Source: Cellulomonas sp. WB94
GTDB taxonomy: Bacteria > Actinomycetota > Actinomycetes > Actinomycetales > Cellulomonadaceae
Direction of reading: 5' to 3'
Length of the DNA: 64,000 bases
Assembly: GCF_003115775.1 (NCBI RefSeq)
Contig: NZ_QEES01000002.1
Location: forward strand, 1,550,001-1,614,000
Shown: positions 1 to 64,000 of the stretch, one piece after another
Numbering within the stretch: the first letter of the stretch is position 1
How the letters are laid out: every line of letters begins with the position of its first letter
The notes under the pieces: model-generated
The model's database searches: none
Seen by the model: the letters and a program-made list of their open reading frames with translations, nothing else
What the model was told of the DNA's origin: nothing
Program-made: the position numbers and the translations under genes

Positions 1-1
1 C

Positions 2-370
2 GCGCGGCACGGCCACGCCCGGTTGTCGCGGGGGCTCGCGATCGCGGTGCCCGTGCTGGTGTGCTCGGCCCAGCGCAGCGGTCCCAACACCGAGGACAAC
101 CCCGACCTGCGCCGGTCCGACACCGTCCTCGACGTCCGCCAGATCGCGATGCGGGCGCACCTGCTCGGCCCGGACGTCACCTACGTGCCCATCCCCGACG
201 GGATCCACGACCTGGCCCTGTCGGCGCGGCCGGCGCGCGAGGAGTACTTCGAGGTGGTCTTCAGCTGGCTCGAGAGCCATGTGCTGGTCGGGGAGGAGTC
301 GGCGGCAGGGCCGACGGCGGCCCGGGCGAACGGCGAGGAGCCCTGGCAGAGTGTGAGCAGCGCGGGCTGA
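2..370 (+). CDS. Alpha/beta hydrolase (serine aminopeptidase-like), 5' partial
   Basis: Only the C-terminal ~122 residues are inside the window; the frame is open to the left edge, so the real start lies upstream. The visible part reads like the last third of a lysophospholipase or S33-type alpha/beta hydrolase: a strand VPVLVCSAQRS, then DTVLDV with the position expected for the acid residue, then IPDGIHDLALS, where the His precedes an Asp as in the GxHDL/HE motif of this family, then a final amphipathic helix ending in WLESHV. The nucleophile region is not visible, so substrate cannot be inferred. The last ~25 residues are low-complexity Ala/Gly. The cupin gene starts 45 bp downstream on the same strand and may be co-transcribed. 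Confidence 0.7.
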   Translation, partial: ARHGHARLSRGLAIAVPVLVCSAQRSGPNTEDNPDLRRSDTVLDVRQIAMRAHLLGPDVTYVPIPDGIHDLALSARPAREEYFEVVFSWLESHVLVGEESAAGPTAARANGEEPWQSVSSAG

Positions 371-415
371 GAAGCGTCAGCCGTGGACATCGTCGTCTAG
401 CCGAGGGAGCGTGCC

Positions 416-775
416 ATGCCCGACCTGCTCAGTCTCACGTGGTCCCACCTGCAAGAGGCCAAGACCGCGCCGAACGGTCGCAGCGCGGGCCGGATCGTGC
501 ACGACGGCGACCTGCGCCAGACCGTCGTCGGCCTCGCGGCCGGCACCGAGCTCGGTGAGCACAACGCCCCGCACGCCGCGACCCTGCAGGTGCTGCACGG
601 TCGGGTCCGGGTGACGTCCCCGAGCGGCGACGACGAGCTCGGGACGGGCGCGCTCCACCTCCTGACGCACGAGCGCCACGCGGTGCTCGCGCTCGAGGAC
701 TCGGTGTTCCTGCTGACGACCGTGACCGCGTCTCCGACGTCGGAGCCGACCCCGAGACCGGACGCAGGGCACTGA
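416..775 (+). CDS. Small cupin-domain protein
   Basis: A 119-residue single-domain cupin of typical size. Motif 1 is degenerate (GTELGEHNAPHAATLQVLHGR contains the G-x5-H-x2-H-like pattern) and is followed by the usual loop RVRVTSPSGDDELGTGALHLL and a second barrel half with HERHAVLALEDSVFLL. His residues in both halves could bind a metal. The start ATG follows a GAGGGAG-like ribosome binding site. Such stand-alone cupins bind or sense small molecules; no specific substrate is evident. Family assignment is from the barrel pattern; role unknown. Confidence 0.75.
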   Translation: MPDLLSLTWSHLQEAKTAPNGRSAGRIVHDGDLRQTVVGLAAGTELGEHNAPHAATLQVLHGRVRVTSPSGDDELGTGALHLLTHERHAVLALEDSVFLLTTVTASPTSEPTPRPDAGH

Positions 776-920
776 CCTCGACGGACGCTGATCGCGCAGG
801 GATCGAACCGATCCGCTAATCCCCTCATGCCGGCGCGCGTCGTCGGGCAGGATGGTCGTCGCCCGCCTCCGCGCGGGCCGGCGCACGCACTCGCGAGGCG
901 TCCGGGCGGTCGGCAAGGGG

Positions 921-995
921 CAGCACGGTGGTCAGCAGCACGGTGGCAAGCAGCACGGTGGTCAGCGGCAGGGTGGCAGGCAGCAGGATCGCGGG
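921..995 (+). repeat. Five 15-bp tandem repeats at the 5' end of the penicillin-binding protein gene
   Basis: Units begin at 921, 936, 951, 966 and 981. The first three are nearly identical (CAGCACGGTGGTCAG type); the last two are degenerate. Most of the array lies inside the coding frame and encodes a five-residue Ser/Thr/Val/Gly pattern in the cytoplasmic N-terminal segment before the signal helix. Because each unit carries one or two GTG codons, the array also multiplies possible start codons. Confidence 0.75.
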
Positions 996-3024
996 CAGCG
1001 CGTGCGCGCGCGGCACGGCGGGGCCGGGGTGGCGTCGCGCGACCAGGGTCGCACTCGTGGCGGCAGTCGCGGTCGCGGGCCTCGCGGCCTGCACGGCGTC
1101 CAAGCCGGGACCCGAGGGCACCGCGAAGGCGCTCGCGACCGCGATCGCCACGGGCGACTTCACGACGGTCGCGTTGAGCGGCGCCACGGCCACGGAGGCG
1201 GCCACCGAGCGCACGACGGCGTACGAGGGCCTCAAGCCCTGGGATCCGCGCGTCGAGGTGACGGACGTCGCTACCACGAAGGACGCGCCCGACGCGGCGA
1301 CCGCCACGCTGACGTTCACGTGGGACGTCGACGCGAGCGACACCGACTGGACCTACACGACGACCGCCACGCTCGCCCGCGTCGAGGACACTTGGCAGGC
1401 GGCCTGGAGCCCCTTCGTGCTCGCCCCCGATCTCGTCGCCGGTGAGGTGCTGGGCGCCGAGCGGATCGCCGCCGAGCGTGCGGGCGTGGTCTCCGAGAGC
1501 GGCGAGCCGATCGTGACCGACCGGGACGTCGTGCGGGTCGGCGTCGACAAGACGCACGTCGACGCGTCCGCTCAGGACGCCGCGGCGCGGGGCCTCGCCA
1601 CGGCGCTCGGCATGGACGCCGACGCCTACGCGGCACGCGTCGCTGCCGCGGGGGAGAAGGCGTTCGTCGAGGCTCTCGTCGTGCGGTCGACCGACGCGTC
1701 CTACGACCTGACCGCGATCGGGAAGCTCGCGGGCGTGAACCTCGTGAAGGACTCGCTCCCGCTGGCGCCCTCCCGACGGTTCGCACGGCCGATCCTCGGG
1801 ACGGTCGGGGAGGCGACGGCCGAGATCGTCGACGCGTCGAACGGCGCCATCAAGGCCGGCGACCTGACGGGGCTCAGCGGTCTGCAGCGGGAGTTCGACG
1901 CCCAGCTGCGGGGACTGCCCGGCCTGACGATCGCCGCGACCTCGACGATCAGCGGCGCCGCGCGGGAGCTGTTCCACTCCGACCCGACGCCCGGCACCCC
2001 GCTCGTCCTGACGCTCGACACGACGCTCCAGGACGCCGCCGAGCAGATCCTCGCGGACGTCGTCCCCGCGAGCGCGATCGTCGCGATCAAGCCGTCGACC
2101 GGCGACGTGCTCGTCGCGGCGAGCGGACCCGGCGGCGACGGCCTGTCGACCGCGACGATGGGCAAGTACGCCCCGGGGTCGACGTTCAAGCTCGCGAGCG
2201 CCCTGGCGCTGCTGCGGTCGGGGATGACGCCGGACACGTCCGTGACCTGTCCCGAGACCGTCACGGTCGACGGCCGGGAGTTCTCCAACTACCCCGGCTA
2301 CCCGACGAACCGGCTGGGAGACATCACGCTCCTCTCGGCGCTCGCCAACTCCTGCAACACCGCGTTCATCGGGGCCCGGGACACGGCACCCCAGGCCGCG
2401 CTCGCGGACGCCGCGGCGTCGCTCGGTCTCGGCGTCGGCGGCACCACCGGGTTCCCGGCGTACCTGGGCTCGGTCCCGGCGAGCGCCGAGGGCACCGACC
2501 ATGCCGCGTCGATGATCGGGCAAGGCAGGGTCGAGGCCTCGCCGCTCGCGATGGCGCGGGTCGCGGCGTCGATCGCCCAGGGCTCCCTCGTGACGCCTCG
2601 GCTCGTCGTCCCGGCGGCGAGCGGCACGGCGGCCGGGGTGGCGGCCGCGAGCGATGCGGCGACGAACGTTGCGAGCGATGGGTCGACGGCTGCCGCGACC
2701 GGCGACGCGACCGCGGCGGCACCGGAGGCGACGTCGGTGCCCGGTGCGCCGCTGACCGCGGCCGAGGCCAGCGCCCTGCGCGACATGATGCGCGCGGTCG
2801 TCACCGAGGGTTCCGGTGCGCTGCTCCTCGACGTGCCGGGCGCCCCCGTGCTCGCGAAGAGCGGTACCGCGCAGTTCGGGGCGGACGGTGACCTGAAGAA
2901 CCACGTGTGGATGCTGGCGATCCAGGGCGACCTCGCGGTCGCGGTGTTCGTCGACGAGGGCGACTTCGGCTCGACCACGTCGGGTCCGCTGCTCAAGCGG
3001 TTCCTGCTGGCTGCCGCGTCCTGA
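928..3024 (+). CDS. Penicillin-binding protein, lipoprotein type with NTF2-like N-terminal domain
   Basis: A class B-like transpeptidase for peptidoglycan cross-linking, anchored outside the membrane. The N-terminal segment leads to a hydrophobic helix and a lipobox LAAC with Cys55. An NTF2-like (MecA_N) domain follows (about 57-170), then a linker/dimerisation region and the transpeptidase domain (about 355-695). Catalytic motifs are complete: SxxK as STFK at Ser418, SxN as SCN at 475 and KSGT at 644. An Ala/Thr-rich insertion lies before KSGT. The architecture resembles lipid-anchored PBPs of the PbpA/PBP2a-like group. Start: GTG 928 has AAGGGG 8 bp upstream, but in-frame GTGs inside the repeat array (for example 973) are alternatives. 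A hairpin at 3113-3135 may end the transcript. Confidence 0.85.
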   Translation: MVSSTVASSTVVSGRVAGSRIAGSACARGTAGPGWRRATRVALVAAVAVAGLAACTASKPGPEGTAKALATAIATGDFTTVALSGATATEAATERTTAYEGLKPWDPRVEVTDVATTKDAPDAATATLTFTWDVDASDTDWTYTTTATLARVEDTWQAAWSPFVLAPDLVAGEVLGAERIAAERAGVVSESGEPIVTDRDVVRVGVDKTHVDASAQDAAARGLATALGMDADAYAARVAAAGEKAFVEALVVRSTDASYDLTAIGKLAGVNLVKDSLPLAPSRRFARPILGTVGEATAEIVDASNGAIKAGDLTGLSGLQREFDAQLRGLPGLTIAATSTISGAARELFHSDPTPGTPLVLTLDTTLQDAAEQILADVVPASAIVAIKPSTGDVLVAASGPGGDGLSTATMGKYAPGSTFKLASALALLRSGMTPDTSVTCPETVTVDGREFSNYPGYPTNRLGDITLLSALANSCNTAFIGARDTAPQAALADAAASLGLGVGGTTGFPAYLGSVPASAEGTDHAASMIGQGRVEASPLAMARVAASIAQGSLVTPRLVVPAASGTAAGVAAASDAATNVASDGSTAAATGDATAAAPEATSVPGAPLTAAEASALRDMMRAVVTEGSGALLLDVPGAPVLAKSGTAQFGADGDLKNHVWMLAIQGDLAVAVFVDEGDFGSTTSGPLLKRFLLAAAS

Positions 3025-3112
3025 GCGCGCTGCGGCCCGACGAGGGGCGCGTGGCGCGGACGACTCCCCCTGCGAGCCGTCCGCACCCCGCTCCGCGTGA
3101 CGGCCATGTCAT

Positions 3113-3135
3113 GCCTGGGCATGCAGCGCCCAGGC
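3113..3135 (+). terminator. Hairpin downstream of the penicillin-binding protein gene
   Basis: Perfect 8-bp stem GCCTGGGC / GCCCAGGC with a 7-nt loop, about 90 bp after the stop codon. There is no U-tract, which is common for actinobacterial terminators, so termination is plausible but not certain. Confidence 0.45.
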
Positions 3136-3208
3136 GGCACACAGGTGCGTGCGTACAGCGCCGTCATGAGGAAATGTCCCGCATCGGCACAGAATCACCC
3201 CTGGCAGA

Positions 3209-3224
3209 TGTGAGATATCTCACA
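3209..3224. promoter_or_regulatory. Perfect Crp/GlxR-type operator palindrome
   Basis: TGTGAGATATCTCACA is a perfect 16-bp palindrome. It matches the TGTGA-N6-TCACA core recognised by cAMP-receptor-type regulators (Crp in mycobacteria, GlxR in corynebacteria, whose consensus has central TA). It sits in the 463-bp gene-free stretch between the PBP gene and the small ORF, about 180 bp upstream of the riboswitch. No gene for the regulator is in the window. Confidence 0.6.
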
Positions 3225-3357
3225 CCTTCGCCGGAGTGTCGTCACCCCGTCACGACCAGGGGATGTGGGCCAGGCCCCTCACCTGCATCGACATCGCCTC
3301 GCGAGCAGCCCGAGCGGGTGAAATTCGCGAATGTCCGATCTGTACGGGACCGAGGCC

Positions 3358-3387
3358 TTACACCCGACTCTCATCGTCGTCTAATGT
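3358..3387 (+). promoter_or_regulatory. Putative promoter of the riboswitch transcript
   Basis: TAATGT at 3382-3387 is a fair -10 element, placed so that transcription would start just ahead of the aptamer. TTACAC at 3358-3363, 18 bp upstream, is a weak -35. The call rests mostly on position. Confidence 0.35.
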
Positions 3388-3399
3388 CATCCACGTCAG

Positions 3400-3480
3400 C
3401 GAAAGAGCAAACCCTCCGCAAGGAGGCGACGCAAAGCCACGGGACCCTCGACGGTCAGCCGGGCTGCCGAACGAAGGAAG
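3400..3480 (+). ncRNA. Cyclic di-GMP-I (GEMM) riboswitch
   Basis: The conserved GEMM-I landmarks occur in order: GCAAACC at 3407-3413, a short hairpin CTCC-GCAA-GGAG (3414-3425) capped by a GNRA tetraloop, GACGCAAAGCC at 3428-3438 (the most conserved block, which carries the tetraloop-receptor and ligand-contact region), then GGTCAGCCGGGCTGCCG at 3453-3469, which forms the closing helix of the second arm. The aptamer ends about 10 nt before the GAAGGAAG ribosome binding site of the 56-aa ORF, so ligand binding could control translation initiation. The class is well known in bacteria, including actinomycetes; recognition here is from primary sequence and hand folding. Confidence 0.85.
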
Positions 3481-3487
3481 TGTCGAG

Positions 3488-3658
3488 ATGGACCAACGCG
3501 GAACAGCCGGCTCCTACGAGTCGCCGCAGGCCGAGTCCGGTCACCCCAAGCCCCGCATCCCCGTCGCACGGGTGAAGTCGTGGGCCCAGGTCGCCGCCAA
3601 CCGGGACGCCAGGGTCGGTTACGTCCCCGCCCAGCGGGAGTACGCCGGCGCAGCCTGA
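3488..3658 (+). CDS. 56-aa protein under a c-di-GMP riboswitch
   Basis: The ATG at 3488 follows GAAGGAAG with good spacing and lies immediately after the c-di-GMP-I aptamer. The product is small, polar and basic, with no signal peptide, membrane helix or cysteine. The N-terminal half is Gly/Ser/Pro-rich (DQRGTAGSYESPQ); the C-terminal half is more ordered (VARVKSWAQVAANRDARVGY). A frame extending upstream to 3236 is open but would run through the aptamer, so it is rejected. A perfect 15-bp hairpin ends the unit 20 bp downstream. I do not recognise the family. Riboswitch-controlled genes of this class often concern motility, attachment or cell-wall remodelling, but nothing in the peptide itself shows that. 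Confidence 0.7.
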   Translation: MDQRGTAGSYESPQAESGHPKPRIPVARVKSWAQVAANRDARVGYVPAQREYAGAA

Positions 3659-3677
3659 GCGCACACCACGATCAGAT

Positions 3678-3711
3678 CTCGAGGCAGGACGCACACGCGT
3701 CCTGCCTCGAG
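3678..3711 (+). terminator. Strong hairpin terminator after the riboswitch-controlled ORF
   Basis: Perfect 15-bp inverted repeat (CTCGAGGCAGGACGC and its complement) with an ACAC loop, 20 bp after the stop codon. It isolates the riboswitch transcript from the Rieske gene. No U-tract follows. Confidence 0.7.
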
Positions 3712-3830
3712 TGCTGTCACGGCCCGGGGATGCGCTGGGGCCGGCGGACTCACAGGCTTCACCCTGAACCGTCGCGGCGCCGGCTGCGTGGTGAGGGTGC
3801 GACGACGACCCCGCCAATAGGAGCTCACCC

Positions 3831-4427
3831 ATGTTCGAGCTTTCCCCGATGACCGCGTCCGCCCCCGCACCTCTCGACCACTCCGCGCCCGACGACGCCG
3901 ACCGTGACGCGACGCCCGGGAACGACGCGGGCGTCGCGGCGCACGACGGCTGTTCGGGGGCGTGCGCCGCGTACTCGCGCAGAACGGTGCTGCGCGGAGC
4001 CGGGGCCGTGACGCTGGGTGCGGCCGCGACACTGCTCGCCGCGTGCGCACCGAGCACGAGCGGATCGTCCACCGCGGGCGCGGGGTCGACGGGTGCCGCG
4101 GCGACCTCGGGGGGAAGCACGGCCGCGGGCGGCGCTGTGGCGCTCGCGAAGCTCGCCGACGTCCCGGTCGGCGGCGCTCTCGGCGTGCAAGGGGCCGACG
4201 GCACGCCGATCATCCTGTCGCAGCCCGTGGCGGGCACGGTCGTGGGCATGTCCGCGGTCTGCACGCATGCGGGGTGCACCGTCGCGCCCGACGGGTCCGA
4301 GCTCGTGTGCCCGTGCCACGGCTCGATCTACAGGGCCGCCGACGGGTCGAACGTGTCCGGACCTGCCCCCAAGCCGTTGCCCGCCGTCGCCGTGCGGGTC
4401 GAGGGCGACTCGATCTTCGCCGCCTGA
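3831..4427 (+). CDS. Tat-exported Rieske [2Fe-2S] lipoprotein
   Basis: 198 residues. A twin-arginine signal (SRRTVLRGAGAVTLG) runs into a lipobox LAAC, so the mature protein is probably a lipid-anchored extracytoplasmic Rieske protein exported folded with its cluster. An Ala/Gly/Ser/Thr linker leads to the Rieske fold (about 105-198) with both cluster-binding motifs, CTHAGC and CPCHGS, supplying two Cys and two His ligands. It is much shorter than QcrA and lacks its three transmembrane helices, so it is a stand-alone Rieske protein, not the cytochrome bc subunit. The redox partner is unknown. The ATG follows AGGAGCTCACCC. Confidence 0.85.
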   Translation: MFELSPMTASAPAPLDHSAPDDADRDATPGNDAGVAAHDGCSGACAAYSRRTVLRGAGAVTLGAAATLLAACAPSTSGSSTAGAGSTGAAATSGGSTAAGGAVALAKLADVPVGGALGVQGADGTPIILSQPVAGTVVGMSAVCTHAGCTVAPDGSELVCPCHGSIYRAADGSNVSGPAPKPLPAVAVRVEGDSIFAA

Positions 4428-4467
4428 CCGTTGCCGTTCGCCGCCTGACCGCTGCCGACCACGCCGG

Positions 4468-5178
4468 TCAGTCGACCGGCATCGTCAGCAGCGTGCGCCC
4501 CGCGGGGGTCTCGATGACCAGCATGTCGATCTCGTCGACCGCGAAGTGCGTGCTGCCGGTGAACGTCGCCTCGCCGGTGTAGGTCGCATCCCAGGACGCG
4601 GTCACGTCGCGCTGGTCGCCCGAGGTCGCCACGAGGCGGCACTCCTCGCCGGCCGGGACTCCCGTGAGCCGCAGGGCGAGGTCCGTGCCGACGGGCGACG
4701 ACGTCAAGGTCACCTGGGCGCGCACGCCGGTGGCCAGGTCCGTCGCCTGGACGACGACGGGGGTGGGCTCGGCGCTGGGCACGGGCGTGTCGGACTGCAG
4801 AGCACCGGTGGCGATCGCCACCCCGCCGAGCACGGTCGCGGCGGCACCGACGACCGCCCACCGCCGACGCCGGGTCGCCCGGTGCACCCGCGCCTCCCGG
4901 TCGGCGAGCGCGATCACCGCGGGGACGAGGTCGACGTCGGGCTCGGCGGCACCGGTCGACCCGTCGAACGCGCGGAGCACGTCGGCCTCGGACACGCGAT
5001 GCAGCAGCCCTGGGAGCGGAGCGAGCTCGGCGAGCTCGGCGCAGCACTCGTCGCAGCCGGCCAGGTGGGCCTCGACGCGCGCGCGCTCGTCGGCGTCCAG
5101 GGCGCCCAGCACCAGGGCGCCCAGCTCGAGCCGGACGTGCGTCGTGCCTGCCGCGTCGCGGCCGTCGAAGGCGTTCAC
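4468..5178 (-). CDS. Anti-sigma factor (zinc-finger, RskA-like)
   Basis: 236-residue membrane protein that should hold the co-encoded ECF sigma factor inactive until a signal releases it. The cytoplasmic N-terminal domain has the zinc anti-sigma motif H-x3-C-x2-C (HLAGCDECC). One transmembrane helix follows a basic stretch (RRRRWAVVGAAATVLGGVAIATG begins there), then an extracytoplasmic domain resembling the C-terminal domain of RskA-type anti-sigma-K factors. The GTG start at 5178 overlaps the sigma stop codon by 4 bp, indicating translational coupling. The open frame extends further upstream, but that part lies inside the sigma gene. Confidence 0.85.
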   Translation of the reverse strand: MNAFDGRDAAGTTHVRLELGALVLGALDADERARVEAHLAGCDECCAELAELAPLPGLLHRVSEADVLRAFDGSTGAAEPDVDLVPAVIALADREARVHRATRRRRWAVVGAAATVLGGVAIATGALQSDTPVPSAEPTPVVVQATDLATGVRAQVTLTSSPVGTDLALRLTGVPAGEECRLVATSGDQRDVTASWDATYTGEATFTGSTHFAVDEIDMLVIETPAGRTLLTMPVD

Positions 5179-5735
5179 GGCTCGACCCCCCGTTCTGCCA
5201 GGGCGACGCGCAAGGCGCGCAGCGCGTAGTAGGCACGCGACTTCACCGTGCCGGGCGGCACGCCGAGGACGGCGGCGGCCTCGGCGACCGACCGTCCCCG
5301 GTAGAACGTCTCGAGGAGCACCTCGCGGTGCGCGGCGGTCAGGGCGCCGAGCGCGTCGGCGACGAGCCACGAGTCGAGCGCCCGGTCGATGTCGTCGCCG
5401 GACGTCGGCACGAGGGCGAGTGGCGCGTCACCGACCTCGAGGGGTCGTGACGCCCTCGCCCGCCGCGAGTCGATCGCGAGGTTGCGCGCGACCGTGAAAA
5501 GCCACGCCCGGGCGGGACCCCGGTCCGGGTCGAGCGCTTCCGGGTGCTGCCACGCGCGCAGCAGCGTCTCCTGGACCACGTCCTGAGCCCGCCCCCGATC
5601 TCCGTCGCACAGCCGGGTCGCGAACGCGAGCAGCGCCGCAGCGTGCGCGTCGTGCAGCTCCCGCAGCGTGTCGGCTTCCAACCGGGTGCGACCCACACCT
5701 GTCACCACGTGCGGACGCGGTCTGCGGTTCACCAT
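5175..5735 (-). CDS. ECF-family RNA polymerase sigma factor
   Basis: 186 residues, typical for group IV sigma factors. Region 2 includes DVVQETLLRAWQHP (-10 recognition helix) and ARAWLFTVARNLAIDSRR; region 4 has the helix-turn-helix EAAAVLGVPPGTVKSRAYYALRALR for -35 recognition. The ATG at 5735 gives a compact N-terminus; an in-frame GTG 9 nt upstream is an alternative. It is followed directly by its anti-sigma factor in a 4-bp overlap. The zinc motif in the partner suggests a redox or envelope-stress signal, but the regulon cannot be read from here. Confidence 0.9.
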   Translation of the reverse strand: MVNRRPRPHVVTGVGRTRLEADTLRELHDAHAAALLAFATRLCDGDRGRAQDVVQETLLRAWQHPEALDPDRGPARAWLFTVARNLAIDSRRARASRPLEVGDAPLALVPTSGDDIDRALDSWLVADALGALTAAHREVLLETFYRGRSVAEAAAVLGVPPGTVKSRAYYALRALRVALAERGVEP

Positions 5736-5828
5736 GGTGCTGAGCACGATCCGGGCGGGTGGGGCTGAACCGGGCGACCCGCCCGCGCGTGGAGAGGGTA
5801 CGGACGACGAGGCTGGGGGAGGTGCGCG

Positions 5829-6311
5829 ATGACGCGACAGGTGGCAGTCGGGACAGGGACGCGGTCGCAGGTGCTGCGCGGGCTCGTCGCGGCGTGCGTG
5901 CTGCTCTCCGCCGTCGTGCACCTCGACCTCTGGGTCGGGGGCATGCGGTCGTTGTCGGTCATCGGACCCGCCTTCCTCGTCAACGTCGTCGCCGGCGTCG
6001 TGATCGGGCTCGCTGTCCTCATCTTCGCGCGCCCGGAGCCGTTGCTGCTCGCTGCGGGCTTCGGGATCGCGACCCTCGGGGCGTTCGTGGTCTCCACGCT
6101 GCCGTCCGGGCTGTTCGGGGTGCACGAGACGTGGACGTGGGCGCCCGCGCTGCTCGCGGCGGTGTCCGAGGTCGGCGCGATCCTGCTCGCCGGTGCGGCG
6201 CTGCTGGTCGAGCGTCGCGCTACAGCTCGCCCTGGCGCTGCAGGAACCGCATGGACAACCAGCCGATCGGGATCCGCAGCCAGTAGGTCAGCACGCGGAA
6301 CAGGATCGTGA
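5829..6311 (+). CDS. Small integral membrane protein, function unknown
   Basis: 160 residues with about four predicted transmembrane helices in the first 125 residues (VLRGLVAACVLLSAVVHLDL, then two more, then a helix near ALLVERR). The pattern VVHLDLW in helix 1 is typical of small actinobacterial membrane proteins next to ECF sigma loci. It is divergent from the sigma gene across a 93-bp gap, so it could belong to that regulon. The last ~30 residues are low-complexity and overlap the 3' end of the opposite-strand gene by 92 bp, so this tail is probably not structured. No catalytic motif is seen. Confidence 0.6.
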   Translation: MTRQVAVGTGTRSQVLRGLVAACVLLSAVVHLDLWVGGMRSLSVIGPAFLVNVVAGVVIGLAVLIFARPEPLLLAAGFGIATLGAFVVSTLPSGLFGVHETWTWAPALLAAVSEVGAILLAGAALLVERRATARPGAAGTAWTTSRSGSAASRSARGTGS

Positions 6312-8772
6312 CCGACGCCGCGATACCGGGGTTGACCGCGCCGATGCTCGACAGCAGCGCGATGAGCGTTGCCTCGATCGTGCCGACTCCGCCGGGAATC
6401 GGGACGATCGCGCCGATCGAGTTGCCCGCGAGGTAGATGAGCGCGACCTGCACGATCGACAGGTGCTGGTCGAACGCGAGCAGGCTCGCCTGGAACGCGA
6501 GCACGTAGCCCATCGTCATCAGGACGTTGCCGCCGAGGGCGAGCAGGAGCCGCCGCGGCTGCCCGACGACCTCGATGAGCCGCGGCCACGTCTGCCGGAG
6601 CATCGGCAGCGTCTTGCGCGAGATCCACTTGCGGACCGGCGGGACGAGCATCGCGGCAGCCACGAGCGCGGCGACCAGGCCGATCGCGAAGAGCATCGTG
6701 GGGGTGACGGTGAACTTGGTCGCCTCGTTGGTGCCCGACGCGATCGAGAGCACGATCAGCAGCGCGACGGTGACGATGAACTGGGAGACCTGGACGAGCG
6801 CGACCGTCGCCGCGGCGAGCGACGCGGACACCCCGCGTCGGGTGAGCAGCCGCAGGTTGAGCGCGGCGGGGCCGATCCCGGCCGGCGCGGCGAGGGCGAC
6901 GAACGTGGCGGCCGACTGCGTGAGGGTCGCGCGCCACACCGGGATCTTCACGGGCGCGAACGCGACGAGGGCGAGCGACGCACCGACGAGGGTCACGAGC
7001 CCGAGGCCGAACGACACCACGCTCCAGCGCAAGTCGCTCTGCTGGAGCGCCTCGGTGATCTGGCGGACGTTGATCGTCGTGAGCACGACGACCAGCGCGC
7101 CGAGCGTGATGAGGATCGTCAGCAGCGTCCGGGCGCCGAACCGCACGAGGCGCTCGGGCTCGATGTCGGCCTCGGGCAGCCGCTCGACCAGCGCCGACCG
7201 CAGCTCGGCCAGCACCTCCTTGTGGGTGCGCATCTCGTCGCGCGTGCGTCGGGGGAGCCCGATCGTCTGCAGCAGCGGGCCGACGGCGGCGATGTCGTCG
7301 TCGGGCAGCACGGCGCCCGCGGACGCGAGCGCGCGGGTCGCGCCGACGCGCAGGGCCAGCAGCGCGACGAGCGCGGTCACGTCCATGCGCCGGGCCAGCT
7401 CGGACGACGCGACGTCGCCCTGGTCCCAGCCGACGAGCCAGACGACGGGCTGGCCGAGCAGCTCCTGGACCAGGATGACGTCGCTGGTCAGCGCGCGGTG
7501 GGCGATGCCGGCGTCATGCGCGAGCTGTAGCTGCGCCCAGATCTCCCGCAGCAGCGCATCGGTGATGTGCGCGCGGGGGACCGACGAGAGCGGCACGGCG
7601 CCCCGCACCTCCTCCTGGACGAGCAGCATCGAGTCCTCGGCCTCAGCGACGCTCAGGAGCTTGGGGGTGCGCACCCCGGCGGCGCGCGCGGCGTAGGACA
7701 GCAGCGCGGCACGTTCGGTCGCCTGGCGCAGCGACACGACCGAACGACGGTCGATGCCCCGCAGGCGCAGCGAGCGCCACAGCCGGGACAGCACGCCGAG
7801 CACCTGACGGTCGCCGTCGAGGACGACGACGTCGAGCTGCTCGCCCTCCACGGTCGTGAGCTCGTAGACGCGGTGGTCGGAGTAGCGGGTCAGGGCGCGG
7901 GTCGCGGGCTGCATCGCGGCCGCCGTCGTGGCCGGCGCGTCGTCCGGTGAGTCGCTCTCGAGCAGGTCGTCCGGCACCCGGACCAGCCGGACCGGGTCGA
8001 ACCCGGCACGTCGGACGCCGTCGACGAGACCGGTGCCGTACGCACGCTCGGACTGGACCCCGGACAGGTACCGCACCCCGAGGCCCGCGACCCGTCCCAG
8101 CAGGATGGCGACGCCGACGCCCGGGAGGGAGACCTGGGCGGTCACGACCACGACGCCGACCGCGACCCACAGCAGGTTCCACGACCACACGACGGTCCGA
8201 CGCCGGGCGCGCGGGCCGGTGGCGGTCAGCAGGCCGGAGATCAGCCCCATGAACCCGGGGATGGTCAGCACCGACTCGCCGGCCAGGCGGACGGACAGGC
8301 CGCCGACGAGCTCGGTGGACCCGAACGTCGCGACGGCCCAGCCGACGGCCGTGCAGAGCAGGATCGCCCCGACGGCCGCGACGAGCGACTCGACGAGCTG
8401 CCGACCGAGGCGGCGGAACGCGAGCTCCATGAGCACCGCGACGGGCACGAGGATCGTCACGGCACCCTCGAGCACCGCGACCGGCACGTTGAGGATCTGC
8501 CGGAGGATCGACGCGAACCCCTGGACGTCCTCGGCGACGCCCGTCGTCGTGTTCTGCGCGTAGGTCGCGAGGACCAGGACGAGCACCGTGGCGATCGCCG
8601 ACACCACGACCCCGACGAGGTCGCTGGGGTGGTGCACGCGGACGGCCGGGGTGTCGAGGATCTCGACGTCGCGCACGCGACCGACCTGGATGCGGCCCGA
8701 CTCGACCATCCCCGCGGAGGGTCCCGGCGGGGTGTCTGGGCCGAGCCGTTCGGGCGTCGGCGAGTCGGGCAT
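6220..8772 (-). CDS. Kinase-like / lysylphosphatidylglycerol synthase TM (UPF0104) fusion membrane protein
   Basis: 850 residues in three blocks. The N-terminal third has about 6 transmembrane helices. The middle (about 265-510) is soluble and looks like an aminoglycoside-kinase/ABC1-type fold: a LLVQEEVRG hinge, then AHDAGIAHRALTSDVILV resembling an altered catalytic loop, then VWLVGWDQGDVA in the metal-binding position; the catalytic Asp seems missing, so it may be a pseudokinase. The C-terminal third has about 8 helices of the lysylphosphatidylglycerol synthase membrane-region family, with the signature AGNSIGAIVPIPGGVG. Such C-terminal regions move or flip lipids. The start at 8772 is the ATG of MPDSPTPERL; a GTG 24 nt upstream is also open. 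Confidence 0.75.
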   Translation of the reverse strand: MPDSPTPERLGPDTPPGPSAGMVESGRIQVGRVRDVEILDTPAVRVHHPSDLVGVVVSAIATVLVLVLATYAQNTTTGVAEDVQGFASILRQILNVPVAVLEGAVTILVPVAVLMELAFRRLGRQLVESLVAAVGAILLCTAVGWAVATFGSTELVGGLSVRLAGESVLTIPGFMGLISGLLTATGPRARRRTVVWSWNLLWVAVGVVVVTAQVSLPGVGVAILLGRVAGLGVRYLSGVQSERAYGTGLVDGVRRAGFDPVRLVRVPDDLLESDSPDDAPATTAAAMQPATRALTRYSDHRVYELTTVEGEQLDVVVLDGDRQVLGVLSRLWRSLRLRGIDRRSVVSLRQATERAALLSYAARAAGVRTPKLLSVAEAEDSMLLVQEEVRGAVPLSSVPRAHITDALLREIWAQLQLAHDAGIAHRALTSDVILVQELLGQPVVWLVGWDQGDVASSELARRMDVTALVALLALRVGATRALASAGAVLPDDDIAAVGPLLQTIGLPRRTRDEMRTHKEVLAELRSALVERLPEADIEPERLVRFGARTLLTILITLGALVVVLTTINVRQITEALQQSDLRWSVVSFGLGLVTLVGASLALVAFAPVKIPVWRATLTQSAATFVALAAPAGIGPAALNLRLLTRRGVSASLAAATVALVQVSQFIVTVALLIVLSIASGTNEATKFTVTPTMLFAIGLVAALVAAAMLVPPVRKWISRKTLPMLRQTWPRLIEVVGQPRRLLLALGGNVLMTMGYVLAFQASLLAFDQHLSIVQVALIYLAGNSIGAIVPIPGGVGTIEATLIALLSSIGAVNPGIAASVTILFRVLTYWLRIPIGWLSMRFLQRQGEL

Positions 8773-8799
8773 ACCCGCGAGTGTAGGCAGCCGCACGGC

Positions 8800-9585
8800 T
8801 CAGGAGAGGCCCAGTGCGGACCGCCACGCGGCCGGGACGAGCGCGTAGCCGACGAACGCGACCACGTCGAGGAGCATGTGCGCGACGACGAGGGGGAGGA
8901 CCCGGCGCCGTCGGCGGTAGTACTCCGCGAACAGCAGGCCCATCACGGCGTTGCCGATGAACGGCCCGAGCCCCTGGTACAGGTGGTACGAGCCCCGCAG
9001 CAGCGCGCTCGCGGCGAGGATGAGCGGCGTGCGCCAGCGCAGGTCGCGCAGCCGCTCCATCAGGTACGCGACCGCGACGACCTCCTCGACCAGCGCGTTC
9101 TGCAGCGCGGCGAGGACGAGCACGGGGATGGTCCACCAGGCCGCGTTGAGCGCCGACGCCTGCACCTGCACCGTGATCCCGAGGAGCCGCCCGAGCGCGT
9201 ACAGCCCGAGCCCGGGGATCCCGATGACGGCCGCGAGGCCGACGCCGATCCCGACGTCCCGCCACGGTCGCACCGCGTCGAGCCCGATCCGCCGGACCGC
9301 GCTGCGCCCCTGACCCGACAGCAGGAACAGCGCCAGCGCGACCGGCACGAGCGCGAACCCGATCGACAGCAGCTGGTAGGTGAGGTCGAGGTACGGGCGC
9401 GGCGACTGGCTCGCGTTGAGCGTCGCGGTCTGCTGCGCGAGCGGCGGGCCCGCGGTGAGCCGGGCCGCGATGTCGACGAGCGCGTAGACCGCCGACCGGC
9501 CGAGCGAGAGCCCGAGCACGATCCAGATCTCGACGGTGAGCCGCCGCCCGATCGCGTGCTGGTCGGGTTGCGGCGTGCCGGTCAT
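8800..9585 (-). CDS. CPBP-family intramembrane metalloprotease
   Basis: 261 residues, six to eight hydrophobic segments. The CPBP/Abi (Rce1-like) motifs are present: paired glutamates in NALVEEVVAVAYL, an aromatic-x-His in SYHLYQG, and HMLLD near the C-terminus. Note that the usual EExxxR has no Arg at the expected spacing, so activity is likely but not certain. In bacteria these enzymes process membrane peptides or confer bacteriocin self-immunity; the neighbours suggest no specific substrate. It lies 27 bp upstream of the UPF0104 fusion on the same strand, so the two may share a transcript. Confidence 0.8.
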   Translation of the reverse strand: MTGTPQPDQHAIGRRLTVEIWIVLGLSLGRSAVYALVDIAARLTAGPPLAQQTATLNASQSPRPYLDLTYQLLSIGFALVPVALALFLLSGQGRSAVRRIGLDAVRPWRDVGIGVGLAAVIGIPGLGLYALGRLLGITVQVQASALNAAWWTIPVLVLAALQNALVEEVVAVAYLMERLRDLRWRTPLILAASALLRGSYHLYQGLGPFIGNAVMGLLFAEYYRRRRRVLPLVVAHMLLDVVAFVGYALVPAAWRSALGLS

Positions 9586-9635
9586 GCGCAGAGCCTAGGC
9601 GGCGCCGCCCGGTCACCCCAACCGGCGCCGCCCGG

Positions 9636-12227
9636 TCACGAGAAGCGGCGCAGCCGCAGCGAGTTGCTCACGACGAGCACCGACGAGAACGCCATGGCCG
9701 CGCCCGCGATCATCGGGTTGAGCAGCCCGAGCGCCGCCAGCGGGATCGCCGCGACGTTGTAGCCGAACGCCCAGAACAGGTTCTGCTTGATGACCCGCAG
9801 GGTCGTCCGCGACAGCCGGATGGCCTGCGCGGCCGAGCGGAGGTCACCGCGCACGAGCGTCACGTCCGACGCCTCGATCGCGACGTCGGTCCCGGTGCCC
9901 ATCGCGAGCCCGAGGTCGGCGCTCGCGAGGGCCGCGGCGTCGTTCACGCCGTCGCCGACCATCGCGACGCGCGCGCCGTCGGCCTGCAGGCGGCGGACGA
10001 CGTCGACCTTGTCGGCGGGCAGCACCTGGGCGAACACGTCGTCGGGGTCGATGCCGACGGCCCGGGCTGCGGCCCGCGCGGCGCCAACGTTGTCGCCCGT
10101 GAGCAGGACGGGGCGCAGCCCGAGGGCGCGCAGCTGCGCGATGGCCTCGCCGGACGTGGCCTTGACCGGGTCGCGCAGGACCAGCACCCCGCGCGCCGAG
10201 CCGTCCCACGCGACCATGACCGCGGTCGCGCCGTCGGCCTCAGCTGCCGCGAACGGACCGTCGAGCTCGTCGGTGCGGATCTGCTGCTCCGCGAGCCAGG
10301 TCGGTCGTCCGACGAGCACCCGGCGCGCCATGCCGAGACCCGAGTGGGCGGTGCGGACCACGCCGGCGACGCCGCGGCCCGGCTCGTTGCGGAAGTCGAG
10401 CACCTGGTCGGAGCCGATGACGACGCCGTCCTCACCGACGGACGACGCGTCGCCCGCGCTCGGTCCGGCTGCGGCCGCGACCTCGGCGACGGCCTGCGCG
10501 ATGGGGTGCTCGGACAGTGCCTCGACCGCGCCGGCGTACCGGAGCACCTCGGCCTGCGCGGCGTCGGCGGACCGGACGCCGGCGGGGACCAGGATGTCGA
10601 CGAGCGACATGCGGCCCTGGGTCACCGTGCCGGTCTTGTCGAGCACCACGGTATCGATCTGGCGGGTCTGCTCGAGGATCTCCGGGCCCTTGATGAGGAT
10701 GCCGAGCTGCGCGCCGCGACCCGTCCCGACCAGCAGGGCGGTCGGCGTGGCGAGACCCAGGGCGCACGGGCAGGCGATGATCAGCACCGCGACCGCCGCG
10801 GTGAACGCCGCCTGCGTGCCGCCGCCGGAGACGAGCCACACGACGAACGTGATGGTCGCGAGCACGAGCACGACGGGGACGAAGACCGCCGAGATGCGGT
10901 CCGCGAGTCGCTGCACCGGTGCCTTGCCGGTCTGCGCGGCCGCGACGAGCCGCCCGATCTGCGCGAGCCGGGTCTCCTCGCCGACGCGCGTCGCGCGGAC
11001 CACGAGGTGACCGGAGGAGTTGATCGTCGCGCCCGTGAGCTCGTCACCCGGCCCGACGTCGACGGGGACCGGCTCGCCCGTGAGCAGCGAGGTGTCGACC
11101 GCGCTCGTCCCGGACACCACGACGCCGTCCGTCGCGACCTTCTCGCCGGGTCGCACCGCGAACTCGTCGCCGACGTGCAGCCGGGAGATCGGCACGCGCT
11201 GCTCGGTGCGGCGCCCGTCGGGCCCGATGACCAGCAGCGCGACGTCCTTGGCGCCGAGGTCGAGGAGCGCACGGAGCGCGTCACCGGCCCGACGACGCGA
11301 CCGGTGCTCGGCGTACCGGCCCGCGAGCAGGAACGTGGTGACGACCGCGGCCGTCTCGAAGTACAGCTCGGGGACGGTCATGCCCATCCCGGCGTCCCGG
11401 GCCGGGAAGAGGGTCGGCGTCATGCGCAGGCCGATCTCGCCCGCGCCGCCGAGCACGAGCGCCCACAGCGACCACGCGGTCGCCGCGATGATGCCGATCG
11501 ACACGAGCGTGTCCATCGTCGAGGCTCCGTGCCGTCCGGCGCGCACGGCCGCCTTGTGGAACGGCCAGGCAGCCCACGTCGAGACGGGCAGCGCGAGCAC
11601 CGCGACGACCCACTGCCACCCCGGGAACTGCAGGGCCGGGATCATCGAGACGGCGAGGACGGGCACGGTGAGGACCGCCGCCCCCCGCAGCCGCCGGCGC
11701 AGGTCAGTGCCGCGCTGGTCGGTCGGGGCCGAGGTGTCCTCGTCGGGCTCCATCTCGTGGCCCGCGGGCATCGAGTGGCCCGAGAGCGCGTGCTCGATGG
11801 GGTCCATGCCCATGTCGTCGTGCATGCCGGGCATGTCGTCGTGCATGCCGGGCATGGCGTCGTGCCCACCCGGTGTCGCGTCGTGAGCGGTGTGCGGGTC
11901 CGCGTGCTCGGTGTGGGGGTCCGCGGGCGCGTCGGTGGTGGTTGGGGCGGCCGTGAGCGACCGCCGGGACAGGACCCGCGCGTCGTACCCGGCCTTGCGG
12001 ACCGCGGCGACGAGGGTGTCGTCGTCCGCGGGGGTGCCGGCGTCGTCCGCGAGCAGCTCGACGTGAGCCGTCTCGAGCGCGAGGTTGACGGTCGCCGTGA
12101 CGCCCGGGACCCGGTTGAGACGCTTCTCGACGTGCATGACGCACGACGCGCACGTCATCCCCTCGATCGCGAGGTCGACGGTGGCGACGGGCAGGTTGCC
12201 CTCGGTGCGGACGACGCCCTCGGTCAC
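9636..12227 (-). CDS. copA: Copper-translocating P1B-type ATPase
   Basis: 863-residue heavy-metal ATPase that exports Cu(I). An HMA domain carries GMTCASC (residues ~20-90). A His/Met-rich stretch (~105-165) with MPGMHDD repeats follows, then the membrane domain with CPC (IIACPCALGLATPT), the phosphorylation motif DKTGT, the HP motif SEHPIAQAV, and GDGVNDAAAL. All residues needed for transport are present. The His/Met-rich insertion is unusual for CopA and more like the N-terminus of CopB-type pumps. The GTG start at 12227 overlaps the copZ stop by 4 bp; the longer open frame upstream is copZ sequence read out of frame. Regulation should be through the CsoR operator at 12843. Confidence 0.95.
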   Translation of the reverse strand: MTEGVVRTEGNLPVATVDLAIEGMTCASCVMHVEKRLNRVPGVTATVNLALETAHVELLADDAGTPADDDTLVAAVRKAGYDARVLSRRSLTAAPTTTDAPADPHTEHADPHTAHDATPGGHDAMPGMHDDMPGMHDDMGMDPIEHALSGHSMPAGHEMEPDEDTSAPTDQRGTDLRRRLRGAAVLTVPVLAVSMIPALQFPGWQWVVAVLALPVSTWAAWPFHKAAVRAGRHGASTMDTLVSIGIIAATAWSLWALVLGGAGEIGLRMTPTLFPARDAGMGMTVPELYFETAAVVTTFLLAGRYAEHRSRRRAGDALRALLDLGAKDVALLVIGPDGRRTEQRVPISRLHVGDEFAVRPGEKVATDGVVVSGTSAVDTSLLTGEPVPVDVGPGDELTGATINSSGHLVVRATRVGEETRLAQIGRLVAAAQTGKAPVQRLADRISAVFVPVVLVLATITFVVWLVSGGGTQAAFTAAVAVLIIACPCALGLATPTALLVGTGRGAQLGILIKGPEILEQTRQIDTVVLDKTGTVTQGRMSLVDILVPAGVRSADAAQAEVLRYAGAVEALSEHPIAQAVAEVAAAAGPSAGDASSVGEDGVVIGSDQVLDFRNEPGRGVAGVVRTAHSGLGMARRVLVGRPTWLAEQQIRTDELDGPFAAAEADGATAVMVAWDGSARGVLVLRDPVKATSGEAIAQLRALGLRPVLLTGDNVGAARAAARAVGIDPDDVFAQVLPADKVDVVRRLQADGARVAMVGDGVNDAAALASADLGLAMGTGTDVAIEASDVTLVRGDLRSAAQAIRLSRTTLRVIKQNLFWAFGYNVAAIPLAALGLLNPMIAGAAMAFSSVLVVSNSLRLRRFS
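11800..11865 (-). repeat. 21-bp tandem repeat encoding a Met/His metal-binding tract in CopA
   Basis: About two and a half copies of a 21-bp unit encode MPGMHDD repeats in the region between the HMA domain and the first membrane helix of CopA. Met and His side chains suit Cu(I)/Cu(II) or Ag(I) binding. Confidence 0.8.
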
Positions 12228-12457
12228 AGCAGCGATCCCTTCGGGGTGAGCGCGTAGCCCGCCTCGTCGATCGCGGCGGCGATGGCGGCGTCGGTCAAGG
12301 GCTCGTCGGAGACGACGGTGACGGGCGAGGAGCCGCCGTTGACGAGCTCGATCGACACGTCGCGGACGCCGGGGATCGCGGTGAGCTCGGTCGTGACGTG
12401 CTGGACGCAGTGGCCGCACGTCATGCCGTCGACGGAGAAGGTCGTGGTCTGGCTCAT
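12224..12457 (-). CDS. copZ: Copper chaperone CopZ (HMA domain)
   Basis: 77-residue single HMA domain that delivers Cu(I) to CopA. The metal site is MTCGHC, and the rest fits the ferredoxin-like fold (VQHVTTELTAIPGVRDVSIEL). The ATG follows GAGAGGAAC. It lies between csoR (47 bp upstream) and copA (4-bp overlap) in one copper-induced operon. Confidence 0.93.
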   Translation of the reverse strand: MSQTTTFSVDGMTCGHCVQHVTTELTAIPGVRDVSIELVNGGSSPVTVVSDEPLTDAAIAAAIDEAGYALTPKGSLL

Positions 12458-12504
12458 GGTGAGTTCCTCTCGAGGTGTTCTGGTGTGCGTGCGAGCGTGC
12501 TGGG

Positions 12505-12786
12505 TCAGCTGCGGACGAGCCGGGCGATGGCGTCGGCGGCCTCGCGGACCTTCTCGGCGCCGGCCTCGGGGGACGTCCGGGCGGCGTCGACGACGCAGTG
12601 ACCGAGGTGGTCCTCGACGAGGCCGATGCTCACGGCCTGCAGCGCCTTCGTGACGGCGGAGACCTGCGTGAGGATGTCGATGCAGTAGACGTCCTCGTCG
12701 ACCATGCGGGCGATGCCGCGGACCTGGCCCTCGATGCGGCTCAGCCGCTTGAGGTAGTCGTCCTTGTTGTCGGTGTAGCCGTGCAT
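12505..12786 (-). CDS. csoR: Copper-sensing transcriptional repressor CsoR
   Basis: 93 residues, an all-helical CsoR/RcnR-family repressor that releases DNA on Cu(I) binding. The Cu(I) ligands are present in the C-H-C pattern: Cys in VYCIDILTQ, His and Cys in EDHLGHC. The start MHGYTDNKDDYLKRL is typical of actinobacterial CsoR, and a GGAG sequence precedes it. It is first in csoR-copZ-copA and should repress its own operon through the adjacent GC-rich palindrome. Confidence 0.95.
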   Translation of the reverse strand: MHGYTDNKDDYLKRLSRIEGQVRGIARMVDEDVYCIDILTQVSAVTKALQAVSIGLVEDHLGHCVVDAARTSPEAGAEKVREAADAIARLVRS

Positions 12787-12842
12787 GGCTCCTCCGTGGT
12801 CCGTCGGGCGCGGTCGTCGTGCCTCACCCGCTCCAACGAAGG

Positions 12843-12857
12843 TACCCCCCAGGGGTA
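12843..12857. promoter_or_regulatory. CsoR operator
   Basis: TACCCCCCAGGGGTA, an interrupted palindrome with C4-6/G4 arms, matches the known CsoR operator pattern (TACCCC..GGGGTA). It lies 57 bp upstream of the csoR start, between csoR and the divergent M6 protease operon. Confidence 0.85.
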
Positions 12858-12979
12858 TTCCACGCGCGGGGACAAAAGTCCCGCATCCGTGGCCCGCTGC
12901 CGTATCTGCGCCGGTTCGTCCCCTCCTCACCTGTATCGACCGCGCGCCGGTGCGCGGTCCATGCGGAGAGGTCAGTGCG

Positions 12980-14893
12980 ATGAGGGACGACGTCATGACG
13001 TTCGGGACCCAGGACCAGCGCACCCAGACGTGCACGGTCCCGCCGAGCCCGGAGCTGCGAGACAAGTGGCGCAAGGACCTTGCGTCCGTCAACAAGAGTC
13101 GCGACGCCGCACCGGCGCTGCGGCTCGCCCGCGAACCGCACCCGCTGGGCTTCAACGACGGCGTCATCGTGCCGCCGGAGGAGTTCCCCGCGGGCACCCC
13201 GTTCGCGGCGATCCGGGCGACGGCCGCCGACCGTGCGCCCCTGCGCGGAACGGTGAACGTGGCGGTCGTCCTCGTGGACTTCTCGGACAAGACGATGACG
13301 GCCACCACCGCGCACTTCGACGAGCTGTTCTTCTCGACGGGCGCCCTCCCGCACGGGAGCGTCAAGGAGTACTACTCCGAGGTCACGAACGGCCTCGTCA
13401 CGCTCGCAGGCACGGTCGTCGGGCCGTATCGGATGCCGCACACGCTCGCGTGGTACGCGAACAACGGCTCCGGGATCGGTCTGAACGGCACCGCGTTCCG
13501 CTCCCCGCAGCTCGCGCTCGACGCCGCCAACGCCGCGAACGCGGCCGTGGACTTCACGCCGTACGACAACGACGGCAACGGGTTCGTGGACGCGTTCATC
13601 GTGGTCCACGCCGGGCAGGGCGCCGAGGTCACGGGCTCGAAGGGCGACATCTGGTCGCACAAGTCGGTCCTCGCGAGCGCGCTCGCCGTCGACAGCACCA
13701 AGATCTACGGCTACCTGACGATCCCCGAGGACGCCAAGATCGGCGTCAGCGCGCATGAGCTCGGCCACCTGCTGTTCGGCTTCCCCGACCTGTACGACAC
13801 GGACTACTCGTCCGAGGGCATCGGCAACTGGTGCCTCATGTCGGGCGGCTCGTGGAACGGCGGCGGCGCGCAGCCCGCGCACCCGAGCGCCTGGTGCAAG
13901 GTCAACCAGGGGTGGGTCACGACGACGGTGGTCACGACCAACGGCACCCTGACGATCCCGGCGGTCGAGTCGTCGCACACCGTGTTCCGGCTGTGGAAGG
14001 ACGGCGCAAGCGGTTCCGAGTACTTCCTGCTCGAGAACCGTCAGCCGATCGGCTACGACGCCGCACTGCCCGGCCCGGGCGCGCTGCTCTGGCACATCGA
14101 CGAGACCCAGCCCGGCAACACCGACGAGAACCACTACAAGGTGGCGCTCATCCAGGCCGACGGGAAGCGGGACCTCGAGCTCGACCACAACCGCGGCGAC
14201 GCGGGCGACCCGTTCCCCGGCTCGGCCACCGTCGTCACGATCGACGGCACGACGACGCCCGGCACCAAGTCCTACGCGGGCGCCGACACGTGCGTCGCGC
14301 TCTCCTCCATCTCGCCGTCGGGCGCGGTCATGACCGCGAACGTCCGCGTGACCTGCAAGTCGGTCCTCAAGGACCTCAAGGACGCGCGCAAGGAGCTGAA
14401 GAAGGACAGCCTCAAGGACCAGCGCAAGGAGATCCGCAAGGAGGTCTTCAAGGAGGTCAAGGAGTTCCGCAAGGACACCGTGAAGGACGTCAAGGAGGCC
14501 TTCAAGGACATCAAGGACCAGCGTGAGTACAAGAACGTCGTCGAGTGGCCGGGCTGGAACCGGCCCGGTGGTGGCGGTGACCCGCTCGGCGGAGGCGCCG
14601 GCGGTGGCGGGTTCGGGGGTGGCGGGTTCGGTGGCAGCCCGGCGCAGGGGTCTGCCCTCGAGGACCGCCTCGCGGCGCTCGAGTCCGTCGTCTACGGCGA
14701 GTCCGAGGCCGGCGGCGACTACGGCGCCGGCGGTGGCGGCGCGGACGCCGGCACCGGACCGTTCATCGACCAGACGCTGCGACCGGACCTGATCGGTGCG
14801 CCGGGTGCGGCGACCGGCGACGCCGAGCTCGCGGCCCGGATGGCCGAGGGCGACCCGACCGCGAAGCACGAGTTCGACACCCCGGTGCGGTAG
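12980..14893 (+). CDS. M6-family metalloprotease with Lys/Asp/Glu-rich tail
   Basis: 637 residues. The M6 (immune inhibitor A-like) core spans about 80-455 with the zinc site H259-E260-x-x-H263 inside SAHELGHLLFGFPDLYD and the Met-turn-like CLMSGGSW. A highly charged helical segment follows (about 459-516), built from K-D/E repeats such as KDLKDARKELKKDS, then a Gly-rich linker and an ordered-looking end (LEDRLAALESVVYG, PFIDQTLRPDLIGAPG). There is no signal peptide, although M6 enzymes are usually secreted. It heads a four-gene operon, with the next ATG 3 bp after its stop. The start ATG 12980 has GGAGAGG upstream. The tail could be a substrate of the neighbouring ATP-grasp ligase; that is inference. 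Confidence 0.85.
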   Translation: MRDDVMTFGTQDQRTQTCTVPPSPELRDKWRKDLASVNKSRDAAPALRLAREPHPLGFNDGVIVPPEEFPAGTPFAAIRATAADRAPLRGTVNVAVVLVDFSDKTMTATTAHFDELFFSTGALPHGSVKEYYSEVTNGLVTLAGTVVGPYRMPHTLAWYANNGSGIGLNGTAFRSPQLALDAANAANAAVDFTPYDNDGNGFVDAFIVVHAGQGAEVTGSKGDIWSHKSVLASALAVDSTKIYGYLTIPEDAKIGVSAHELGHLLFGFPDLYDTDYSSEGIGNWCLMSGGSWNGGGAQPAHPSAWCKVNQGWVTTTVVTTNGTLTIPAVESSHTVFRLWKDGASGSEYFLLENRQPIGYDAALPGPGALLWHIDETQPGNTDENHYKVALIQADGKRDLELDHNRGDAGDPFPGSATVVTIDGTTTPGTKSYAGADTCVALSSISPSGAVMTANVRVTCKSVLKDLKDARKELKKDSLKDQRKEIRKEVFKEVKEFRKDTVKDVKEAFKDIKDQREYKNVVEWPGWNRPGGGGDPLGGGAGGGGFGGGGFGGSPAQGSALEDRLAALESVVYGESEAGGDYGAGGGGADAGTGPFIDQTLRPDLIGAPGAATGDAELAARMAEGDPTAKHEFDTPVR

Positions 14894-14896
14894 GAG

Positions 14897-15658
14897 ATGA
14901 CCGCGTCCGTCGTGCTCGTCGTGGCCGACGCCGCGGACCTCGGGGCTCGGGCGGCGGCGCGCGTCGCCGCCCGGGCCCGCCCCGAGGTCGACGTGCGCTG
15001 GGTGCCCGGCTACGCGTGGGACCGCACGCGCTGGACCCACCGGGTCACGTCCACGGGCCGGGCCTCGACCCGGCTCACCTTCCCGGCAGGGTTCGGCGAG
15101 CCCGTGGACGACGACGACCTCGCGCTCGTCTGGTTCCGGACCGCGACGAGCGTGCCGTCGGCGCTGCGAGGTGCCTCGGCGGCGGACCGCGACTACGCAG
15201 CCGCGGAGACCCAGGCGCTCGCGGTCAGCTGGCTCGCCGCGCTCGGTGACCGGGTGGTCAACGCGGTGACCGGCGACGGACCGACGGGGCCGGCCTGGTC
15301 GGGTGCGCGGTGGCGGGCCGAGGCGAGCACGGCCGGCCTGCGCGTGACCGACGGGGTCGCCGCGACGTCCGCGCGGCTCGTGCCGGGATGGTCGGGCAGC
15401 GCGTGGGACGCACGTCGTCCGCACGACACCACGCCCGAGGTCGTCCGGCGAGTGCTCGTGGCCGGACGGCGGGCTGTCGGCGCGTCGGGAGTCGCCGAGG
15501 CGCGGGGCTGCTGCGCGCTCGCCGAGGCGGCCCGCTGCCGCATCCTGTCCGTCGGGTTCGACGCCGCGGGCGGGGTCGTGGACGCCCAGCCACTCGCCCC
15601 GGTCATCAGCCCCGACGAGATCGCGCTCGCGGGCACGTTCCTCGCGGAGGTGGCGTGA
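14897..15658 (+). CDS. ATP-grasp-like partner protein, degenerate
   Basis: 253 residues, soluble. The N-terminal half resembles the pre-ATP-grasp domain of peptide-modifying ligases: LALVWFRTATSVPS, then a segment with repeated Ala/Glu and ALAVSWLAALGDRVVNAVTGDGPTG, then a putative K-less ARWRAEASTAGLRVTDG where a true ligase has SNK..QL..A...G. The central nucleotide-binding strands seem to be missing, but the end (ILSVGFDAAGGVVDAQPLAPV) again looks like an ATP-grasp C-terminal strand. It may be a catalytically dead subunit or recognition partner. It starts 3 bp after the protease and overlaps the ATP-grasp gene by 1 bp. I know no name for this family. Confidence 0.6.
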   Translation: MTASVVLVVADAADLGARAAARVAARARPEVDVRWVPGYAWDRTRWTHRVTSTGRASTRLTFPAGFGEPVDDDDLALVWFRTATSVPSALRGASAADRDYAAAETQALAVSWLAALGDRVVNAVTGDGPTGPAWSGARWRAEASTAGLRVTDGVAATSARLVPGWSGSAWDARRPHDTTPEVVRRVLVAGRRAVGASGVAEARGCCALAEAARCRILSVGFDAAGGVVDAQPLAPVISPDEIALAGTFLAEVA

Positions 15659-16554
15659 TGATCCTGGTCATCGGGTACGGGGACGACCCGGCCGTGCGTC
15701 GCGTCGTCGAGGCGGCGGGGGACCTCGGTGTCGAGCACGTGCTCGTCGACCAGCAGTCCCACCCGGTCGCGGACCTGCGCCTCGATGCCGACGGCAGCGG
15801 CTTCCTCGAGAGCGGTGGCGCGCGCACGCTGCTCGGGGACGTGGACGGGGTCTACGCGAGGCCGCTCTCCCCGGTCCCCGGCACGGACCCGCGCGAGAGC
15901 GAGCGCGGCCGCCTGCTCGTCGAGCTGCTGCTCGGCTGGATGGACGTGGCCCCGTGCCGGGTCGCGTCGCGCCCGTCGGCGATGCACTCGAACGCCTCGA
16001 AGCCGTACCAGGCGCAGCTCATCGCGGCCGCGGGGTTCGCCGTCCCCGAGACGATCGTCACCGACGACCCCGACGAGGTCCGGGCGTTCGCCGCGGCGCA
16101 GGGGGCCGTGGTGTTCAAGTCGATCTCGGGGATCCGGTCGATCGTCCGGGTGCTCGAGGGGTCGGCGCTCGGCCGGCTCGAACGCGTCCGGTCGCTGCCG
16201 ACCCAGTTCCAGGCGCTCGTGCCCGGGACGGACGTGCGGGTGCACGTCGTCGGCCACGAGGTCTTCGCGACCGAGATCGGGTCCGACGCGGTCGACTACC
16301 GGTACGCGGGTCGCGACGGGCTGACTGCCGCGCTCACGGCCACGACCCTGCCCGACGAGATCGCCGACCGTTGCGTCCGCCTCGCCGCGACGCTCGAGCT
16401 CCCGCTCGCGGGCATCGACCTGCGCCGCACCCCGGTGGGGGACTGGGTCTGCTTCGAGGTCAACCCCATGCCGGGCTACAGTTTTTACGAGTCGCACACG
16501 GGGCAGCCCATCGCGGCAGCGCTGGTGCGTCACCTCGCCGGGAAGGCGGACTGA
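15658..16554 (+). CDS. ATP-grasp ligase (RimK/graspetide-ligase-like)
   Basis: 298 residues. An N-terminal Rossmann-like lobe (MILVIGYGDDPAVRRVVEAA) leads to the ATP-grasp fold: SNASKPYQAQLIAAAGFAVPETIVT (first part of the A-subdomain), VVFKSISGIRS with the nucleotide-contact Lys and glycine loop, an adenine-binding strand FQALVPGTDVRVHV, and the metal-binding end LAGIDLRR...CFEVNPMPGY with the E-x-N pair. This order matches RimK-type carboxylate-amine ligases and the MvdC/MvdD enzymes that cross-link Lys, Asp and Glu in peptides. The ATG overlaps the preceding stop (TGATG). The natural substrate could be the charged tail of the operon's protease; this is not shown. Confidence 0.8.
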   Translation: MILVIGYGDDPAVRRVVEAAGDLGVEHVLVDQQSHPVADLRLDADGSGFLESGGARTLLGDVDGVYARPLSPVPGTDPRESERGRLLVELLLGWMDVAPCRVASRPSAMHSNASKPYQAQLIAAAGFAVPETIVTDDPDEVRAFAAAQGAVVFKSISGIRSIVRVLEGSALGRLERVRSLPTQFQALVPGTDVRVHVVGHEVFATEIGSDAVDYRYAGRDGLTAALTATTLPDEIADRCVRLAATLELPLAGIDLRRTPVGDWVCFEVNPMPGYSFYESHTGQPIAAALVRHLAGKAD

Positions 16555-16557
16555 ACC

Positions 16558-16959
16558 ATGGTCGCTGTGAGGGAGAACCGCACCGAGATCGACGGTGTCG
16601 TGCAGTCGGTGTCGTCGGTCGGGGACGACGACAGCCGCCTCGAGCTCGTCGTCCAGGTCAGGCGCTCGGGGCCGGTCGAGGGGTACCCCGACATGCTGAC
16701 GGCCAACCAGCCGGCCGAGGAGCCGTGGGTCCTGCTGGTGCACCGCGACGAGCTGCCCGCCGAGGACCTCACGGGGTGGCGCGTGCACGGCTGCGCCGCG
16801 ATGGCGGGACCGGGGGTGCTCCGGCTCGTCACGACCGACCCGGCGCCCGAGCTCGAGCCGCCGGAGGGGGACCCCGGCGACCACGATCCGCCCGGCCGCC
16901 CACCGCAGGACCGGAGGCGGCCGGACGACGAGCCGCCCCGGCCGCTCATCGAGCTCTGA
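16558..16959 (+). CDS. Orphan protein, last gene of the protease/ATP-grasp operon
   Basis: 133 residues. The first 95 form a predicted beta-rich domain (TEIDGVVQSVSSVGDDDSRL, then VVQVRRSG, then PWVLLVHRDELPAEDLTG, then HGCAAMAGPGVLRLVTT), reminiscent of an OB-like barrel. The last 40 are Pro/Asp/Arg-rich and probably disordered. No signal peptide, helix or known motif. It begins 3 bp after the ATP-grasp stop, so it is almost surely co-expressed. Function unknown. Confidence 0.65.
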   Translation: MVAVRENRTEIDGVVQSVSSVGDDDSRLELVVQVRRSGPVEGYPDMLTANQPAEEPWVLLVHRDELPAEDLTGWRVHGCAAMAGPGVLRLVTTDPAPELEPPEGDPGDHDPPGRPPQDRRRPDDEPPRPLIEL

Positions 16960-17007
16960 GGTCCGAACGGGCGGTCGTCTCCCCCCCCGACTGAAGCGAG
17001 GACGCCG

Positions 17008-17574
17008 ATGCGGAAGATCGTGCTGTGGATCGGGGTGTCGATCGACGGCTTCTTCGAAGGCCCCGACCGGGACATCAGCTGGCACCTGGTCGACGAGGAG
17101 CTGCACACCTACTTCAACGACGAGCTGCGGAAGATGAGCGCGTTCCTCGGCGGCCGCGTGACCTACGAGCTGATGGAGGACTACTGGCCGACGGCCGACG
17201 CCGACCCCGACGCACCCGCACCCATTCGCGACTTCGCGGGCATCTGGCGGGACACCCCGAAGGTCGTGTTCTCCCGGACCCTGGAGCACGCCGGACCGAA
17301 TGCGACGCTCCGGCGCGACGTCGTCCCCGAGGAGATCCGGGCGCTGCAGGCCGAGCCGGGCGGCGACATGACGATCGGTGGCCCTGACCTGGCCGAGACG
17401 TTCCGCCGGCTGGACCTCATCGACGAGTACCGGCTGTACGTCCAGCCGGTCCTGCTCGGCCGGGGCAAACCGCTGTTCCGGGACGCGGACCAGCGAACCA
17501 GCCTGAACCTGATCGAGACCCGGACGTTCGGGAACGGCGTCGTCATGCTGCGGTATGGGCGAGCACGGAGCTGA
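17008..17574 (+). CDS. Dihydrofolate reductase-family (RibD C-terminal-like) protein
   Basis: 188 residues with the RibD_C/YwjB-type fold: MRKIVLWIGVSIDGFFEGPD at the start, the family's SFLGGRVTYELM-like strand-helix (here AFLGGRVTYELMEDYWP), the nucleotide-loop motif MTIGGPDLAETFRRLDLIDEYRL and the final PVLLGRGKPLF. These proteins bind NADPH, and stand-alone copies have unknown substrates. Full length; ATG with upstream GAAGCGAGGACGCCG. Not obviously part of the preceding operon (48-bp gap). Confidence 0.88.
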   Translation: MRKIVLWIGVSIDGFFEGPDRDISWHLVDEELHTYFNDELRKMSAFLGGRVTYELMEDYWPTADADPDAPAPIRDFAGIWRDTPKVVFSRTLEHAGPNATLRRDVVPEEIRALQAEPGGDMTIGGPDLAETFRRLDLIDEYRLYVQPVLLGRGKPLFRDADQRTSLNLIETRTFGNGVVMLRYGRARS

Positions 17575-17586
17575 GCTCGGTGTGCC

Positions 17587-18174
17587 TCAGGACCTGTGGG
17601 TGCCGGTCAGACCGGAGACGATCGCGACGGCGTCGTCCCAGTACTTCGCGTAGTACTGCGGGTCGGCGTTGCGCTGCACGGTGTGCGCGACGATCGTCGG
17701 CGCCACCGAGTCGCGGCCCTGGATGCCGGCCAGCGCCGTGAAGAAGCTCGTCGCGCTGACCGTCGGGTTCATGCGGTCCGCGTAGCTGCCCCACGCACCG
17801 TTCGCGCGCTGCTGGAAGAGCCCGCGGCTGTCCGGGCCGGCGGCGTCGCCGTGGTCAACCACACGCAGCGACGACTCGCCGATCGCGGTCATGACGCCGA
17901 TGGTCTGGTCGCGGAGCGACAGCCCGAGCGCCTGGCCGGCCTTGATGATCGCGGCGGCGTTCGTGAGCTGCTCAGCGCCGTACGCGCCGACCTGCTGGAC
18001 GCGCAGCGTGGTGGGGTCGACCGCGGTCGTGCTGCCGGACTGCTTCCTCACCTCGGTGGCCAGCACCGAGTCGAACGCACCGGCCGACGACGTCGTCGTC
18101 GGCTGCGGGCTGAACGCGCCGACGGTGCTCTGGATCTCCGCGATCCGACTGGTGATCGCCGCGATGCCGTCCAT
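17587..18174 (-). CDS. Lytic transglycosylase-like peptidoglycan hydrolase
   Basis: 195 residues. The C-terminal domain (about 85-195) has the lysozyme-like pattern GVMTAIGESSLRV, with the putative catalytic Glu, followed by DSRGLFQQRANGAWGS, as in actinobacterial SLT-like domains. The N-terminal segment MDGIAAITSRIAEIQSTVGAF is a short amphipathic helix like those of small transglycosylases encoded with flagellar genes in actinobacteria. No signal peptide, so export may use another route or the flagellar apparatus. No flagellar genes are in the window. Good GGAGG site upstream. Cell-wall cleavage is a solid inference; the flagellar link is only suggestive. Confidence 0.75.
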   Translation of the reverse strand: MDGIAAITSRIAEIQSTVGAFSPQPTTTSSAGAFDSVLATEVRKQSGSTTAVDPTTLRVQQVGAYGAEQLTNAAAIIKAGQALGLSLRDQTIGVMTAIGESSLRVVDHGDAAGPDSRGLFQQRANGAWGSYADRMNPTVSATSFFTALAGIQGRDSVAPTIVAHTVQRNADPQYYAKYWDDAVAIVSGLTGTHRS

Positions 18175-18248
18175 CGATCCGTTGCCTCCTGGAGGGGTTC
18201 GGTGTCCCTATCGGCAGGAGGTGGCCGGGTGTGACCGAGATGGTGGGA

Positions 18249-18638
18249 TCAGGACCTGTCGCCCGGCGAGGTGGGCCCGGCGCTCGGCGAGGCGGGCCCG
18301 ACCGTCCACACCGGGTCGTCGAGCGGGTCAGTGCGTGTGCTGACCTCCGTCGGGACGACGCCGTCGTCCGACCCGTAGGTCACGGGCGGCATCGGGGTGC
18401 GTCCGAGGGCGATGTCCTGGACCTCGCCGAGCCCCTGGAAGCCGGGGCGCACCGCCGGCGCCGCGTGGCCGGTGCTGCGCTGCGAGCGGATCATCTGGGC
18501 GATCGCGCCGAGGACGACGAACGCCCAGAACGCGTTGCCGAACCACGCCGCGTACGGGCTCTCCGTGGAGATCAGCACGGCCAGCACCACGAAGCCTGCC
18601 AGGCCCGCGCCGACGAAGACCCAGCGCCACTTGTTCAT
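18249..18638 (-). CDS. Small membrane protein, function unknown
   Basis: 129 residues with two transmembrane helices near the N-terminus (WVFVGAGLAGFVVLAVLI and FGNAFWAFVVLGAIAQMI) and a polar C-terminal tail of about 70 residues. The ATG at 18638 (MNKWRW) is preceded by AAGAGGTG. The open frame runs further upstream, but that part has no codon-use or motif support. No recognised family. It lies 74 bp upstream of the transglycosylase on the same strand. Confidence 0.65.
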   Translation of the reverse strand: MNKWRWVFVGAGLAGFVVLAVLISTESPYAAWFGNAFWAFVVLGAIAQMIRSQRSTGHAAPAVRPGFQGLGEVQDIALGRTPMPPVTYGSDDGVVPTEVSTRTDPLDDPVWTVGPASPSAGPTSPGDRS

Positions 18639-18848
18639 CGCACCTCTTCCCCTGTGGCGACAGCGTCCCAGGTCACGGCCGCAACCGCTACTCCGCGGCG
18701 TGCCACGCGACCGGGGTCGGTCGAGGCGGTCCCGCGGCTGCTGGCACGCCTCGGTGCGCAAGCGCACGGCAGGCACGAACAGCGGGCCGGAGTCAGGTTG
18801 ACCTTTGTCGCCACGAACGAGTCGTGGCGCGGCGCCCGAGGAGCCGTC

Positions 18849-19166
18849 ATGAGCAAGTACCTGATCCTGTACCGGTCGCAGAACAGTGCCGCCGAGCAGC
18901 TGGCCGGGCAGGACCCCGCCGCGGCCGAGGCCAGCATGCAGGCCTGGATGACGTGGGCGCAGAAGGCCGGAGACGCGGTCGTCGACTTCGGTATGCCCAC
19001 CCAGTCGGTCGCGGGGGCGCCAGACGGTCAGAGCTTCGTCGGCGGCTACTCGATCATGCAGGCCGACTCCGCGGACGAGATCCAGACGGTTCTCGAAGGG
19101 CACCCCCACCTGGAGTCGGGCGGGACCATCGAGGTGCTGGAGCTGCTGGCGATGCCCGGCATGTAG
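18849..19166 (+). CDS. YCII-domain (YciI-like) protein
   Basis: 105 residues. Starts MSKYLILYRSQNSAAEQ and contains the family's GGYSIMQADSADEIQTVLEGHPHLESGGTIEVLEL pattern, typical of YCII/DGPF ferredoxin-like barrels. The ATG follows CCGAGGAGCCGTC. Members are small intracellular proteins, some with catalytic His-Asp pairs (GHPHLE here). The precise reaction is unknown. Monocistronic; a strong hairpin follows at 19251-19299. Confidence 0.85.
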   Translation: MSKYLILYRSQNSAAEQLAGQDPAAAEASMQAWMTWAQKAGDAVVDFGMPTQSVAGAPDGQSFVGGYSIMQADSADEIQTVLEGHPHLESGGTIEVLELLAMPGM

Positions 19167-19250
19167 TCGCCGCGGCCGGCTCCGAGCTCTCAGGCAGGGC
19201 CTCGCAGCATGGTGAGTGACCGGCGGCCCGATCCGGACGGTCGTTGAGAC

Positions 19251-19299
19251 AGCCACCAGAGCCGCGACCTTGGACAAGCGGGTCGCGGCTCTGGTGGCT
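19251..19299. terminator. Bidirectional hairpin terminator
   Basis: Perfect 19-bp inverted repeat (arms 19251-19269 and 19281-19299) between two convergent genes, so it can serve both the YCII gene (+) and the NHL/ScyD-type gene (-). Confidence 0.8.
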
Positions 19300-19329
19300 G
19301 CATGACGCCACGCCTCCCGCGGCGAGGTC

Positions 19330-20331
19330 CTAGTGCGACCCGCCGTGGCGGGCGAGCGACACCGCGTCGATCTCGCCGTCCAGCGTGACGATGTACGCGG
19401 TGCGACCGATGATCTGCAGCGACGTGGGCCGGTCGAGGCCGTCGACGACCAGCCGCATCGTGCCGTCGCCCGCGACGCGGTACAGGGCACCGGTGCCAGG
19501 CAGAGCGGGCGTTCCTGGCTCGGCGCCGGCCGGCAGCTGGCCCTGCGACAGCACGTACAAGTCGGAGCCCTTGACCGCGACGTCCACCGCCAGGCGAGCG
19601 CCTGATGCGATCGGGACCGCCGACTGCGAGGCGAGGTCGAGCCGGACCACCCTGCCGCTCTCCGGCAGGTGGGGGACCGGGCCCGCGAAGGTCATCCACA
19701 CGGTCCGGCCGCGGCTCGTGATGCCGGTCGGCACGTCGTCCGCGAAGGCGGCAGCCACCGACACCTCGCCGCTGGTCGTGACCCGGTACACCCGGTTGTG
19801 GTGCCCGTCCGTCACCAAGAAGGCGCCGCGGTACGCGATGAAGGCGAACTGGAGGCCGCTCGGCACGACGTAGTCCGTCGCGGGCGGGTTCGCCGTTGCG
19901 AAGGCACCGATGTCGGCGATCGGGGTCGCCCCGTGCCCGTCGATCCTGTAGATGCCGTTGATCCCGGTGCCACCGACGTCCGGGCCGACGAACGTCACCA
20001 GCACGTACGCGGTGCCGTCGAGGAACGCGACGTCCATCGGACCGCCGACCCCCGGCGCACCCTGGACGGGCAGACCGTCGGCGACGACAAGGGATCGACC
20101 GGTGCGGGGGTCGACCCGGACGAGGGTCCCGGCTGACGCGTCGGTGACATACAGCGCGCCGTCTGGTCCGACGGCGCTGCCGACCGTCAGGCCGGGCCCG
20201 GAGGCGACCACCCGTACCGCGTCGTCGTGAGGTGGAGCGTCGTGCGCCGACGCGCTGCTGGCGGCGAGGAGCAGGACGACAGAGACGGACGCGAGGAGTG
20301 CCAGACCTCGGTACCGCGGGAGTGAACGCAT
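19330..20331 (-). CDS. Secreted ScyD/NHL-type beta-propeller protein
   Basis: 333 residues. A Sec signal peptide (MRSLPRYRGLALLASVSVVLLL...ASA with cleavage before HDAPPH) is followed by a six-bladed propeller pattern of repeated G-x-LYVTD / G-IYRIDGHG / GALYRVAGDG units, as in the ScyD/ScyE family. The family tends to be extracellular; enzymatic function is not established. The open frame extends upstream, but 20331 gives the signal peptide and follows GAAGGGACGAG. It is divergent from the LuxR-type regulator across a 170-bp gap, which suggests a regulator-target pair. Confidence 0.8.
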   Translation of the reverse strand: MRSLPRYRGLALLASVSVVLLLAASSASAHDAPPHDDAVRVVASGPGLTVGSAVGPDGALYVTDASAGTLVRVDPRTGRSLVVADGLPVQGAPGVGGPMDVAFLDGTAYVLVTFVGPDVGGTGINGIYRIDGHGATPIADIGAFATANPPATDYVVPSGLQFAFIAYRGAFLVTDGHHNRVYRVTTSGEVSVAAAFADDVPTGITSRGRTVWMTFAGPVPHLPESGRVVRLDLASQSAVPIASGARLAVDVAVKGSDLYVLSQGQLPAGAEPGTPALPGTGALYRVAGDGTMRLVVDGLDRPTSLQIIGRTAYIVTLDGEIDAVSLARHGGSH

Positions 20332-20410
20332 GCGACTCGTCCCTTCGGAAGGTCGGGCGGCACCCGGGCGAGCACCGTCATGGGTCGACCTTGTTCTGCG
20401 GTTCCGTCGG

Positions 20411-20436
20411 GCACATGACCGGAGCTGACCATGTGC
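20411..20436. promoter_or_regulatory. Inverted repeat in the propeller/LuxR divergent promoter region
   Basis: GCACATG (20411-20417) and its complement CATGTGC (20430-20436) are separated by 12 bp, about 65 bp upstream of the regulator start and 80 bp upstream of the divergent gene. It is a candidate binding site for the LuxR-type protein. Confidence 0.35.
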
Positions 20437-20501
20437 ACCGGTCACCGCGACTGGGCATTTCTCACTACATCCGCCGGGCTTAATGCGCCTATCGTGGCAA
20501 G

Positions 20502-23396
20502 ATGCCCTCGTGGCGACGAATGGATCCGCCGACGCGCTGGTTGCGGATGACGCAGCCCGCCTTCGTCGGACGTGGGACAGAGTTCGGCGTCATGGAGCGG
20601 GTCTGGCAGGACGTCTCGGCCGGGGTGCGCCGGGTGGTCTTCCTCGGGGCCGAGGCCGGCGGCGGCAAGTCTCGGTTCGTGGTCGAGTCGGCGCTCGCCC
20701 TGCACGGCGAAGGCGCCGGGGTGCTCTGGGGCGGCTGCGTCGCCGAGATGGGAATGGCCTACGACCCCTTCGTCGAGCCGCTCGGCACGCTGCTGGGGGC
20801 GGTGTACCCGGACGGCGACGGGCCTGGCCCGGACCCGCTCGCCGTCCAGCGGTTGGGAGCCCTCACCGGCACCCGCGTCGCGCAACCGGCGGACGGGATC
20901 CGGATCGAGGACCTGTGCCGCGCTGTCGCTGACATCCTCCAGTGGGCGACCACCGTTCGCCCGGTGGTGCTCGTCCTGGAAGACCTGCACTGGGCCGGGC
21001 CGGCTGCCCTCGAGGTGCTCAAGTACGTCGTCCGCCGATGCGTCGACCTGCCGCTGCTCGTGCTCGCCACGCTGCGGAGCCCCGGCCCGTCGGTGTCGAC
21101 CGAGCTCAGCGCCGTGATCAGCAACCTCTTCGCTGCTGATGGTGTCCTCCGGCTCGACCTCGCCGGGCTCGACGTCGCAGACATCACCACCTACCTCGTG
21201 CGGAACTCGATCGTCGGAAGCGTCCACGCCCGTCAGGCGGCTGCTGCCATGCGTGACTCCACCGGTGGAAACCCCTTCCTGCTGCGCGAGGTCTGCCGTC
21301 AGCTCGACAAGGAGGCCCTCCTCGCCGGCCGCCCTGCGCCCATCTCCGCACCGGGCGCCTTCGCCGCGCTGGTGGCCGAACGAATTGGGGCGCTTCCCGG
21401 CCACGGGCGAGACGTCATCCGCCTCGCGGCAGTGATGGGCGAGGAGGTCGACGTGGGCGAACTGAGTGCCGCGATGGAGCGACTGGTGGGGGAGCGGGTC
21501 TCCCGGGCCGAGACAGTGGCCGCGCTCGAGCTCGCCAAGGTTGCCGGGCTGCTCGACGCGACCGCCTTGGAGGACGCTGCGGCCCGGTTCCCGCATGCCC
21601 TGGCGCGCCAGGCCGTGATCGAGACCCTGAGCGACCTGGAGCAGGCTCAGAGCCACGCTGCCGTCGCGCTCACCCTGGAGGATCGGCCGTCGGCACGCCG
21701 GCGCACGATCCGGCTCGCGGCACACTACGCCGGCGCCGCCGTCCTCGGCTTCGAGGCGCAGGCATCGACCTACCTCGCCGAGGCGGGCGACCTGACCAAC
21801 GCTGCGTCGGCGCACGCCGAGGCGGCCGACTACTACGAGAGGGCGGCGAGGTTCGCCCAGGGCACGCGGACCCGTGACGAGCTGAGGCTCTCCGCCGCAC
21901 GTAGCGCGCTGCTCGGCTGGCAGTGCCAGCGGGCGCGTTCGCTCGATGAGGTGGTGGCGGGGAGCCCCGATCCGGAGCTCCGCCTCCGTGCGGCGATCGG
22001 GTACTCGTCGGCGAGCTGGCACGACGGCCAGGAGGTCGCGACCGCCCGCCGGCTCCTGGCCGACGCCCTTCTGGCTCCCGACGACAGCCCCGCCGACCTG
22101 CGCGTCGTCGCCACCGTCTGCCTCGCCCGGGCGCACGCCTGGAGCGGCGACGCGGCTACCGGGCGACTGCTCGGCAGCAGCGCGATCGCCCGTGCGCACG
22201 AGCTCGGCGATCCGGAGGTCTTGGCGCGGGTGCTGTCCATCTCCCTCAATGACGGCAGCAGCTTCGAGCAGATCGACCAGACGCTCGAGCGCACCCGGGA
22301 ACTCATGACACTCGCCCAAGGGACCACGATGCAGGTCCGGCTGGGCCGCGCCCACTACCACCGGTGTGCCTCGCACTACGTCAAGGGTGAGCCGAGCGAG
22401 CTGACGGCGGCGGCCCGTGATCTGGAGTGGGTGGCCGACCGGGCGCGGCAGCCGTTCTGGCGCTGGGTCAGTGACGCGGTCGCCTTCGGGCTGGCTCTGG
22501 CCCACGCGGAGCTCGATCGCGCCGAGACGGTGCTCGCTCAGGCGATCCGCGATTCTGAAGTCGTCGGGCACGCCGTCTCTGGCACGGACGGGCTGATGAC
22601 CTTCGCCCTCCGACGTGAGTCCGGACTACCGGTGGGTGCGGCGGGCCTCCTGCCCCGCCCCGGCGACGTCGGCGTGTGGCCACCAGCAGCGCTGGCGTTG
22701 GCGGCCGAGGTGCGCGACGCCGAGACCTGCCGGGGGTGGCTGCAGCACGTGATGTCAGGTGACCTGGGTCATCTGCAAGCATCGGCGTCGTGGCCGGCGG
22801 CCCTCGGGTACCTGGTGGACGCCGCGGTCTGGCTCGGTGATGCCGCCGTGGCCGAGCGCCTGGTTCCCCTGGTCGCCCGGTACGAGGGCTTCAACCTGCT
22901 CGGGTCGGAGTTCTTGCACCCGCTCGGCAGCGCGGACCTGCCACTGGCGATGCTCGAGTCGTTGCTCGGCCGGCCCGAGGCCCGCGCGCACTTCGAGAGC
23001 GCGCTGGCGATGAACGAACGGATGGGCGCCACCTTGCACATTGCTCACACGCTTGTCGCGTACGCGCGCCACCTGAGCACGCACCCAGCTCCCGACGTCA
23101 ACGCCGAGGCGCTGTCGGCACGGGCCCGGGTGCTGGCCGAGGACCACGGACTGGTACGCGTCCGGCGTGACCTGGACGAGCTAGCCGACCGACGGCGGAC
23201 ACCGTGGGGTCTCACGGCCCGGGAGGACGAGGTGCTGGGGCTCCTCCGGCTCGGGTTGAGCAACCGCGGGATCGCCCGGACGCTCGTGATCAGCGAGCAC
23301 ACGGCCGCCAACCACGTGCGCAACATCCTGATGAAGACGCACTCGTCCAACCGCACGCAGGCGGCGATGCTCCGGCCCCCGGAGCTCTGCCGATGA
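20502..23396 (+). CDS. Large ATPase LuxR-family transcriptional regulator
   Basis: 964 residues, LAL/MalT-like organisation. An N-terminal AAA/STAND ATPase module has a P-loop (EAGGGKSRFV, about residues 52-57) and Walker B LVLEDLHWAGP. A long helical TPR-like region occupies about 400-890. The C-terminus has a LuxR helix-turn-helix: LTAREDEVLGLLRLGLSNRGIARTLVISEHTAANHVRNILMK. Such proteins are usually activators controlled by ATP and a bound ligand or partner. ATG 20502 is used; ATG 20547 (MTQPAFVGRGTEF) is equally consistent with the family N-terminus. The 3' end overlaps the opposite-strand DUF4242 frame. The likely target is the divergent propeller gene or itself. Confidence 0.88.
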   Translation: MPSWRRMDPPTRWLRMTQPAFVGRGTEFGVMERVWQDVSAGVRRVVFLGAEAGGGKSRFVVESALALHGEGAGVLWGGCVAEMGMAYDPFVEPLGTLLGAVYPDGDGPGPDPLAVQRLGALTGTRVAQPADGIRIEDLCRAVADILQWATTVRPVVLVLEDLHWAGPAALEVLKYVVRRCVDLPLLVLATLRSPGPSVSTELSAVISNLFAADGVLRLDLAGLDVADITTYLVRNSIVGSVHARQAAAAMRDSTGGNPFLLREVCRQLDKEALLAGRPAPISAPGAFAALVAERIGALPGHGRDVIRLAAVMGEEVDVGELSAAMERLVGERVSRAETVAALELAKVAGLLDATALEDAAARFPHALARQAVIETLSDLEQAQSHAAVALTLEDRPSARRRTIRLAAHYAGAAVLGFEAQASTYLAEAGDLTNAASAHAEAADYYERAARFAQGTRTRDELRLSAARSALLGWQCQRARSLDEVVAGSPDPELRLRAAIGYSSASWHDGQEVATARRLLADALLAPDDSPADLRVVATVCLARAHAWSGDAATGRLLGSSAIARAHELGDPEVLARVLSISLNDGSSFEQIDQTLERTRELMTLAQGTTMQVRLGRAHYHRCASHYVKGEPSELTAAARDLEWVADRARQPFWRWVSDAVAFGLALAHAELDRAETVLAQAIRDSEVVGHAVSGTDGLMTFALRRESGLPVGAAGLLPRPGDVGVWPPAALALAAEVRDAETCRGWLQHVMSGDLGHLQASASWPAALGYLVDAAVWLGDAAVAERLVPLVARYEGFNLLGSEFLHPLGSADLPLAMLESLLGRPEARAHFESALAMNERMGATLHIAHTLVAYARHLSTHPAPDVNAEALSARARVLAEDHGLVRVRRDLDELADRRRTPWGLTAREDEVLGLLRLGLSNRGIARTLVISEHTAANHVRNILMKTHSSNRTQAAMLRPPELCR

Positions 23397-23660
23397 CGTC
23401 CGACAGCGTCCCGTCCGGCAGCACCCGTGGCCGAGCTCGGTGATGACGTCGGCTGGTAGGCCGGCTCGCTCGGCTGCCCTGATCAGCGCCTCGGCCGCCT
23501 CGGCCTCGTACAGGCAGTAGGACTTGCGCCGATCGGCGGACAGGAACGAGACGACCCAACGGACGTCCTCGTCGGCGTTGATCTCGTTGATCGCCCGCGC
23601 CGCCTCCGGGGAGGGCTGCATCAGCTCCGAGTACTTGCGCTCGATCATGAACACCGGCAC
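23181..23660 (-). CDS. DUF4242-like small protein with antisense C-terminal extension
   Basis: The first ~90 residues fit the DUF4242 family: MPVFMIERKYSELM, INADEDVRWVVSFLSADRRKSYCLYEAE, AAERAGLPADVITEL. The GTG at 23660 gives the family-like start and has GAGGGGG upstream; ATG 23648 is the alternative. The expected end is near ADVITEL, but there is no stop, and the frame continues for some 65 residues antisense to the LuxR helix-turn-helix codons. That extension looks like shadow sequence (Arg/Pro/Gly-rich). Either the tail is real but unstructured, or a small indel removed the native stop. Family function is not established. Confidence 0.55.
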   Translation of the reverse strand: MPVFMIERKYSELMQPSPEAARAINEINADEDVRWVVSFLSADRRKSYCLYEAEAAEALIRAAERAGLPADVITELGHGCCRTGRCRTSSAELRGPEHRRLRAVGRVRLHQDVAHVVGGRVLADHERPGDPAVAQPEPEEPQHLVLPGRETPRCPPSVG

Positions 23661-24034
23661 TCTCGGCACCCCCTCGGCGTCCTGCGACCGGCGGAGGCAG
23701 GTCCGGGCAGCGTATGTCGGTCTCGTGGCAGCTGGAAAGAGCCGTGGACCGGGCGGAGACCGATCCACGACGCCGTGGGGGGCCGCGTTCGGGAATCACC
23801 GTGGCGTGTGGGCGGCCCGAACTGGCCCCGTCTGGGGACAGGCGGTGCGTATCCGCAGGTCGGACGGATGCCCAGGAGGGCGTGCTGGTCCGGAGCGTCG
23901 TGGCCCGGCGAGACCCGCGGCGTATCTCACTCCGACGCACGAGGCCCCGATCGACCCGCGTCGTCCGAGTTGTTCGGCGCTGCTCCGCTGTCGTCGCGCG
24001 CCTCGCCAGAAGTTGGACCCGCGCGTTGGTTCGG
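23661..24034. other. 374-bp gene-free stretch
   Basis: Between the DUF4242 gene (leftward) and the end of hemL (leftward). Open frames here are Arg-rich and lack ribosome binding sites. I see no repeat, RNA motif or terminator with a clear stem. It presumably holds the promoter of the DUF4242 gene at its left side. Confidence 0.4.
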
Positions 24035-25366
24035 TCAGGCGGGTGCAGTCGCCGCCGCGGCGGCCCGTGCGGCGGCCGGCAGCGCGGCGACGATCCGCTC
24101 GACCGCGGCGTCGTCGTGCGCGGCCGAGACGAACCACGCCTCGAAGCCCGACGGCGGCGCGTACACGCCCGCGTCGAGCAGCGCGTGGAAGAACGGCGCG
24201 TACCGCCACGACTCGCTGGCCAGCATGTCGGTGTAGTCGTGGGCACCGCGCTCGGCGGCGGCTGCTCCGAAGACGACGCTGAAGAGGCTGCCGGCCGACT
24301 GGACCACGTGCGCGACGCCCGCCGCGTCGAGTGCCGACGTGAGTGCGCCCCGCAGCGTCGCGGCGACGGCGTCGACGCGCGCGTAGACCCCGGCGTCGGC
24401 GGCGCGCAGGGTCGCGAGCCCGGCGGCGGTCGCGACGGGATTCCCGGACAAGGTGCCGGCCTGGTAGACAGGCCCAAGCGGCGCGAGAGCGCCCAGGACG
24501 TCCGCCCGGCCACCCACCGCCGCGACGGGCAGGCCGCCGCCGATGACCTTGCCGAACGTGAGCAGGTCGGGGGCCCAGCCCTCGACGGCACCCTCGAGGC
24601 CCCACCACCCGCCGGGCCCGACGCGGAACCCCGTCAGCACCTCGTCCTGGATGAGCAGGGCGCCGTGCGCGTGGGCGATGCGGGCCAGCGCCGCGTTGAA
24701 CCCGGGCCGCGGCGGGACGACACCCATGTTCGCCGCGGCGGCCTCGGTGATGACGGCGGCGATCGTGCTGCCGTGCTCGGCGAACGCGGCCTCGACCGCG
24801 GCGAGGTCGTTGTAGGGCAGCACGATCGTCTCGGCGGCGACCGCGGCGGTGACCCCGGCCGACCCGGGAAGCGCGAGCGTCGCGACGCCCGAGCCGGCGG
24901 CGGCCAGGAGCGAGTCGACGTGTCCGTGGTAGCAGCCGGCGAACTTGATGATGCGGTCGCGGCCCGTCACCCCGCGGGCGAGCCGCACGGCGGTCATGGT
25001 GGCCTCGGTGCCGGTCGAGACGAGCCGGAGCCGCTCGGCCGCCGGGACGCGGGACCGGATCTCCTCCGCGAGCTCGACCTCGGTGAGCGTGGGCGCGCCG
25101 AACGACAGCCCGCGTGCGGCGGCCTGCTGGACCGCCTCGACGACGGCCGGGTGCGCGTGGCCCAGGAGCGCCGGGCCCCACGAGCCGACGAGGTCGACGT
25201 ACTCGCGCCCGTCGACGTCGGTCACGTAGGCGCCGCGTGCCGACGCCAGGAACCGCGGCGTGCCGCCGACCGACCCGTACGCGCGCACCGGCGAGTTGAC
25301 CCCGCCGGGGATGACCGCCTGCGTCCGCTCGAAGTACGCCGCCGACGTGGCGTCCAACCCGGTCAT
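24035..25366 (-). CDS. hemL: Glutamate-1-semialdehyde 2,1-aminomutase
   Basis: 443 residues, PLP-dependent. It converts glutamate-1-semialdehyde to 5-aminolevulinate, the second step of the C5 haem pathway. Visible signatures: [55 protein letters not shown], and the PLP lysine in [11 protein letters not shown]. Full length. The ATG at 25366 overlaps the hemB stop by 4 bp and follows GAGGAGATC. It is last in hemC-hemD-hemB-hemL; HemA, encoded divergently at 31.2 kb, supplies its substrate. Confidence 0.96.
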
Positions 25367-26412
25367 GCGATCTCCTCGTCCAGCCATCCGGCCAGCTCGA
25401 CGGCCCAGTAGGTCAGCACGTGGTCCGCGCCGGCCCGTCGGATGCTCAGCACCGATTCCATCACCGCGCGGCGGCGGTCGATCCAGCCGTTCGCCGCGGC
25501 GGCCTCGATCATCGCGTACTCCCCGGACACCTGGTACGCCGCGACGGGCACGGTCGAGGTCGCGGCCACGTCCGCCAGCACGTCGAGGTAGGCCAGTGCG
25601 GGCTTCACCATGATGATGTCGGCGCCCTCGGCGATGTCGATCGCGACCTCGCGGATCGCCTCGCGGCGGTTCGCGGGGTCCATCTGGTAGGTGCGGCGGT
25701 CGCCCACGAGCGTCGACTCGACAGCTTCGCGGAACGGGCCGTAGAACGCCGACGCGTACTTCGCGGCGTAGGCCAGGACCGCCACGTCGAGGTACCCCGC
25801 CCCGTCCAGCGCGTCTCGGACGACGCCGACCTGGCCGTCCATCATGCCGCTGAGCCCGACGAGGTGGGCACCCGCCCGGGCCTGCGCGAGGGCCATGTCG
25901 GCGTACCGCACGAGGGTCGCGTCGTTGTCGACCGCACCGGACGGTGTGAGGACCCCGCAGTGGCCGTGGTCGGTGAACTCGTCGAGGCACAGGTCGGCCT
26001 GGATGACGAGCGCCTCCCCGACCTCGGTGACGGTGTCCGCGAGGGCCACGTTGAGGATGCCGTCCGGGTGAGTCGCCTGCGTGCCGGTCGCGTCCCGGTG
26101 CTCAGGGATGCCGAAGAGCATGACTCCGCCGAGCCCGGCCGTCGCGGCCTCGGTGACGGCCCGGCGCAGCGACTCGCGCGAGTGCTGGACGACGCCCGGC
26201 ATCGAGCTGATCGGCCGCGGCTCGGTCAGGCCCTCCCGGACGAACAGCGGGAGCACGAGCTGGGCCGGGTCGAGGTGGGTCTGCGCGACGAGGCGGCGCA
26301 TGGCCGGCGTCGTGCGCGTGCGCCGGGGGCGGATGCGGCCGGGCGAGGGCAGGTCGCTCGGCATGTCACGCGAGCGCTCGCGGCGGCGTGGTGTGCGCTG
26401 GGGTCCGGTCAC
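25363..26412 (-). CDS. hemB: Delta-aminolevulinic acid dehydratase (porphobilinogen synthase)
   Basis: 349 residues. It condenses two 5-aminolevulinates to porphobilinogen. Active-site Lys in [12 protein letters not shown]; substrate loop [14 protein letters not shown]; metal region [13 protein letters not shown]. The last motif keeps two of the three Zn cysteines and has Asp in place of the middle one, as in many actinobacterial HemB. GTG 26412, 5 nt after hemD with AGGTGA overlapping the hemD stop, gives an ~20-residue basic extension; ATG 26364 ([13 protein letters not shown]) would give the more usual length. Operon gene, coupled to hemL. Confidence 0.95.
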
Positions 26413-26416
26413 GGTG

Positions 26417-27286
26417 TCACCTCGACTGTCGTGGTGGGTGGGTAGCAGCGAGTGCGTCGACGAGCGCCGCGACGAGACCGGTGGGCGTCTGCTCGGTCGC
26501 GACGGTCCCGACGTCGAGGCCGATGCGCTCAGCAACGGCCGCGGTGCTCGGGCCGAGGCACACGACGAGCGTGCCGGGCGGCGGGGGACCGAGCAGCTCG
26601 ACGAGGTTGCGCGCCGAGCTGCCGGACGTGAGCACCACGGCGCCGATGCGGCCCTCGGACCAGTCGGCGCGGGTCACGTCGTCGGGCGCGGGGCCGGGGA
26701 CCGTGCGGTAGGCGACGATCTCGTCGACCGACCAGCCGCGCCCGCGCAGGCCGGCCGCGAGGGTGGGGGCGGCGAGGTCGCCGCGTGGGACGAGGACCCG
26801 TGACGCGGCCGAGCCCTCCTCAGCCGGCGCCGAGGCGGCGGGCAGCGGGGGCCACGCGGTGAGCAGGTGGATCGCCGACGACGCGCCACGGGGCACGAGG
26901 TCGACGCGCACGCCTGCGTCCCGGAGCGCGCGTTCGGTCGCGGGCCCGACGGCGGCGACGTGCAGGTCCTCGACGAGCTCGGCGAGGGTCGTGCCGATCT
27001 CGACCGCGCGGTCCGCCAGCACGGGGACCGCCGCGCCGCTCGTCACCGCGAGCCACCCGTAGTACCCGATGCCGAGCGCGAGCAGCACGTCGTCGAGCTC
27101 GGTCGGGTCCTCGGGCGGGACGGTCTGGATGAGCGGGACGGTCACCGGCTCGGCGCCGTTGGCGGTGAGCGCGATGACGAGCGGGTCGGGTCCGTCGGTC
27201 GCGCGGGGGACCAGGACGCGCAGCCCGTCGAGCGGACCGTGCCCGCCGGGGGGTTCGGTGGTGGCGCCGCGGACCGTGGCGGTCAT
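26417..27286 (-). CDS. hemD: Uroporphyrinogen-III synthase
   Basis: 289 residues. It cyclises hydroxymethylbilane to uroporphyrinogen III with D-ring inversion. The family has low conservation, but the two-lobed pattern is visible: [11 protein letters not shown] at the start, [79 protein letters not shown] and [21 protein letters not shown]. The ATG overlaps the hemC stop by 4 bp, which supports the call strongly. It is not fused to a methyltransferase, as happens in some actinomycetes. Confidence 0.93.
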
Positions 27287-28260
27287 CGCGGTCCCAGGTC
27301 GGCGAGCTCGGCGGCGCCGGAGGCGAGCAGCTCGTCGGCGAGCCGGTTGCCGAGGTCGACAGCGGTGCGGGCGCGGTGGCCGTCGGCGACCCCGGGCTCT
27401 GCCGGGGCCCCCGGCATCGCGGTCGACGCCGACCGGCGCAGCTGTCGGCGTCCGTCGGGGCCGGTCACGACCGAGTCGAGCGTCAGGACGTCGCCTGTGG
27501 GCGAGAGCCACGCGAGCGCGCCGACGGGTGCGGCGCACCCGGCCTCGAGGCGGGCCAGGAGCGCACGCTCGGCGACGACCGCGAGCCGGGTCGCCGGGTG
27601 GTCGAGCGCCGCGAGGGCACGATGCAGCGGGGACTCGGGGTCGAGATCGGCGCGGACCTCGACCGCGAGCGCGCCCTGCCCGGGCGCCGGCGTCATGACC
27701 GCCGGGTCGAGCGCCTGCGTGATGGCCTCGAGCCGGCCGAGCCGTGCCAGGCCCGCGCACGCGAGGACGACCGCGTCGAGGTCGTCGCGCGCGACCCGGC
27801 GCAGGCGCGTGTCGACGTTGCCGCGGATGTCCACGATGTCGAGGTCGGGGCGGACGGCAAGCAGCTGGGCGGCGCGGCGCGGGGAGCCGGTCCCGACGCG
27901 TGCGCCCTCGGGCAGCGACTCGAGCGTCCAGGAGTGCCGGGCGCACAGTGCGTCGCGCGGGTCCTCGCGGACCGGGACCGCGCCGATGACCAGACCCTCG
28001 GCGGGGCCGGTGGGCAGGTCCTTGAGCGAGTGGACGGCGACGTCGCACCGGCCGTCGAGCAGCGCGTCCCGCAGCGCGGTGACGAAGACCCCGGTGCCGC
28101 CGAGCGACGCGAGCGAGCCCGTGAGCCGGTCCCCGTCCGTGCGGACCTCGACGAGCTCGATGTCCCCGGCGCCCGAGCGGGTCAGCGCGTCGGCCACGTG
28201 ACCGGTCTGGGTGAGGGCCAGTGTGCTCGCACGTGTGCCGATACGGACGGTCGAGGGCAT
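27283..28260 (-). CDS. hemC: Porphobilinogen deaminase (hydroxymethylbilane synthase)
   Basis: 325 residues. It polymerises four porphobilinogens into hydroxymethylbilane. RIGTRASTLALTQ start, VHSLKDLPT, GTGSPRRAAQL, DIRGNVDTRL and the dipyrromethane-cofactor cysteine in LEAGCAAPVGALA are all present. ATG 28260 (MPSTVRIGTR) is preferred; the open frame extends 25 codons upstream through AT-richer promoter sequence. It is the first gene of hemC-hemD-hemB-hemL, with a putative operator-promoter at 28334-28360. Confidence 0.96.
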   Translation of the reverse strand: MPSTVRIGTRASTLALTQTGHVADALTRSGAGDIELVEVRTDGDRLTGSLASLGGTGVFVTALRDALLDGRCDVAVHSLKDLPTGPAEGLVIGAVPVREDPRDALCARHSWTLESLPEGARVGTGSPRRAAQLLAVRPDLDIVDIRGNVDTRLRRVARDDLDAVVLACAGLARLGRLEAITQALDPAVMTPAPGQGALAVEVRADLDPESPLHRALAALDHPATRLAVVAERALLARLEAGCAAPVGALAWLSPTGDVLTLDSVVTGPDGRRQLRRSASTAMPGAPAEPGVADGHRARTAVDLGNRLADELLASGAAELADLGPR

Positions 28261-28333
28261 GGCGCCAGTCTCGTGCACGATCGGGTCGATGTCGAAAGCG
28301 GCCGATGCGCCGGGGGCCGGGCCCGCTGCGCAC

Positions 28334-28360
28334 AATTTGCTGACGCATTGTCAGAATCAA
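28334..28360 (-). promoter_or_regulatory. Putative hemC promoter with palindromic operator in the spacer
   Basis: On the minus strand, TTGATT (28360-28355) and CAAATT (28339-28334) could be -35 and -10 elements. The 15-bp spacer is exactly the inverted repeat CTGAC-N5-GTCAG (28340-28354). The block is distinctly AT-richer than its surroundings. The spacing is short for a vegetative promoter, so the operator is better supported than the promoter. Confidence 0.45.
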
Positions 28361-28444
28361 CAGGAAATCCTGCGAAGGCCGGGAACCGAACAATCCCACC
28401 CCACAGCATTTCCACAGCAATGTCGAGAGGCGTGAGGCAGACCG

Positions 28445-30058
28445 TCAGAGCGCGGACGGTGCGCCGTCGCGGTCCTCCTGGAGGAGTGCGTCGGCGGCCC
28501 GACGAGCATCCGGGACGACCGAGGCCAGCCCGTTGCCGGCGACCCAGGCGCCGCACACGGCCAACCCACGCACGCCTGCGACCGCCGCCCGGACCCGGGC
28601 GACCGTGGCGCTGTGGGCGGCGCTCGGGCGGGGCAGCGCCTGCGACCACGCGACCCGCGCGGAGGCCACCAGCTGGTCGGCGGACAGGGTGACCCCGAGC
28701 AGGGTCGAGGCGTCCCGCAGCGCGAGGGCCGCGAGGGCGCCGTCGCCCAGAGCGCGCGGGTCGGCCGGCTCGGTGCCCTCCGGGGTGGCGTAGGTGCCGA
28801 CGGCCGGCGACCCGGCGACGCCGTAGGACAGGCGGACGACGTGACGGCCGGGCCCCGCGTCCCGGGCGAGCCACGCCCACTTGGCGGTCCCGTGCGTGAG
28901 CGCCTTCGCCCGCACGCGGTGCACCCCCGGCGCGACCAGGACACCCGTGCCGCGCGGCGCCGCGTCGAGCTCGGGGGCGTCGAGGACGAGCGTGACGAGG
29001 ACGACGTCGGCACCGGGGTCGGGGTGCAGGTCGCCGAGCCCGGGCACGACGGCGGGCAGCAGCCCGGCGGCCTCGGCCGTCGTGAGCACGAGCCGGTCGG
29101 CGCGGACCACCAGCTCGGGCGGAGCCTCGGCGCGTCCGATCGGCCGGGCGGTCGGCGCTGCCCCGGGAACGGCCCCGAGCGTGATCTCGAACGTCGGGGC
29201 GGTCGGCGCTGCCCCGGGAACGGCCCCGAGCGTGATCTCGAACGTCGGGGCGGTCGTCCCGCCCGGCTCGGCCTCGACCCGCTGAGCTGCCCCGATCCGC
29301 TGGACTGCCTCGACCCGCACGCCCGTCCTGACCGGCACACCCCGCTCGGCCAGGTCCGTGACGAGCGCGTCGACGAGCACGTGCATCCCGCCGTCGAGCC
29401 CCGCCACGGCGGCCCCGGCCGGTGCCAGCGCGCGCAGGTGCCCGACGGCGGAGCCGAGCGACCCGTGCGCGGCCAGAGCTGCCAGGAGTCCGGGGGAGAC
29501 GGCGTCGACCGCGAGGTCGTCGGGGTCCGCAGCGTGGACGCCCGCGACGACCGGCCGCACGAGCCGGTCCAGCACGCGCCGACCCATGCGTGCCCGCACG
29601 AGCGCCCCGAGCGTCGTGCCGCTCCCCGCCGACCCCGCACCCGTGCCGACCCGGGCGGGCAGCACCCGGTCGAGAACCGCACGCAGAGCCCCGACCAGCC
29701 CGATCGTCTGGCGCACGTCGCGCGACCACGGGTCTGCCGGGATGCCGAGCAGCCCGGTGCGTGGCAGCGGTCCGGCGCCCGACGCGAGCTGCACCCACGC
29801 CCCGCGGGGGTTCGGCGCGACGATCCGGGCCCCGAGACCGAGCTCGTCGGCCAGCGCCGCGACCGCCCCGCCCCGCGTCGCGAACGACTCGGCTCCGGAG
29901 TCGAGGGTCAGCCCGGCGACCTCGTGCCGCCCGACCGAGCCGCCCGGCGTCGCGCGCTGCTCGACCACGAGCACCCGCAGCCCGCCCGCGGCGAGGTCAC
30001 GCGCCGCGACGAGCCCGCCGACGCCGGCCCCGACGACGACAGCGTCCCAGGACTCCAC
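28445..30058 (-). CDS. hemY: FAD-dependent coproporphyrinogen/protoporphyrinogen oxidase (CgoX/HemY)
   Basis: 537 residues. The N-terminal dinucleotide motif AVVVGAGVGGLVAARDLA binds FAD; GSVGRHEVAGLTLDSGAESFATRGG and the C-terminal VCGAWVAGNGLASVV match HemY-type oxidases. In Gram-positive bacteria this enzyme usually oxidises coproporphyrinogen III to coproporphyrin III. Residues about 268-301 hold two exact copies of a 17-residue unit (TAPTFEITLGAVPGAAP) from a 51-bp tandem duplication in a surface linker; the reading frame is kept. GTG start, 16 bp after hemE, so probably co-transcribed with it. No chdC or hemH gene is in the window. Confidence 0.92.
   Translation of the reverse strand: MESWDAVVVGAGVGGLVAARDLAAGGLRVLVVEQRATPGGSVGRHEVAGLTLDSGAESFATRGGAVAALADELGLGARIVAPNPRGAWVQLASGAGPLPRTGLLGIPADPWSRDVRQTIGLVGALRAVLDRVLPARVGTGAGSAGSGTTLGALVRARMGRRVLDRLVRPVVAGVHAADPDDLAVDAVSPGLLAALAAHGSLGSAVGHLRALAPAGAAVAGLDGGMHVLVDALVTDLAERGVPVRTGVRVEAVQRIGAAQRVEAEPGGTTAPTFEITLGAVPGAAPTAPTFEITLGAVPGAAPTARPIGRAEAPPELVVRADRLVLTTAEAAGLLPAVVPGLGDLHPDPGADVVLVTLVLDAPELDAAPRGTGVLVAPGVHRVRAKALTHGTAKWAWLARDAGPGRHVVRLSYGVAGSPAVGTYATPEGTEPADPRALGDGALAALALRDASTLLGVTLSADQLVASARVAWSQALPRPSAAHSATVARVRAAVAGVRGLAVCGAWVAGNGLASVVPDARRAADALLQEDRDGAPSAL
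29146..29256 (-). repeat. 51-bp perfect tandem duplication inside hemY
   Basis: Two identical 51-bp units (29146-29196 and 29197-29247) plus 9 bases of a third. The unit is a multiple of three, so it adds 17 residues without frameshift. Perfect identity implies a recent or actively variable event. Confidence 0.9.
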
Positions 30059-30074
30059 CCCTGCGCCCCGCGCC

Positions 30075-31139
30075 CTACGCCTCGTGCACGAGCGCGGCGA
30101 CCCGCGTGAGCACGTCCGGGTCGGTCTCGGGCGGCACGCCGTGCCCGAGGTTCACGACGTGCCCGGGGGCGTGCGCGCCGCGCGCGATGACGTCGCGGAC
30201 GTGGGCCTCGAGCACCGGCCACGGAGCGGCCAGCAGCGCGGGGTCGATGTTGCCCTGCAGCGGCGTGCGCCCGCCGAGCCGACGGTTCGCCTCGTCGAGC
30301 GGGAGCCGGTAGTCGACGCCGACGACGTCCGCACCCACGTCCCGCATCGCGACGAGCAGCTCGCTCGTGCCGGTCCCGAAGTGCACGGTCCGGACGTCCA
30401 GGTCACTGACGTGCCGGAACGCGCGCGCCGACCACGGCGCCGCATGCGTCTCGTAGTCCGCGAGCGACAACGACCCGGCCCACGAGTCGAACAGCTGGGC
30501 CGCGCTCGCCCCGGCGAGCACCTGCGCACGCAGGAACTCACCCGTGACGTCGGCCGCCCACGCCATGAGCGCCGCCCACGTGTCGGGGTCCGCGTGCATG
30601 AGCGTCCGCGCAGCCAGGTGGTCGCGCGACGGTCGGCCCTCGACGAGGTAGGCCGCGAGCGTGAACGGGGCGCCGGCGAACCCGATGAGCGGCGTCGAGC
30701 CGAGGGCGGCGACCGTGAGGCCGACCGCCTCGGTGATCGGTGCGAGCGCCTCGGCAGTGAGCGGCCCGGCGTCGTGGAGACGCGCGACGTCGTCGGCGGT
30801 GCGCACCGCGGAGCCCAGCACGGGCCCGACGCCGGGCTCGATGACGACGTCGACCCCCGCGAGCCGCAGCGGCACGACGATGTCGGAGAAGAAGATGCCC
30901 GCGTCGACGTCGTGGCGGCGCACGGGCTGCAGCGTGAGCTCCGAGGCGAGCTCGGGGGTCAGGCACGCGTCGAGCATCGCGGTCCCGGCCCGCGCCGCGC
31001 GGTACTCGGGCAGCGACCGACCGGCCTGCCGCATGAACCACACCGGGCGACGCGCCGGGCGTCCGCCGGAATACGCCGTCACGAGCGCGGAATGAGTTGT
31101 GCGACCGTCGACGAGCGGATGCGTGGGGGGAAGGCTCAC
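30075..31139 (-). CDS. hemE: Uroporphyrinogen decarboxylase
   Basis: 354 residues. It removes four carboxyls from uroporphyrinogen III to give coproporphyrinogen III. Signatures [16 protein letters not shown], the conserved Asp in [26 protein letters not shown] and the C-terminal [13 protein letters not shown] are complete. GTG start at 31139. It is divergent from hemA with only 45 bp between starts, so the two promoters must overlap. Heads hemE-hemY. Confidence 0.96.
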
Positions 31140-31184
31140 GCGTCGATTGTGCCGGACATTCCTCGGAGTGATTCAATCGGCCCC

Positions 31185-32522
31185 GTGGTGCTGCTGAGTC
31201 TGATCGCCAGCCACCACGACCTCGACCTCGCAGTGCTGGAGCGGCTCTCCGCCGACACGCACGCCGTCGGACACGAGATCGTGGCCGGCTGTGCGCCCGT
31301 GACCGGGGCCGTCGTCCTTGCGACGTGCAACCGGTTCGAGCTGTACCTGGAAGTCGACGGCCCCGAGCACGTGGCCGACGCGCGCGCCGGGGCGGTTGCG
31401 GTCGTCTCCGCCCGCTCGGGCTACGACGCCGACCGGGTCGAGACCGAGCTGCATCTCGGAACCGGGGTCGAGGTCGCCGAGCACCTGTTCTCCGTGGCGG
31501 CCGGGCTCGACTCGATGGTGGTCGGCGAGCGGGAGATCTCCGGTCAGGTCCGCCGCGCCCTGAGCGCCGCACGCCGCGACGGGACGACGACGTCGGACCT
31601 CGAGGCGCTGTTCCAGGCCGCGTCCCGGACCTCGCGCACGGTCGGCTCGAGCACGGGGCTCGGTGGCGCGGGGCGCTCGGTGGTCGCCGTGGCGCTCGAC
31701 CTCGTCCAGGAGGACCTGCCCGCCTGGCCCGACGTCCGCTGCGTGCTCATCGGGACCGGCTCCTATGCCGGGGCGAGCCTCGCGGCGCTGCGGTCGCGCG
31801 GCTGCTCCGACATCCGGGTGTTCTCGCCGAGCGGTCGGGCGCACGCGTTCGCCACCGCACGCGGGGCCCGGGCGATCACCGGTTCCGACCTGCACGCCGA
31901 GCTCACGGACGTCGATCTCGTGGTGGCGTGCTCGGGCGCCCCGGGTGCCGTTCTCGAGGTCGAGGCGCTGGCCGCCGCCCGCATCGGCGTCGATCGTCCC
32001 CTCGCTGTCGTCGACCTCGCGCTGCGGCACGACGTCGACCCGGGCGTCCGCGAGCTGCCCGGCGTGCGGCTCGTGAGCCTGACGACCGTGAGCGAGAACG
32101 CGCCCGACGAGCACTCCGCGCCGGTCGAGCTGGCCCACGAGATCGTCGCCCGCACCGCCGCCGACTTCCAGGCCGACCGGCGGATGCGCCTGCGCAACCC
32201 CGGGATCGTCGCGGAGCGCACGCGCGTGCTGACTGGTCTCGAGGCGGCGATCGCGGAGCTCGGGTCGACCGACGAGCGCGCGGTGCGTGCCCTGCGGCGT
32301 CGGACCCGTCGGGCGCTGCACGGTCCGACGGTGCGCGCGCGGGATGCCGCCCGCGCGGGCGACGAGGCCGGGTACGCCGCCGCGGTGGCCGAGCTCGCGG
32401 CGATCCCGGTGCCCGACGCGTCGGGCGTGGCGGCTGCGACGGACGCGGCGGCGGTGACGGACGGTGCGACGGGCGTCGCGGCCGGCTCGGTGACTGGCCT
32501 GGCGGGGGCCGCTGTCAGCTGA
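31185..32522 (+). CDS. hemA: Glutamyl-tRNA reductase
   Basis: 445 residues. It reduces Glu-tRNA(Glu) to glutamate-1-semialdehyde, the committed step of the C5 pathway. Catalytic Cys48 in ATCNRFELYLE, GLDSMVVGEREISGQVR, a Rossmann-type NADPH region (CVLIGTGSYAGASLAAL) and LSLTTVSE-like VSLTTVSEN are visible. The frame is open far upstream, but GTG 31185 (MVLLSLIASHHDLDL) is the family start. The C-terminus carries ~45 extra Ala/Val/Thr-rich residues beyond the dimerisation domain. Transcription ends at the strong hairpin 32564-32604. Confidence 0.95.
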   Translation: MVLLSLIASHHDLDLAVLERLSADTHAVGHEIVAGCAPVTGAVVLATCNRFELYLEVDGPEHVADARAGAVAVVSARSGYDADRVETELHLGTGVEVAEHLFSVAAGLDSMVVGEREISGQVRRALSAARRDGTTTSDLEALFQAASRTSRTVGSSTGLGGAGRSVVAVALDLVQEDLPAWPDVRCVLIGTGSYAGASLAALRSRGCSDIRVFSPSGRAHAFATARGARAITGSDLHAELTDVDLVVACSGAPGAVLEVEALAAARIGVDRPLAVVDLALRHDVDPGVRELPGVRLVSLTTVSENAPDEHSAPVELAHEIVARTAADFQADRRMRLRNPGIVAERTRVLTGLEAAIAELGSTDERAVRALRRRTRRALHGPTVRARDAARAGDEAGYAAAVAELAAIPVPDASGVAAATDAAAVTDGATGVAAGSVTGLAGAAVS

Positions 32523-32563
32523 CGGCCGGTCCACTGCGCAGACCGGGTCGACGCCAAAGAGGT

Positions 32564-32604
32564 GCGCGCCGGGCCTGAACGGGGGGGAGTCAGGCCCGGC
32601 GCGC
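32564..32604 (+). terminator. Terminator after hemA
   Basis: Perfect 15-bp stem (GCGCGCCGGGCCTGA and complement) with an 11-nt G-rich loop, 41 bp after the hemA stop and just before the convergent orphan gene. Confidence 0.8.
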
Positions 32605-32641
32605 GTCTGGGGGGCGGTCTACTCCGCCGGCAGGTGCCCTC

Positions 32642-33493
32642 TCACGCCCAGGCCCGCTGGGCCGGACCGGCGGCCCAGGTGTGCGGCACGACCTGGTTGG
32701 TCTGGATGTCCGTCAGCTCGGCGGCGTAGACGATCGACTCGTAGACGCCCGCCTCGATGCGGTCGAGGCGCAGCCGCTCGGCCCGCTCGACGTCGTCGCC
32801 GAGGTGGGAGATCCGCGCGACGACGTACCGCTGCGAGTCCTGCCACTGGTCGACAACGCGCACGTCGAGCCCGTTCCAGCGCGCGGTGAGGTCCAGCTCG
32901 AACAGCTCGCTGACGTCGTCGCGCCTGACCTGCCGGTACCAGCGGCCGGACGGGGCCTGCCGGAAGCCCGTCTCCGAGAGCGGCGGGTTGGCGAGCGCGA
33001 GGATGACGCTGTGGTCGTCGTCGATGACGTCGGCCTCGAGGTACGCACCGTGCCACTTGGCGACCGGCCCCACGCAGCGGGACAGCGATGCGAGGGACGG
33101 GCGGTGGGCGCCGGGCTGCGTCACGCTCCACCCCGTGCCGACGTGGCCGTACCGGGCGAGCAGGATCAAGGTGCCGTCCGCGAAGACCCGGACGAGCTCG
33201 GCGCCCGGGGGGATGCGCGAGTGGCGCAGCCACCACAGCGGCACGATGTACCCGGGCACGTCGCGGTACTGCAGGTGCGAGGACGACTCGAACCGCAGGA
33301 TGTCGATCGACTGCGCGTACGGGCTGAAGGGGGTTCCGGGGTAGCCGAGACCGTGGACCTCGAACAGCTGCGCGGGTGTCGTGGCGAACGAGACGTCCTC
33401 AGCGCGCACTGCGTAGCCGGCGATGCGGTCGTGCCCCAGCGTCATGTGTGCTCGGGTCAACGCCGGTGTGATCGCCTTCTGCATGAGGGTCAC
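32642..33493 (-). CDS. Conserved-looking soluble protein of unknown function
   Basis: 283 residues, rich in Trp, Tyr and His for this genome and without signal peptide or membrane helix. Segments of note: GYAVRAEDVSFATTPAQLFEVHGLGYPGTPFSP, which is ordered rather than low-complexity, VPLWWLRHSRIPPGAELVRVFADG, AKWHGAYLEADVIDDD and a beta-rich C-terminal half. The GTG at 33493 follows GAGGAAG; the frame is open further upstream without support. I do not recognise the family. Monocistronic, convergent with hemA. Confidence 0.65.
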   Translation of the reverse strand: MTLMQKAITPALTRAHMTLGHDRIAGYAVRAEDVSFATTPAQLFEVHGLGYPGTPFSPYAQSIDILRFESSSHLQYRDVPGYIVPLWWLRHSRIPPGAELVRVFADGTLILLARYGHVGTGWSVTQPGAHRPSLASLSRCVGPVAKWHGAYLEADVIDDDHSVILALANPPLSETGFRQAPSGRWYRQVRRDDVSELFELDLTARWNGLDVRVVDQWQDSQRYVVARISHLGDDVERAERLRLDRIEAGVYESIVYAAELTDIQTNQVVPHTWAAGPAQRAWA

Positions 33494-33778
33494 GGTGGCT
33501 TCCTCGCCAAATGGGGTGTACCGGACAAGCCGGATCGGGACCGATTGTGCAGGTCCAACAGGGCGCGTGTCCAGGAGCCACCCGTTCGTGGCAGGGCCGC
33601 GCCCGCCTCCAGGTCCAGGTGAGCGGCGTTCGCAGGCTGCTGACCTGCAAGAACGTGCCACGCACCGCTCGATGAGGGTGTGATGAGAGCGTGACCAACC
33701 GGGGCCGTTCGTGGCGCTGGGAAAGCTCACCCGGCCGGACGGGACGACCCTGGCACTGCCAGGGGACCCGACGGCTGG

Positions 33779-35214
33779 TCAGTCCTCGAGGTACCCGACG
33801 AGCTCGGCAGCAAGGCCCGTGTACGTCGCGGGCGTCAGGGCGGCCAGCCGGGCGGCCACGTCGTCGGGCAGACCCAGCCCGGCGATGAACCCGCGCATGT
33901 CCTCGGCGGTCAGCCGGCGCCCGCGCGTGAGCTCCTTGAGGCGCTCGTACGGGTTCTCCATCCCGGTGACCCCGGCGACGGAGGCTGCGCGCATCGCGGA
34001 CTGCACGGGCTCGCCCAGCACCTCCCAGTTCGCGTCGAGCTCGCGCTCGAGGGCCGAGCGGTCCACGGAGAGCCCGCCGAGGCCGCGGCGCACGTTGTCG
34101 ATCGCGAGCAGCGAGTGGCCGAACGCGATGCCGATGTTGCGCTGCGTCGTGGAGTCCGTGAGGTCGCGCTGCAGGCGGGACGTGATGAGGGTCGACGCGA
34201 GCGTGTCGAGCAGCGCGCTTGAGATCTCGAGGTTCGCCTCGGCGTTCTCGAACCGGATCGGGTTGACCTTGTGCGGCATCGTCGACGAGCCGGTGGCCCC
34301 CGCGACGGGGATCTGGATGAAGACCCCGTTCGAGATGTACGTCCAGAAGTCCGTGGCCAGGTTGTGCAGCACGCGGTTGAAGCGCGCGACGTCGGCGTAC
34401 AGCTCGGCCTGCCAGTCGTGCGACTCGATCTGCGTCGTGAGCGGGTTCCACGTCAGGCCGAGGTGCTCGACGAACGTCCGGCTCACCTCGGGCCAGTCCG
34501 CACCCGGCACGGCGACGACGTGCGCGCCGAACGTGCCCGTCGCACCGTTGAGCTTGCCCAGGTACTCGGCGTGCTCGATCCGGCGCAGCTGACGGCCCAG
34601 GCGGTGCGCGAGGACAGCGACCTCCTTGCCCAGCGTCGTCGGCGTCGCGGGCTGACCGTGCGTGAGCGCGAGCAGCGGGACGCTCGCGTGCTCGCGGGCG
34701 AGCGCCGTGAGGTCAGCGACGAGCGCGCGTGCGGCGGGCAGCCACACCTGCTCGACGGCGCCGCGCACCATGAGCGCGTACGACAGGTTGTTGATGTCCT
34801 CGCTGGTGCACGCGAAATGCACGAGCTCGCCGACCGACGGGAGCACCGTCGAGGCGCCCAGCACGGACGGCGCCGCGGCGAGGCGGTCCTTGAGGAAGTA
34901 CTCGACCGCCTTGACGTCGTGGACGGTCTTCTTCTCGATCGCCCCGAGCTCGGCGATCTCGGCCGCCCCGAACGTCGCGACGACGTCGCGCAGGTACTCC
35001 TGCTCCCGGGCGGACAGCACGGGTGCGCCCGGCACCACGTGGTGCGCGGTGAGGTGGATGAGCCACTCGACCTCGACGTGCACGCGCTCGCGGTTGAGCG
35101 CAGCCTCGGACAGGTGGTCGACGAGCGGCGCCACAGCCCCCGGTACCGGCCGTCGAGCGGCCCGAGCGCGATGGCCGGTTCGACCTGAGCAAGAACGACG
35201 CGCGGTTGACCCAT
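33779..35214 (-). CDS. purB: Adenylosuccinate lyase, apparent frameshift near the 5' end
   Basis: Cleaves adenylosuccinate and SAICAR in purine synthesis. The main frame (stop 33779) carries the lyase signatures: THGQPATPTTLGKE with the catalytic His, SSTMPHKVNPIRFENAE with the mobile catalytic loop, and FACTSEDINNLSYALM. Its first residues match internal PurB sequence (VAPLVDHLSEAALNRERV). The missing N-terminus, including the conserved LGPLDGRYRG, lies in another frame starting at ATG 35214 (MGQPRVVLAQVEPAIALGP). One extra G in the G5 run at 35137-35141 (C5 on the + strand) would join them. A GTG at 35134 could start the main frame but would lose DGRY substrate-binding residues. Sequencing error, mutation or programmed slippage are all possible. 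Confidence 0.85.
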
Positions 35215-35372
35215 GGGGTCATCCTCCCAGAACGCGCACGGCAGGCGCCCGCCCACAGGCGGGCGTGAGACGCCGGCCCGCACCGCCCGCGTCCACGGCG
35301 CGGTCGACGGTCATGACCCGGCCCTAGCGTCCCGCGCATGGTCAATCGAGTCGGCACAACAGCAGGTCGAGG

Positions 35373-35648
35373 GTGAGCGCCGCGATCGCCCCGTTGGCGG
35401 CGCGTGCCCGGGGCCTCGTCGACGAGGCGGGCCGCACGCTCGCGCGCGCGCGCCAGGTCGACTGGGTGTCGGACGCCGCCGACCGCTACCAGGCGGCGCT
35501 CACCGAGGGTCAGCTGGCGGTGCTGCGTGCGAGCGCCCTCATCGACACTGCCCACCACGCGCTCGCGGTGCTCGACGCCGCCGGCCAGGACGCGCATGCG
35601 GGCGCCTGCACGTCCGTCGCGCAGCGGCTGCTCGGCGGTGCCCGGTGA
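35373..35648 (+). CDS. WXG100-like helical protein
   Basis: 91 residues, nearly all helical, with a central turn-like VDWVSDAADRYQAAL, which resembles the W-x-[GS] hairpin turn of WXG100/ESAT-6-like proteins secreted by type VII systems. No signal peptide. It overlaps the following hydrolase gene by 4 bp (GTGA), so the two are translationally coupled. Function as partner or chaperone of the hydrolase is an inference. Confidence 0.6.
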   Translation: MSAAIAPLAARARGLVDEAGRTLARARQVDWVSDAADRYQAALTEGQLAVLRASALIDTAHHALAVLDAAGQDAHAGACTSVAQRLLGGAR

Positions 35649-37063
35649 GCGACGGGCTCCATGTCACGGGTGGCTACGGCGGCACGTCCGCCCGGCTCGA
35701 AGACCTGCACCGTGCGGCGGCCGCGCTGCGCCAGGCCGCCGACTCCCTCGACCAGGCCGACGAGATGCTGGGGGTCGCCCAGCGCGCCACCTTCACCGGT
35801 GACGCGTTCGGTGCCGGTGCGTCCGCACGGGCGGCGCTCGACCAGGTGCTGCGGAGCCCGTCGTCCCCGGCGCGGACGGCGGAGAACCTGCGGCGGCTCG
35901 CGCGGGCGCTGGTCGAGGCTGCTGGGACGTACGAGCGGGCCGAGGGGACGGTCGAGCTCGCGGTGCGGGCGTTCGTGGGTGTCACGGCCTCGAACTTCGG
36001 GCAGAGCCCCTGGGCACCCCTCGTCGGCCTCGGTGCCACGTTGATGGCACCCTTCGCGGTCGAGGCCGGGGCCGTGCTGGGCTGGGCCAGGACGGGCCGT
36101 CGCCCCGAGCTGTCGGACCTGGTCAGCAGCGGCGCGGCCGAGACGCTGCTCTACGGCGTCGGGACGTTCCTGCGCGGGCTGCAGCCCGGGGTCCAGCGGC
36201 TTGTCGGCGCGCCCGTCGGTCCGGCGGTCGCTCCGATCGGGACGCTCCTGCCGAGGCGTCCCCTGCTCGTCGTCCCGGTCTTCGGCAGCACCCGCACCCT
36301 GACCGGCGCGGACGTCCCGGCGTCCGACGGCGATGCGATGCGGTCGGTCAGCGCCGGCTACGCGACGCCCGGCGCGGTCGAGGTGACGCGGCTCGACCAC
36401 CCGGACGGCTCCCGCTCGTGGCTCGTCGCGGTGCCGGGGACCCAGGAGGGGTCGGTCGGCGGGCCCAACCCGTTCGACATGCAGAGCAACCTCGAGCTGC
36501 TCGCCGGGCAGTCCGCGGCCGCGAGCGAGCTGACGGTCGCCGCGATGGAGCAGGCGGGAATCGAGCCGGGGGAGCCCGTCATGCTCGCTGGCCACAGCCA
36601 GGGCGGCATGACGGCCATGGCGCTCGCCGGCTCCGCCACGGTGACGGCTCGGTTCGCGATCACCCACGTGCTCACGGCCGGATCGCCGGTTGCCGGGATG
36701 AGCACGCAACCCGGCGTCCAGGTCCTCAACGTCGAGCACACGACCGACGCGATCCCCGTACTCGACGGCCGAGCGAACCCGGACACGCGCGACCGGACGA
36801 CCGTCCGGCGGGACCTGTCGGTCGCCGACGACCCGGCCGATCGCGTCGCTCGGCACTCGCTCCTCGAGTCTCACGACGTCAAGCTCTACGGCCGCACCCT
36901 CGACCTGGTCGACGCCGCAGCGGACCACGACGCGTCGATCGACGCGTGGGAGGAGTCGGTCGGGTCGACCGTGTTCGGCCCGCAGGGCACGACCGCCGTC
37001 GTGACCCGGTACGCGGGGATCGCCGGCGTCGAGGTCCCGACCCTCTCGCCCGCGAGCCGGTGA
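35645..37063 (+). CDS. Alpha/beta hydrolase with WXG100-like N-terminal region
   Basis: 472 residues. The first ~105 residues are helical and resemble ESX-type substrates (LEDLHRAAAALRQAADSLDQADEMLGVA, then TAENLRRLARALVEAAGTYERAE). A hydrophobic segment follows (APLVGLGATLMAPFAVEAGAVLGW), then an alpha/beta-hydrolase domain from about 230 with the nucleophile elbow MLAGHSQGGM (Ser in GHSQG), plausible Asp in VEHTTDAIPVLDG and His in ARHSLLESHD. Substrate could be a lipid or ester. No type VII secretion genes are in the window. GTG start overlapping the upstream stop. Confidence 0.75.
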   Translation: MSDGLHVTGGYGGTSARLEDLHRAAAALRQAADSLDQADEMLGVAQRATFTGDAFGAGASARAALDQVLRSPSSPARTAENLRRLARALVEAAGTYERAEGTVELAVRAFVGVTASNFGQSPWAPLVGLGATLMAPFAVEAGAVLGWARTGRRPELSDLVSSGAAETLLYGVGTFLRGLQPGVQRLVGAPVGPAVAPIGTLLPRRPLLVVPVFGSTRTLTGADVPASDGDAMRSVSAGYATPGAVEVTRLDHPDGSRSWLVAVPGTQEGSVGGPNPFDMQSNLELLAGQSAAASELTVAAMEQAGIEPGEPVMLAGHSQGGMTAMALAGSATVTARFAITHVLTAGSPVAGMSTQPGVQVLNVEHTTDAIPVLDGRANPDTRDRTTVRRDLSVADDPADRVARHSLLESHDVKLYGRTLDLVDAAADHDASIDAWEESVGSTVFGPQGTTAVVTRYAGIAGVEVPTLSPASR

Positions 37064-37096
37064 ACGGGGGCGCGGGAGCCAGTGGCGGCCGAGAGG

Positions 37097-37480
37097 TCAG
37101 CGCTTGCGGCCGCCCGGCAGCGCGACGCTGAGGACGAAGCTGACGATCGAGATGATGAGTGCCCCGAGCACCGCGGTGCCGAAGGTGTCGATCCGCAGGC
37201 CCCAGTCGGTGTGGCCCGTGATCCACGCGGTCAGCATGAGCATGAGCGCGTTGACCACGAGCGTGAACAGCCCGAGCGTGAGGATGTACAGCGGGAGCGA
37301 CAGGAGCTTCACGAGCGGCTTCACGATCGCGTTGACCAGACCGAAGATCAGCGCGATCAGCGCGATGATGCCGATCTTCTGGCCGGTCGAGTCGGCGCCG
37401 ACGATCTGCAGACCCGACAGGAGGACGGTCGCGAGCCAGATCGCGACGCCGTTGATGATGACTCGCATGAGGAAGCCCAT
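37097..37480 (-). CDS. Phage holin family / YvlD-type membrane protein
   Basis: 127 residues with four transmembrane helices (VIINGVAIWLATVLLSGLQ, GIIALIALIFGLVNAIVKPLV, LYILTLGLFTLVVNALMLMLTAWI, FGTAVLGALIISIVSFVLS), the typical YvlD/phage-holin-4 superfamily pattern with NAIVKPLVKLLSLPLYILTLGLF. Despite the family name these are chromosomal proteins, often linked to envelope stress; no phage genes are near. ATG 37480 has AGGATCAG upstream; ATG 37468 is possible. Confidence 0.88.
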   Translation of the reverse strand: MGFLMRVIINGVAIWLATVLLSGLQIVGADSTGQKIGIIALIALIFGLVNAIVKPLVKLLSLPLYILTLGLFTLVVNALMLMLTAWITGHTDWGLRIDTFGTAVLGALIISIVSFVLSVALPGGRKR

Positions 37481-37547
37481 GTGCTGATCCTGCCAGTCGC
37501 AGCCCGGGCTCACCTGGGGAATCGTCGGGCGATGGCATGCTGGTCGG

Positions 37548-38612
37548 GTGACCCAGGTACCCCTCCGGCCGGCTGTCGCTGCTCTCCCCGCGTACGTCCC
37601 GGGTGGTCGGTCCCCGGTCGGTGCGGCGGCGTTCAAGCTGTCCTCGAACGAGAACCCGTTCCCACCGCTGCCGTCGGTCGTCGCCGCGATCATCGACGGT
37701 GCGATGGACGTCAACCGCTACCCCGACATGTACGCGACCGAGCTGACCGAGGCGATCGCGAGCCGGTGGGGCGTGCCGGCCGCGAGCCTCGTCGTGGGCA
37801 ACGGCTCGATCGCCGTGCTCGGGCACGTGCTGGCCGCGGTCGTCGATGCGGGCGACGAGGTCGTGTACCCGTGGCGCTCGTTCGACGCGTACCCGATCGC
37901 GGTCGCCGTCGCGGGCGGCATCGGGGTGCCGGTGCCCGTGACCGACGACGGCCGGCTCGACCTGGTTGCCATGGCCGCTGCGGTCACGCCGCGGACCCGG
38001 GTGGTCCTCGTGTGCACCCCGAACAACCCGACCGGACCGGCGGTGCACGCCGACGAGCTGTCCGACTTCCTCGCTGCGGTCCCACGGGACGTGCTCGTGG
38101 TGCTCGACGAGGCCTACGTCGAGTTCGTCCGGGACCCGCTGGCTGCCGACGCGCTCGCGGTGTTCGCGGGCCAGCCGAACGTCGTCGTGCTGCGGACGTT
38201 CTCCAAGGCGTACGGGCTCGCGGGACTGCGCGTCGGCTTCGCGATCGCCCGCCCGCGCCTCGCCTCGGGGATCCGCGCGACCTCGACACCGTTCGGGGTC
38301 TCGCACGTCGCGCAGCTCGCGGCCATCGCCTCGCTGCGCGCGGCCGACGAGCTGCTGGCGCGGGTCGACGCGATCGTGGCCGAGCGTGGCCGGATGCTCG
38401 CCGGCCTGCGGGGGCAGGGCTGGTCGGTGCCGGACAGCCAGGCCAACTTCGTGTGGCTGCCCCTCGGCGACCGGGCGGTGTCGTTCGCCACCGCGGCGAC
38501 CGAGGCCGGCGTCATCGTGCGACCGTTCGCGGGCGACGGCGTGCGCGTGAGCGTGGGGGAGACCGAGGCGACCGACGTGCTGCTCGAGTTCGCGGCGACG
38601 TTCCGGCACTGA
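37548..38612 (+). CDS. hisC: Histidinol-phosphate / aromatic aminotransferase
   Basis: 354 residues, fold-type I PLP aminotransferase. KLSSNENPFPPLPSV at the start is the HisC substrate-binding motif; PNNPTGPAV, DEAYVEFVRDP and the PLP lysine in TFSKAYGLAGLRVGFAI complete the active site. It is not in a his operon, so it may be the HisC2/Pat paralogue acting on phenylpyruvate or other aromatic 2-oxo acids; sequence alone does not decide. GTG start (37548). The position upstream of the 2-oxoacid dehydrogenase operon fits amino-acid catabolism. Confidence 0.88.
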   Translation: MTQVPLRPAVAALPAYVPGGRSPVGAAAFKLSSNENPFPPLPSVVAAIIDGAMDVNRYPDMYATELTEAIASRWGVPAASLVVGNGSIAVLGHVLAAVVDAGDEVVYPWRSFDAYPIAVAVAGGIGVPVPVTDDGRLDLVAMAAAVTPRTRVVLVCTPNNPTGPAVHADELSDFLAAVPRDVLVVLDEAYVEFVRDPLAADALAVFAGQPNVVVLRTFSKAYGLAGLRVGFAIARPRLASGIRATSTPFGVSHVAQLAAIASLRAADELLARVDAIVAERGRMLAGLRGQGWSVPDSQANFVWLPLGDRAVSFATAATEAGVIVRPFAGDGVRVSVGETEATDVLLEFAATFRH

Positions 38613-38715
38613 GGCGCGGTCGGGTGCACCCTGGAGTGTCCTGCGCGATGCGCGTGCGGTGCTGTGGAGACCCGACAAGTCACCACAGCGCAGGTTGTCC
38701 GACGAGCACTCAGAC

Positions 38716-38750
38716 AACCTACGGTGTCGTAGCCTACGCTGACGTAGGTT
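38716..38750. promoter_or_regulatory. Four-half-site palindrome upstream of the 2-oxoacid dehydrogenase operon
   Basis: The outer arms AACCTACG (38716-38723) and CGTAGGTT (38743-38750) and the inner arms CGTAG (38728-38732) and CTACG (38734-38738) are all symmetric about base 38733. Only the two 4-base spacers break the symmetry. The block lies 116 bp upstream of the first gene, and a weak promoter (TTGTCC at 38695, TACGGT at 38720) overlaps it. It looks like a site for a dimer-of-dimers repressor. Confidence 0.6.
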
Positions 38751-38865
38751 CGACCTGGAGCGCTCCGTCGCACCGGGACGGGCACGCTGACCAGCACCTC
38801 GATCAGCACCCCGACCTGCACGCGTCACCCTGCACTCGACACTCTGCACGCGAAGGAGACACCGC

Positions 38866-39999
38866 GTGAGCCCCAACGGACCACTCACCGACGCCGGACT
38901 CGTCCAGCTGCTCACGCCCGCGGGCGAGCGCGTCGACCATGCCGTCTACAGCCCGCTCGTCGCACACCTCGACGGCGACGCCCTGCGCGCGATGTACCGC
39001 GACATGGTGCTCGTCCGGCGCTTCGACAACGAGGCCACCTCGCTGCAGCGGCAGGGTGAGCTCGGGCTCTGGGCGCAGAGCCTCGGCCAGGAGGGTGCGC
39101 AGATCGGCTCCGGGCACGCGCTCGCCCCGCAGGACTACGTCTTCCCGTCCTACCGCGAGCACGGCGTGGCCCAGACCCGCGGCGTCGACCTTGCGAACCT
39201 GCTGCGCCTGTTCCGTGGCATCGACCACGGCGGGTGGGACCCGACGGCGCACAACTTCCACCTGTACACGCTCGTCATCGGCTCGCACACGCTGCACGCG
39301 ACCGGGTACGCGATGGGGGTCCAGCGCGACGGCCTGGTCGGCACGGGCGACCCGACCCGGGACACCGCCGTCGTCACCTACTTCGGGGACGGCGCGACCT
39401 CCCAGGGTGACGTCAACGAGGCCCTCGTCTTCGCGGCGGTCAACAACGCGCCGCTCGTCCTGTTCTGCCAGAACAACCAGTGGGCCATCTCCGAGCCGAC
39501 GACGCGTCAGACCCGAGTGCCGCTCGCTGACCGCGGTCTCGGCTTCGGGGTTCCGAGCGTTCGGGTCGACGGCAACGACGTCATCGCGTCGTACGCCGTG
39601 ACGGCCGAGGCGCTCGAGCGCGCACGCTCGGGCGGCGGGCCGACGCTCATCGAGGCGTTCACGTACCGGATGGGTGCGCACACCACCTCGGACGACCCGA
39701 CCCGGTACCGGTCGGCCGCCGAGGAGGAGTACTGGCGCCAGCGCGACCCGATCGACCGCCTGCGCCTGCACCTCGAGCAGACGGGCGAGCTGCCCGCCGC
39801 GTTCGCCGCCGACCTGGAGTCCGAGGCGGTCGCGCTCGGCGAGCGCATCCGCACGACGGTCCGCTCGTGGGGTCCGCCGCCGCCCGCATCGATGTTCGAC
39901 CACGTCTACGCGACCCCGAACTCGGTCGTCGAGGGCGAGCGGGAGTGGTTCGAGTCCTACGAGACGACGTTCGCCCCGACGCAGGGAGGTGCTCGATGA
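38866..39999 (+). CDS. 2-oxoacid dehydrogenase E1 alpha subunit (branched-chain or pyruvate type)
   Basis: 377 residues, thiamine-diphosphate-dependent. The ThDP motif is GDGATSQGDVNEALVFAAVNNAPLVLFCQNNQWAIS (GDG...NN), with RRFDNEATSLQRQGELGLWAQSLGQE near the start and the phosphorylation-loop region YRMGAHTTSDDPTRYR. It decarboxylates the 2-oxo acid together with the beta subunit. Actinomycetes generally have AceE for pyruvate, so this alpha/beta set is more likely BkdA-like (branched-chain 2-oxo acids), but PDH-type use cannot be excluded. GTG start after GAAGGAGACACC. Confidence 0.92.
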   Translation: MSPNGPLTDAGLVQLLTPAGERVDHAVYSPLVAHLDGDALRAMYRDMVLVRRFDNEATSLQRQGELGLWAQSLGQEGAQIGSGHALAPQDYVFPSYREHGVAQTRGVDLANLLRLFRGIDHGGWDPTAHNFHLYTLVIGSHTLHATGYAMGVQRDGLVGTGDPTRDTAVVTYFGDGATSQGDVNEALVFAAVNNAPLVLFCQNNQWAISEPTTRQTRVPLADRGLGFGVPSVRVDGNDVIASYAVTAEALERARSGGGPTLIEAFTYRMGAHTTSDDPTRYRSAAEEEYWRQRDPIDRLRLHLEQTGELPAAFAADLESEAVALGERIRTTVRSWGPPPPASMFDHVYATPNSVVEGEREWFESYETTFAPTQGGAR

Positions 40000-41003
40000 C
40001 CGCCGAGCGCATCACGTTCGCCAAGGCGATCAACACCGGCCTGCGCCGTGCGCTCGAGCAGGACCCGAAGGTCCTCCTCATGGGCGAGGACATCGGGGCG
40101 CTCGGCGGGGTGTTCCGGGTCACCGACGGGCTCCAGAAGGACTTCGGCCCGGACCGGGTCGTCGACACGCCGCTCGCGGAGTCCGGCATCGTCGGCACCG
40201 CGATCGGCCTCGCGCTGCGCGGGTACCGACCGGTCTGCGAGATCCAGTTCGACGGGTTCATCTTCCCGGCGTTCGACCAGATCACGACCCAGCTCGCCAA
40301 GATGCACTACCGGTCGCAGGGTCGGCTCACGCTGCCCGTGGTCATCCGCGTGCCGTACGGCGGCGGGATCGGCGCGATCGAGCACCACAGCGAGTCGCCC
40401 GAGGCGCTGTTCGCCCACACGCCCGGGCTGCGCGTCGTCAGCCCGTCGAACCCGGCCGACGCCTACGCGATGATCCAGCAGGCCATCGCCTCACCCGACC
40501 CGGTGCTGTTCTTCGAGCCCAAGGTCCGGTACTGGGACAAGGCCGACGTCGACCTCGAGACGCCGGCTCAGGCCCCGCACACCGACGCGGCCCCCACCGG
40601 CCTCGACCGGGCCCGGGTGCTGCGCGAGGGCACCGACGTCACGCTCATCGCCTACGGCCCGTCGGTCGCGCCGGCGCTCAAGGCCGCGGCCACCGCGGCG
40701 GCCGAGGGCACGAGCGTCGAGGTCATCGACCTGCGCACGATCTCCCCGCTCGACACCGAGACCCTCGTGGCCTCGGTCCGCAAGACCGGTCGGTGCGTCG
40801 TCGCGCACGAGGCGCCGGTCCTCTACGGGACGGGTGCCGAGATCGCGGCCCGCATCACCGAGCAGTGCTTCTTCCACCTGCAGGCACCCGTGCTGCGGGT
40901 GGGTGGCTTCCACGTGCCGTACCCGGTGTCGAAGATCGAGCACGACTACCTGCCGAACCTGGACAGGATCCTCGAGGCGATCGACCGCACGCTCACGTTC
41001 TGA
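39996..41003 (+). CDS. 2-oxoacid dehydrogenase E1 beta subunit
   Basis: 335 residues; transketolase pyrimidine-binding and C-terminal domains. LLMGEDIGALGGVFRVTDGLQKDFGPDRVVDTPLAESGIVGTAIG is the canonical E1-beta start, broken here only for description; EIQFDGFIFPAFDQITTQLAK and VLFFEPKVRYW follow, and the C-terminal domain has VEVIDLRTISPLD. The ATG overlaps the alpha stop by 4 bp (ATGA) with GGGAGGTG upstream, so the subunits are translated in step. Confidence 0.93.
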   Translation: MTAERITFAKAINTGLRRALEQDPKVLLMGEDIGALGGVFRVTDGLQKDFGPDRVVDTPLAESGIVGTAIGLALRGYRPVCEIQFDGFIFPAFDQITTQLAKMHYRSQGRLTLPVVIRVPYGGGIGAIEHHSESPEALFAHTPGLRVVSPSNPADAYAMIQQAIASPDPVLFFEPKVRYWDKADVDLETPAQAPHTDAAPTGLDRARVLREGTDVTLIAYGPSVAPALKAAATAAAEGTSVEVIDLRTISPLDTETLVASVRKTGRCVVAHEAPVLYGTGAEIAARITEQCFFHLQAPVLRVGGFHVPYPVSKIEHDYLPNLDRILEAIDRTLTF

Positions 41004-41034
41004 CCCCGCCGACGGCGAGATTGAGGAGGCCACC

Positions 41035-42495
41035 GTGCCTACGTTTGAGTCGTTCCGGCTTCCCGACGCCGGCGAGGGACTGACCGAGGCGGAGATCGTC
41101 GAGTGGCACGTCGCCGTCGGCGACACCGTCGCGGTCAACCAGGCGATCGTCGACATCGAGACCGCGAAGTCGCTCGTCGAGCTCCCGAGCCCGTATGCGG
41201 GCGTCGTGACGCAGATCCTCGTCGAGGTCGGCACGACGGTCGACGTCGGGGTACCCATCATCATCATCGACACCGATCCGGGCGGGGCGGCAGCGCCCGC
41301 GCCCGACGCCGGGCAGGCGAGCGCGCCTGTGGCGGACGACGCGGGCGCCGTCGACGGTCCGGCTGCCGGTGCGGCTCCGGCCAAGGAGGCCGTGCTCGTC
41401 GGGTACGGGGTCGGCGAGCAGGCGTCCGCACGTCGCGCCCGTGCGCCGCAGCCGAGCGGTGCGGTGACGTCCGGAGTGAGCGCAGCGACCCCGTCGGCCG
41501 CTGCGCCCGCACCCGCACCCACCCCGACGCCGGCTCCGGCGGCTACCGCGCGAGCCGCCACCCCGGCCGCCGCCACTGCCGAGCCGCACCATGCGCACGC
41601 CCTCGCCAAGCCGCCCGTCCGCAAGCTCGCGCGGGACCTCGGCGTCGACCTCGACTCGGTGAACCCGACGGGTCCGGGCGGGATCGTCACGCGCGAGGAC
41701 CTGCTGGCGCACTCGAACAACGCCCAGGTGCGTGCGCTCGCGACCTACCCGGACGACGCGGGCTGGCTCTCGCAGGGCGTCGTGTCCCCGGACGGTCGCC
41801 AGACGCGCGTCCCGGTCAAGTCGGTCCGCAAGCGCACGGCCGAGGCGATGGTGACGAGCGCGTTCAGTGCCCCGCACGTCACGGTGTTCCACACGGTCGA
41901 CGTCACGAAGACGATGAAGCTCGTCGCCCGGCTGCGAGAGGACCGCGAGTTCGCCGACGTGCGCGTGACGCCGCTGCTCATCGCCCTCAAGGCGCTCCTG
42001 CTCGCCGTCGACCGGCACCCTGAGATCAACGCGAGCTGGGACGACGCGGCCCAGGAGATCGTCTACAAGCACTACGTCAACCTCGGCATCGCGGCCGCGA
42101 CCCCCCGTGGGCTCGTCGTGCCGAACATCAAGGACGCGCACCGGCTCGGTCTCAAGGAGCTCGCGGTCGAGCTGGCGGCGCTCACGGCGACGGCGCGCTC
42201 TGGACGGGTCAGCCCGAAGGACATGTCCGACGGGACGATCACGGTCACGAACGTGGGCGTCTTCGGCATCGACACCGGCACGCCGATCCTCAACCCGGGC
42301 GAGGCGGCGATCCTCGCGTTCGGGGCGATCCGCGAGCAGCCGTGGGTGCACAAGGGCAAGATCCGGATCCGCAATGTGACCCAGCTCGCGCTGTCCGTCG
42401 ACCACCGGCTCGTGGACGGCGAGCTCGGGGCCCGCGTCCTGGCCGACATCGCCAAGGTGCTGATGGAGCCGGCGCACGGACTCGTCTGGGGCTGA
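41035..42495 (+). CDS. 2-oxoacid dehydrogenase dihydrolipoamide acyltransferase (E2)
   Basis: 486 residues. A single lipoyl domain (1-80) with the lipoylated Lys45 in DIETAKSLVELP, a long Ala/Pro/Thr linker (~85-180), a peripheral-subunit-binding domain (VRKLARDLGVDLDSVNPTGPGG, ~195-235) and the catalytic acyltransferase domain ending with HRLVDGELG, where His457 and Asp461 form the HxxxDG active site. It passes the acyl group from E1 to CoA. GTG 41035 follows GAGGAGG, 31 bp after E1 beta. An E3 (lipoamide dehydrogenase) gene is not in the window. Confidence 0.93.
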   Translation: MPTFESFRLPDAGEGLTEAEIVEWHVAVGDTVAVNQAIVDIETAKSLVELPSPYAGVVTQILVEVGTTVDVGVPIIIIDTDPGGAAAPAPDAGQASAPVADDAGAVDGPAAGAAPAKEAVLVGYGVGEQASARRARAPQPSGAVTSGVSAATPSAAAPAPAPTPTPAPAATARAATPAAATAEPHHAHALAKPPVRKLARDLGVDLDSVNPTGPGGIVTREDLLAHSNNAQVRALATYPDDAGWLSQGVVSPDGRQTRVPVKSVRKRTAEAMVTSAFSAPHVTVFHTVDVTKTMKLVARLREDREFADVRVTPLLIALKALLLAVDRHPEINASWDDAAQEIVYKHYVNLGIAAATPRGLVVPNIKDAHRLGLKELAVELAALTATARSGRVSPKDMSDGTITVTNVGVFGIDTGTPILNPGEAAILAFGAIREQPWVHKGKIRIRNVTQLALSVDHRLVDGELGARVLADIAKVLMEPAHGLVWG

Positions 42496-42552
42496 CGCCC
42501 GACCCCGCGGCATGCCGACCGGCCCCTGACGCCGGGCCTGACGGTCACGCCT

Positions 42553-42604
42553 GACGCACGAAGTGCGGGCCCGCCCTGACGGCGGACCCGCACTGTCGTG
42601 CGTC
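42553..42604. terminator. Hairpin between the E2 gene and the convergent transporter
   Basis: Long imperfect inverted repeat (GACGCACG ... GTGCGGGCCCGCC / GGCGGACCCGCAC ... CGTGCGTC) with a 5-nt loop. It lies between convergent stops, so it could serve both strands. Confidence 0.7.
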
Positions 42605-42623
42605 GGTCGACGAACGGTTCGCG

Positions 42624-44342
42624 CTACACCGCCTTCGCGGCCGCCTCGGCCTCGTTGTCGATCCGGCCCTGGATGCCCGACACGTTGCGCAGCGGCAGCT
42701 CGGGCAGGAGCACGGTCAGGACGAAGCCCAGCACCATGATCGCCGCGGCGATGAGCAGCACGAGGTCGATCGACTGCGCGAACCCGTCGAGGAACGGCCG
42801 GGCGAGGCGCGGGTCGAGCGCGTTGATGAACGACGAGTCGTTGATCGACGGCACCGTCCCGACGCCGCCGTGCCCGCCGATCATGGCGAGCACCGGGGCG
42901 TTCGCCGGGTCGGCCCGTACCGCCGGGTCGGCGAGTGCGGCCTGGAACCCTGCGGTCGGCGCGAGCCGGGCGAACGCGCTCGCGATGTTGCCGCCGACGG
43001 TCGAGAACAGGATGGACAGGAAGACGGCCGTGCCGAGCGTCCCGCCGACCTGCCGGAAGAACAGTGCCGAGGCCGTCGCGACACCCATGTCCTTGACGTG
43101 GACGGCGTTCTGCACGGCGAGGACGAGCGGCTGCATCGTGAACCCGAGCCCGAGCCCGAAGACCAGCGAGTCGGCGAAGATGACGAGCAGCGGGGTGTCG
43201 ACCGAGAGCCGCGAGAACAGCAGCGCGCCGATGCCCATGAGCACCGTGCCGATCACCGGGAAGATCTTGTAGCGCCCTGTCCGTGCGGTGAGCTGACCGG
43301 TCAGGATCGATCCGGACATGATCCCGACGGTGAACGGGATGAGCGTGAGCCCGGCGGCGGTCGGGGTCATGCCCTTGACGATCTGGAGGTACAGCGGCAG
43401 GGTCGCGAGCCCACCGAACATCCCGAGACCGATGACGACGTTCGCGCCCGAGCTCACTGCGAACGTGCGGTTACGGAACAGGTGCAGCGGCAGGAGCGCG
43501 TCGTCGCGTGCGACGACCTCGGCGAGCAGGAACAGCCCGATCCCGACGAGCCCGATCGCGTAGCAGAGCAGCGCACGGCCCGAACCCCAGCCCCACTCGC
43601 GGCCCTGCTCCGCGATGAGCAGCAGCGGCACGAGGCCGACGACCAGCGCGAGGGCGCCCGGCCAGTCGATGCGGTGGTCGACGCGGGTGATGGGCGGCAG
43701 GTGGAGCACCCGCCAGATCACGAGCAGCCCGATGAGCCCGATCGGCACGTTGATGAGGAAGACCCAGCGCCAGCCGGTGATGCCGAAGATGGAGTCGGCG
43801 CCCGCGAAGAACCCGCCCACGACCGGGCCGAGGACGGACGACGTGCCGAACACCGCGAGGAACATGCCCTGGTACCGGGCGCGCTCGCGGGGCGGCACGA
43901 GGTCGCCGAGGATCGTGAACGCGAGGGACATGAGCCCGCCCGCGCCGAGCCCCTGGATCCCGCGGAACGCGGCCAGCTGGTACATCGAGCTCGCCGTGCC
44001 GGAGAGCACCGAACCGAAGACGAACAGGGCGATCGCGCCGAGGTAGAACGGCTTGCGCCCGTAGATGTCGGAGAGCTTGCCGTACAGCGGCGTCGCGATC
44101 GTCGACGTCATCAGGTAGGCCGTCGTGACCCACGCCTGGAGCGAGAGACCGTTGAGGTCGTCGCCGATGGTGCGGATCGACGTGGCCACGATGGTCTGGT
44201 CGAGGGCGCCGAGGAACATCCCGATCATGAGCCCGCCGAGGATCGTGAGGATCTGGCGGTGCGTGGGCGCGACGCTCGGGCGCGCGGGAACGGGGGCTGC
44301 GGCGTCGACCGGGGGGATCGGCGAGCGGGAGGTCTGGGACAC
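42624..44342 (-). CDS. MFS drug-efflux transporter, DHA2 (EmrB/QacA) family
   Basis: 572 residues with 14 transmembrane helices. DHA2 signatures are present: LGALDQTIVATSIRTIGDDL (motif D1-like, with the membrane Asp), GKLSDIYGRKPFYL (motif A), RGIQGLGAGGLMSLAF (motif B) and VLGPVVGGFF (motif C). It is likely a proton-coupled exporter of toxic or lipophilic compounds. The GTG at 44342 has GAGAGG at good spacing; an ATG at 44426 with GAAGGGG is an equally credible start that adds 28 residues. Divergent from copC. Confidence 0.9.
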   Translation of the reverse strand: MSQTSRSPIPPVDAAAPVPARPSVAPTHRQILTILGGLMIGMFLGALDQTIVATSIRTIGDDLNGLSLQAWVTTAYLMTSTIATPLYGKLSDIYGRKPFYLGAIALFVFGSVLSGTASSMYQLAAFRGIQGLGAGGLMSLAFTILGDLVPPRERARYQGMFLAVFGTSSVLGPVVGGFFAGADSIFGITGWRWVFLINVPIGLIGLLVIWRVLHLPPITRVDHRIDWPGALALVVGLVPLLLIAEQGREWGWGSGRALLCYAIGLVGIGLFLLAEVVARDDALLPLHLFRNRTFAVSSGANVVIGLGMFGGLATLPLYLQIVKGMTPTAAGLTLIPFTVGIMSGSILTGQLTARTGRYKIFPVIGTVLMGIGALLFSRLSVDTPLLVIFADSLVFGLGLGFTMQPLVLAVQNAVHVKDMGVATASALFFRQVGGTLGTAVFLSILFSTVGGNIASAFARLAPTAGFQAALADPAVRADPANAPVLAMIGGHGGVGTVPSINDSSFINALDPRLARPFLDGFAQSIDLVLLIAAAIMVLGFVLTVLLPELPLRNVSGIQGRIDNEAEAAAKAV

Positions 44343-44560
44343 GGGTACCTCTCGGGGGTGTGCGGTCACGGACGGCGTCGAGGCCGGGGTGGAGCCCTCG
44401 GGCTCCGGCGAGCGTGGCGGGCGCATGACGCGCCCCTTCCCAGTGAAGGTCCACAACCTCGTGTGCCGCGACACTATTCCGAGCCTCCGACACGGCCCGG
44501 TCGCCGATCTGGGCACCCGTGCGGTCCTCGATCGGGTCCGCTCGGCCCCCCGAACGCGTG

Positions 44561-45256
44561 ATGATGGTGCCCGTGAGTGCAGCCACCGCAAGTCGCCGAG
44601 CCGTCGTCGTCCTCGCGCTGGCAGCCGTCGCCGCGCTCGTCGGCGCCGGCGCCGCGCAGGCCCACAACACGCTCGTCTCGACCGATCCCGTCGACGGTTC
44701 GACCGTCGCGGTGGCGCCCCCGCGCGTGACGCTGACGTTCAACGAGCCCGCGCGGTCGCTGGGCACCGAGGTCGTCGTGACGGCGCCCGACGGGACGACT
44801 GTCAGCACCGGTGACCCGGTCGTGGACGGTGCCGCCGTGAGCCAGGACCTGTCGGGCGCGCTGCCCGCGGGGGCCTACACCGTGACGTGGCGGGTCACCT
44901 CGGCCGACGGGCACCCGCTCGAGGGTGTCCTCTCGTTCACGGCAACCGGGGCCACGACCGTCGGCGGCGCCGCTGCCGTGACGCCCACGCCGAGCCCCAC
45001 ACCCACGTCCACACCCACGCCGACCCCGTCGACCACGGCACCGGCCGCCACCGCCTCGATCGCGCCGGTGGCGCCGGCGGGCGGGGCCGAGATCGGGCCC
45101 CTCGTCACCGACCAGGACGCCGACGACGACGGGACCCTCAGTGGCGTCGTCGTCGCGGCCGTCGCTGCTGTCGTCCTCGTCCTCGTCGTCGCCGGAACGG
45201 TTCTCGTCCGCCACCGTCGTGCGCGCGCGCTGCGTTCGCGCTCCGCCCGGTCGTGA
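44561..45256 (+). CDS. copC: CopC-domain copper resistance protein
   Basis: 231 residues. A signal peptide ends at GAGAAQA and leaves an N-terminal His (HNTLVSTDPVDGS), the Cu(II)-binding His1 of CopC. The CopC beta-barrel spans ~37-130 with a second His in SADGHPLEG. A Thr/Pro spacer (PTPSPTPTSTPTPTP) and a C-terminal transmembrane helix anchor it outside the membrane. Several starts within 12 nt (ATG 44561, ATG 44564, GTG 44573) are possible. copD begins 4 bp downstream. Confidence 0.88.
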   Translation: MMVPVSAATASRRAVVVLALAAVAALVGAGAAQAHNTLVSTDPVDGSTVAVAPPRVTLTFNEPARSLGTEVVVTAPDGTTVSTGDPVVDGAAVSQDLSGALPAGAYTVTWRVTSADGHPLEGVLSFTATGATTVGGAAAVTPTPSPTPTSTPTPTPSTTAPAATASIAPVAPAGGAEIGPLVTDQDADDDGTLSGVVVAAVAAVVLVLVVAGTVLVRHRRARALRSRSARS

Positions 45257-45260
45257 CCCC

Positions 45261-47360
45261 GTGACGGCCCGCTCGCCTGCCCCTGCCGCGCCCGTGCCGG
45301 CGATCGCTTCGACGCCGCCCGACCACCGCGGCGCCACGCCCGCCGTGCGTGTCGCGGTGCTGGCCGCCGCCGGCCTCACGGCCGCGCTCATCGGGGTCTG
45401 GTTCTCCGGCGCAGCGCTCCCGACCGTGCTGCGCGACCCGGGTGCGCTCGTCCGGTGGGGTCTGCCCGTCGCCACGATCCTGAGCGAGCTCGCCGGGGCG
45501 CTGACCCTCGGCGCCCTGGTCCTCGCGGTCGGGATCCTGCCGCGTCGCGCGCCCGCCCGTCACCCGGGCGATCCCGCCGACCGGTCCGCGACCCCACCGC
45601 CTGGGCTCGGCGACGCCTACCCGCGTGCGCTGCTCGTCGCGGGGGTCGCGGCCGCGGCCTGGACGGTGCTGAGCCTCGCGACGCTCGTCCTGACGTACGC
45701 GAACGTCGCCGGGCTGCCGCTCGACGCACCGACGTTCGGCCAGGAGATCGGCGACTACGTGTCGAGCTTCGACCTCGGCCGCGCCCAGCTCGAGGTCGTC
45801 GTCCTCGCGGCGGTCGTCGCGGCGCTCGCGCTCGTCGTCGCGACCCCGACCGGCGCGGCATGGGCCACGGTTCTCGTCGTCGTCGCGCTGTGGCAGCAGG
45901 GGCAGACGGGTCACGCGGCGGGGACCGCGAGCCACGAGGTCGCGACGTCGGCCATGTTCCTGCACCTCGTCGGCGCTGCCGTGTGGGTCGGGGCCCTCGG
46001 GGTGCTCGCCGTCCTGGCCCGATGGCTGGGTCGCGACGTCGGGCCGGCGGCCGCGCGGTACTCCGTGGTCGCCGGCTGGTGCCTCGCGGCGGTCGGGGTG
46101 TCCGGGCTCGTCAACGCCGTCATCCGGCTGGGCGGGTTCGACGGGCTCGCGACGCGGTACGGCGTCCTCGTGCTGGTCAAAGCCCTGCTGCTCGTCGTGC
46201 TCGGCGCGCTGGGCCTGGCGCACCGGCGCGCCGCGATCCCGCGCCTGACCGCCGCGGAAGGTGCGGGCTGGCTGTTCTGGCGCCTCGTGCTCGTCGAGCT
46301 CGCGGTCATGGGTGCCGTCTCGGGCGTCGCGGTCGCGCTCGCGTCGTCGGCCCCGCCGGTGCCGCAGACGGCCGTCGTCGCGCGCACGCCCGCCGTCATC
46401 GTCACGGGCCACCCCCTGCCGCCCGAGCCGACCACGCTGCGCTGGCTCACGCTGTGGCGCTGGGACGTCGTGCTCGTGGCGCTCGCGGTCGCGGGCCTCG
46501 TCGTCTACGTGCGGTGGGCGTGGCGGCTGCACCGTCGCGGCGACGCCTGGCCGGTGTCACGGACGATCTCCTGGGTCGTCGGGATGGTGCTGTTCTTCTG
46601 GACGACGAACGGCGGACCGGCGGTCTACGGGCACGTGCTGTTCAGTGCCCACATGCTCGAGCACATGGTCCTCGCGACCGTCATCCCCATCTTCCTGGCG
46701 CTCGCCGCCCCGGTCACGCTCGCGCTGCGCGCCCTGCCCGTGCGCCAGACGGTCGTCCGCGGCGACGCCTCGCGCGGTCCTCGCGAGTGGATCCTCGTGC
46801 TGGTGCACAGCCGGTGGGGGCAGCTCTTCGCACACCCGCTGGTCGCCGCCGCCAACTTCGCCGGCTCGATGATCGCCTTCTACTACACGGGCATCTTCGA
46901 GTGGACGCTGCGCAGCCCCGTCGGGCACCTCGCGATGGCCGTCCACTTCTCGCTCGTCGGCTACCTCTTCGTCAACGCGCTCATCGGCGTCGACCCCGGC
47001 CCGACGCGGCCTGCGTACCCGCAGCGGCTGCTCCTGCTGTTCGCAACGATGGGGTTCCATGCGTTCTTCGGGGTGACCCTCATGTCCGGGGACGCGCTGC
47101 TCGCGGCCGACTGGTTCGGTCTGCTCGGACGGCCGTGGGGGCCGACGGCGCTCGCGGACCAGCAGACCGGCGGTGGCATCGCGTGGGGGATCGGCGAGCT
47201 GCCGACCCTCGCGCTGGCCGTCGCGGTCGCGGTGTCCTGGTCGCGCGCCGACGACCGGACCGCTCGCCGACGCGACCGCCAGGTCGACCGCGAGGGTGAC
47301 GTCGAGCTCGACGAGTACAACGCGATGCTCGCGCGGATGGCTCGCCATGACGACGAATGA
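45261..47360 (+). CDS. copD: CopD / CtaG-like (cytochrome c oxidase assembly) fusion membrane protein
   Basis: 699 residues, about 15-16 transmembrane helices. The N-terminal half is the CopD copper-import domain (GQTGHAAGTASHEVATSAMFLHLVGAAVWVGAL contains its conserved His residues). The C-terminal half is a CtaG/caa3-type cytochrome c oxidase assembly domain (GHVLFSAHMLEHMVLA, FHAFFGVTLMSGD). This fusion is common in actinomycetes and probably moves copper from CopC toward cuproenzymes. GTG start. Soluble charged C-terminal tail. Forms a pair with copC, separate from csoR-copZ-copA. Confidence 0.88.
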   Translation: MTARSPAPAAPVPAIASTPPDHRGATPAVRVAVLAAAGLTAALIGVWFSGAALPTVLRDPGALVRWGLPVATILSELAGALTLGALVLAVGILPRRAPARHPGDPADRSATPPPGLGDAYPRALLVAGVAAAAWTVLSLATLVLTYANVAGLPLDAPTFGQEIGDYVSSFDLGRAQLEVVVLAAVVAALALVVATPTGAAWATVLVVVALWQQGQTGHAAGTASHEVATSAMFLHLVGAAVWVGALGVLAVLARWLGRDVGPAAARYSVVAGWCLAAVGVSGLVNAVIRLGGFDGLATRYGVLVLVKALLLVVLGALGLAHRRAAIPRLTAAEGAGWLFWRLVLVELAVMGAVSGVAVALASSAPPVPQTAVVARTPAVIVTGHPLPPEPTTLRWLTLWRWDVVLVALAVAGLVVYVRWAWRLHRRGDAWPVSRTISWVVGMVLFFWTTNGGPAVYGHVLFSAHMLEHMVLATVIPIFLALAAPVTLALRALPVRQTVVRGDASRGPREWILVLVHSRWGQLFAHPLVAAANFAGSMIAFYYTGIFEWTLRSPVGHLAMAVHFSLVGYLFVNALIGVDPGPTRPAYPQRLLLLFATMGFHAFFGVTLMSGDALLAADWFGLLGRPWGPTALADQQTGGGIAWGIGELPTLALAVAVAVSWSRADDRTARRRDRQVDREGDVELDEYNAMLARMARHDDE

Positions 47361-47408
47361 CGCACTCCCGACACCCTGAGCACACAGGGCCGTGGTAGGA
47401 CGTAGCTC

Positions 47409-49556
47409 GTGACCGCCACGACACCTGAGCCGACCGCAGCTCCTCCAGCAGCGCCGACCCCCGAGCCGAACGCAGCGCCGCGGCCCTTCCACGACCTTGA
47501 CGAGTACGTCGCGCTGCCCAGACTGTCGGGGCTCACGCTCTCGAAGGACGGCCGCCGGCTCGTCACGGCCGTCTCGACCCTCGACGCGAAGCGCACCGCG
47601 TACGTCACGGCGCTGTGGGAGGTCGACCCGTCGGGCGAACGGCCTGCACGACGCGTGACCCGCAGCGCGAAGGGCGAGTCCAGCGCGGCGTTCACGCCGT
47701 CGGGCGACCTGCTGTTCACGTCGGCGCGTCCCGACCCCGAGCCGCGCGACGGCGCCACCGAGGAGCCCGTACCGGCCCTCTGGCTGCTGCCCGCGGACGG
47801 CGCCGAGGCGCGCGTCGTCGCGGACCGTGCGGCGGGGTTCGCAAGCGTCCATGTCGCCAACGACGCCGGCGTGGTGCTGCTCGGCTCGGACGTCCTGCCG
47901 CGCGCCCTCGACGACGCGGACGACGACAGGCTGCGCAAGGCCCGCAAGGACAAGAAGGTCGGCGCGATCCTGCACACCGGGTACCCCGTGCGGTATTGGG
48001 ACCACGACCTGGGCCCGGCCGAGCCGCACCTGTTCGCGGCCACGGTCCGCGCCGACCTCACCGCGACGCGCGCGGGCGACCCGGACCCGCGGCTCGAGCT
48101 CCGGGACGTCACTCCCCTCGTCGGGCAGGCCCTCACGGAGCAGGCCGCAGCGCTCTCGCCCGACGGCCGCACGGTCGTCTCAGGTTGGTCGGTCCCGCTC
48201 GCGCGCGGGGAGCTGCGCAGCCGGCTCGTGGCGATCGACGTCGCGACCAGCGAGCGCCGCGTCCTCGTCGACGACCCGGATGCCGAGCTCGGGTCTCCGG
48301 TCGTGTCGCCGGACGGCCGCTGGGTCGCATACAGCCGCGAGACCCTCGCGGCGCCGGACAGTGCACCGCGCGTCGAGCTGTGGGTCGTGGGTCTCGACGG
48401 CTCGGGCACTCGGCAGCTCGCCGCCGGCTGGGACCGGTGGCCCCACGGTGCGATCTGGGCCCCGGACTCGGCCTCGCTCCTGGTGCTCGCGGACGACGAC
48501 GGCCGCGGCCCGGTGTTCCGGGTCGACCTGCGGGAGGGGTCGGTCACGCGCCTGACCTGCGACGACGCGGTCTTCAGCGACCTTCAGGTCAGCCCGGACG
48601 GGTCCGCGCTGTACGCCTTGCGCGCGTCGTACCTCGCGCCCGCGCACCCGGTGCGGATCGACCTCGCCGTCGCCACGTCGTCAGGTGCGCCCGTCGCAGC
48701 AACCCCGCTGCCGGCCCCCGCCCCCTTGCCCGTGCTTCCCGGCCGCCTCACCGAGATCGAGACCACCGCCGACGACGGCTCCCGCGTGCGCGCCTGGCTC
48801 GCACTGCCCGACGACGCGTCGCCGACCACCCCCGCCCCACTCCTGCTCTGGATCCACGGCGGCCCGCTCGGGTCGTGGAACGCGTGGTCGTGGCGGTGGA
48901 ACCCGTGGCTGCTCGTCGCCCAGGGGTATGCGGTGCTGCTCCCCGACCCGGCCCTGTCGACCGGGTACGGGCAGGAGTTCGTCCAGCGCGGCTGGGGGTC
49001 GTGGGGCGGCGCGCCGTTCACCGACCTCATGGCCGCGACCGACGCGGCGGTCGCGCGCCCGGACATCGACGCGACCCGGACGGCCGCGATGGGCGGCTCG
49101 TTCGGCGGGTACATGGCGAACTGGGTCGCGGGGCACACCGACCGGTTCCGCGCGATCGTCACGCACGCGAGCCTGTGGGCGCTCGACCAGTTCGGCCCGA
49201 CGACCGACGCGTCGTACTACTGGCAGCGCGAGATGACCGCCGAGATGGCCGACGACAACTCGCCGCACCTCCACGTCGGCAAGATCGTCACGCCGATGCT
49301 CGTCGTGCACGGCGACAAGGACTACCGCGTGCCGATCGGCGAGGGCCTGCGGCTCTGGTACGACCTCGTGTCGCGGTCGGGCCTCGCAGCCGACGACGAC
49401 GGCGTGACGCCGCACCGGTTCCTGTACTTCCCCGACGAGAACCACTGGGTCCTCTCGCCGCAGCACGCGATCATCTGGTACCAGGTCGTCGAGGCGTTCC
49501 TGGCTCAGCACGTGCTGGGGGACGAGGCGCCCGGCCTGCCGGAGCTGCTCGGCTGA
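47409..49556 (+). CDS. S9-family prolyl oligopeptidase-like serine peptidase
   Basis: 715 residues, cytosolic (no signal peptide). A beta-propeller occupies ~30-430 (TolB/DPP-like repeats such as VVSPDGRWVAYSRET, QVSPDGSALYALRAS) and gates an alpha/beta-hydrolase domain from ~450. Catalytic triad: Ser in MGGSFGGYM, Asp in HGDKDYRVP, His in FPDENHWV. It is an acylaminoacyl-peptidase/dipeptidyl-peptidase type enzyme cleaving short peptides. GTG start 48 bp after copD; no functional link is evident. Confidence 0.9.
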   Translation: MTATTPEPTAAPPAAPTPEPNAAPRPFHDLDEYVALPRLSGLTLSKDGRRLVTAVSTLDAKRTAYVTALWEVDPSGERPARRVTRSAKGESSAAFTPSGDLLFTSARPDPEPRDGATEEPVPALWLLPADGAEARVVADRAAGFASVHVANDAGVVLLGSDVLPRALDDADDDRLRKARKDKKVGAILHTGYPVRYWDHDLGPAEPHLFAATVRADLTATRAGDPDPRLELRDVTPLVGQALTEQAAALSPDGRTVVSGWSVPLARGELRSRLVAIDVATSERRVLVDDPDAELGSPVVSPDGRWVAYSRETLAAPDSAPRVELWVVGLDGSGTRQLAAGWDRWPHGAIWAPDSASLLVLADDDGRGPVFRVDLREGSVTRLTCDDAVFSDLQVSPDGSALYALRASYLAPAHPVRIDLAVATSSGAPVAATPLPAPAPLPVLPGRLTEIETTADDGSRVRAWLALPDDASPTTPAPLLLWIHGGPLGSWNAWSWRWNPWLLVAQGYAVLLPDPALSTGYGQEFVQRGWGSWGGAPFTDLMAATDAAVARPDIDATRTAAMGGSFGGYMANWVAGHTDRFRAIVTHASLWALDQFGPTTDASYYWQREMTAEMADDNSPHLHVGKIVTPMLVVHGDKDYRVPIGEGLRLWYDLVSRSGLAADDDGVTPHRFLYFPDENHWVLSPQHAIIWYQVVEAFLAQHVLGDEAPGLPELLG

Positions 49557-49720
49557 CGCGCTCCGGTGGGCGGTCCACCCCGCTGACTGCCTGGTCCGAT
49601 GCCCCGGCCGCCAGCACCGCACCGGGTGAGGTGTGTCCGCTCAGCGCGCGGGTTCGGGGGGTTCTTGCGAGACTCGGAACCGCAGCGGGCGCATGGCCCG
49701 CACACAGGTGAGGAGCACAC

Positions 49721-49951
49721 ATGGGTATCGGTGGCGGAATCGGCCTGATGATCATCGGCGCCATCCTGGCGTTCGCGGTGCGCGACAACGTCAGCGGTGT
49801 CGACCTCACGATGATCGGCTACATCTGCATCGCCGGGGGTGCTCTCGCGCTGATCCTGAGCCTGGTGCTCAACGCACAGCGCGCGAACACGACCCACCGC
49901 GAGGTCATCGAGCGGCACGACGACACGAGGCTGCCGCCGCCCGTCGTCTGA
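49721..49951 (+). CDS. DUF6458 small membrane protein
   Basis: 76 residues with two transmembrane helices: MGIGGGIGLMIIGAILAFAV and TMIGYICIAGGALALILSLVL, separated by the short loop RDNVSGVDL. This is the standard DUF6458 arrangement of actinobacteria. ATG after GTGAGGAGCACAC. Function unknown. Confidence 0.88.
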   Translation: MGIGGGIGLMIIGAILAFAVRDNVSGVDLTMIGYICIAGGALALILSLVLNAQRANTTHREVIERHDDTRLPPPVV

Positions 49952-49963
49952 CCGCTGCGGATC

Positions 49964-50683
49964 TCAGGAGCTCGCCGACGCGATGATCGCGGCGGCGAGC
50001 TCCGCGGGTCGTGACAGCATCGGCCAGTGGCCGGTCGGCACGTCGACGTAGGTGACATCGAGGTCGCCCAGCTCGGTGTGGAGCGGCGGGCCGGAGTGCG
50101 CGAGGGTGCGCAGCACCTCGGACGGCAGGCTCGAGCAGATCACCGTGACCGGCACGGCGAGGCGCCGTGGGTCGCTGACCCGCACGGGCTCGCGCGCCGG
50201 GCCCGCGGGGTGCGGCACGTCACGCGCCCGGAATGCGGCTCGCATGGCGTCGTCCAGCCCCTCGGCGCTCGTCCCGACAGCCTCGAGGGACGCCCACGAC
50301 GGCAGCGGTATCTCCACGGCATCCGACGGTAGGTCGGGGGAGATGGCCGCGCCGTCCGCGAGTGGGCCGCTGTCGACGTAGACCGCGCGGCGCACGCGCT
50401 CGGGCACCCGGTCGACGACCTCGCCGACGAGCGCACCGCCACCGCTGTGCCCCACGAGCAGCACCCCGGGCGGGAGCGACTCGACGAGCCGGACGACGCT
50501 GCCCACGTGGTCCTCGCGCGTGACGGCCGACCGGTCGGCCTCCACCGACTCCAGCCCTGGCAGCGTCACGGCGTGGGGTTCGAGCCCCGCGTCGCGCAGG
50601 GGCCCGACGACGTCGTCCCAGGCCCAGGCGCCGAGCCAGAAGCCGGGGACGAGCACGACATGAGGGTTCCCGAAGTTCGCCAT
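49964..50683 (-). CDS. Alpha/beta hydrolase
   Basis: 239 residues, a small single-domain hydrolase of the esterase/MhpC-EstC type. HVVLVPGFWLGAWAWDDVV carries the oxyanion-hole region, LVGHSGGGALVG the nucleophile elbow, and VDVPTGHWPMLSRP the C-terminal His. The acid is probably the Asp in ELGDLDVTYVD. ATG 50683 (MANFGNPH) is preferred; GTG 50698 is possible. Convergent with the DUF6458 gene. Substrate unknown. Confidence 0.85.
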   Translation of the reverse strand: MANFGNPHVVLVPGFWLGAWAWDDVVGPLRDAGLEPHAVTLPGLESVEADRSAVTREDHVGSVVRLVESLPPGVLLVGHSGGGALVGEVVDRVPERVRRAVYVDSGPLADGAAISPDLPSDAVEIPLPSWASLEAVGTSAEGLDDAMRAAFRARDVPHPAGPAREPVRVSDPRRLAVPVTVICSSLPSEVLRTLAHSGPPLHTELGDLDVTYVDVPTGHWPMLSRPAELAAAIIASASS

Positions 50684-50855
50684 GTACCGAGACTGCACCG
50701 ACCCTCCGACACGAGCCTCGCCGGCCTTTGGCGGGGCTGCTCGGCGGGGTCGCTCGGCGGGGCTGGACGCGTGTCGCGGCGGGCGCTAGGACTGTGACGC
50801 GGACCGACAACAGCGAGGGGGCGCACGTGGCAGCGCGCACGGACAGGCGGCCCCG

Positions 50856-51665
50856 ATGAGCGGGTCGCGCCACGAGACCGCCGGCGTCGTCGCGCGGGAG
50901 ATCGCCCCGGACGTGCACTGCCTCGGGCCGTGGGGACGCGTGCAGAACGACGTCTACCTCGTGCGGTCCGGCTCGTCGTGGGTGCTGATCGACGCCGGCT
51001 GGGCGCAGGACGGCCCTCGGATCGAGCGGGCCGCCGAGTTGCTGCTCGGCCCCGGCACGAGGCCGTCCGCGATCCTGCTGACCCACTGCCACCCGGACCA
51101 CGCCGGTGCTGCCCGCGAGCTGGCACGCGCCTGGGGCTGTGCCGTCTGGATGCATCCGGCCGAGCTGCCGTTCGCGACCGGTGACTTCGCCGGCATGCGA
51201 GCGTTCGCGGGGCCGCTCGATCGGCTCGTGGTGCTACCGCTGATGCGGGCGATGGGCACGCGCCGACGCGAGGCGGTGCTCGCCCGGTCGAGCCTCGGCG
51301 AGGTCGCCCGCACGTTCGAACCCGGCGCCGAGGTCCCCGGCCTGCCGGGCTGGGAGTGCATCCCGACGCCGGGTCACACGCCCGGGCACGTCTCCTACTT
51401 CCGACCCGCTGACCGGGTCCTGATCAGCGGTGACGCCGTCATGACCCTCAAGGTCAACACCGTGCCGGGGCTGCTGCTGCAGCAGCCGGGCCTCTCGGGG
51501 CCGCCCTGGTACACGACGTGGAGCCAACGCGCCGCCCGGGAGTCGATCCGCACGCTCGCAGGCCTCGCGCCCACCGTGCTCGCCGGCGGCCACGGCGCGC
51601 CCATGACCGATGCCCGAACGGCGGCCCGGCTGCGGGCCTTCGCCGGGCTCGCAGCGACGGACTGA
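50856..51665 (+). CDS. Metallo-beta-lactamase-fold hydrolase
   Basis: 269 residues. The metal motif is intact: THCHPDHAGA (HxHxDH), GHTPGHVSY (third His), SGDAVM (bridging Asp) and GGHGAPM (last His). N-terminal strand NDVYLVRSGSSWVLIDAGW is typical. Glyoxalase II-like or quorum-lactonase-like activities share this layout; the exact substrate is not evident. ATG after GGCGGCCCCG. Full length. Confidence 0.88.
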   Translation: MSGSRHETAGVVAREIAPDVHCLGPWGRVQNDVYLVRSGSSWVLIDAGWAQDGPRIERAAELLLGPGTRPSAILLTHCHPDHAGAARELARAWGCAVWMHPAELPFATGDFAGMRAFAGPLDRLVVLPLMRAMGTRRREAVLARSSLGEVARTFEPGAEVPGLPGWECIPTPGHTPGHVSYFRPADRVLISGDAVMTLKVNTVPGLLLQQPGLSGPPWYTTWSQRAARESIRTLAGLAPTVLAGGHGAPMTDARTAARLRAFAGLAATD

Positions 51666-51719
51666 CGGGCCCGCGCAGTTCGGGTGCGACCCGAGGAGTC
51701 GGGGCGGAGCTCGTTCGCC

Positions 51720-52088
51720 CTACGACTCAGGGATCTGGGCGCCCCAACCGTCGTAGACGGCTCCGGCGCGGGCGGCCTGCCGGACCATGGCCTCCGTCAG
51801 ATCAGCCAGCACCGCGAGAGAGGCGACAGGGAGGGCCGAGTCGGCCTGCACGGCCCACACCGTCTTCTTCCGGAAGAGCCCGGCCTTGGCCTGGAACGAC
51901 TCCGTCGTGGCGGTCGTCCCCTCGGCCGCGAGTGCCTCGACGAGCGAGACGGCGGCAGCTTCGTCGTCGGCGAAGAAGAAGGTCTCGACGTCGAGGGGTG
52001 ATCCCTCTCGGAGCCCGTGGTCGAGAAGCACGGACCACGTCTCGGCGGTCTTCTGCCTCTGCTGATCGACGAGCGACTCCAGGTCCAC
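51720..52088 (-). CDS. RraB-family protein (ribonuclease E inhibitor-like)
   Basis: 122 residues with the RraB layout: helix LVDQQRQKTAETWSVLLDHG, then VETFFFADDEAAAVSLVEALAAEG, and the C-terminal signature YDGWGAQI. RraB proteins bind and modulate RNase E; in actinomycetes they may do so with RNase E/G. GTG 52088 (MDLESLVDQ) follows TTGAGGC; GTG 52109 adds seven residues. Solitary gene. Confidence 0.75.
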   Translation of the reverse strand: MDLESLVDQQRQKTAETWSVLLDHGLREGSPLDVETFFFADDEAAAVSLVEALAAEGTTATTESFQAKAGLFRKKTVWAVQADSALPVASLAVLADLTEAMVRQAARAGAVYDGWGAQIPES

Positions 52089-52205
52089 GGGCCTCAATCT
52101 AGGGCACACGGCCCCGACCTCGATCGGTGGTGGTACGTCCTAGCCGGGGTGGTGCGGCAGTCGCACGCCGTCGAAGCCCCGGCTTCTGTCGTGTTGACTG
52201 TGCCC

Positions 52206-54179
52206 GTGACCGAACGTGCCCTGCGCCTGCCCCGCGTCCGTGCCTCCGAGCTCGTCGGACGCGGCTGGCTCAACACCGGCGGCCGCGACGTCACGCTGGC
52301 GGACCTGCGCGGCAAGGTCGTCGTGCTGGACTTCTGGACCTTCTGCTGCATCAACTGCCTGCACGTCCTCGACGAGCTGCGCACGCTCGAGGAGCAGTAC
52401 CGCGACGTGCTGGTCATCGTCGGGGTGCACTCCCCGAAGTTCCTGCACGAGGCGGACCCGGTCGCGCTCGCGGCCGCGGTCGACCGCTACGAGGTGCGCC
52501 ATCCCGTCCTCGACGACCCGGACCTGACGACCTGGTCGGCGTACACGGCGCGGGCCTGGCCGACGCTCGTCGTGATCGACCCCGAGGGGTACGTCGTCGC
52601 TCACATGGCGGGCGAGGGTCACCTGCACAACCTCGAGGTCCTGGTCGCGGAGCTCGTGCGCGCGCACGAGGCCGCTGGGACGCTGCACCGCGGCGACGGC
52701 CCGTACGTGCCGCCCGAGCCGACGTCGGGCACGTTGCGCTTCCCCGCGAAGGCGATCGCGCTCGCGGGCGGCACCTTCCTCGTGGCCGACGCCGGGCACC
52801 ACAGCCTCGCCGAGCTCGCGCCCGACGGCGAGACCCTCGTGCGGCGGATCGGCTCCGGGATGCGCGGACCGGCTGACGGCGGGCCCGACGACGCGCGGTT
52901 CAGCGAGCCCAACGGACTGTGCCTCGTGCCCGACGAGCTGCGGGCGGAGGTCGGCTACGACGTGCTCGTCGCCGACACGGTCAACCACGCGCTGCGCGGC
53001 GTGCGGCTCGCGGACGGCACGGTCACGACGGTGGCTGGGACGGGCGAGCAGTACATGGTCGGCGGCGCGGACAACGTCGTGGCGCGGCCCGGTGACGACT
53101 CGGGCACCGACCGCTCGGGCGTCGGGTACGACGGGCCCGCTCTCGACGTCCGGCTCTCGTCCCCGTGGGACGTCGTCTGGTCGCCCGTCGTGGGCGCGTT
53201 CGTCATCGCCATGGCCGGCAACCACACGCTGTGGGCGTTCGACCCGGTGCTCGGCCGGATCACGCGGCTCGCCGGCACGATGAACGAGGGGCTGGTCGAC
53301 GGCCCGGCCGCCGATGCCTGGTTCGCCCAGACCTCAGGGCTCGCAGTCGACACGGCCGGGCGGCTGTGGCTGGCCGACTCGGAGGTGTCCGCGCTGCGGT
53401 TCCTCGACGGCGGCGGACCAGCGGCACCGGCGACGGCGACCGCCGGGGCGTCCGCCACCGTCGGCACGGCCGTCGGGGCCGGGCTGTTCGACTTCGGCCA
53501 CCGCGACGGCCCTGCGGACCAGGCCCTCCTCCAGCACCCCCTCGGCGTCGCAGTGCTGCCCGACGGCTCGATCGCGGTCGCCGACACGTACAACGGCGCG
53601 ATCCGCCGCTACGCGTCCCCGGCCCCGGACGCCCCCGAGGGCAGCGTGGGCGAGGTGACGACGCTCGCGACCGGTCTCGCCGAGCCGAGCGGGGTCGTCG
53701 TGGAGGTCGCCGGCGACGCCATCCGGCTCGTCGTCGTCGAGTCCGGCGCGCACCGGCTGACGCGCATCGGGCTGCCCGCGGCGCTCGCGGGCGAGCTCCT
53801 CGACTCGGGCGCGCACCGCACGCAGCGACCTGTGACCGACCTGGCGCCGGGCGAGGTGCGGCTCGACGTGGTGTTCACGCCCGCCGTCGGGCAGAAGTAC
53901 GACGACCGGTACGGTCCCTCGACGCGCCTGCAGGTGTCGGCGACGCCGCCCGGGCTGCTGCTCGACGGCGCGGGCGACGACGTCGCGCTGACCCGGGTGC
54001 TGCGCCTCGACCCCGCCGTGACCGAGGGGGTGCTGCACGTGACTGCGCACGCCGCGAGCTGCGACGCCGACCCGTCCGTCGAGTACCCCGCCTGCCACCT
54101 CAACGCGCAGGACTGGGGTGTGCCGGTCCGGGTCGTCGCGGGTGCGGCGTCCGAGCTCACGCTGCCGCTGCACGGCTGA
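52206..54179 (+). CDS. Thioredoxin-like / NHL-repeat protein (NHLRC2 type)
   Basis: 657 residues. An N-terminal thioredoxin fold (~20-165) has FWTFCCINCLHVLDEL, a CxxC-type site preceded by an extra Cys, as in TlpA-like redoxins and NHLRC2. It is followed by an NHL beta-propeller (~185-520, repeats such as LADTVNHALRGVRLADG and VADTYNGAIRRYA) and a C-terminal beta-sandwich ending in a HLNAQDWGVPV region. No signal peptide, so probably cytosolic. GTG 52206 chosen; GTGs at 52191 and 52200 are alternatives. The redox partner is unknown. Confidence 0.85.
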   Translation: MTERALRLPRVRASELVGRGWLNTGGRDVTLADLRGKVVVLDFWTFCCINCLHVLDELRTLEEQYRDVLVIVGVHSPKFLHEADPVALAAAVDRYEVRHPVLDDPDLTTWSAYTARAWPTLVVIDPEGYVVAHMAGEGHLHNLEVLVAELVRAHEAAGTLHRGDGPYVPPEPTSGTLRFPAKAIALAGGTFLVADAGHHSLAELAPDGETLVRRIGSGMRGPADGGPDDARFSEPNGLCLVPDELRAEVGYDVLVADTVNHALRGVRLADGTVTTVAGTGEQYMVGGADNVVARPGDDSGTDRSGVGYDGPALDVRLSSPWDVVWSPVVGAFVIAMAGNHTLWAFDPVLGRITRLAGTMNEGLVDGPAADAWFAQTSGLAVDTAGRLWLADSEVSALRFLDGGGPAAPATATAGASATVGTAVGAGLFDFGHRDGPADQALLQHPLGVAVLPDGSIAVADTYNGAIRRYASPAPDAPEGSVGEVTTLATGLAEPSGVVVEVAGDAIRLVVVESGAHRLTRIGLPAALAGELLDSGAHRTQRPVTDLAPGEVRLDVVFTPAVGQKYDDRYGPSTRLQVSATPPGLLLDGAGDDVALTRVLRLDPAVTEGVLHVTAHAASCDADPSVEYPACHLNAQDWGVPVRVVAGAASELTLPLHG

Positions 54180-54183
54180 GGCG

Positions 54184-55632
54184 TCAGCTCGCGCCCTGGA
54201 CCGCCAGGTCGAGCAGGAGCAGCAGCGCCTCGGCGAACGGCGCCGAGCTCTCCTCGGGTGCCGTCGTCTCGACCTCGACGACCCACGGGTCGCTCGCGAC
54301 GGCCAGCGTGCGCACCTGACCGGGGTCGTCGGAGGGCATCCCGCCGCGGGCGACCGCCACCACGCCGCCGTCCTCCGCGTCGCGCAGCACCGACCACGAC
54401 GCGCCGCCCATCGCGCCCGTCGCGGACGCTGCGAGCGCGCACAGCCGCGGCACGAGGCCCGACTGCGCGTTGAGGATCGCGCCGACCCCCGCGGCGATGA
54501 CCTTGTCGACGGTCACGGCCGCGGCCGACGCGCTCGACGCCTCGGCACGGACCGCCCGGGCCCGACGACGCTTGGCCTGGTACTGCGCGGCGTCCGCGCG
54601 ACGGAACAGCGTGCGCGCGTGCTCAGGGCGGCCGTCGGCGGTCGACGCGACGCCCCAGGAGATCGCGGCGCCGTTCACGAGGGGGTACTTGCGGATGGTC
54701 CGGGCGAGGGTCCGCTTGACCTCGTCGCGCGGGAGCCCGATGGTCACGAGGCAGAACTCGTCGCCGCCGAGCCGGGCCACCGTCGTCCCGGGCAGCTGGT
54801 CCTGGGCGCGCCGCAGCACGTCCGCGACGGAGCGCAGGAGGTCGTCGCCCGCGTCGTGGCCGAACTCGTCGTTGACGCGCTTGAGGCCGTCGACGTCGCA
54901 CATGACGACGCACATCTCGAGGTCGGACATGAGGGCGATCTCGGCGGCGTGGTCGGCGACGCGGCGGTTGCCGAGACCGGTCAGAGGGTCGTCGGCGACG
55001 AGGTGCCGCACCTGCTCGTCCAGGTCGACGCGGGCCAGGGCCCCGGCGGTCAGCGCCGAGACCACCTCGGCGGTGGCGACGTCGTCGACCTCGAACAGCG
55101 GCTGCCCGACGTCGCGCGTCGCGAGGATCTGGCCCCACACGTGGCCGTTGACGATGATGGGGGAGCCGAGCCCGGTGACCTGACCGGACGCCCGGAGCGC
55201 CTCGCACTCGACCGCGTCGCCCCAGTCGACCCCCGACTCGTCCGGCGCGTGCGCGACCCAGCTGCTGTGCTCCCGGATGAGGGTGCGCAGCGCGGGCCGG
55301 TCGGCGGAGCGGACGGTGACCCGGGTCGAGCCGGTGGCGCTGCTGACCGTGACGGGCTCGGCGGGCGGCGGGTACACGGACAGGGTGCGGCACGTGTCCT
55401 GCTCGATGCGGGACACGGAGACCGACTGGGCGCCGAGCAGCTCGTGCGCGAGCGCCGCGGCGGCGTCGACGAGCTCACTGATCTTCTCCGCGCGGTCGAG
55501 CCGGTGCGCCGCGAGCGCGAGCCCACGCACGCCGGTCATGGCAGGGGTCGCCGACCGTCGCCCTCGGGCTGCCTCGCTGGCACGTTCCACGCAGTCATCA
55601 TGCTGCACGGCGGGGGTCACGTGAGCCGTCAT
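54184..55632 (-). CDS. GAF-GGDEF diguanylate cyclase
   Basis: 482 residues. A GAF-like sensor (~45-205) precedes a GGDEF domain (~210-365) with DDPLTGLGNRRVADH at its start, CDVDGLKRVNDEFGHDAGD (metal and substrate residues) and an intact RLGGDEF active site near residue 287. It should make c-di-GMP, the ligand of the riboswitch at 3.4 kb. An RxxD inhibitory site is not obvious. About 110 extra residues follow the GGDEF domain (VTVDKVIAAGVGAILNAQSG onward) and look like a separate small sensory fold. Soluble. ATG 55632 follows CAGGTG. Confidence 0.9.
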   Translation of the reverse strand: MTAHVTPAVQHDDCVERASEAARGRRSATPAMTGVRGLALAAHRLDRAEKISELVDAAAALAHELLGAQSVSVSRIEQDTCRTLSVYPPPAEPVTVSSATGSTRVTVRSADRPALRTLIREHSSWVAHAPDESGVDWGDAVECEALRASGQVTGLGSPIIVNGHVWGQILATRDVGQPLFEVDDVATAEVVSALTAGALARVDLDEQVRHLVADDPLTGLGNRRVADHAAEIALMSDLEMCVVMCDVDGLKRVNDEFGHDAGDDLLRSVADVLRRAQDQLPGTTVARLGGDEFCLVTIGLPRDEVKRTLARTIRKYPLVNGAAISWGVASTADGRPEHARTLFRRADAAQYQAKRRRARAVRAEASSASAAAVTVDKVIAAGVGAILNAQSGLVPRLCALAASATGAMGGASWSVLRDAEDGGVVAVARGGMPSDDPGQVRTLAVASDPWVVEVETTAPEESSAPFAEALLLLLDLAVQGAS

Positions 55633-55678
55633 CACCTGATCAGGGGCGCACGTCGCCCGGACGTGCGCGCACGCGAGG

Positions 55679-56854
55679 TCAGACGTGCTCGAGGACGTAG
55701 ATCCGCGGGTGGTGCCCCTTGGCGAACACGCGCAGCTCGGCGCGGACCCGCCAGTGCGCGTCGGCCTCGCGGATGCACCGCTCCATGACCTTGATCTCGT
55801 GCGTGAGCACGACGAGGTGGGCGCCCGGGGCGCTGACCTCGTGCGCCACCCGGAGCAGGTCGGAGTGCAGGGCGGGGTTCGTGACGTGCGAGCCGTGCAG
55901 CGCGCCCCAGGGCGGGTCGGCGAGCACGAGGTCGAACGGGCCGGCGTCGCGCCAGGAGCCACCCGCCGCTGTCACGTCCGCGCGGACCACCTGGGCCCGG
56001 TCGGCAAGTCCCGCCGCCGCGAGGTTCTCCTGGGTCGCGCCGATCGCGGCGGGGTCGATGTCGACGCCCACCGCGGCCGCGGCGGGTCCCGCGAGCAGGC
56101 GCTCGACGAGCAGGGTCCCCGACCCGCACATGAGGTTGGCGACACGGTCGTCCGCCTGGGCCCCCACGATCCGGACGATCGCGGCCGCGATGGTCGCGTT
56201 GACCGCGCCCGGGAAGTCTGCGACCCGCCACGGGCGCGCGGACAGCGGCCGTCCGCCGAGCCGCACGAGCACGTCCCAGCCGGCCACGTCCGCCGGCGCA
56301 CGCGTCGCACCGGGCTGGTCGTTCCGTGGGGTGCGGCGGAAGCGGACGACGACCTCGCCCTCCGCGTCGTCGTGCACCAGGCCCGTGGCGCGGGCGAGCT
56401 CCGCGGCGAGCCGCTGGAACACCGTCGAGTCGTGGCCGGCCGCCTCGAACCGGAACGTGCGCGCCGCCCCGAGCCGCACGGAGGTCGCCATCGCGTCGGC
56501 GATGCGCGGCAGGTGCTCGCCGCTCGTCAGCGACTTGGGTCGCGGCACGTCGAACGTCAGCACGAGGAACACGGCGACCGCGGTGCGCAGGGACAGGGCA
56601 CGCTCGAGCCGACCGACGTGGTCGACGAGCAGCGCGTCCTCGCGACCCGGCACCGGGCGGGGCGGGCGCGGCGGCGCGAGGCGCTCGGTGATCTCCTCGG
56701 CGACGATCTCGCCGAGGCCCGGCAGGAAGGTCACCTCGAGCCGCTGCGTGACGGGCCGGTAGGCCGCGCGCGCGGGTCCGCGCAACGGGGCACGACCCGT
56801 CGACCGGGCAGGGCCGCGCGCCGAGGGGCGCTGGGATGCGTGAGGAGGCGTCAC
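55679..56854 (-). CDS. THUMP-domain class I SAM-dependent methyltransferase
   Basis: 391 residues. The N-terminal part (~25-185) is a ferredoxin-like/THUMP region (VTFLPGLGEIVAEEITERL), the C-terminal part a Rossmann methyltransferase with the SAM motif NLMCGSGTLLVERLL, the acidic VDIDPAAIGATQENL and the catalytic motif VLADPPWG. This matches RNA guanine/cytosine N-methyltransferases of the TrmN/Trm14/RlmL group, so a tRNA or rRNA target is likely. GTG 56854 lies 5 bp after the TetR stop, so both are probably in one transcript. Confidence 0.82.
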   Translation of the reverse strand: MTPPHASQRPSARGPARSTGRAPLRGPARAAYRPVTQRLEVTFLPGLGEIVAEEITERLAPPRPPRPVPGREDALLVDHVGRLERALSLRTAVAVFLVLTFDVPRPKSLTSGEHLPRIADAMATSVRLGAARTFRFEAAGHDSTVFQRLAAELARATGLVHDDAEGEVVVRFRRTPRNDQPGATRAPADVAGWDVLVRLGGRPLSARPWRVADFPGAVNATIAAAIVRIVGAQADDRVANLMCGSGTLLVERLLAGPAAAAVGVDIDPAAIGATQENLAAAGLADRAQVVRADVTAAGGSWRDAGPFDLVLADPPWGALHGSHVTNPALHSDLLRVAHEVSAPGAHLVVLTHEIKVMERCIREADAHWRVRAELRVFAKGHHPRIYVLEHV

Positions 56855-56859
56855 CGCGG

Positions 56860-57465
56860 TCAGACGCCGACGGGGACGCGTGCGCCGACGGCCCGCAGGA
56901 CGAACGTGACGGTGGCCTCGACGGCCGCGTCGCGTGCGGGGCCGCCGTCGGGCACGCGGCGGCTCGACAGGCACGCGTTCACGAGCGGGACGGTGGTGTC
57001 GACGTCCTGCTCGGGGAACGCGCCCGACGCGATCCCCTCAGTGAGGATGCGCCGCAGGACCCGCTCGACGAGGACGACGTGCGCGCGCACCCGTTGCTGC
57101 GTCGCGGGCGACAGGAGCGCGCGCAGGTCCGGCCCGGGGGCGAGGTGGTAGACCCGCTTCAGCCTGGCCTGGGCGCGCACGTACGCGCTGAGCTGCTCGG
57201 TGGGGTCCTCGACGTCCGCGAGCGAACGCTCGAGCGTCTCGACGTACCGCTCGGTCTCGTCGGTGATGAGCCCGACGAGGAGCGACTCCTTGTCAGGGAA
57301 GTGGTTGTACACGGCTGTCCGGCCGATCCCCGCGGCCGCAGCGACGTCCGCGAGCGTGATGACGTCGAAGCCGCGGTCCGTCATGAGCGCGGACAGCGCC
57401 GCGAAGAGTCGCCGCCGGGTCTGCTCGCGGTGCTCGTGCAGCGACCCGCCGATGATCTTGGGCAT
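56860..57465 (-). CDS. TetR-family transcriptional regulator
   Basis: 201 residues. The N-terminal helix-turn-helix ITLADVAAAAGIGRTAVYNHFPDKESLLVGL is a textbook TetR motif. The C-terminal ligand domain (VYHLAPGPDLRALL onward) is of the TetR_C type with no assignable ligand. Upstream lies an inverted repeat TGACA-N13-TGTCA that could be its autoregulatory site. Targets may include the methyltransferase downstream and the divergent VOC gene. Confidence 0.93.
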   Translation of the reverse strand: MPKIIGGSLHEHREQTRRRLFAALSALMTDRGFDVITLADVAAAAGIGRTAVYNHFPDKESLLVGLITDETERYVETLERSLADVEDPTEQLSAYVRAQARLKRVYHLAPGPDLRALLSPATQQRVRAHVVLVERVLRRILTEGIASGAFPEQDVDTTVPLVNACLSSRRVPDGGPARDAAVEATVTFVLRAVGARVPVGV

Positions 57466-57467
57466 GC

Positions 57468-57490
57468 TGACATCCTCGCACGATCTGTCA
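57468..57490. promoter_or_regulatory. Candidate TetR operator
   Basis: TGACA (57468-57472) and TGTCA (57486-57490) form an inverted repeat with a 13-bp spacer directly upstream of the tetR start. Short arms, so modest support. Confidence 0.3.
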
Positions 57491-57573
57491 CTTCCCCTGT
57501 CCGCCGACCGGCCCTCCCTAGGCAGCGCAGCGGCACCGTCCTACCGTGGGCCCACCCGACGGAGGAGACGCAC

Positions 57574-58005
57574 GTGGAACCCCGGCTGACCCTGCTGACC
57601 CTGGGCGTGCGCGACGTCGCGCGCTCGCGACGGTTCTACGTCGATGCGCTCGGCTGGCCCGCTGTGCTCGTGGCCGACGACATCGTGATGGTCCAGGTCG
57701 AGCCCGGCCTGGTGCTCTCGCTGTGGGACCTGGAGGCCATGCGCGCGGAGGTCGGGACGGTCGGCGACCCCGCGACGGCGTCGATCACGCTCGCCCACAA
57801 CGTGTCCGACCCCGCTGCGGTGACGCGGGTCCTCGACGAGGCCGTCGCAGCGGGCGGGACGCTCGTGCAGCCCGGGCAGGTCCGCGAGTGGGGCGGGTTC
57901 AGCGGCTACTTCGCGGACCCCGACGGGTACCGGTGGGAGGTCGCGCACAACCCGGGACTCGTCGTCGCACCCGACGGCACGGTCACGCTGGGACCTGTGG
58001 GCTAG
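57574..58005 (+). CDS. VOC-family (glyoxalase/bleomycin-resistance-like) protein
   Basis: 143 residues, two beta-alpha-beta-beta-beta modules. LTLGVRDVARSRRFYVDALGWPAVL and GYFADPDGYRWEVAHNPG are standard VOC motifs; the Glu in WEVAHN is a metal-ligand candidate. Could be a lyase, dioxygenase-like or binding protein. GTG 57574 follows GGAGGAGACG. It is divergent from tetR across 108 bp. Confidence 0.9.
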   Translation: MEPRLTLLTLGVRDVARSRRFYVDALGWPAVLVADDIVMVQVEPGLVLSLWDLEAMRAEVGTVGDPATASITLAHNVSDPAAVTRVLDEAVAAGGTLVQPGQVREWGGFSGYFADPDGYRWEVAHNPGLVVAPDGTVTLGPVG

Positions 58006-58012
58006 AGGCCTG

Positions 58013-58408
58013 TCAGCGCTGGGGCTTCGCAGCCCGCTGCGCGTCGCGAGCGGCGACCCGCTCCTCTTCCTTGCGGACCTGCTCCTGGATCTCGCGCTCG
58101 CGCACGAGCCAGTTCGGCCGTTCGTCCCGCAGGTCGTTGATCTGCTCGGTCGTCAGCGCGTCGGTCACGCCGCCGCGCGCGAGACCGGCGATCGACACCC
58201 CGAGCCGGGTCGCGATGACCGGGCGCGGGTGCGGCCCGTTCTGGCGCAGCTCGACAAGCCACTCGGGCGGGTTCTCCTGGAGGGCGTCGACCTCGTCGGT
58301 CGTGTGGTCCTGCTCCTGGAACTCCGCGGGGGTCGCCGGCAGGTACACACCCAGCTTCTTGGCCGCCGTGGCGGGCTTCATCGACTGGGTGCTCTTCTTG
58401 GCGCTCAT
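58013..58408 (-). CDS. DUF5997 family protein
   Basis: 131 residues, highly charged. KPATAAKKLGVYLPATPAEFQ, then TTDEVDALQENPPEWLVELRQNGPHPRPVIA and RLGVSIAGLARGGV match the actinobacterial DUF5997 pattern. The segment around LGVSIAGLARGGVTDALT looks helix-turn-helix-like, so a DNA-binding role is conceivable but unproven. It is divergent (58 bp) from the LysR-like effector-domain gene, an arrangement suggesting joint function. Confidence 0.85.
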   Translation of the reverse strand: MSAKKSTQSMKPATAAKKLGVYLPATPAEFQEQDHTTDEVDALQENPPEWLVELRQNGPHPRPVIATRLGVSIAGLARGGVTDALTTEQINDLRDERPNWLVREREIQEQVRKEEERVAARDAQRAAKPQR

Positions 58409-58466
58409 GGTCCCAGGGTATCGACCGCCGCAGGCCGCCGTGCACCGGTCCCGGTAGCGTGACCGT

Positions 58467-59309
58467 GTGCCAGAGCCCGTCGTCCCCGCCCCCCAGGTCT
58501 TCCGGCTCGCCATCGTTCCCGGGGTGACACCGGGCAAGTGGGTCGGGACGTGGCGCGAGCGCCTGCCCGACGTCGCCCTCGAGCTGGTCCACGTGACCGC
58601 GCTCGACGGCGGTGACATCCTGCGCTCCGGAGCCGCCGACGCGGGGCTCGTGCGGCTGCCGGTCGACCGCGCGGAGCTCTCCATCATCCCGCTATACACC
58701 GAGGTACCGGTCGTCGTCGTGCCGGCGGACCACGAGATCACGGCCTTCGCCGACGTCGCCGTCGCCGACCTGGCCGACGAGATCGTGCTGCACCCGCTCG
58801 ACGACCTGCTCGGCTGGGACCGGCTGCCGGGGAAGCCCGCGGCCGAGCGGCCCGCCACGACCGGGGACGCCGTCGAGCTGGTCGCGGCCGGCATCGGCGT
58901 GCTCGTCGTCCCGCAGTCCCTCGCGCGGCTGCACCACCGCCGCGACGTGACGTACCGGCCGCTCACGGACGGTCCGGGGTCGCAGGTCGCCCTCGCGTGG
59001 GTCGAGGAGCGGACGACCGACCTCGTCGAGGAGCTCGTCGGCATCGTCCGGGGGCGGACGGCCCGCAGCTCACGCGGTCGGGTGCCGCGGCCGCCGGAGC
59101 CCGAGGTCGCCCAGGGGACCGCAGGCGCGAAGGGCGGTGCGAAGGGCGCCGCGGGTTCGAAGGCCGGCGGTGTCAAGAGCGGCGACCGGCGCAAGCCGAC
59201 GCCGCGGGTCCCGGGCGACGAGCGTGCGCGCAGCCCGCGGGGGGCCTCCGGCGGTCGCGCGAAGCCGGCGGCCCGGCGCGGCAAGCCGGGTCCGCGCGGG
59301 TCGCGCTGA
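58467..59309 (+). CDS. LysR-type substrate-binding domain protein without DNA-binding domain
   Basis: 280 residues. Residues ~8-200 form a periplasmic-binding-like effector domain as in LysR regulators (FRLAIVPGVTPGKWVGTWRERLP, VAAGIGVLVVPQSLARL), but the N-terminal winged helix-turn-helix is missing; the start is a GTG (58467) right at the domain. The last ~75 residues are rich in Gly, Ala, Lys and Arg (GAKGGAKGAAGSKAGG), like a histone-H1-type nucleic-acid-binding tail. The tail may replace the lost DNA-binding domain, possibly with the divergent DUF5997 protein as partner. This is inference. Confidence 0.8.
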   Translation: MPEPVVPAPQVFRLAIVPGVTPGKWVGTWRERLPDVALELVHVTALDGGDILRSGAADAGLVRLPVDRAELSIIPLYTEVPVVVVPADHEITAFADVAVADLADEIVLHPLDDLLGWDRLPGKPAAERPATTGDAVELVAAGIGVLVVPQSLARLHHRRDVTYRPLTDGPGSQVALAWVEERTTDLVEELVGIVRGRTARSSRGRVPRPPEPEVAQGTAGAKGGAKGAAGSKAGGVKSGDRRKPTPRVPGDERARSPRGASGGRAKPAARRGKPGPRGSR

Positions 59310-59356
59310 CCCCGCCGGGGTGTCCAGCGACGGGCCTGGTCGATAGCGTGGTGGGC

Positions 59357-59902
59357 ATGACGTCGGAACCGCAGGACGCCCCGCCCGAGATCGAGCCGGA
59401 CACCAAGGACTGGACGTGGGTCCTGGACCAGCGGTGCCCCGAGTGCGGGTTCGCCGCGCCTGACGTCGAGCCGACGGACATCGGCGCGACCGTCCGCACG
59501 CTCGCGCCGCGGTGGGTCGGCGCCCTGAGCCGCAGCGACGCCCGACAGCGGCCGGAGCCCTCGGTCTGGTCGGTGCTCGAGTACGGAGCGCACGTCCGGG
59601 ACGTGCACCTCGTGTTCGGGCGGAGGCTCGTGGCCATGCTCGAGCACGACGACCCCCTGTTCGAGAACTGGGACCAGGACGCAGCAGCCCTGGCCGACCG
59701 CTACGACCTGCAGTCCCCGGCCGTCGTGGCGACCGAGCTCGTCGACGCCGCCGACGCGCTGGCCGACGAGTTCGACGGCGTGACGGGCGAGGCGTGGGAC
59801 AGGTCCGGACGACGGTCCAACGGGTCGGTCTTCACCGTCCGCACGCTCGGCCAGTACTTCCTGCACGACGTGATCCACCACCTGCACGACGTGGGCGCCT
59901 GA
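59357..59902 (+). CDS. DinB / mycothiol-dependent isomerase-type protein
   Basis: 181 residues. Helical-bundle DinB superfamily with WSVLEYGAHVRDVHLVFGRRL, containing the first His of the metal triad, and QYFLHDVIHHLHDVGA with the last two His near the C-terminus. The N-terminus has a short motif RCPECGF, typical of the actinobacterial subgroup. DinB-like proteins are thiol-dependent metalloenzymes; in actinomycetes the cofactor thiol is mycothiol. Substrate unknown. The gene-free DnaA-box region follows. Confidence 0.85.
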   Translation: MTSEPQDAPPEIEPDTKDWTWVLDQRCPECGFAAPDVEPTDIGATVRTLAPRWVGALSRSDARQRPEPSVWSVLEYGAHVRDVHLVFGRRLVAMLEHDDPLFENWDQDAAALADRYDLQSPAVVATELVDAADALADEFDGVTGEAWDRSGRRSNGSVFTVRTLGQYFLHDVIHHLHDVGA

Positions 59903-59928
59903 CCCCTTAGCACGACTTCGAGGGGCCC

Positions 59929-59962
59929 TTGTCCACAGCCCCTGTCCACAGATGCGTCCACA
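59929..59962. other. DnaA-box cluster 1 (three boxes)
   Basis: TTGTCCACA at 59929-59937 is an exact actinobacterial DnaA box; CTGTCCACA (59942-59950) and GCGTCCACA (59954-59962) differ at the first one or two positions. All are on the + strand, spaced 12-13 bp apart, in gene-free DNA. Confidence 0.6.
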
Positions 59963-60001
59963 GGTCCCAGGACACGGGCTGCTGGTCCTGGGTATGGTCC
60001 C

Positions 60002-60017
60002 CGCGGGGCGCCCCGCG
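60002..60017. repeat. Perfect 16-bp GC palindrome
   Basis: CGCGGGGCGCCCCGCG in the gene-free block between the two DnaA-box clusters. It could form a cruciform or hairpin; no protein is known to me for it. Confidence 0.6.
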
Positions 60018-60049
60018 AATGTGGCCTCGACCAGGCCCTGAGACGCAGC

Positions 60050-60081
60050 AAGGCCCCTCGACGCTTACTCCGAGGGGCCTT
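60050..60081. terminator. Terminator-like hairpin, copy 1
   Basis: Perfect 11-bp stem AAGGCCCCTCG / CGAGGGGCCTT with a 10-nt loop containing CGCTTACT. It is nearly the same as the hairpin at the 3' end of the transglutaminase gene, about 606 bp away. Confidence 0.65.
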
Positions 60082-60219
60082 CGCTGGGTTCCAGGGTACG
60101 TGAGGCTGTGTCGAGCCCCGGTGAGCGACGCGCGGCGGACAGGGAAACGTCGGGTGTCGATCCTGTCGGCAGACGAGCGGCGACGCCTCGAGAGGCACCG
60201 GCGTGGCGCGTCCTGCGTG

Positions 60220-60309
60220 TCGTCCACAGATGTTGTCCACAGGCCTGTGACGACAGCGTGTTCATGCAGGCCAACCTGTGGACAGACGTGTGCACCGACC
60301 GGTGGACAA
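60220..60309. other. DnaA-box cluster 2 (four boxes)
   Basis: TCGTCCACA (60220-60228, +), exact TTGTCCACA (60233-60241, +), and on the - strand CTGTCCACA (60277-60285) and TTGTCCACC (60301-60309). Boxes on both strands, as in oriC-like or titration sites. Confidence 0.6.
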
Positions 60310-60655
60310 AGAAAGATCGCAGGAGCACTTGCGGGCCCGGTGCGGCAGGACTAGACCTGAGCCAACGACCTCGAAGGACCGAGATCCAGCGGACAGGACT
60401 CCCGCAAGGGGGACACCGGCCGAGGACCACGGAGACCGTGAGGCCGGGGTCGAACGGAGAACGGCGGACCGTCTTCGCGGGGAAACCCGGGGAGCTGCGG
60501 ATGACGACGCAGAAGGCTCGCAGGGACCGGGAGACCGACCGCAGGACGTTGCGACACCGAGAGACCGGGCAACCGGAGGATCATCGTCGCGGCGGAGCCG
60601 CCGAGTCATCGGCAGTGAAAGCCGTCGGTTCGCCGACGGGAACCCGCGGTCCAGC

Positions 60656-60688
60656 AGGGCCCCTCGGACGCTTACTTCGAGGGGCCCT
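60656..60688 (-). terminator. Terminator-like hairpin, copy 2, overlapping the transglutaminase stop codon
   Basis: Perfect 11-bp stem AGGGCCCCTCG / CGAGGGGCCCT; the loop holds the TAA stop of the transglutaminase-like gene, so the arms encode its last residues (SEGPSK) on the - strand. Confidence 0.65.
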
Positions 60689-61799
60689 CGCTGTTGTCCG
60701 GGGAGGCTTCGATGTCGGGCGAGGCGTGGTTGCCCGGGGAGGATTCCGGCCCTGCTGACGGTGAAGGCTCGCGGGCGGCGCGCGGCGGCGACGTGGGCAC
60801 GAGGTCCACCGAGACCGACGGCTTCGCGCCCGGCCCCTCGGTGAAGATGACCCCCCGCAGCGGCGGCACGTCGGAGTAGTCGCGACCCCACCCGAGGATC
60901 ACGTACCGGCTGTCGATGAACTTGTCGTTCGTCGGGTCGATCTCGACCCACCCGGCGCCGGGCACCCACGCGGACACCCAGGCGTGCGAGGCGTCGGCGC
61001 CGCGCAGCTTCTCGCGACCCGGCGGCGGCATCGTCTCGAGGTAGCCGCTCGCGTACCGGGCCGGCAGCCCGTGCACCCGCAGGGCAGCGATCATGAGGTG
61101 CGCGAAGTCCTGGCAGACCCCGGTGCGCTGCGCGAGCAGCTCCGACTGGGTGGTGTGGACGGTGGTCGACCCGGAGCGGTACGTGAGCTCGGTGCGGATG
61201 CGGTGCGCAAGGTCGGCGAGCAGCTCGGCGACGGGGCGGCGCGCGGTGAACGACGGCGCGGCCCAGTCACGGACCTCGGCGGTGAGCGCCACGTGGCGGG
61301 ACGCGAGCGTGGCCTCGCGCAGCGCGACCAGCCCGATGCCGTCGAGCTCGCGATCGGGCCGGTCGGGGTCGGGCGAGCCGGCCAGGGGCTCGTCGGGCAC
61401 GTCGTCGTGCACGACGCCGTCCCACTCCTCCGTCGACGCGGGCGCGCGGCCGGTGCGGGCGGCCCGGGCCACGTCCTCCCACGCGACGACCGGAAGGTCG
61501 GCGACGTCCGCCTGCCGGCGGGTGACGGTGATGGTCGACCGCGCCGTCACGACGAGCTTGCGATGATCGGTCTCGACGGCGAAGTACGTCGATCGGTTGC
61601 CGAAGTAGTCGATGTGCGCGTCGGTGTCGGTGGGTGCCGGGCGGACCGTGAGGGTCGAGCTGTGGCACGTCTGGTCGGGCAGCTCGCGCGGGGTCAGGGC
61701 CGTGCGGCCGTAGGAGCTCGTGACGGGCTGGGCGTACGCGTAGGTCGTGCGGTGCACCAGGGCGTACGTCCGCGGCTCGACGGCGGTGGGCTCGCTCAT
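60672..61799 (-). CDS. Transglutaminase-like (bacterial TGase N-terminal) protein
   Basis: 375 residues. An N-terminal beta domain (YALVHRTTYAYAQPVTSSYGRTALTPRELP) precedes a papain-like transglutaminase core with Cys in QRTGVCQDFAHLMIAALR, His in DASHAWVSAWVPG and Asp in WVEIDPTND, so the triad is complete. The C-terminal ~40 residues are Ser/Pro/Asn-rich with a loose repeat (SPGNHASPDIEASPDNS). ATG 61799 overlaps the upstream ATP-grasp/alpha-E gene by 4 bp. This set (circularly permuted ATP-grasp, alpha-E, transglutaminase) recurs in many bacteria and is thought to make or tag a peptide; its product is unknown. Confidence 0.88.
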   Translation of the reverse strand: MSEPTAVEPRTYALVHRTTYAYAQPVTSSYGRTALTPRELPDQTCHSSTLTVRPAPTDTDAHIDYFGNRSTYFAVETDHRKLVVTARSTITVTRRQADVADLPVVAWEDVARAARTGRAPASTEEWDGVVHDDVPDEPLAGSPDPDRPDRELDGIGLVALREATLASRHVALTAEVRDWAAPSFTARRPVAELLADLAHRIRTELTYRSGSTTVHTTQSELLAQRTGVCQDFAHLMIAALRVHGLPARYASGYLETMPPPGREKLRGADASHAWVSAWVPGAGWVEIDPTNDKFIDSRYVILGWGRDYSDVPPLRGVIFTEGPGAKPSVSVDLVPTSPPRAAREPSPSAGPESSPGNHASPDIEASPDNSEGPSK

Positions 61800-64000
61800 G
61801 CACCCGCCTCCCGGTCCGGGTCGCCCGCGTCGTCCGTGTCGTCCGTGTCGTCGGAGTCGTCCGTGCTCTCCACGCCCCACGTGTCGTCGAGCGTGCGGCT
61901 CGGCACGGGCTGGGCGAAGTGGACCAGTGCGATCTCGTCGGCCAGGGCACGCAGCCGCCACCGCATCGAGTCCAGGGTCTCGGCGAGGTGCCGGCGGTGG
62001 CCGTCGTCGGTGACGAGGGCCGCGACGGCGACCGGGTCGAGCTCGGTGAGGACGTCGGTGACGTCCTGCAGCAGCCGGTCGCGCAGGTCAGGGGCCCGCA
62101 GCGCCGTGGGGACGTCCGCGAGGTCGTCGCGCAGCCGGTCGAGCTGGAAGGTGAGCGAGCGAGGGTTCGACGGGTCGACGAGCAGCAGGTCGAGGACGCC
62201 GGCGACGCTCGCCGGCCCTTGGTTGCGGCGCCGGTAGGTCAGGACGGACTCGTGCGTGATGAGGACCGACTCGATGACCAAGGCGTCGACCGCGGCGGGT
62301 CGCACGTCCGTGAGGGTCGCGGCGAGGGACTCCACGAGGTGCTGGGCCCGTTCGAGGCGTCGGCCGGCATCGAGGAGCCGCCAGCCCGCGTCCCGGACCA
62401 TGCTCTCGGCGCCGATGCCCGCAAGCGCGAGCAGGGCCTCGAGGAGCCGGTCGAGGACGGGCTGCAGCCCGGCGGTCTCGGCCGACACCTGCGCCGCGAG
62501 CTGGTCGGGCGCCGGCGGGGCCTCGGTGCGCGCTCCGGTCAGCGCACGCTCCATGCTCGCGAGCGGCAGCCAGCTGTCCCCCGAGAGCTGGTCACGCACG
62601 GCCGACGAGGCGTCGATGAGCGACCGGACGGACCGGGCGACCGACCGGGGGGCGGACCGGTCGAGCAGCAGCGAGCGCAGGTCGAGGGGAGCGGAGCGGG
62701 TCGTCGCCCCGGGCCAGGTCGCCGGGGTCGCGACGTCGGCCGCTGCGAGGAGTGCACCCAGCGCGCGGCCGCCGACCGAGCGCGGCGAGTGGTGGTAGTC
62801 GTTCCACCGGTCGACGAGCGCGCGCAGGTGGCGGACCGTGTCGCCGGCCCGTTCGGCGTACCGGCCCAGCCAGAACATGTTCTCCGCGGTGCGCGGCGAG
62901 ATGCCCGACACGGCCCGCTGCGGTCCCGCGTCGCCCGGACCGTTGAGCCACGGGTCGGGGAGCGTGCCCGTCTCGGACGACAGCACCCAGACGTCCCTCG
63001 CGACCGCGCCGAGCGCCCCTGAGACGAGCTGCTGCGACGGGTCGGGGGCGACCCGCGCCAGACCGCCCGCCATGACCCGGTACGAGCCGTCGTGCGCGAC
63101 GGCGAAGGTCCGCAGCACGGCCGCCGCGGTGTCCGTCGCCCACGGCTCGCCGACCGGCTCCTGGCCGACCCAGCTGCTCGGGTCCGCGGCGATCCGCGCG
63201 GCCAGGGCGTCGCGCGCGGCACGGTCGAGCGTCCAGCCGCGCACGGTCGTGCTCCGGGAACCGCGCGCGGTCGGCTTGAGCACGAGCCGGTCGAGGTAAG
63301 CCAGGACGTGGGTGCGCGCGATGTCGTCGCCGCACCAGTACGTCGGTGGCGTCGGCAGCGCGAGGTCGCGACCGAGGACGACGCGCGCGAGCCGGGGCAG
63401 GTGGGCGAGCAGTGCCGGGTTCTCGAGGACCGAGCTCCCGAGCGGGTTGACGACGCTGACCGCACCGGCCCGCAGCGCGCGCACGAGCCCCGGCACCCCG
63501 AGCCGCGAGTCGGACCGCAGCTCGAGCGGGTCGCAGTAGTCGGCGTCGACGCGTCGCAGGATCACGTCGACCGGCTCGAGCGCGTCGAGCCCCTGCATCC
63601 ACACGCGACCCTCGCGCACCAGCAGGTCGCTGCCCTCGACCATGGGCAGGCCGAGCATCGCGGCGAGGTACGACTGGTCGAACGCGGTCTCGCTGTGCGG
63701 GCCGGACGTGAGCAGCACGACGCGCGGACTCGTGGCGCCCGCGGGGGCGGCGTCCTGCAGCGCGAGCTTGAGCGCGTGGAAGAACGGCCCGAGCCGCTGG
63801 ATGGACGCCTGGCGGTAGACGCCGGACCGGACGCGCGCGACGACACGCCGGTCCTCCATCGCGTACCCGGCGCCCGAGGGTGCCTGCGTGCGGTCGGCGA
63901 TCGCGACCCAGCCGCCCGACGCGTCCCGCGTGAGGTCGGTGGCCGTCAGGACGAGCTCGCGTTCCGTGGGCAGCCGCAGCCCGTCGACGGCCCGCAGGAA
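61796..64000 (-). CDS. Circularly permuted ATP-grasp / alpha-E fusion protein, 5' partial
   Basis: At least 735 codons; the frame is open to the right edge, so the start lies outside. The visible N-terminal part is a circularly permuted type 2 ATP-grasp domain (DLTRDASGGWVAIADRTQ..GYAMEDRRVV, then VNPLGSSVLENPALLAHLP, VLKPTARGSRSTTV, TFAVAHDGSYRVMAGGLARV). The C-terminal ~310 residues form an alpha-E domain (AENMFWLGRYAERAGDTVRHLRALVDRWN, LVIESVLITHESVLTYRRR). In many genomes these domains are separate genes; here they are fused. It probably forms an amide or peptide bond of unknown chemistry and is coupled to the transglutaminase by a 4-bp overlap. Confidence 0.9.
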   Translation of the reverse strand, partial: FLRAVDGLRLPTERELVLTATDLTRDASGGWVAIADRTQAPSGAGYAMEDRRVVARVRSGVYRQASIQRLGPFFHALKLALQDAAPAGATSPRVVLLTSGPHSETAFDQSYLAAMLGLPMVEGSDLLVREGRVWMQGLDALEPVDVILRRVDADYCDPLELRSDSRLGVPGLVRALRAGAVSVVNPLGSSVLENPALLAHLPRLARVVLGRDLALPTPPTYWCGDDIARTHVLAYLDRLVLKPTARGSRSTTVRGWTLDRAARDALAARIAADPSSWVGQEPVGEPWATDTAAAVLRTFAVAHDGSYRVMAGGLARVAPDPSQQLVSGALGAVARDVWVLSSETGTLPDPWLNGPGDAGPQRAVSGISPRTAENMFWLGRYAERAGDTVRHLRALVDRWNDYHHSPRSVGGRALGALLAAADVATPATWPGATTRSAPLDLRSLLLDRSAPRSVARSVRSLIDASSAVRDQLSGDSWLPLASMERALTGARTEAPPAPDQLAAQVSAETAGLQPVLDRLLEALLALAGIGAESMVRDAGWRLLDAGRRLERAQHLVESLAATLTDVRPAAVDALVIESVLITHESVLTYRRRNQGPASVAGVLDLLLVDPSNPRSLTFQLDRLRDDLADVPTALRAPDLRDRLLQDVTDVLTELDPVAVAALVTDDGHRRHLAETLDSMRWRLRALADEIALVHFAQPVPSRTLDDTWGVESTDDSDDTDDTDDAGDPDREAGA

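Follow-up and report, generated by a model that had tools for sequence, protein, structure and literature searches.

The locus analyzed here raises the question of whether the lysine- and acid-rich tail of a metalloprotease is the substrate of an ATP-grasp ligase encoded in the same operon. The window, a stretch of 64,000 nucleotides from Cellulomonas sp. WB94, contains four genes, all on the plus strand and separated by 3, -1 and 3 bp: the carrier, a 637-aa M6-family metalloprotease with a C-terminal tail (12980..14893); gene 2, a predicted degenerate ATP-grasp (pseudo-ligase) partner of 253 aa (14897..15658); gene 3, a graspetide-type ATP-grasp ligase of 298 aa (15658..16554); and gene 4, which encodes a protein of 133 aa (16558..16959). 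The intergenic gaps of the operon in the window are too small to accommodate a separate precursor gene, and none of the four proteins matches the anti-phage defence profiles of PADLOC 2.0.0 at E<=0.01.

The carrier shows the two features of an M6 peptidase, namely the M6 domain (TIGR03296, 2.8e-74, above the cut-off; PF05547, 8.2e-25 in the profile scans) and an intact HExxH zinc site (HELGH, 13754-13768, + strand). Its tail consists, in this order, of a Lys-Asp/Glu tract (residues 464-518, 14369..14533, +), which is the proposed cross-linked region, a Gly-rich stretch, and the sequence FIDQTLRPDL (residues 595-604, 14762..14791, +), the proposed C-terminal recognition site, or 'follower'. Within the tract, 14 of the 16 lysines are followed and none is preceded by Asp or Glu, and the K-acid units are spaced 3 or 4 residues apart (mean 3.69). 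An earlier note on this DNA had described four genes with the same gaps, which is borne out on the coordinates, and a protease lacking a signal peptide but equipped with a ~58-residue K/D/E segment, a Gly-rich linker and an ordered end; all these parts are present, with the tract comprising 55 residues by our own scoring, and no hydrophobic run is seen by eye in residues 1-32.

Gene 3 is most similar to the graspetide macrocyclases in both sequence and fold. Its NCBIfam matches (TIGR04187, 3.9e-37; MvdD, 1.5e-20; MvdC, 1.3e-19; rimK_fam, 1.4e-14) are all below the respective cut-offs, including those of the three graspetide NCBIfam models (128.1 of 350 bits for TIGR04187, 73.6 of 475 for TIGR04184, and 70.5 of 425 for TIGR04185). 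Nevertheless, gene 3 shares with the graspetide synthetases PsnB, MdnB, MdnC, CdnC, PruB and AMdnB the ATP-grasp fold, the MvdD-like N-terminal domain and the ATP/metal residues, and thus has the fold-level features of a graspetide synthetase. In the structure search, PsnB ranked first (TM 0.80) and matches 1 to 31 were graspetide-type ligases, followed by RimK as the 32nd; sequence searches gave the same order (PsnB, 6.7e-41; MdnC, 4.7e-32; RimK, 1.8e-12). Seven residues, K115, K154, Q185, R194, D254, E267 and N269, to which we presume ATP- and metal-binding roles, are invariant in 11 relatives. The complete ATP-grasp motifs and the graspetide-ligase affinity initially assigned to this protein both hold. 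We class gene 3 as a graspetide-type ATP-grasp ligase with PsnB as the nearest solved structure.

Given that the protein also exceeds the cut-off of the Pfam RimK domain (PF08443, 31.9 bits versus 21), that RimK, LysX and ArgX are its next nearest folds, and that an end of the form K-x-E/Q-F-D-T beyond the tail motif is kept in the three tailed M6 carriers, a RimK-like reaction has to be considered, in which free amino acids or a small amine would be added, in a manner resembling glutamylation, to tail Asp/Glu residues or to the C-terminus without cross-links. This appears unlikely because graspetide macrocyclases outrank the RimK group in sequence and fold, N-terminal domain included, whereas the sequence match to RimK, LysX and ArgX covers only the second half; furthermore, the cut-off of the RimK family alpha-L-glutamate ligase model is missed (TIGR00768, 54.1 versus 143.4 bits), and such a reaction would not need a Lys-dense tract.

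For gene 2, there is no Pfam or NCBIfam match at E<=1. All 22 PDB matches of its predicted structure at E<=0.001 are graspetide-type ATP-grasp ligases, with TM scores of only 0.40-0.53, a modest model (pLDDT 65.3), and short or weak profile matches. As judged from the model and the profiles, gene 2 represents a degenerate version of the ATP-grasp fold seen in gene 3, in agreement with the decayed ATP-grasp proposed from the sequence. The two proteins diverge together (Mantel r 0.95, p 0.0002, 13 loci). Among 198 genomes of the order, the gene 2 query retrieved itself and a single chance-like match (3.8e-4, with internal stops).

The ligase clade was sampled in 15 genomes (the window and sets of 7, 5 and 2) that span Cellulomonadaceae, other Actinomycetota, Roseobacteraceae, Variovorax and others. 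A full-length gene 2 is present in 14 of these, and a carrier with the tail motif adjoins the ligase in 14 of the 15, upstream in 13 cases and downstream in one (L097). The exception, L023, has the ligase, no tail anywhere in the genome, and, of gene 2, just a C-terminal fragment. The carriers are of seven kinds, namely M6, S8, S1 (trypsin), kelch, DUF6519, PQQ-like and spherulin-4-like, of which the first five exceed a Pfam cut-off and the last two remain below; family scans cover seven of the 14 carriers and the other seven were assigned by visible similarity. When a tail profile was compared with 13 of the genomes that carry the ligase clade, the best match was the operon carrier in 12 (E 1.4e-30 to 6.6e-4) and none was obtained in the remaining one (G419), with weaker matches starting at E 0.04. 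Beyond this clade, the motif is absent from 17 ATP-grasp loci in 15 genomes or records (L011-L014, L018-L022, L025, L089-L094 and L098), mostly inspected over ~1.4 kb on each side and, for L098, by motif and tract scans only. It is also absent from the four regions examined around plasmid relatives of the ligase (59 and 51 records). One plasmid search with the tail gave a single match at E 10 (S. fredii, unrelated frames) and another gave none; the phage search yielded 10 records at E 8, and no ligase was confirmed in viral contigs.

The common element of the tails is F-I-x4-R-P-x-[LV], which replaces the guide motif PFxxRF that the earlier note had suggested by analogy and which occurs once in each of the 14 carriers. 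It was derived from most of the carriers in which it is counted, the two found afterwards being L096 and L097, both of which contain it; an earlier form with [DEA] at the ninth place would miss L096. Its occurrence exceeds chance: the motif appeared in 10 of 30,000 shuffled sequences (2,000 per protein for 15 proteins, one of them a tail-less control), and among the 1,673 distinct stop-to-stop frames of at least 150 aa in all DNA examined it is restricted to carrier frames (35 matches, with overlapping loci counted repeatedly). The window tail reads PFID; the proline preceding FI is not conserved among the S8, S1, kelch and DUF6519 carriers. The leader motif of graspetides has the form Phhx(1,2)h (PMC8939145).

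The charged tract is found in 13 of the 14 motif-bearing carriers and varies from 10 to 92 residues, the short cases being L009 and L010 (10 residues) and L033 (22). In 11 tracts, 157 K-[DE] pairs were observed versus 71.4 expected from shuffles and a single KK versus 62.3, where related tracts are counted as independent. The one-way order of lysine followed by acid is not significant in six of the 13 tracts (L007, L008, L009, L010, L030 and L097). The carrier without a tract, L029, retains the motif and apparently lacks the second half of its S8 domain, which seems to reflect a deletion or an assembly fault. Taken together, the invariance of the motif, the variation of the tract and its absence from L029 would suit a tail that merely recruits the ligase pair, with the real substrate being a protein met by the carrier or a peptide encoded elsewhere. 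We regard this as another unlikely scenario given that the Lys-acid tract precedes the motif in nearly all carriers regardless of their kind and that the small intergenic gaps (-13 to 74 bp in nine loci measured) leave little space for a precursor.

A comparison within the family shows which of the four genes belong together. Among 150 genomes there are four strong M6 orthologues, three with both the tail and the ligase and one with neither; thus, an M6 protease with the same tail and without the ligase, which would speak against the proposed connection, does not occur among these four. In the fourth genome (G060), the M6 protease (74% identity over the catalytic part) is present without the tail, gene 2 or gene 3, and no ligase was found in the genome at E<=1e-20, so that the tail tracks the ligase, as the link drawn between them at the outset implied, and not the protease. 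The stop codon of this tail-less M6 gene is followed, after 2 bp, by a gene homologous to gene 4 (55% identity over 102 aa). Given that gene 4 is retained where the other three elements (tail, gene 2, gene 3) are missing, these three behave as one cassette, whereas gene 4, which has no Pfam or NCBIfam match, goes with the protease because its homologue directly follows a tail-less M6 gene. Gene 4 was therefore rejected as a component of the ligase system, and the notion in the earlier note of one system of four genes gives way to one in which M6 is only one of seven carrier kinds. In G1595, a 105-aa ORF occupies the place of gene 4, with a BLAST match to it at only E 0.46. The motif is absent from 16 loci (L070-L085) of 28 genomes with weaker M6-domain matches (8e-16 to 5e-9).

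Charged helices are common in nature, and KEKE association motifs are likewise runs of Lys and Glu/Asp. Accordingly, the tract might simply be a KEKE-type helical stalk or a coiled coil, with the ATP-grasp pair making an unrelated small molecule as a mere neighbor; the spacing of K[DE] units in the M6 carriers, mostly 3 or 4 as along one helix face, fits such a structure. Unlike KEKE motifs, the tract comes with a fixed end motif and a ligase pair, and because the tail, gene 2 and gene 3 recur jointly on several unrelated carriers and vanish jointly in G060, a chance neighborhood appears highly improbable.

Because the combination of tail and gene pair is found with unrelated enzymes in distantly related bacteria, the pair probably modifies the tail. 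The most plausible reading, to which we assign a probability of roughly 0.5, is that the tail, gene 2 and gene 3 constitute a transferable protein-tail modification cassette that introduces isopeptide links guided by the C-terminal motif; the cassette itself is supported by genome comparison, and the chemistry is inferred. Under this scenario, gene 2 and gene 3 would work as a complex that binds the C-terminal motif in the same way as the N-terminal leader is bound by graspetide synthetases; gene 3 would use ATP to phosphorylate Asp/Glu side chains in the tract, and neighboring Lys amines would attack the activated acids to yield isopeptide bonds (-18 Da each), within one tail or between the tails of associated chains, while the folded enzyme would remain attached as cargo. 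The linked tail could serve as a stiff stalk, a protease-proof anchor, a covalent oligomer, or an export or packaging mark. A broader and clearly more speculative version, which we consider rather doubtful, is a general, horizontally moving 'tail-stapling' system, in which an active and a dead ATP-grasp ligase would turn a C-terminal Lys-acid helix of any enzyme into a covalently laddered or inter-chain cross-linked stalk, with a natural C-terminal motif as guide, freely swapped warheads, and at least one lineage in an injection-particle locus.

Graspetide synthetases act on small peptides, and their natural precursors, in the sources consulted, are stand-alone peptides or small proteins with an N-terminal recognition part. 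Here, in contrast, a whole enzyme bears the candidate substrate as its tail, the candidate recognition motif is C-terminal to the candidate core, and a pseudo-ligase partner adjoins 14 of the 15 ligases; from these comparisons, enzymes of the same type appear to modify the tails of complete enzymes with C-terminal-side recognition and a dead paralogue as partner. Parallels are provided by the corallotide and rosaritide systems, in which a TIGR04187 enzyme joins Lys to Asp by isopeptide bonds at KxxxD of a large precursor (~22 kDa) and a further synthetase requires a partner protein (PMC13097080). As described there, the precursors are stand-alone proteins without an enzyme carrier, the helical part of CorA is N-terminal, and MirC, the partner, is divergent and PPIase/chaperone-like, as opposed to a degenerate ATP-grasp. 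In two engineering studies, ThfB was shown to cyclise entire proteins and to join two chains by cross-links (PMC12291112), and an engineered C-terminal leader is functional (PMC13003496); those constructs are artificial and ester-linked, whereas the arrangement here would be natural with Lys-acid links. If the proposed reading is correct, bacteria possess genetically portable covalent side-chain cross-linking of arbitrary proteins, which would offer ready parts for protein stapling and explain one type of charged tail on unrelated enzymes. A literature search suggests that the cassette is undescribed, supplementary tables aside, where it might be listed: no paper combined an M6 family metalloprotease with ATP-grasp, or eCIS with ATP-grasp, or any two of KEKE motif, ATP-grasp, DUF6519 and lysine glutamate rich tail.

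The modified tail might also be a loading or export mark by which proteins without signal peptides enter secretion machinery, such as injection particles of the phage-tail-like kind. The operon of Variovorax YR216 stands at the end of a contractile injection system locus (sheath, gp19 tube, Pvc16_N, AAA ATPase, baseplate J), the carrier of G1685 (L097) is followed by a large frame that we take to be TcA-like, and none of the carriers with a clear start shows a signal peptide by eye. This role seems improbable given that, in the window and the other loci read, no injection genes were noticed next to the cassette, with family scans of the neighbors covering Variovorax and, in part, L005 and L030. 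It concerns the use of the tail and not the chemistry, and can be compatible with the cross-linking cassette. Upstream of the operon in the window, the palindrome TACCCCCCAGGGGTA (12843..12857) lies between the M6 gene and a minus-strand gene that we take to be CsoR-like, and is a possible copper-regulator site.

The four-gene operon described in the earlier note is present in the window, in a genome of 3.87 Mb on 7 contigs: genes for an M6 protease (12980-14893), a degenerate ATP-grasp partner (gene 2; 14897-15658), an ATP-grasp ligase (gene 3; 15658-16554) and an orphan protein (gene 4; 16558-16959) are separated by gaps of 3, -1 and 3 bp. The protease matches TIGR03296 (2.8e-74) with HELGH intact and, in agreement with the note, carries a charged tail, a linker and an ordered end: a tract of 55 residues, enriched in Lys, Arg, Asp and Glu, is followed by a Gly-rich stretch and then by FIDQTLRPDL, which starts 43 residues before the C-terminus.

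Graspetide macrocyclases are the nearest relatives of gene 3 by both sequence and model comparison. A profile built from 11 relatives matches PsnB (6.7e-41) and MdnC (4.7e-32), as well as MdnB, CdnC, PruB and AMdnB, over nearly the full length, and RimK (1.8e-12) over the second half only. The top structural match of the predicted structure (mean pLDDT 81.4) is PsnB (TM 0.80); ranks 1-31 are all graspetide-type ligases and RimK holds rank 32. Gene 3 scores under the cut-offs of all three NCBIfam models TIGR04187, TIGR04184 and TIGR04185. Residues K115, K154, Q185, R194, D254, E267 and N269, invariant across the 11 relatives, are assigned to putative ATP/metal binding on the basis of the PsnB alignment and general knowledge.

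Family scans of gene 2 gave no match. Its profile (13 members) matches 3vpd (4.9e-5; named LysX in the structure library and S6 modification protein in the sequence file) and LysX 1uc8 (7.7e-5), each over about 50 positions, and PruB 9bou (0.0019) over positions 2-205 of 234, and hhalign with gene 3 yields a single short match (35 columns, probability 51%) between equivalent C-terminal strands. All 22 PDB matches of its modest model (pLDDT 65.3) at E<=0.001 are graspetide-type ATP-grasp ligases (TM 0.40-0.53). Judged by eye, the positions of D254 and E267 in the aligned stretch are unconserved among gene-2 proteins, and no counterpart of the K154-R194 stretch of gene 3 is recognizable. Given the profile, the fold matches and the sites not kept, gene 2 is taken to be a degenerate ATP-grasp, as the note had proposed in describing it as lacking the nucleotide-binding core. 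Gene 2 and gene 3 show correlated divergence (Mantel r 0.95, 13 loci), with much of the signal coming from close relatives.

A pattern-based scan of an 84,980-genome collection with P0003, which is sensitive to close relatives only, found 7 loci. Searches with an 8-row ligase profile, in which counts include the centre genome and genomes are shared between searches, gave 3 of 396 genomes in the phylum at E<1e-90 (and 5 more at 1.4e-44 to 2.2e-32). Centred on the Roseovarius genome they gave 3 of 385 at class level and 2 of 196 at order level, centred on the Variovorax genome 2 of 399 at order level, and centred on two others 1 of 3 and 1 of 1. An 11-row profile detected ligases in 24 of the 150 genomes of the window's family at E<=1e-20, 4 of them in the clade of gene 3 and the other 20 at 3.8e-50 to 8.2e-41. 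The cassette of tail, gene 2 and gene 3 is therefore rare and scattered. The clade set comprises 15 genomes (the window, L004-L010, L023, L024, L029, L030, L033, L096 and L097); outside L004 its ligases are 43-50% identical to gene 3 of the window, and the ligase of a Cellulomonas MAG, given as the same genus, is 93% identical.

In 14 of these 15 genomes a carrier, that is, a protein with the C-terminal tail, adjoins the gene 2/gene 3 pair, 13 times upstream and once downstream (L097:7965-8868, where the ligase gene is in two frames), and 14 genomes contain a full gene 2. The exception on both counts is L023 (7852-9038), which has the ligase and the last 85 residues of gene 2 with no carrier; no tail was found in that genome, and the locus looks like a decayed cassette. 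Family scans, covering 7 of the 14 carriers, identified M6 (window), S8 (L005), trypsin, Nal1-like (L024), kelch (L030) and DUF6519 (L009) above a cut-off and PQQ_2 (L033, 25.9 of 27.6 bits) and spherulin-4 (L097, E 0.011) under it; by visible similarity, L004 and L096 are M6, L006-L008 and L029 S8, and L010 DUF6519. The ligase is thus paired with a single kind of tail across unrelated proteins.

The end motif F-I-x4-R-P-x-[LV] occurs exactly once in each of the 14 carriers, in 9 of them starting 41-44 residues from the end. It was defined with most carriers already in view; both later-found carriers, L096 and L097, have it. All 35 matches among 1,673 distinct frames (at least 150 aa) of the DNA compared, with overlapping loci counted repeatedly, are carriers, compared with 10 matches in 30,000 shuffled proteins and none in 17 ATP-grasp loci (15 genomes or records) outside the clade. 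In the weakly supported ligase tree, FI-x4-RPDL and FI-x-P-x-x-RPxV carriers lie on opposite sides except for L096, the long branch of which joins L030. The charged tract spans 31-92 residues in ten carriers, 22 in L033 and 10 in L009 and L010, and is missing in L029. Across the 11 tracts of at least 15 residues, Lys is directly followed by an acid 157 times versus 71.4 expected from shuffling, and by Lys once versus 62.3. In three M6 carriers Asp/Glu follows 45 of 50 Lys and precedes none of the 50, with units mostly spaced by 3 or 4; the S8, kelch, DUF6519 and spherulin-4-like carriers show this one-way order weakly or not at all. Among 14 non-carrier tracts at the scan threshold, 13 have no K-[DE] pair and one has a single pair. 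The S8 carrier of L029 (minus strand) keeps the end motif, and its tract and the latter half of its protease domain are seemingly gone, which seems to reflect a deletion or an assembly collapse.

M6 matches occur in 32 of the 150 genomes of the window's family, as 4 strong orthologs (E<=5.5e-219) and 28 weak domain matches. The case that would have counted against the note, an M6 protease with the same tail in a genome without the ligase, does not occur among the strong orthologs: three of them, in the window, in G1595 and in G1638 (whose contig coordinates are those of L004), come with tail, gene 2 and ligase, and the fourth genome, G060, has neither tail nor ligase. The G060 protease ends in a short unrelated sequence, and an 11-row profile found no ligase in the whole genome at E<=1e-20. 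Because the window and G060 proteases are closer to each other (74% identity over the catalytic part) than either is to that of G1595 (62% and 59%), taking G1595 as the outgroup, in a comparison with no independent root, makes joint loss in G060 the simplest account. Whichever the direction, tail, gene 2 and gene 3 go together in this one case. A gene 4 homolog (55% over 102 aa, 7.8e-29) starts 2 bp past the G060 protease stop, so that gene 4, which the note had counted in a four-gene modification system, goes with the protease, again in one case.

Genome comparison thus establishes tail, gene 2 and gene 3 as a cassette at the sequence level; its docking, chemistry and purpose we infer. Besides gene 2, the tail is the sole feature common to 14 of the 15 ligases, and the operon has little intergenic room for a separate precursor, although one encoded at another site is conceivable. 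Graspetide ligases activate Asp/Glu side chains, which are attacked by Thr, Ser or Lys side chains. The tracts contain 0 to 5 Thr/Ser each, no Cys and 5 to 29 Lys, and with this Lys-rich, Thr/Ser-poor and Cys-free composition Lys would be the natural donor. In three recent papers, Lys-Asp isopeptides are described at KxxxD repeats of a ~22-kDa precursor, along with a synthetase depending on a partner protein (PMC13097080), ThfB cyclizes whole proteins and cross-links two chains (PMC12291112), and a leader still functions after being moved to the C-terminus (PMC13003496). These findings make each step plausible and underlie our proposal, to which as a whole we give a probability of about 0.5, that gene 2 and gene 3 would bind the C-terminal motif of the carrier and link Lys to Asp/Glu within the tract N-terminal to it.

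Graspetide surveys (PMC8939145, PMC13097080), in their available portions, mention large precursors and co-occurring proteases but describe no enzyme-tail precursor, degenerate ATP-grasp partner or natural C-terminal leader, and full-text searches, supplementary tables apart, found none of the three. On a Burkholderia stagnalis plasmid (L011:4067-6576), an M43-like protease frame, recognized by eye, has C-terminal T/S-D-V-H-type repeats and lies immediately upstream of an ATP-grasp gene from a different branch. No gene 2 was noticed there, and the frame is a second candidate for enzyme-fused substrate repeats.

The neighborhoods point to no single use. In Variovorax YR216 (L099:942-13751 and L009), the DUF6519 carrier, gene 2 and the ligase form the end of a contractile injection locus (sheath, gp19 tube, Pvc16_N, AAA ATPase, baseplate J), and in G1685 (L097) the frame next after the carrier is a large one that we take to be TcA-like. 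One side of the window operon is occupied by what is presumably a copper set (CsoR-like, CopZ-like and P-type ATPase genes). The perfect palindrome TACCCCCCAGGGGTA (window 12843-12857), between the CsoR-like and M6 genes, is one site read on both strands (0.12 matches expected; at least two matches in 1 of 100 shuffles) and is kept in L004 with one change; copper control of the operon through it is possible. In Roseovarius, on the opposite strand upstream of the S8 carrier, L005:1962-4688 encodes a protein in which GDSL hydrolase, trypsin-like and endonuclease/exonuclease/phosphatase domains are fused, the protease part of which is matched by PADLOC RT-protease models (9.2e-9).
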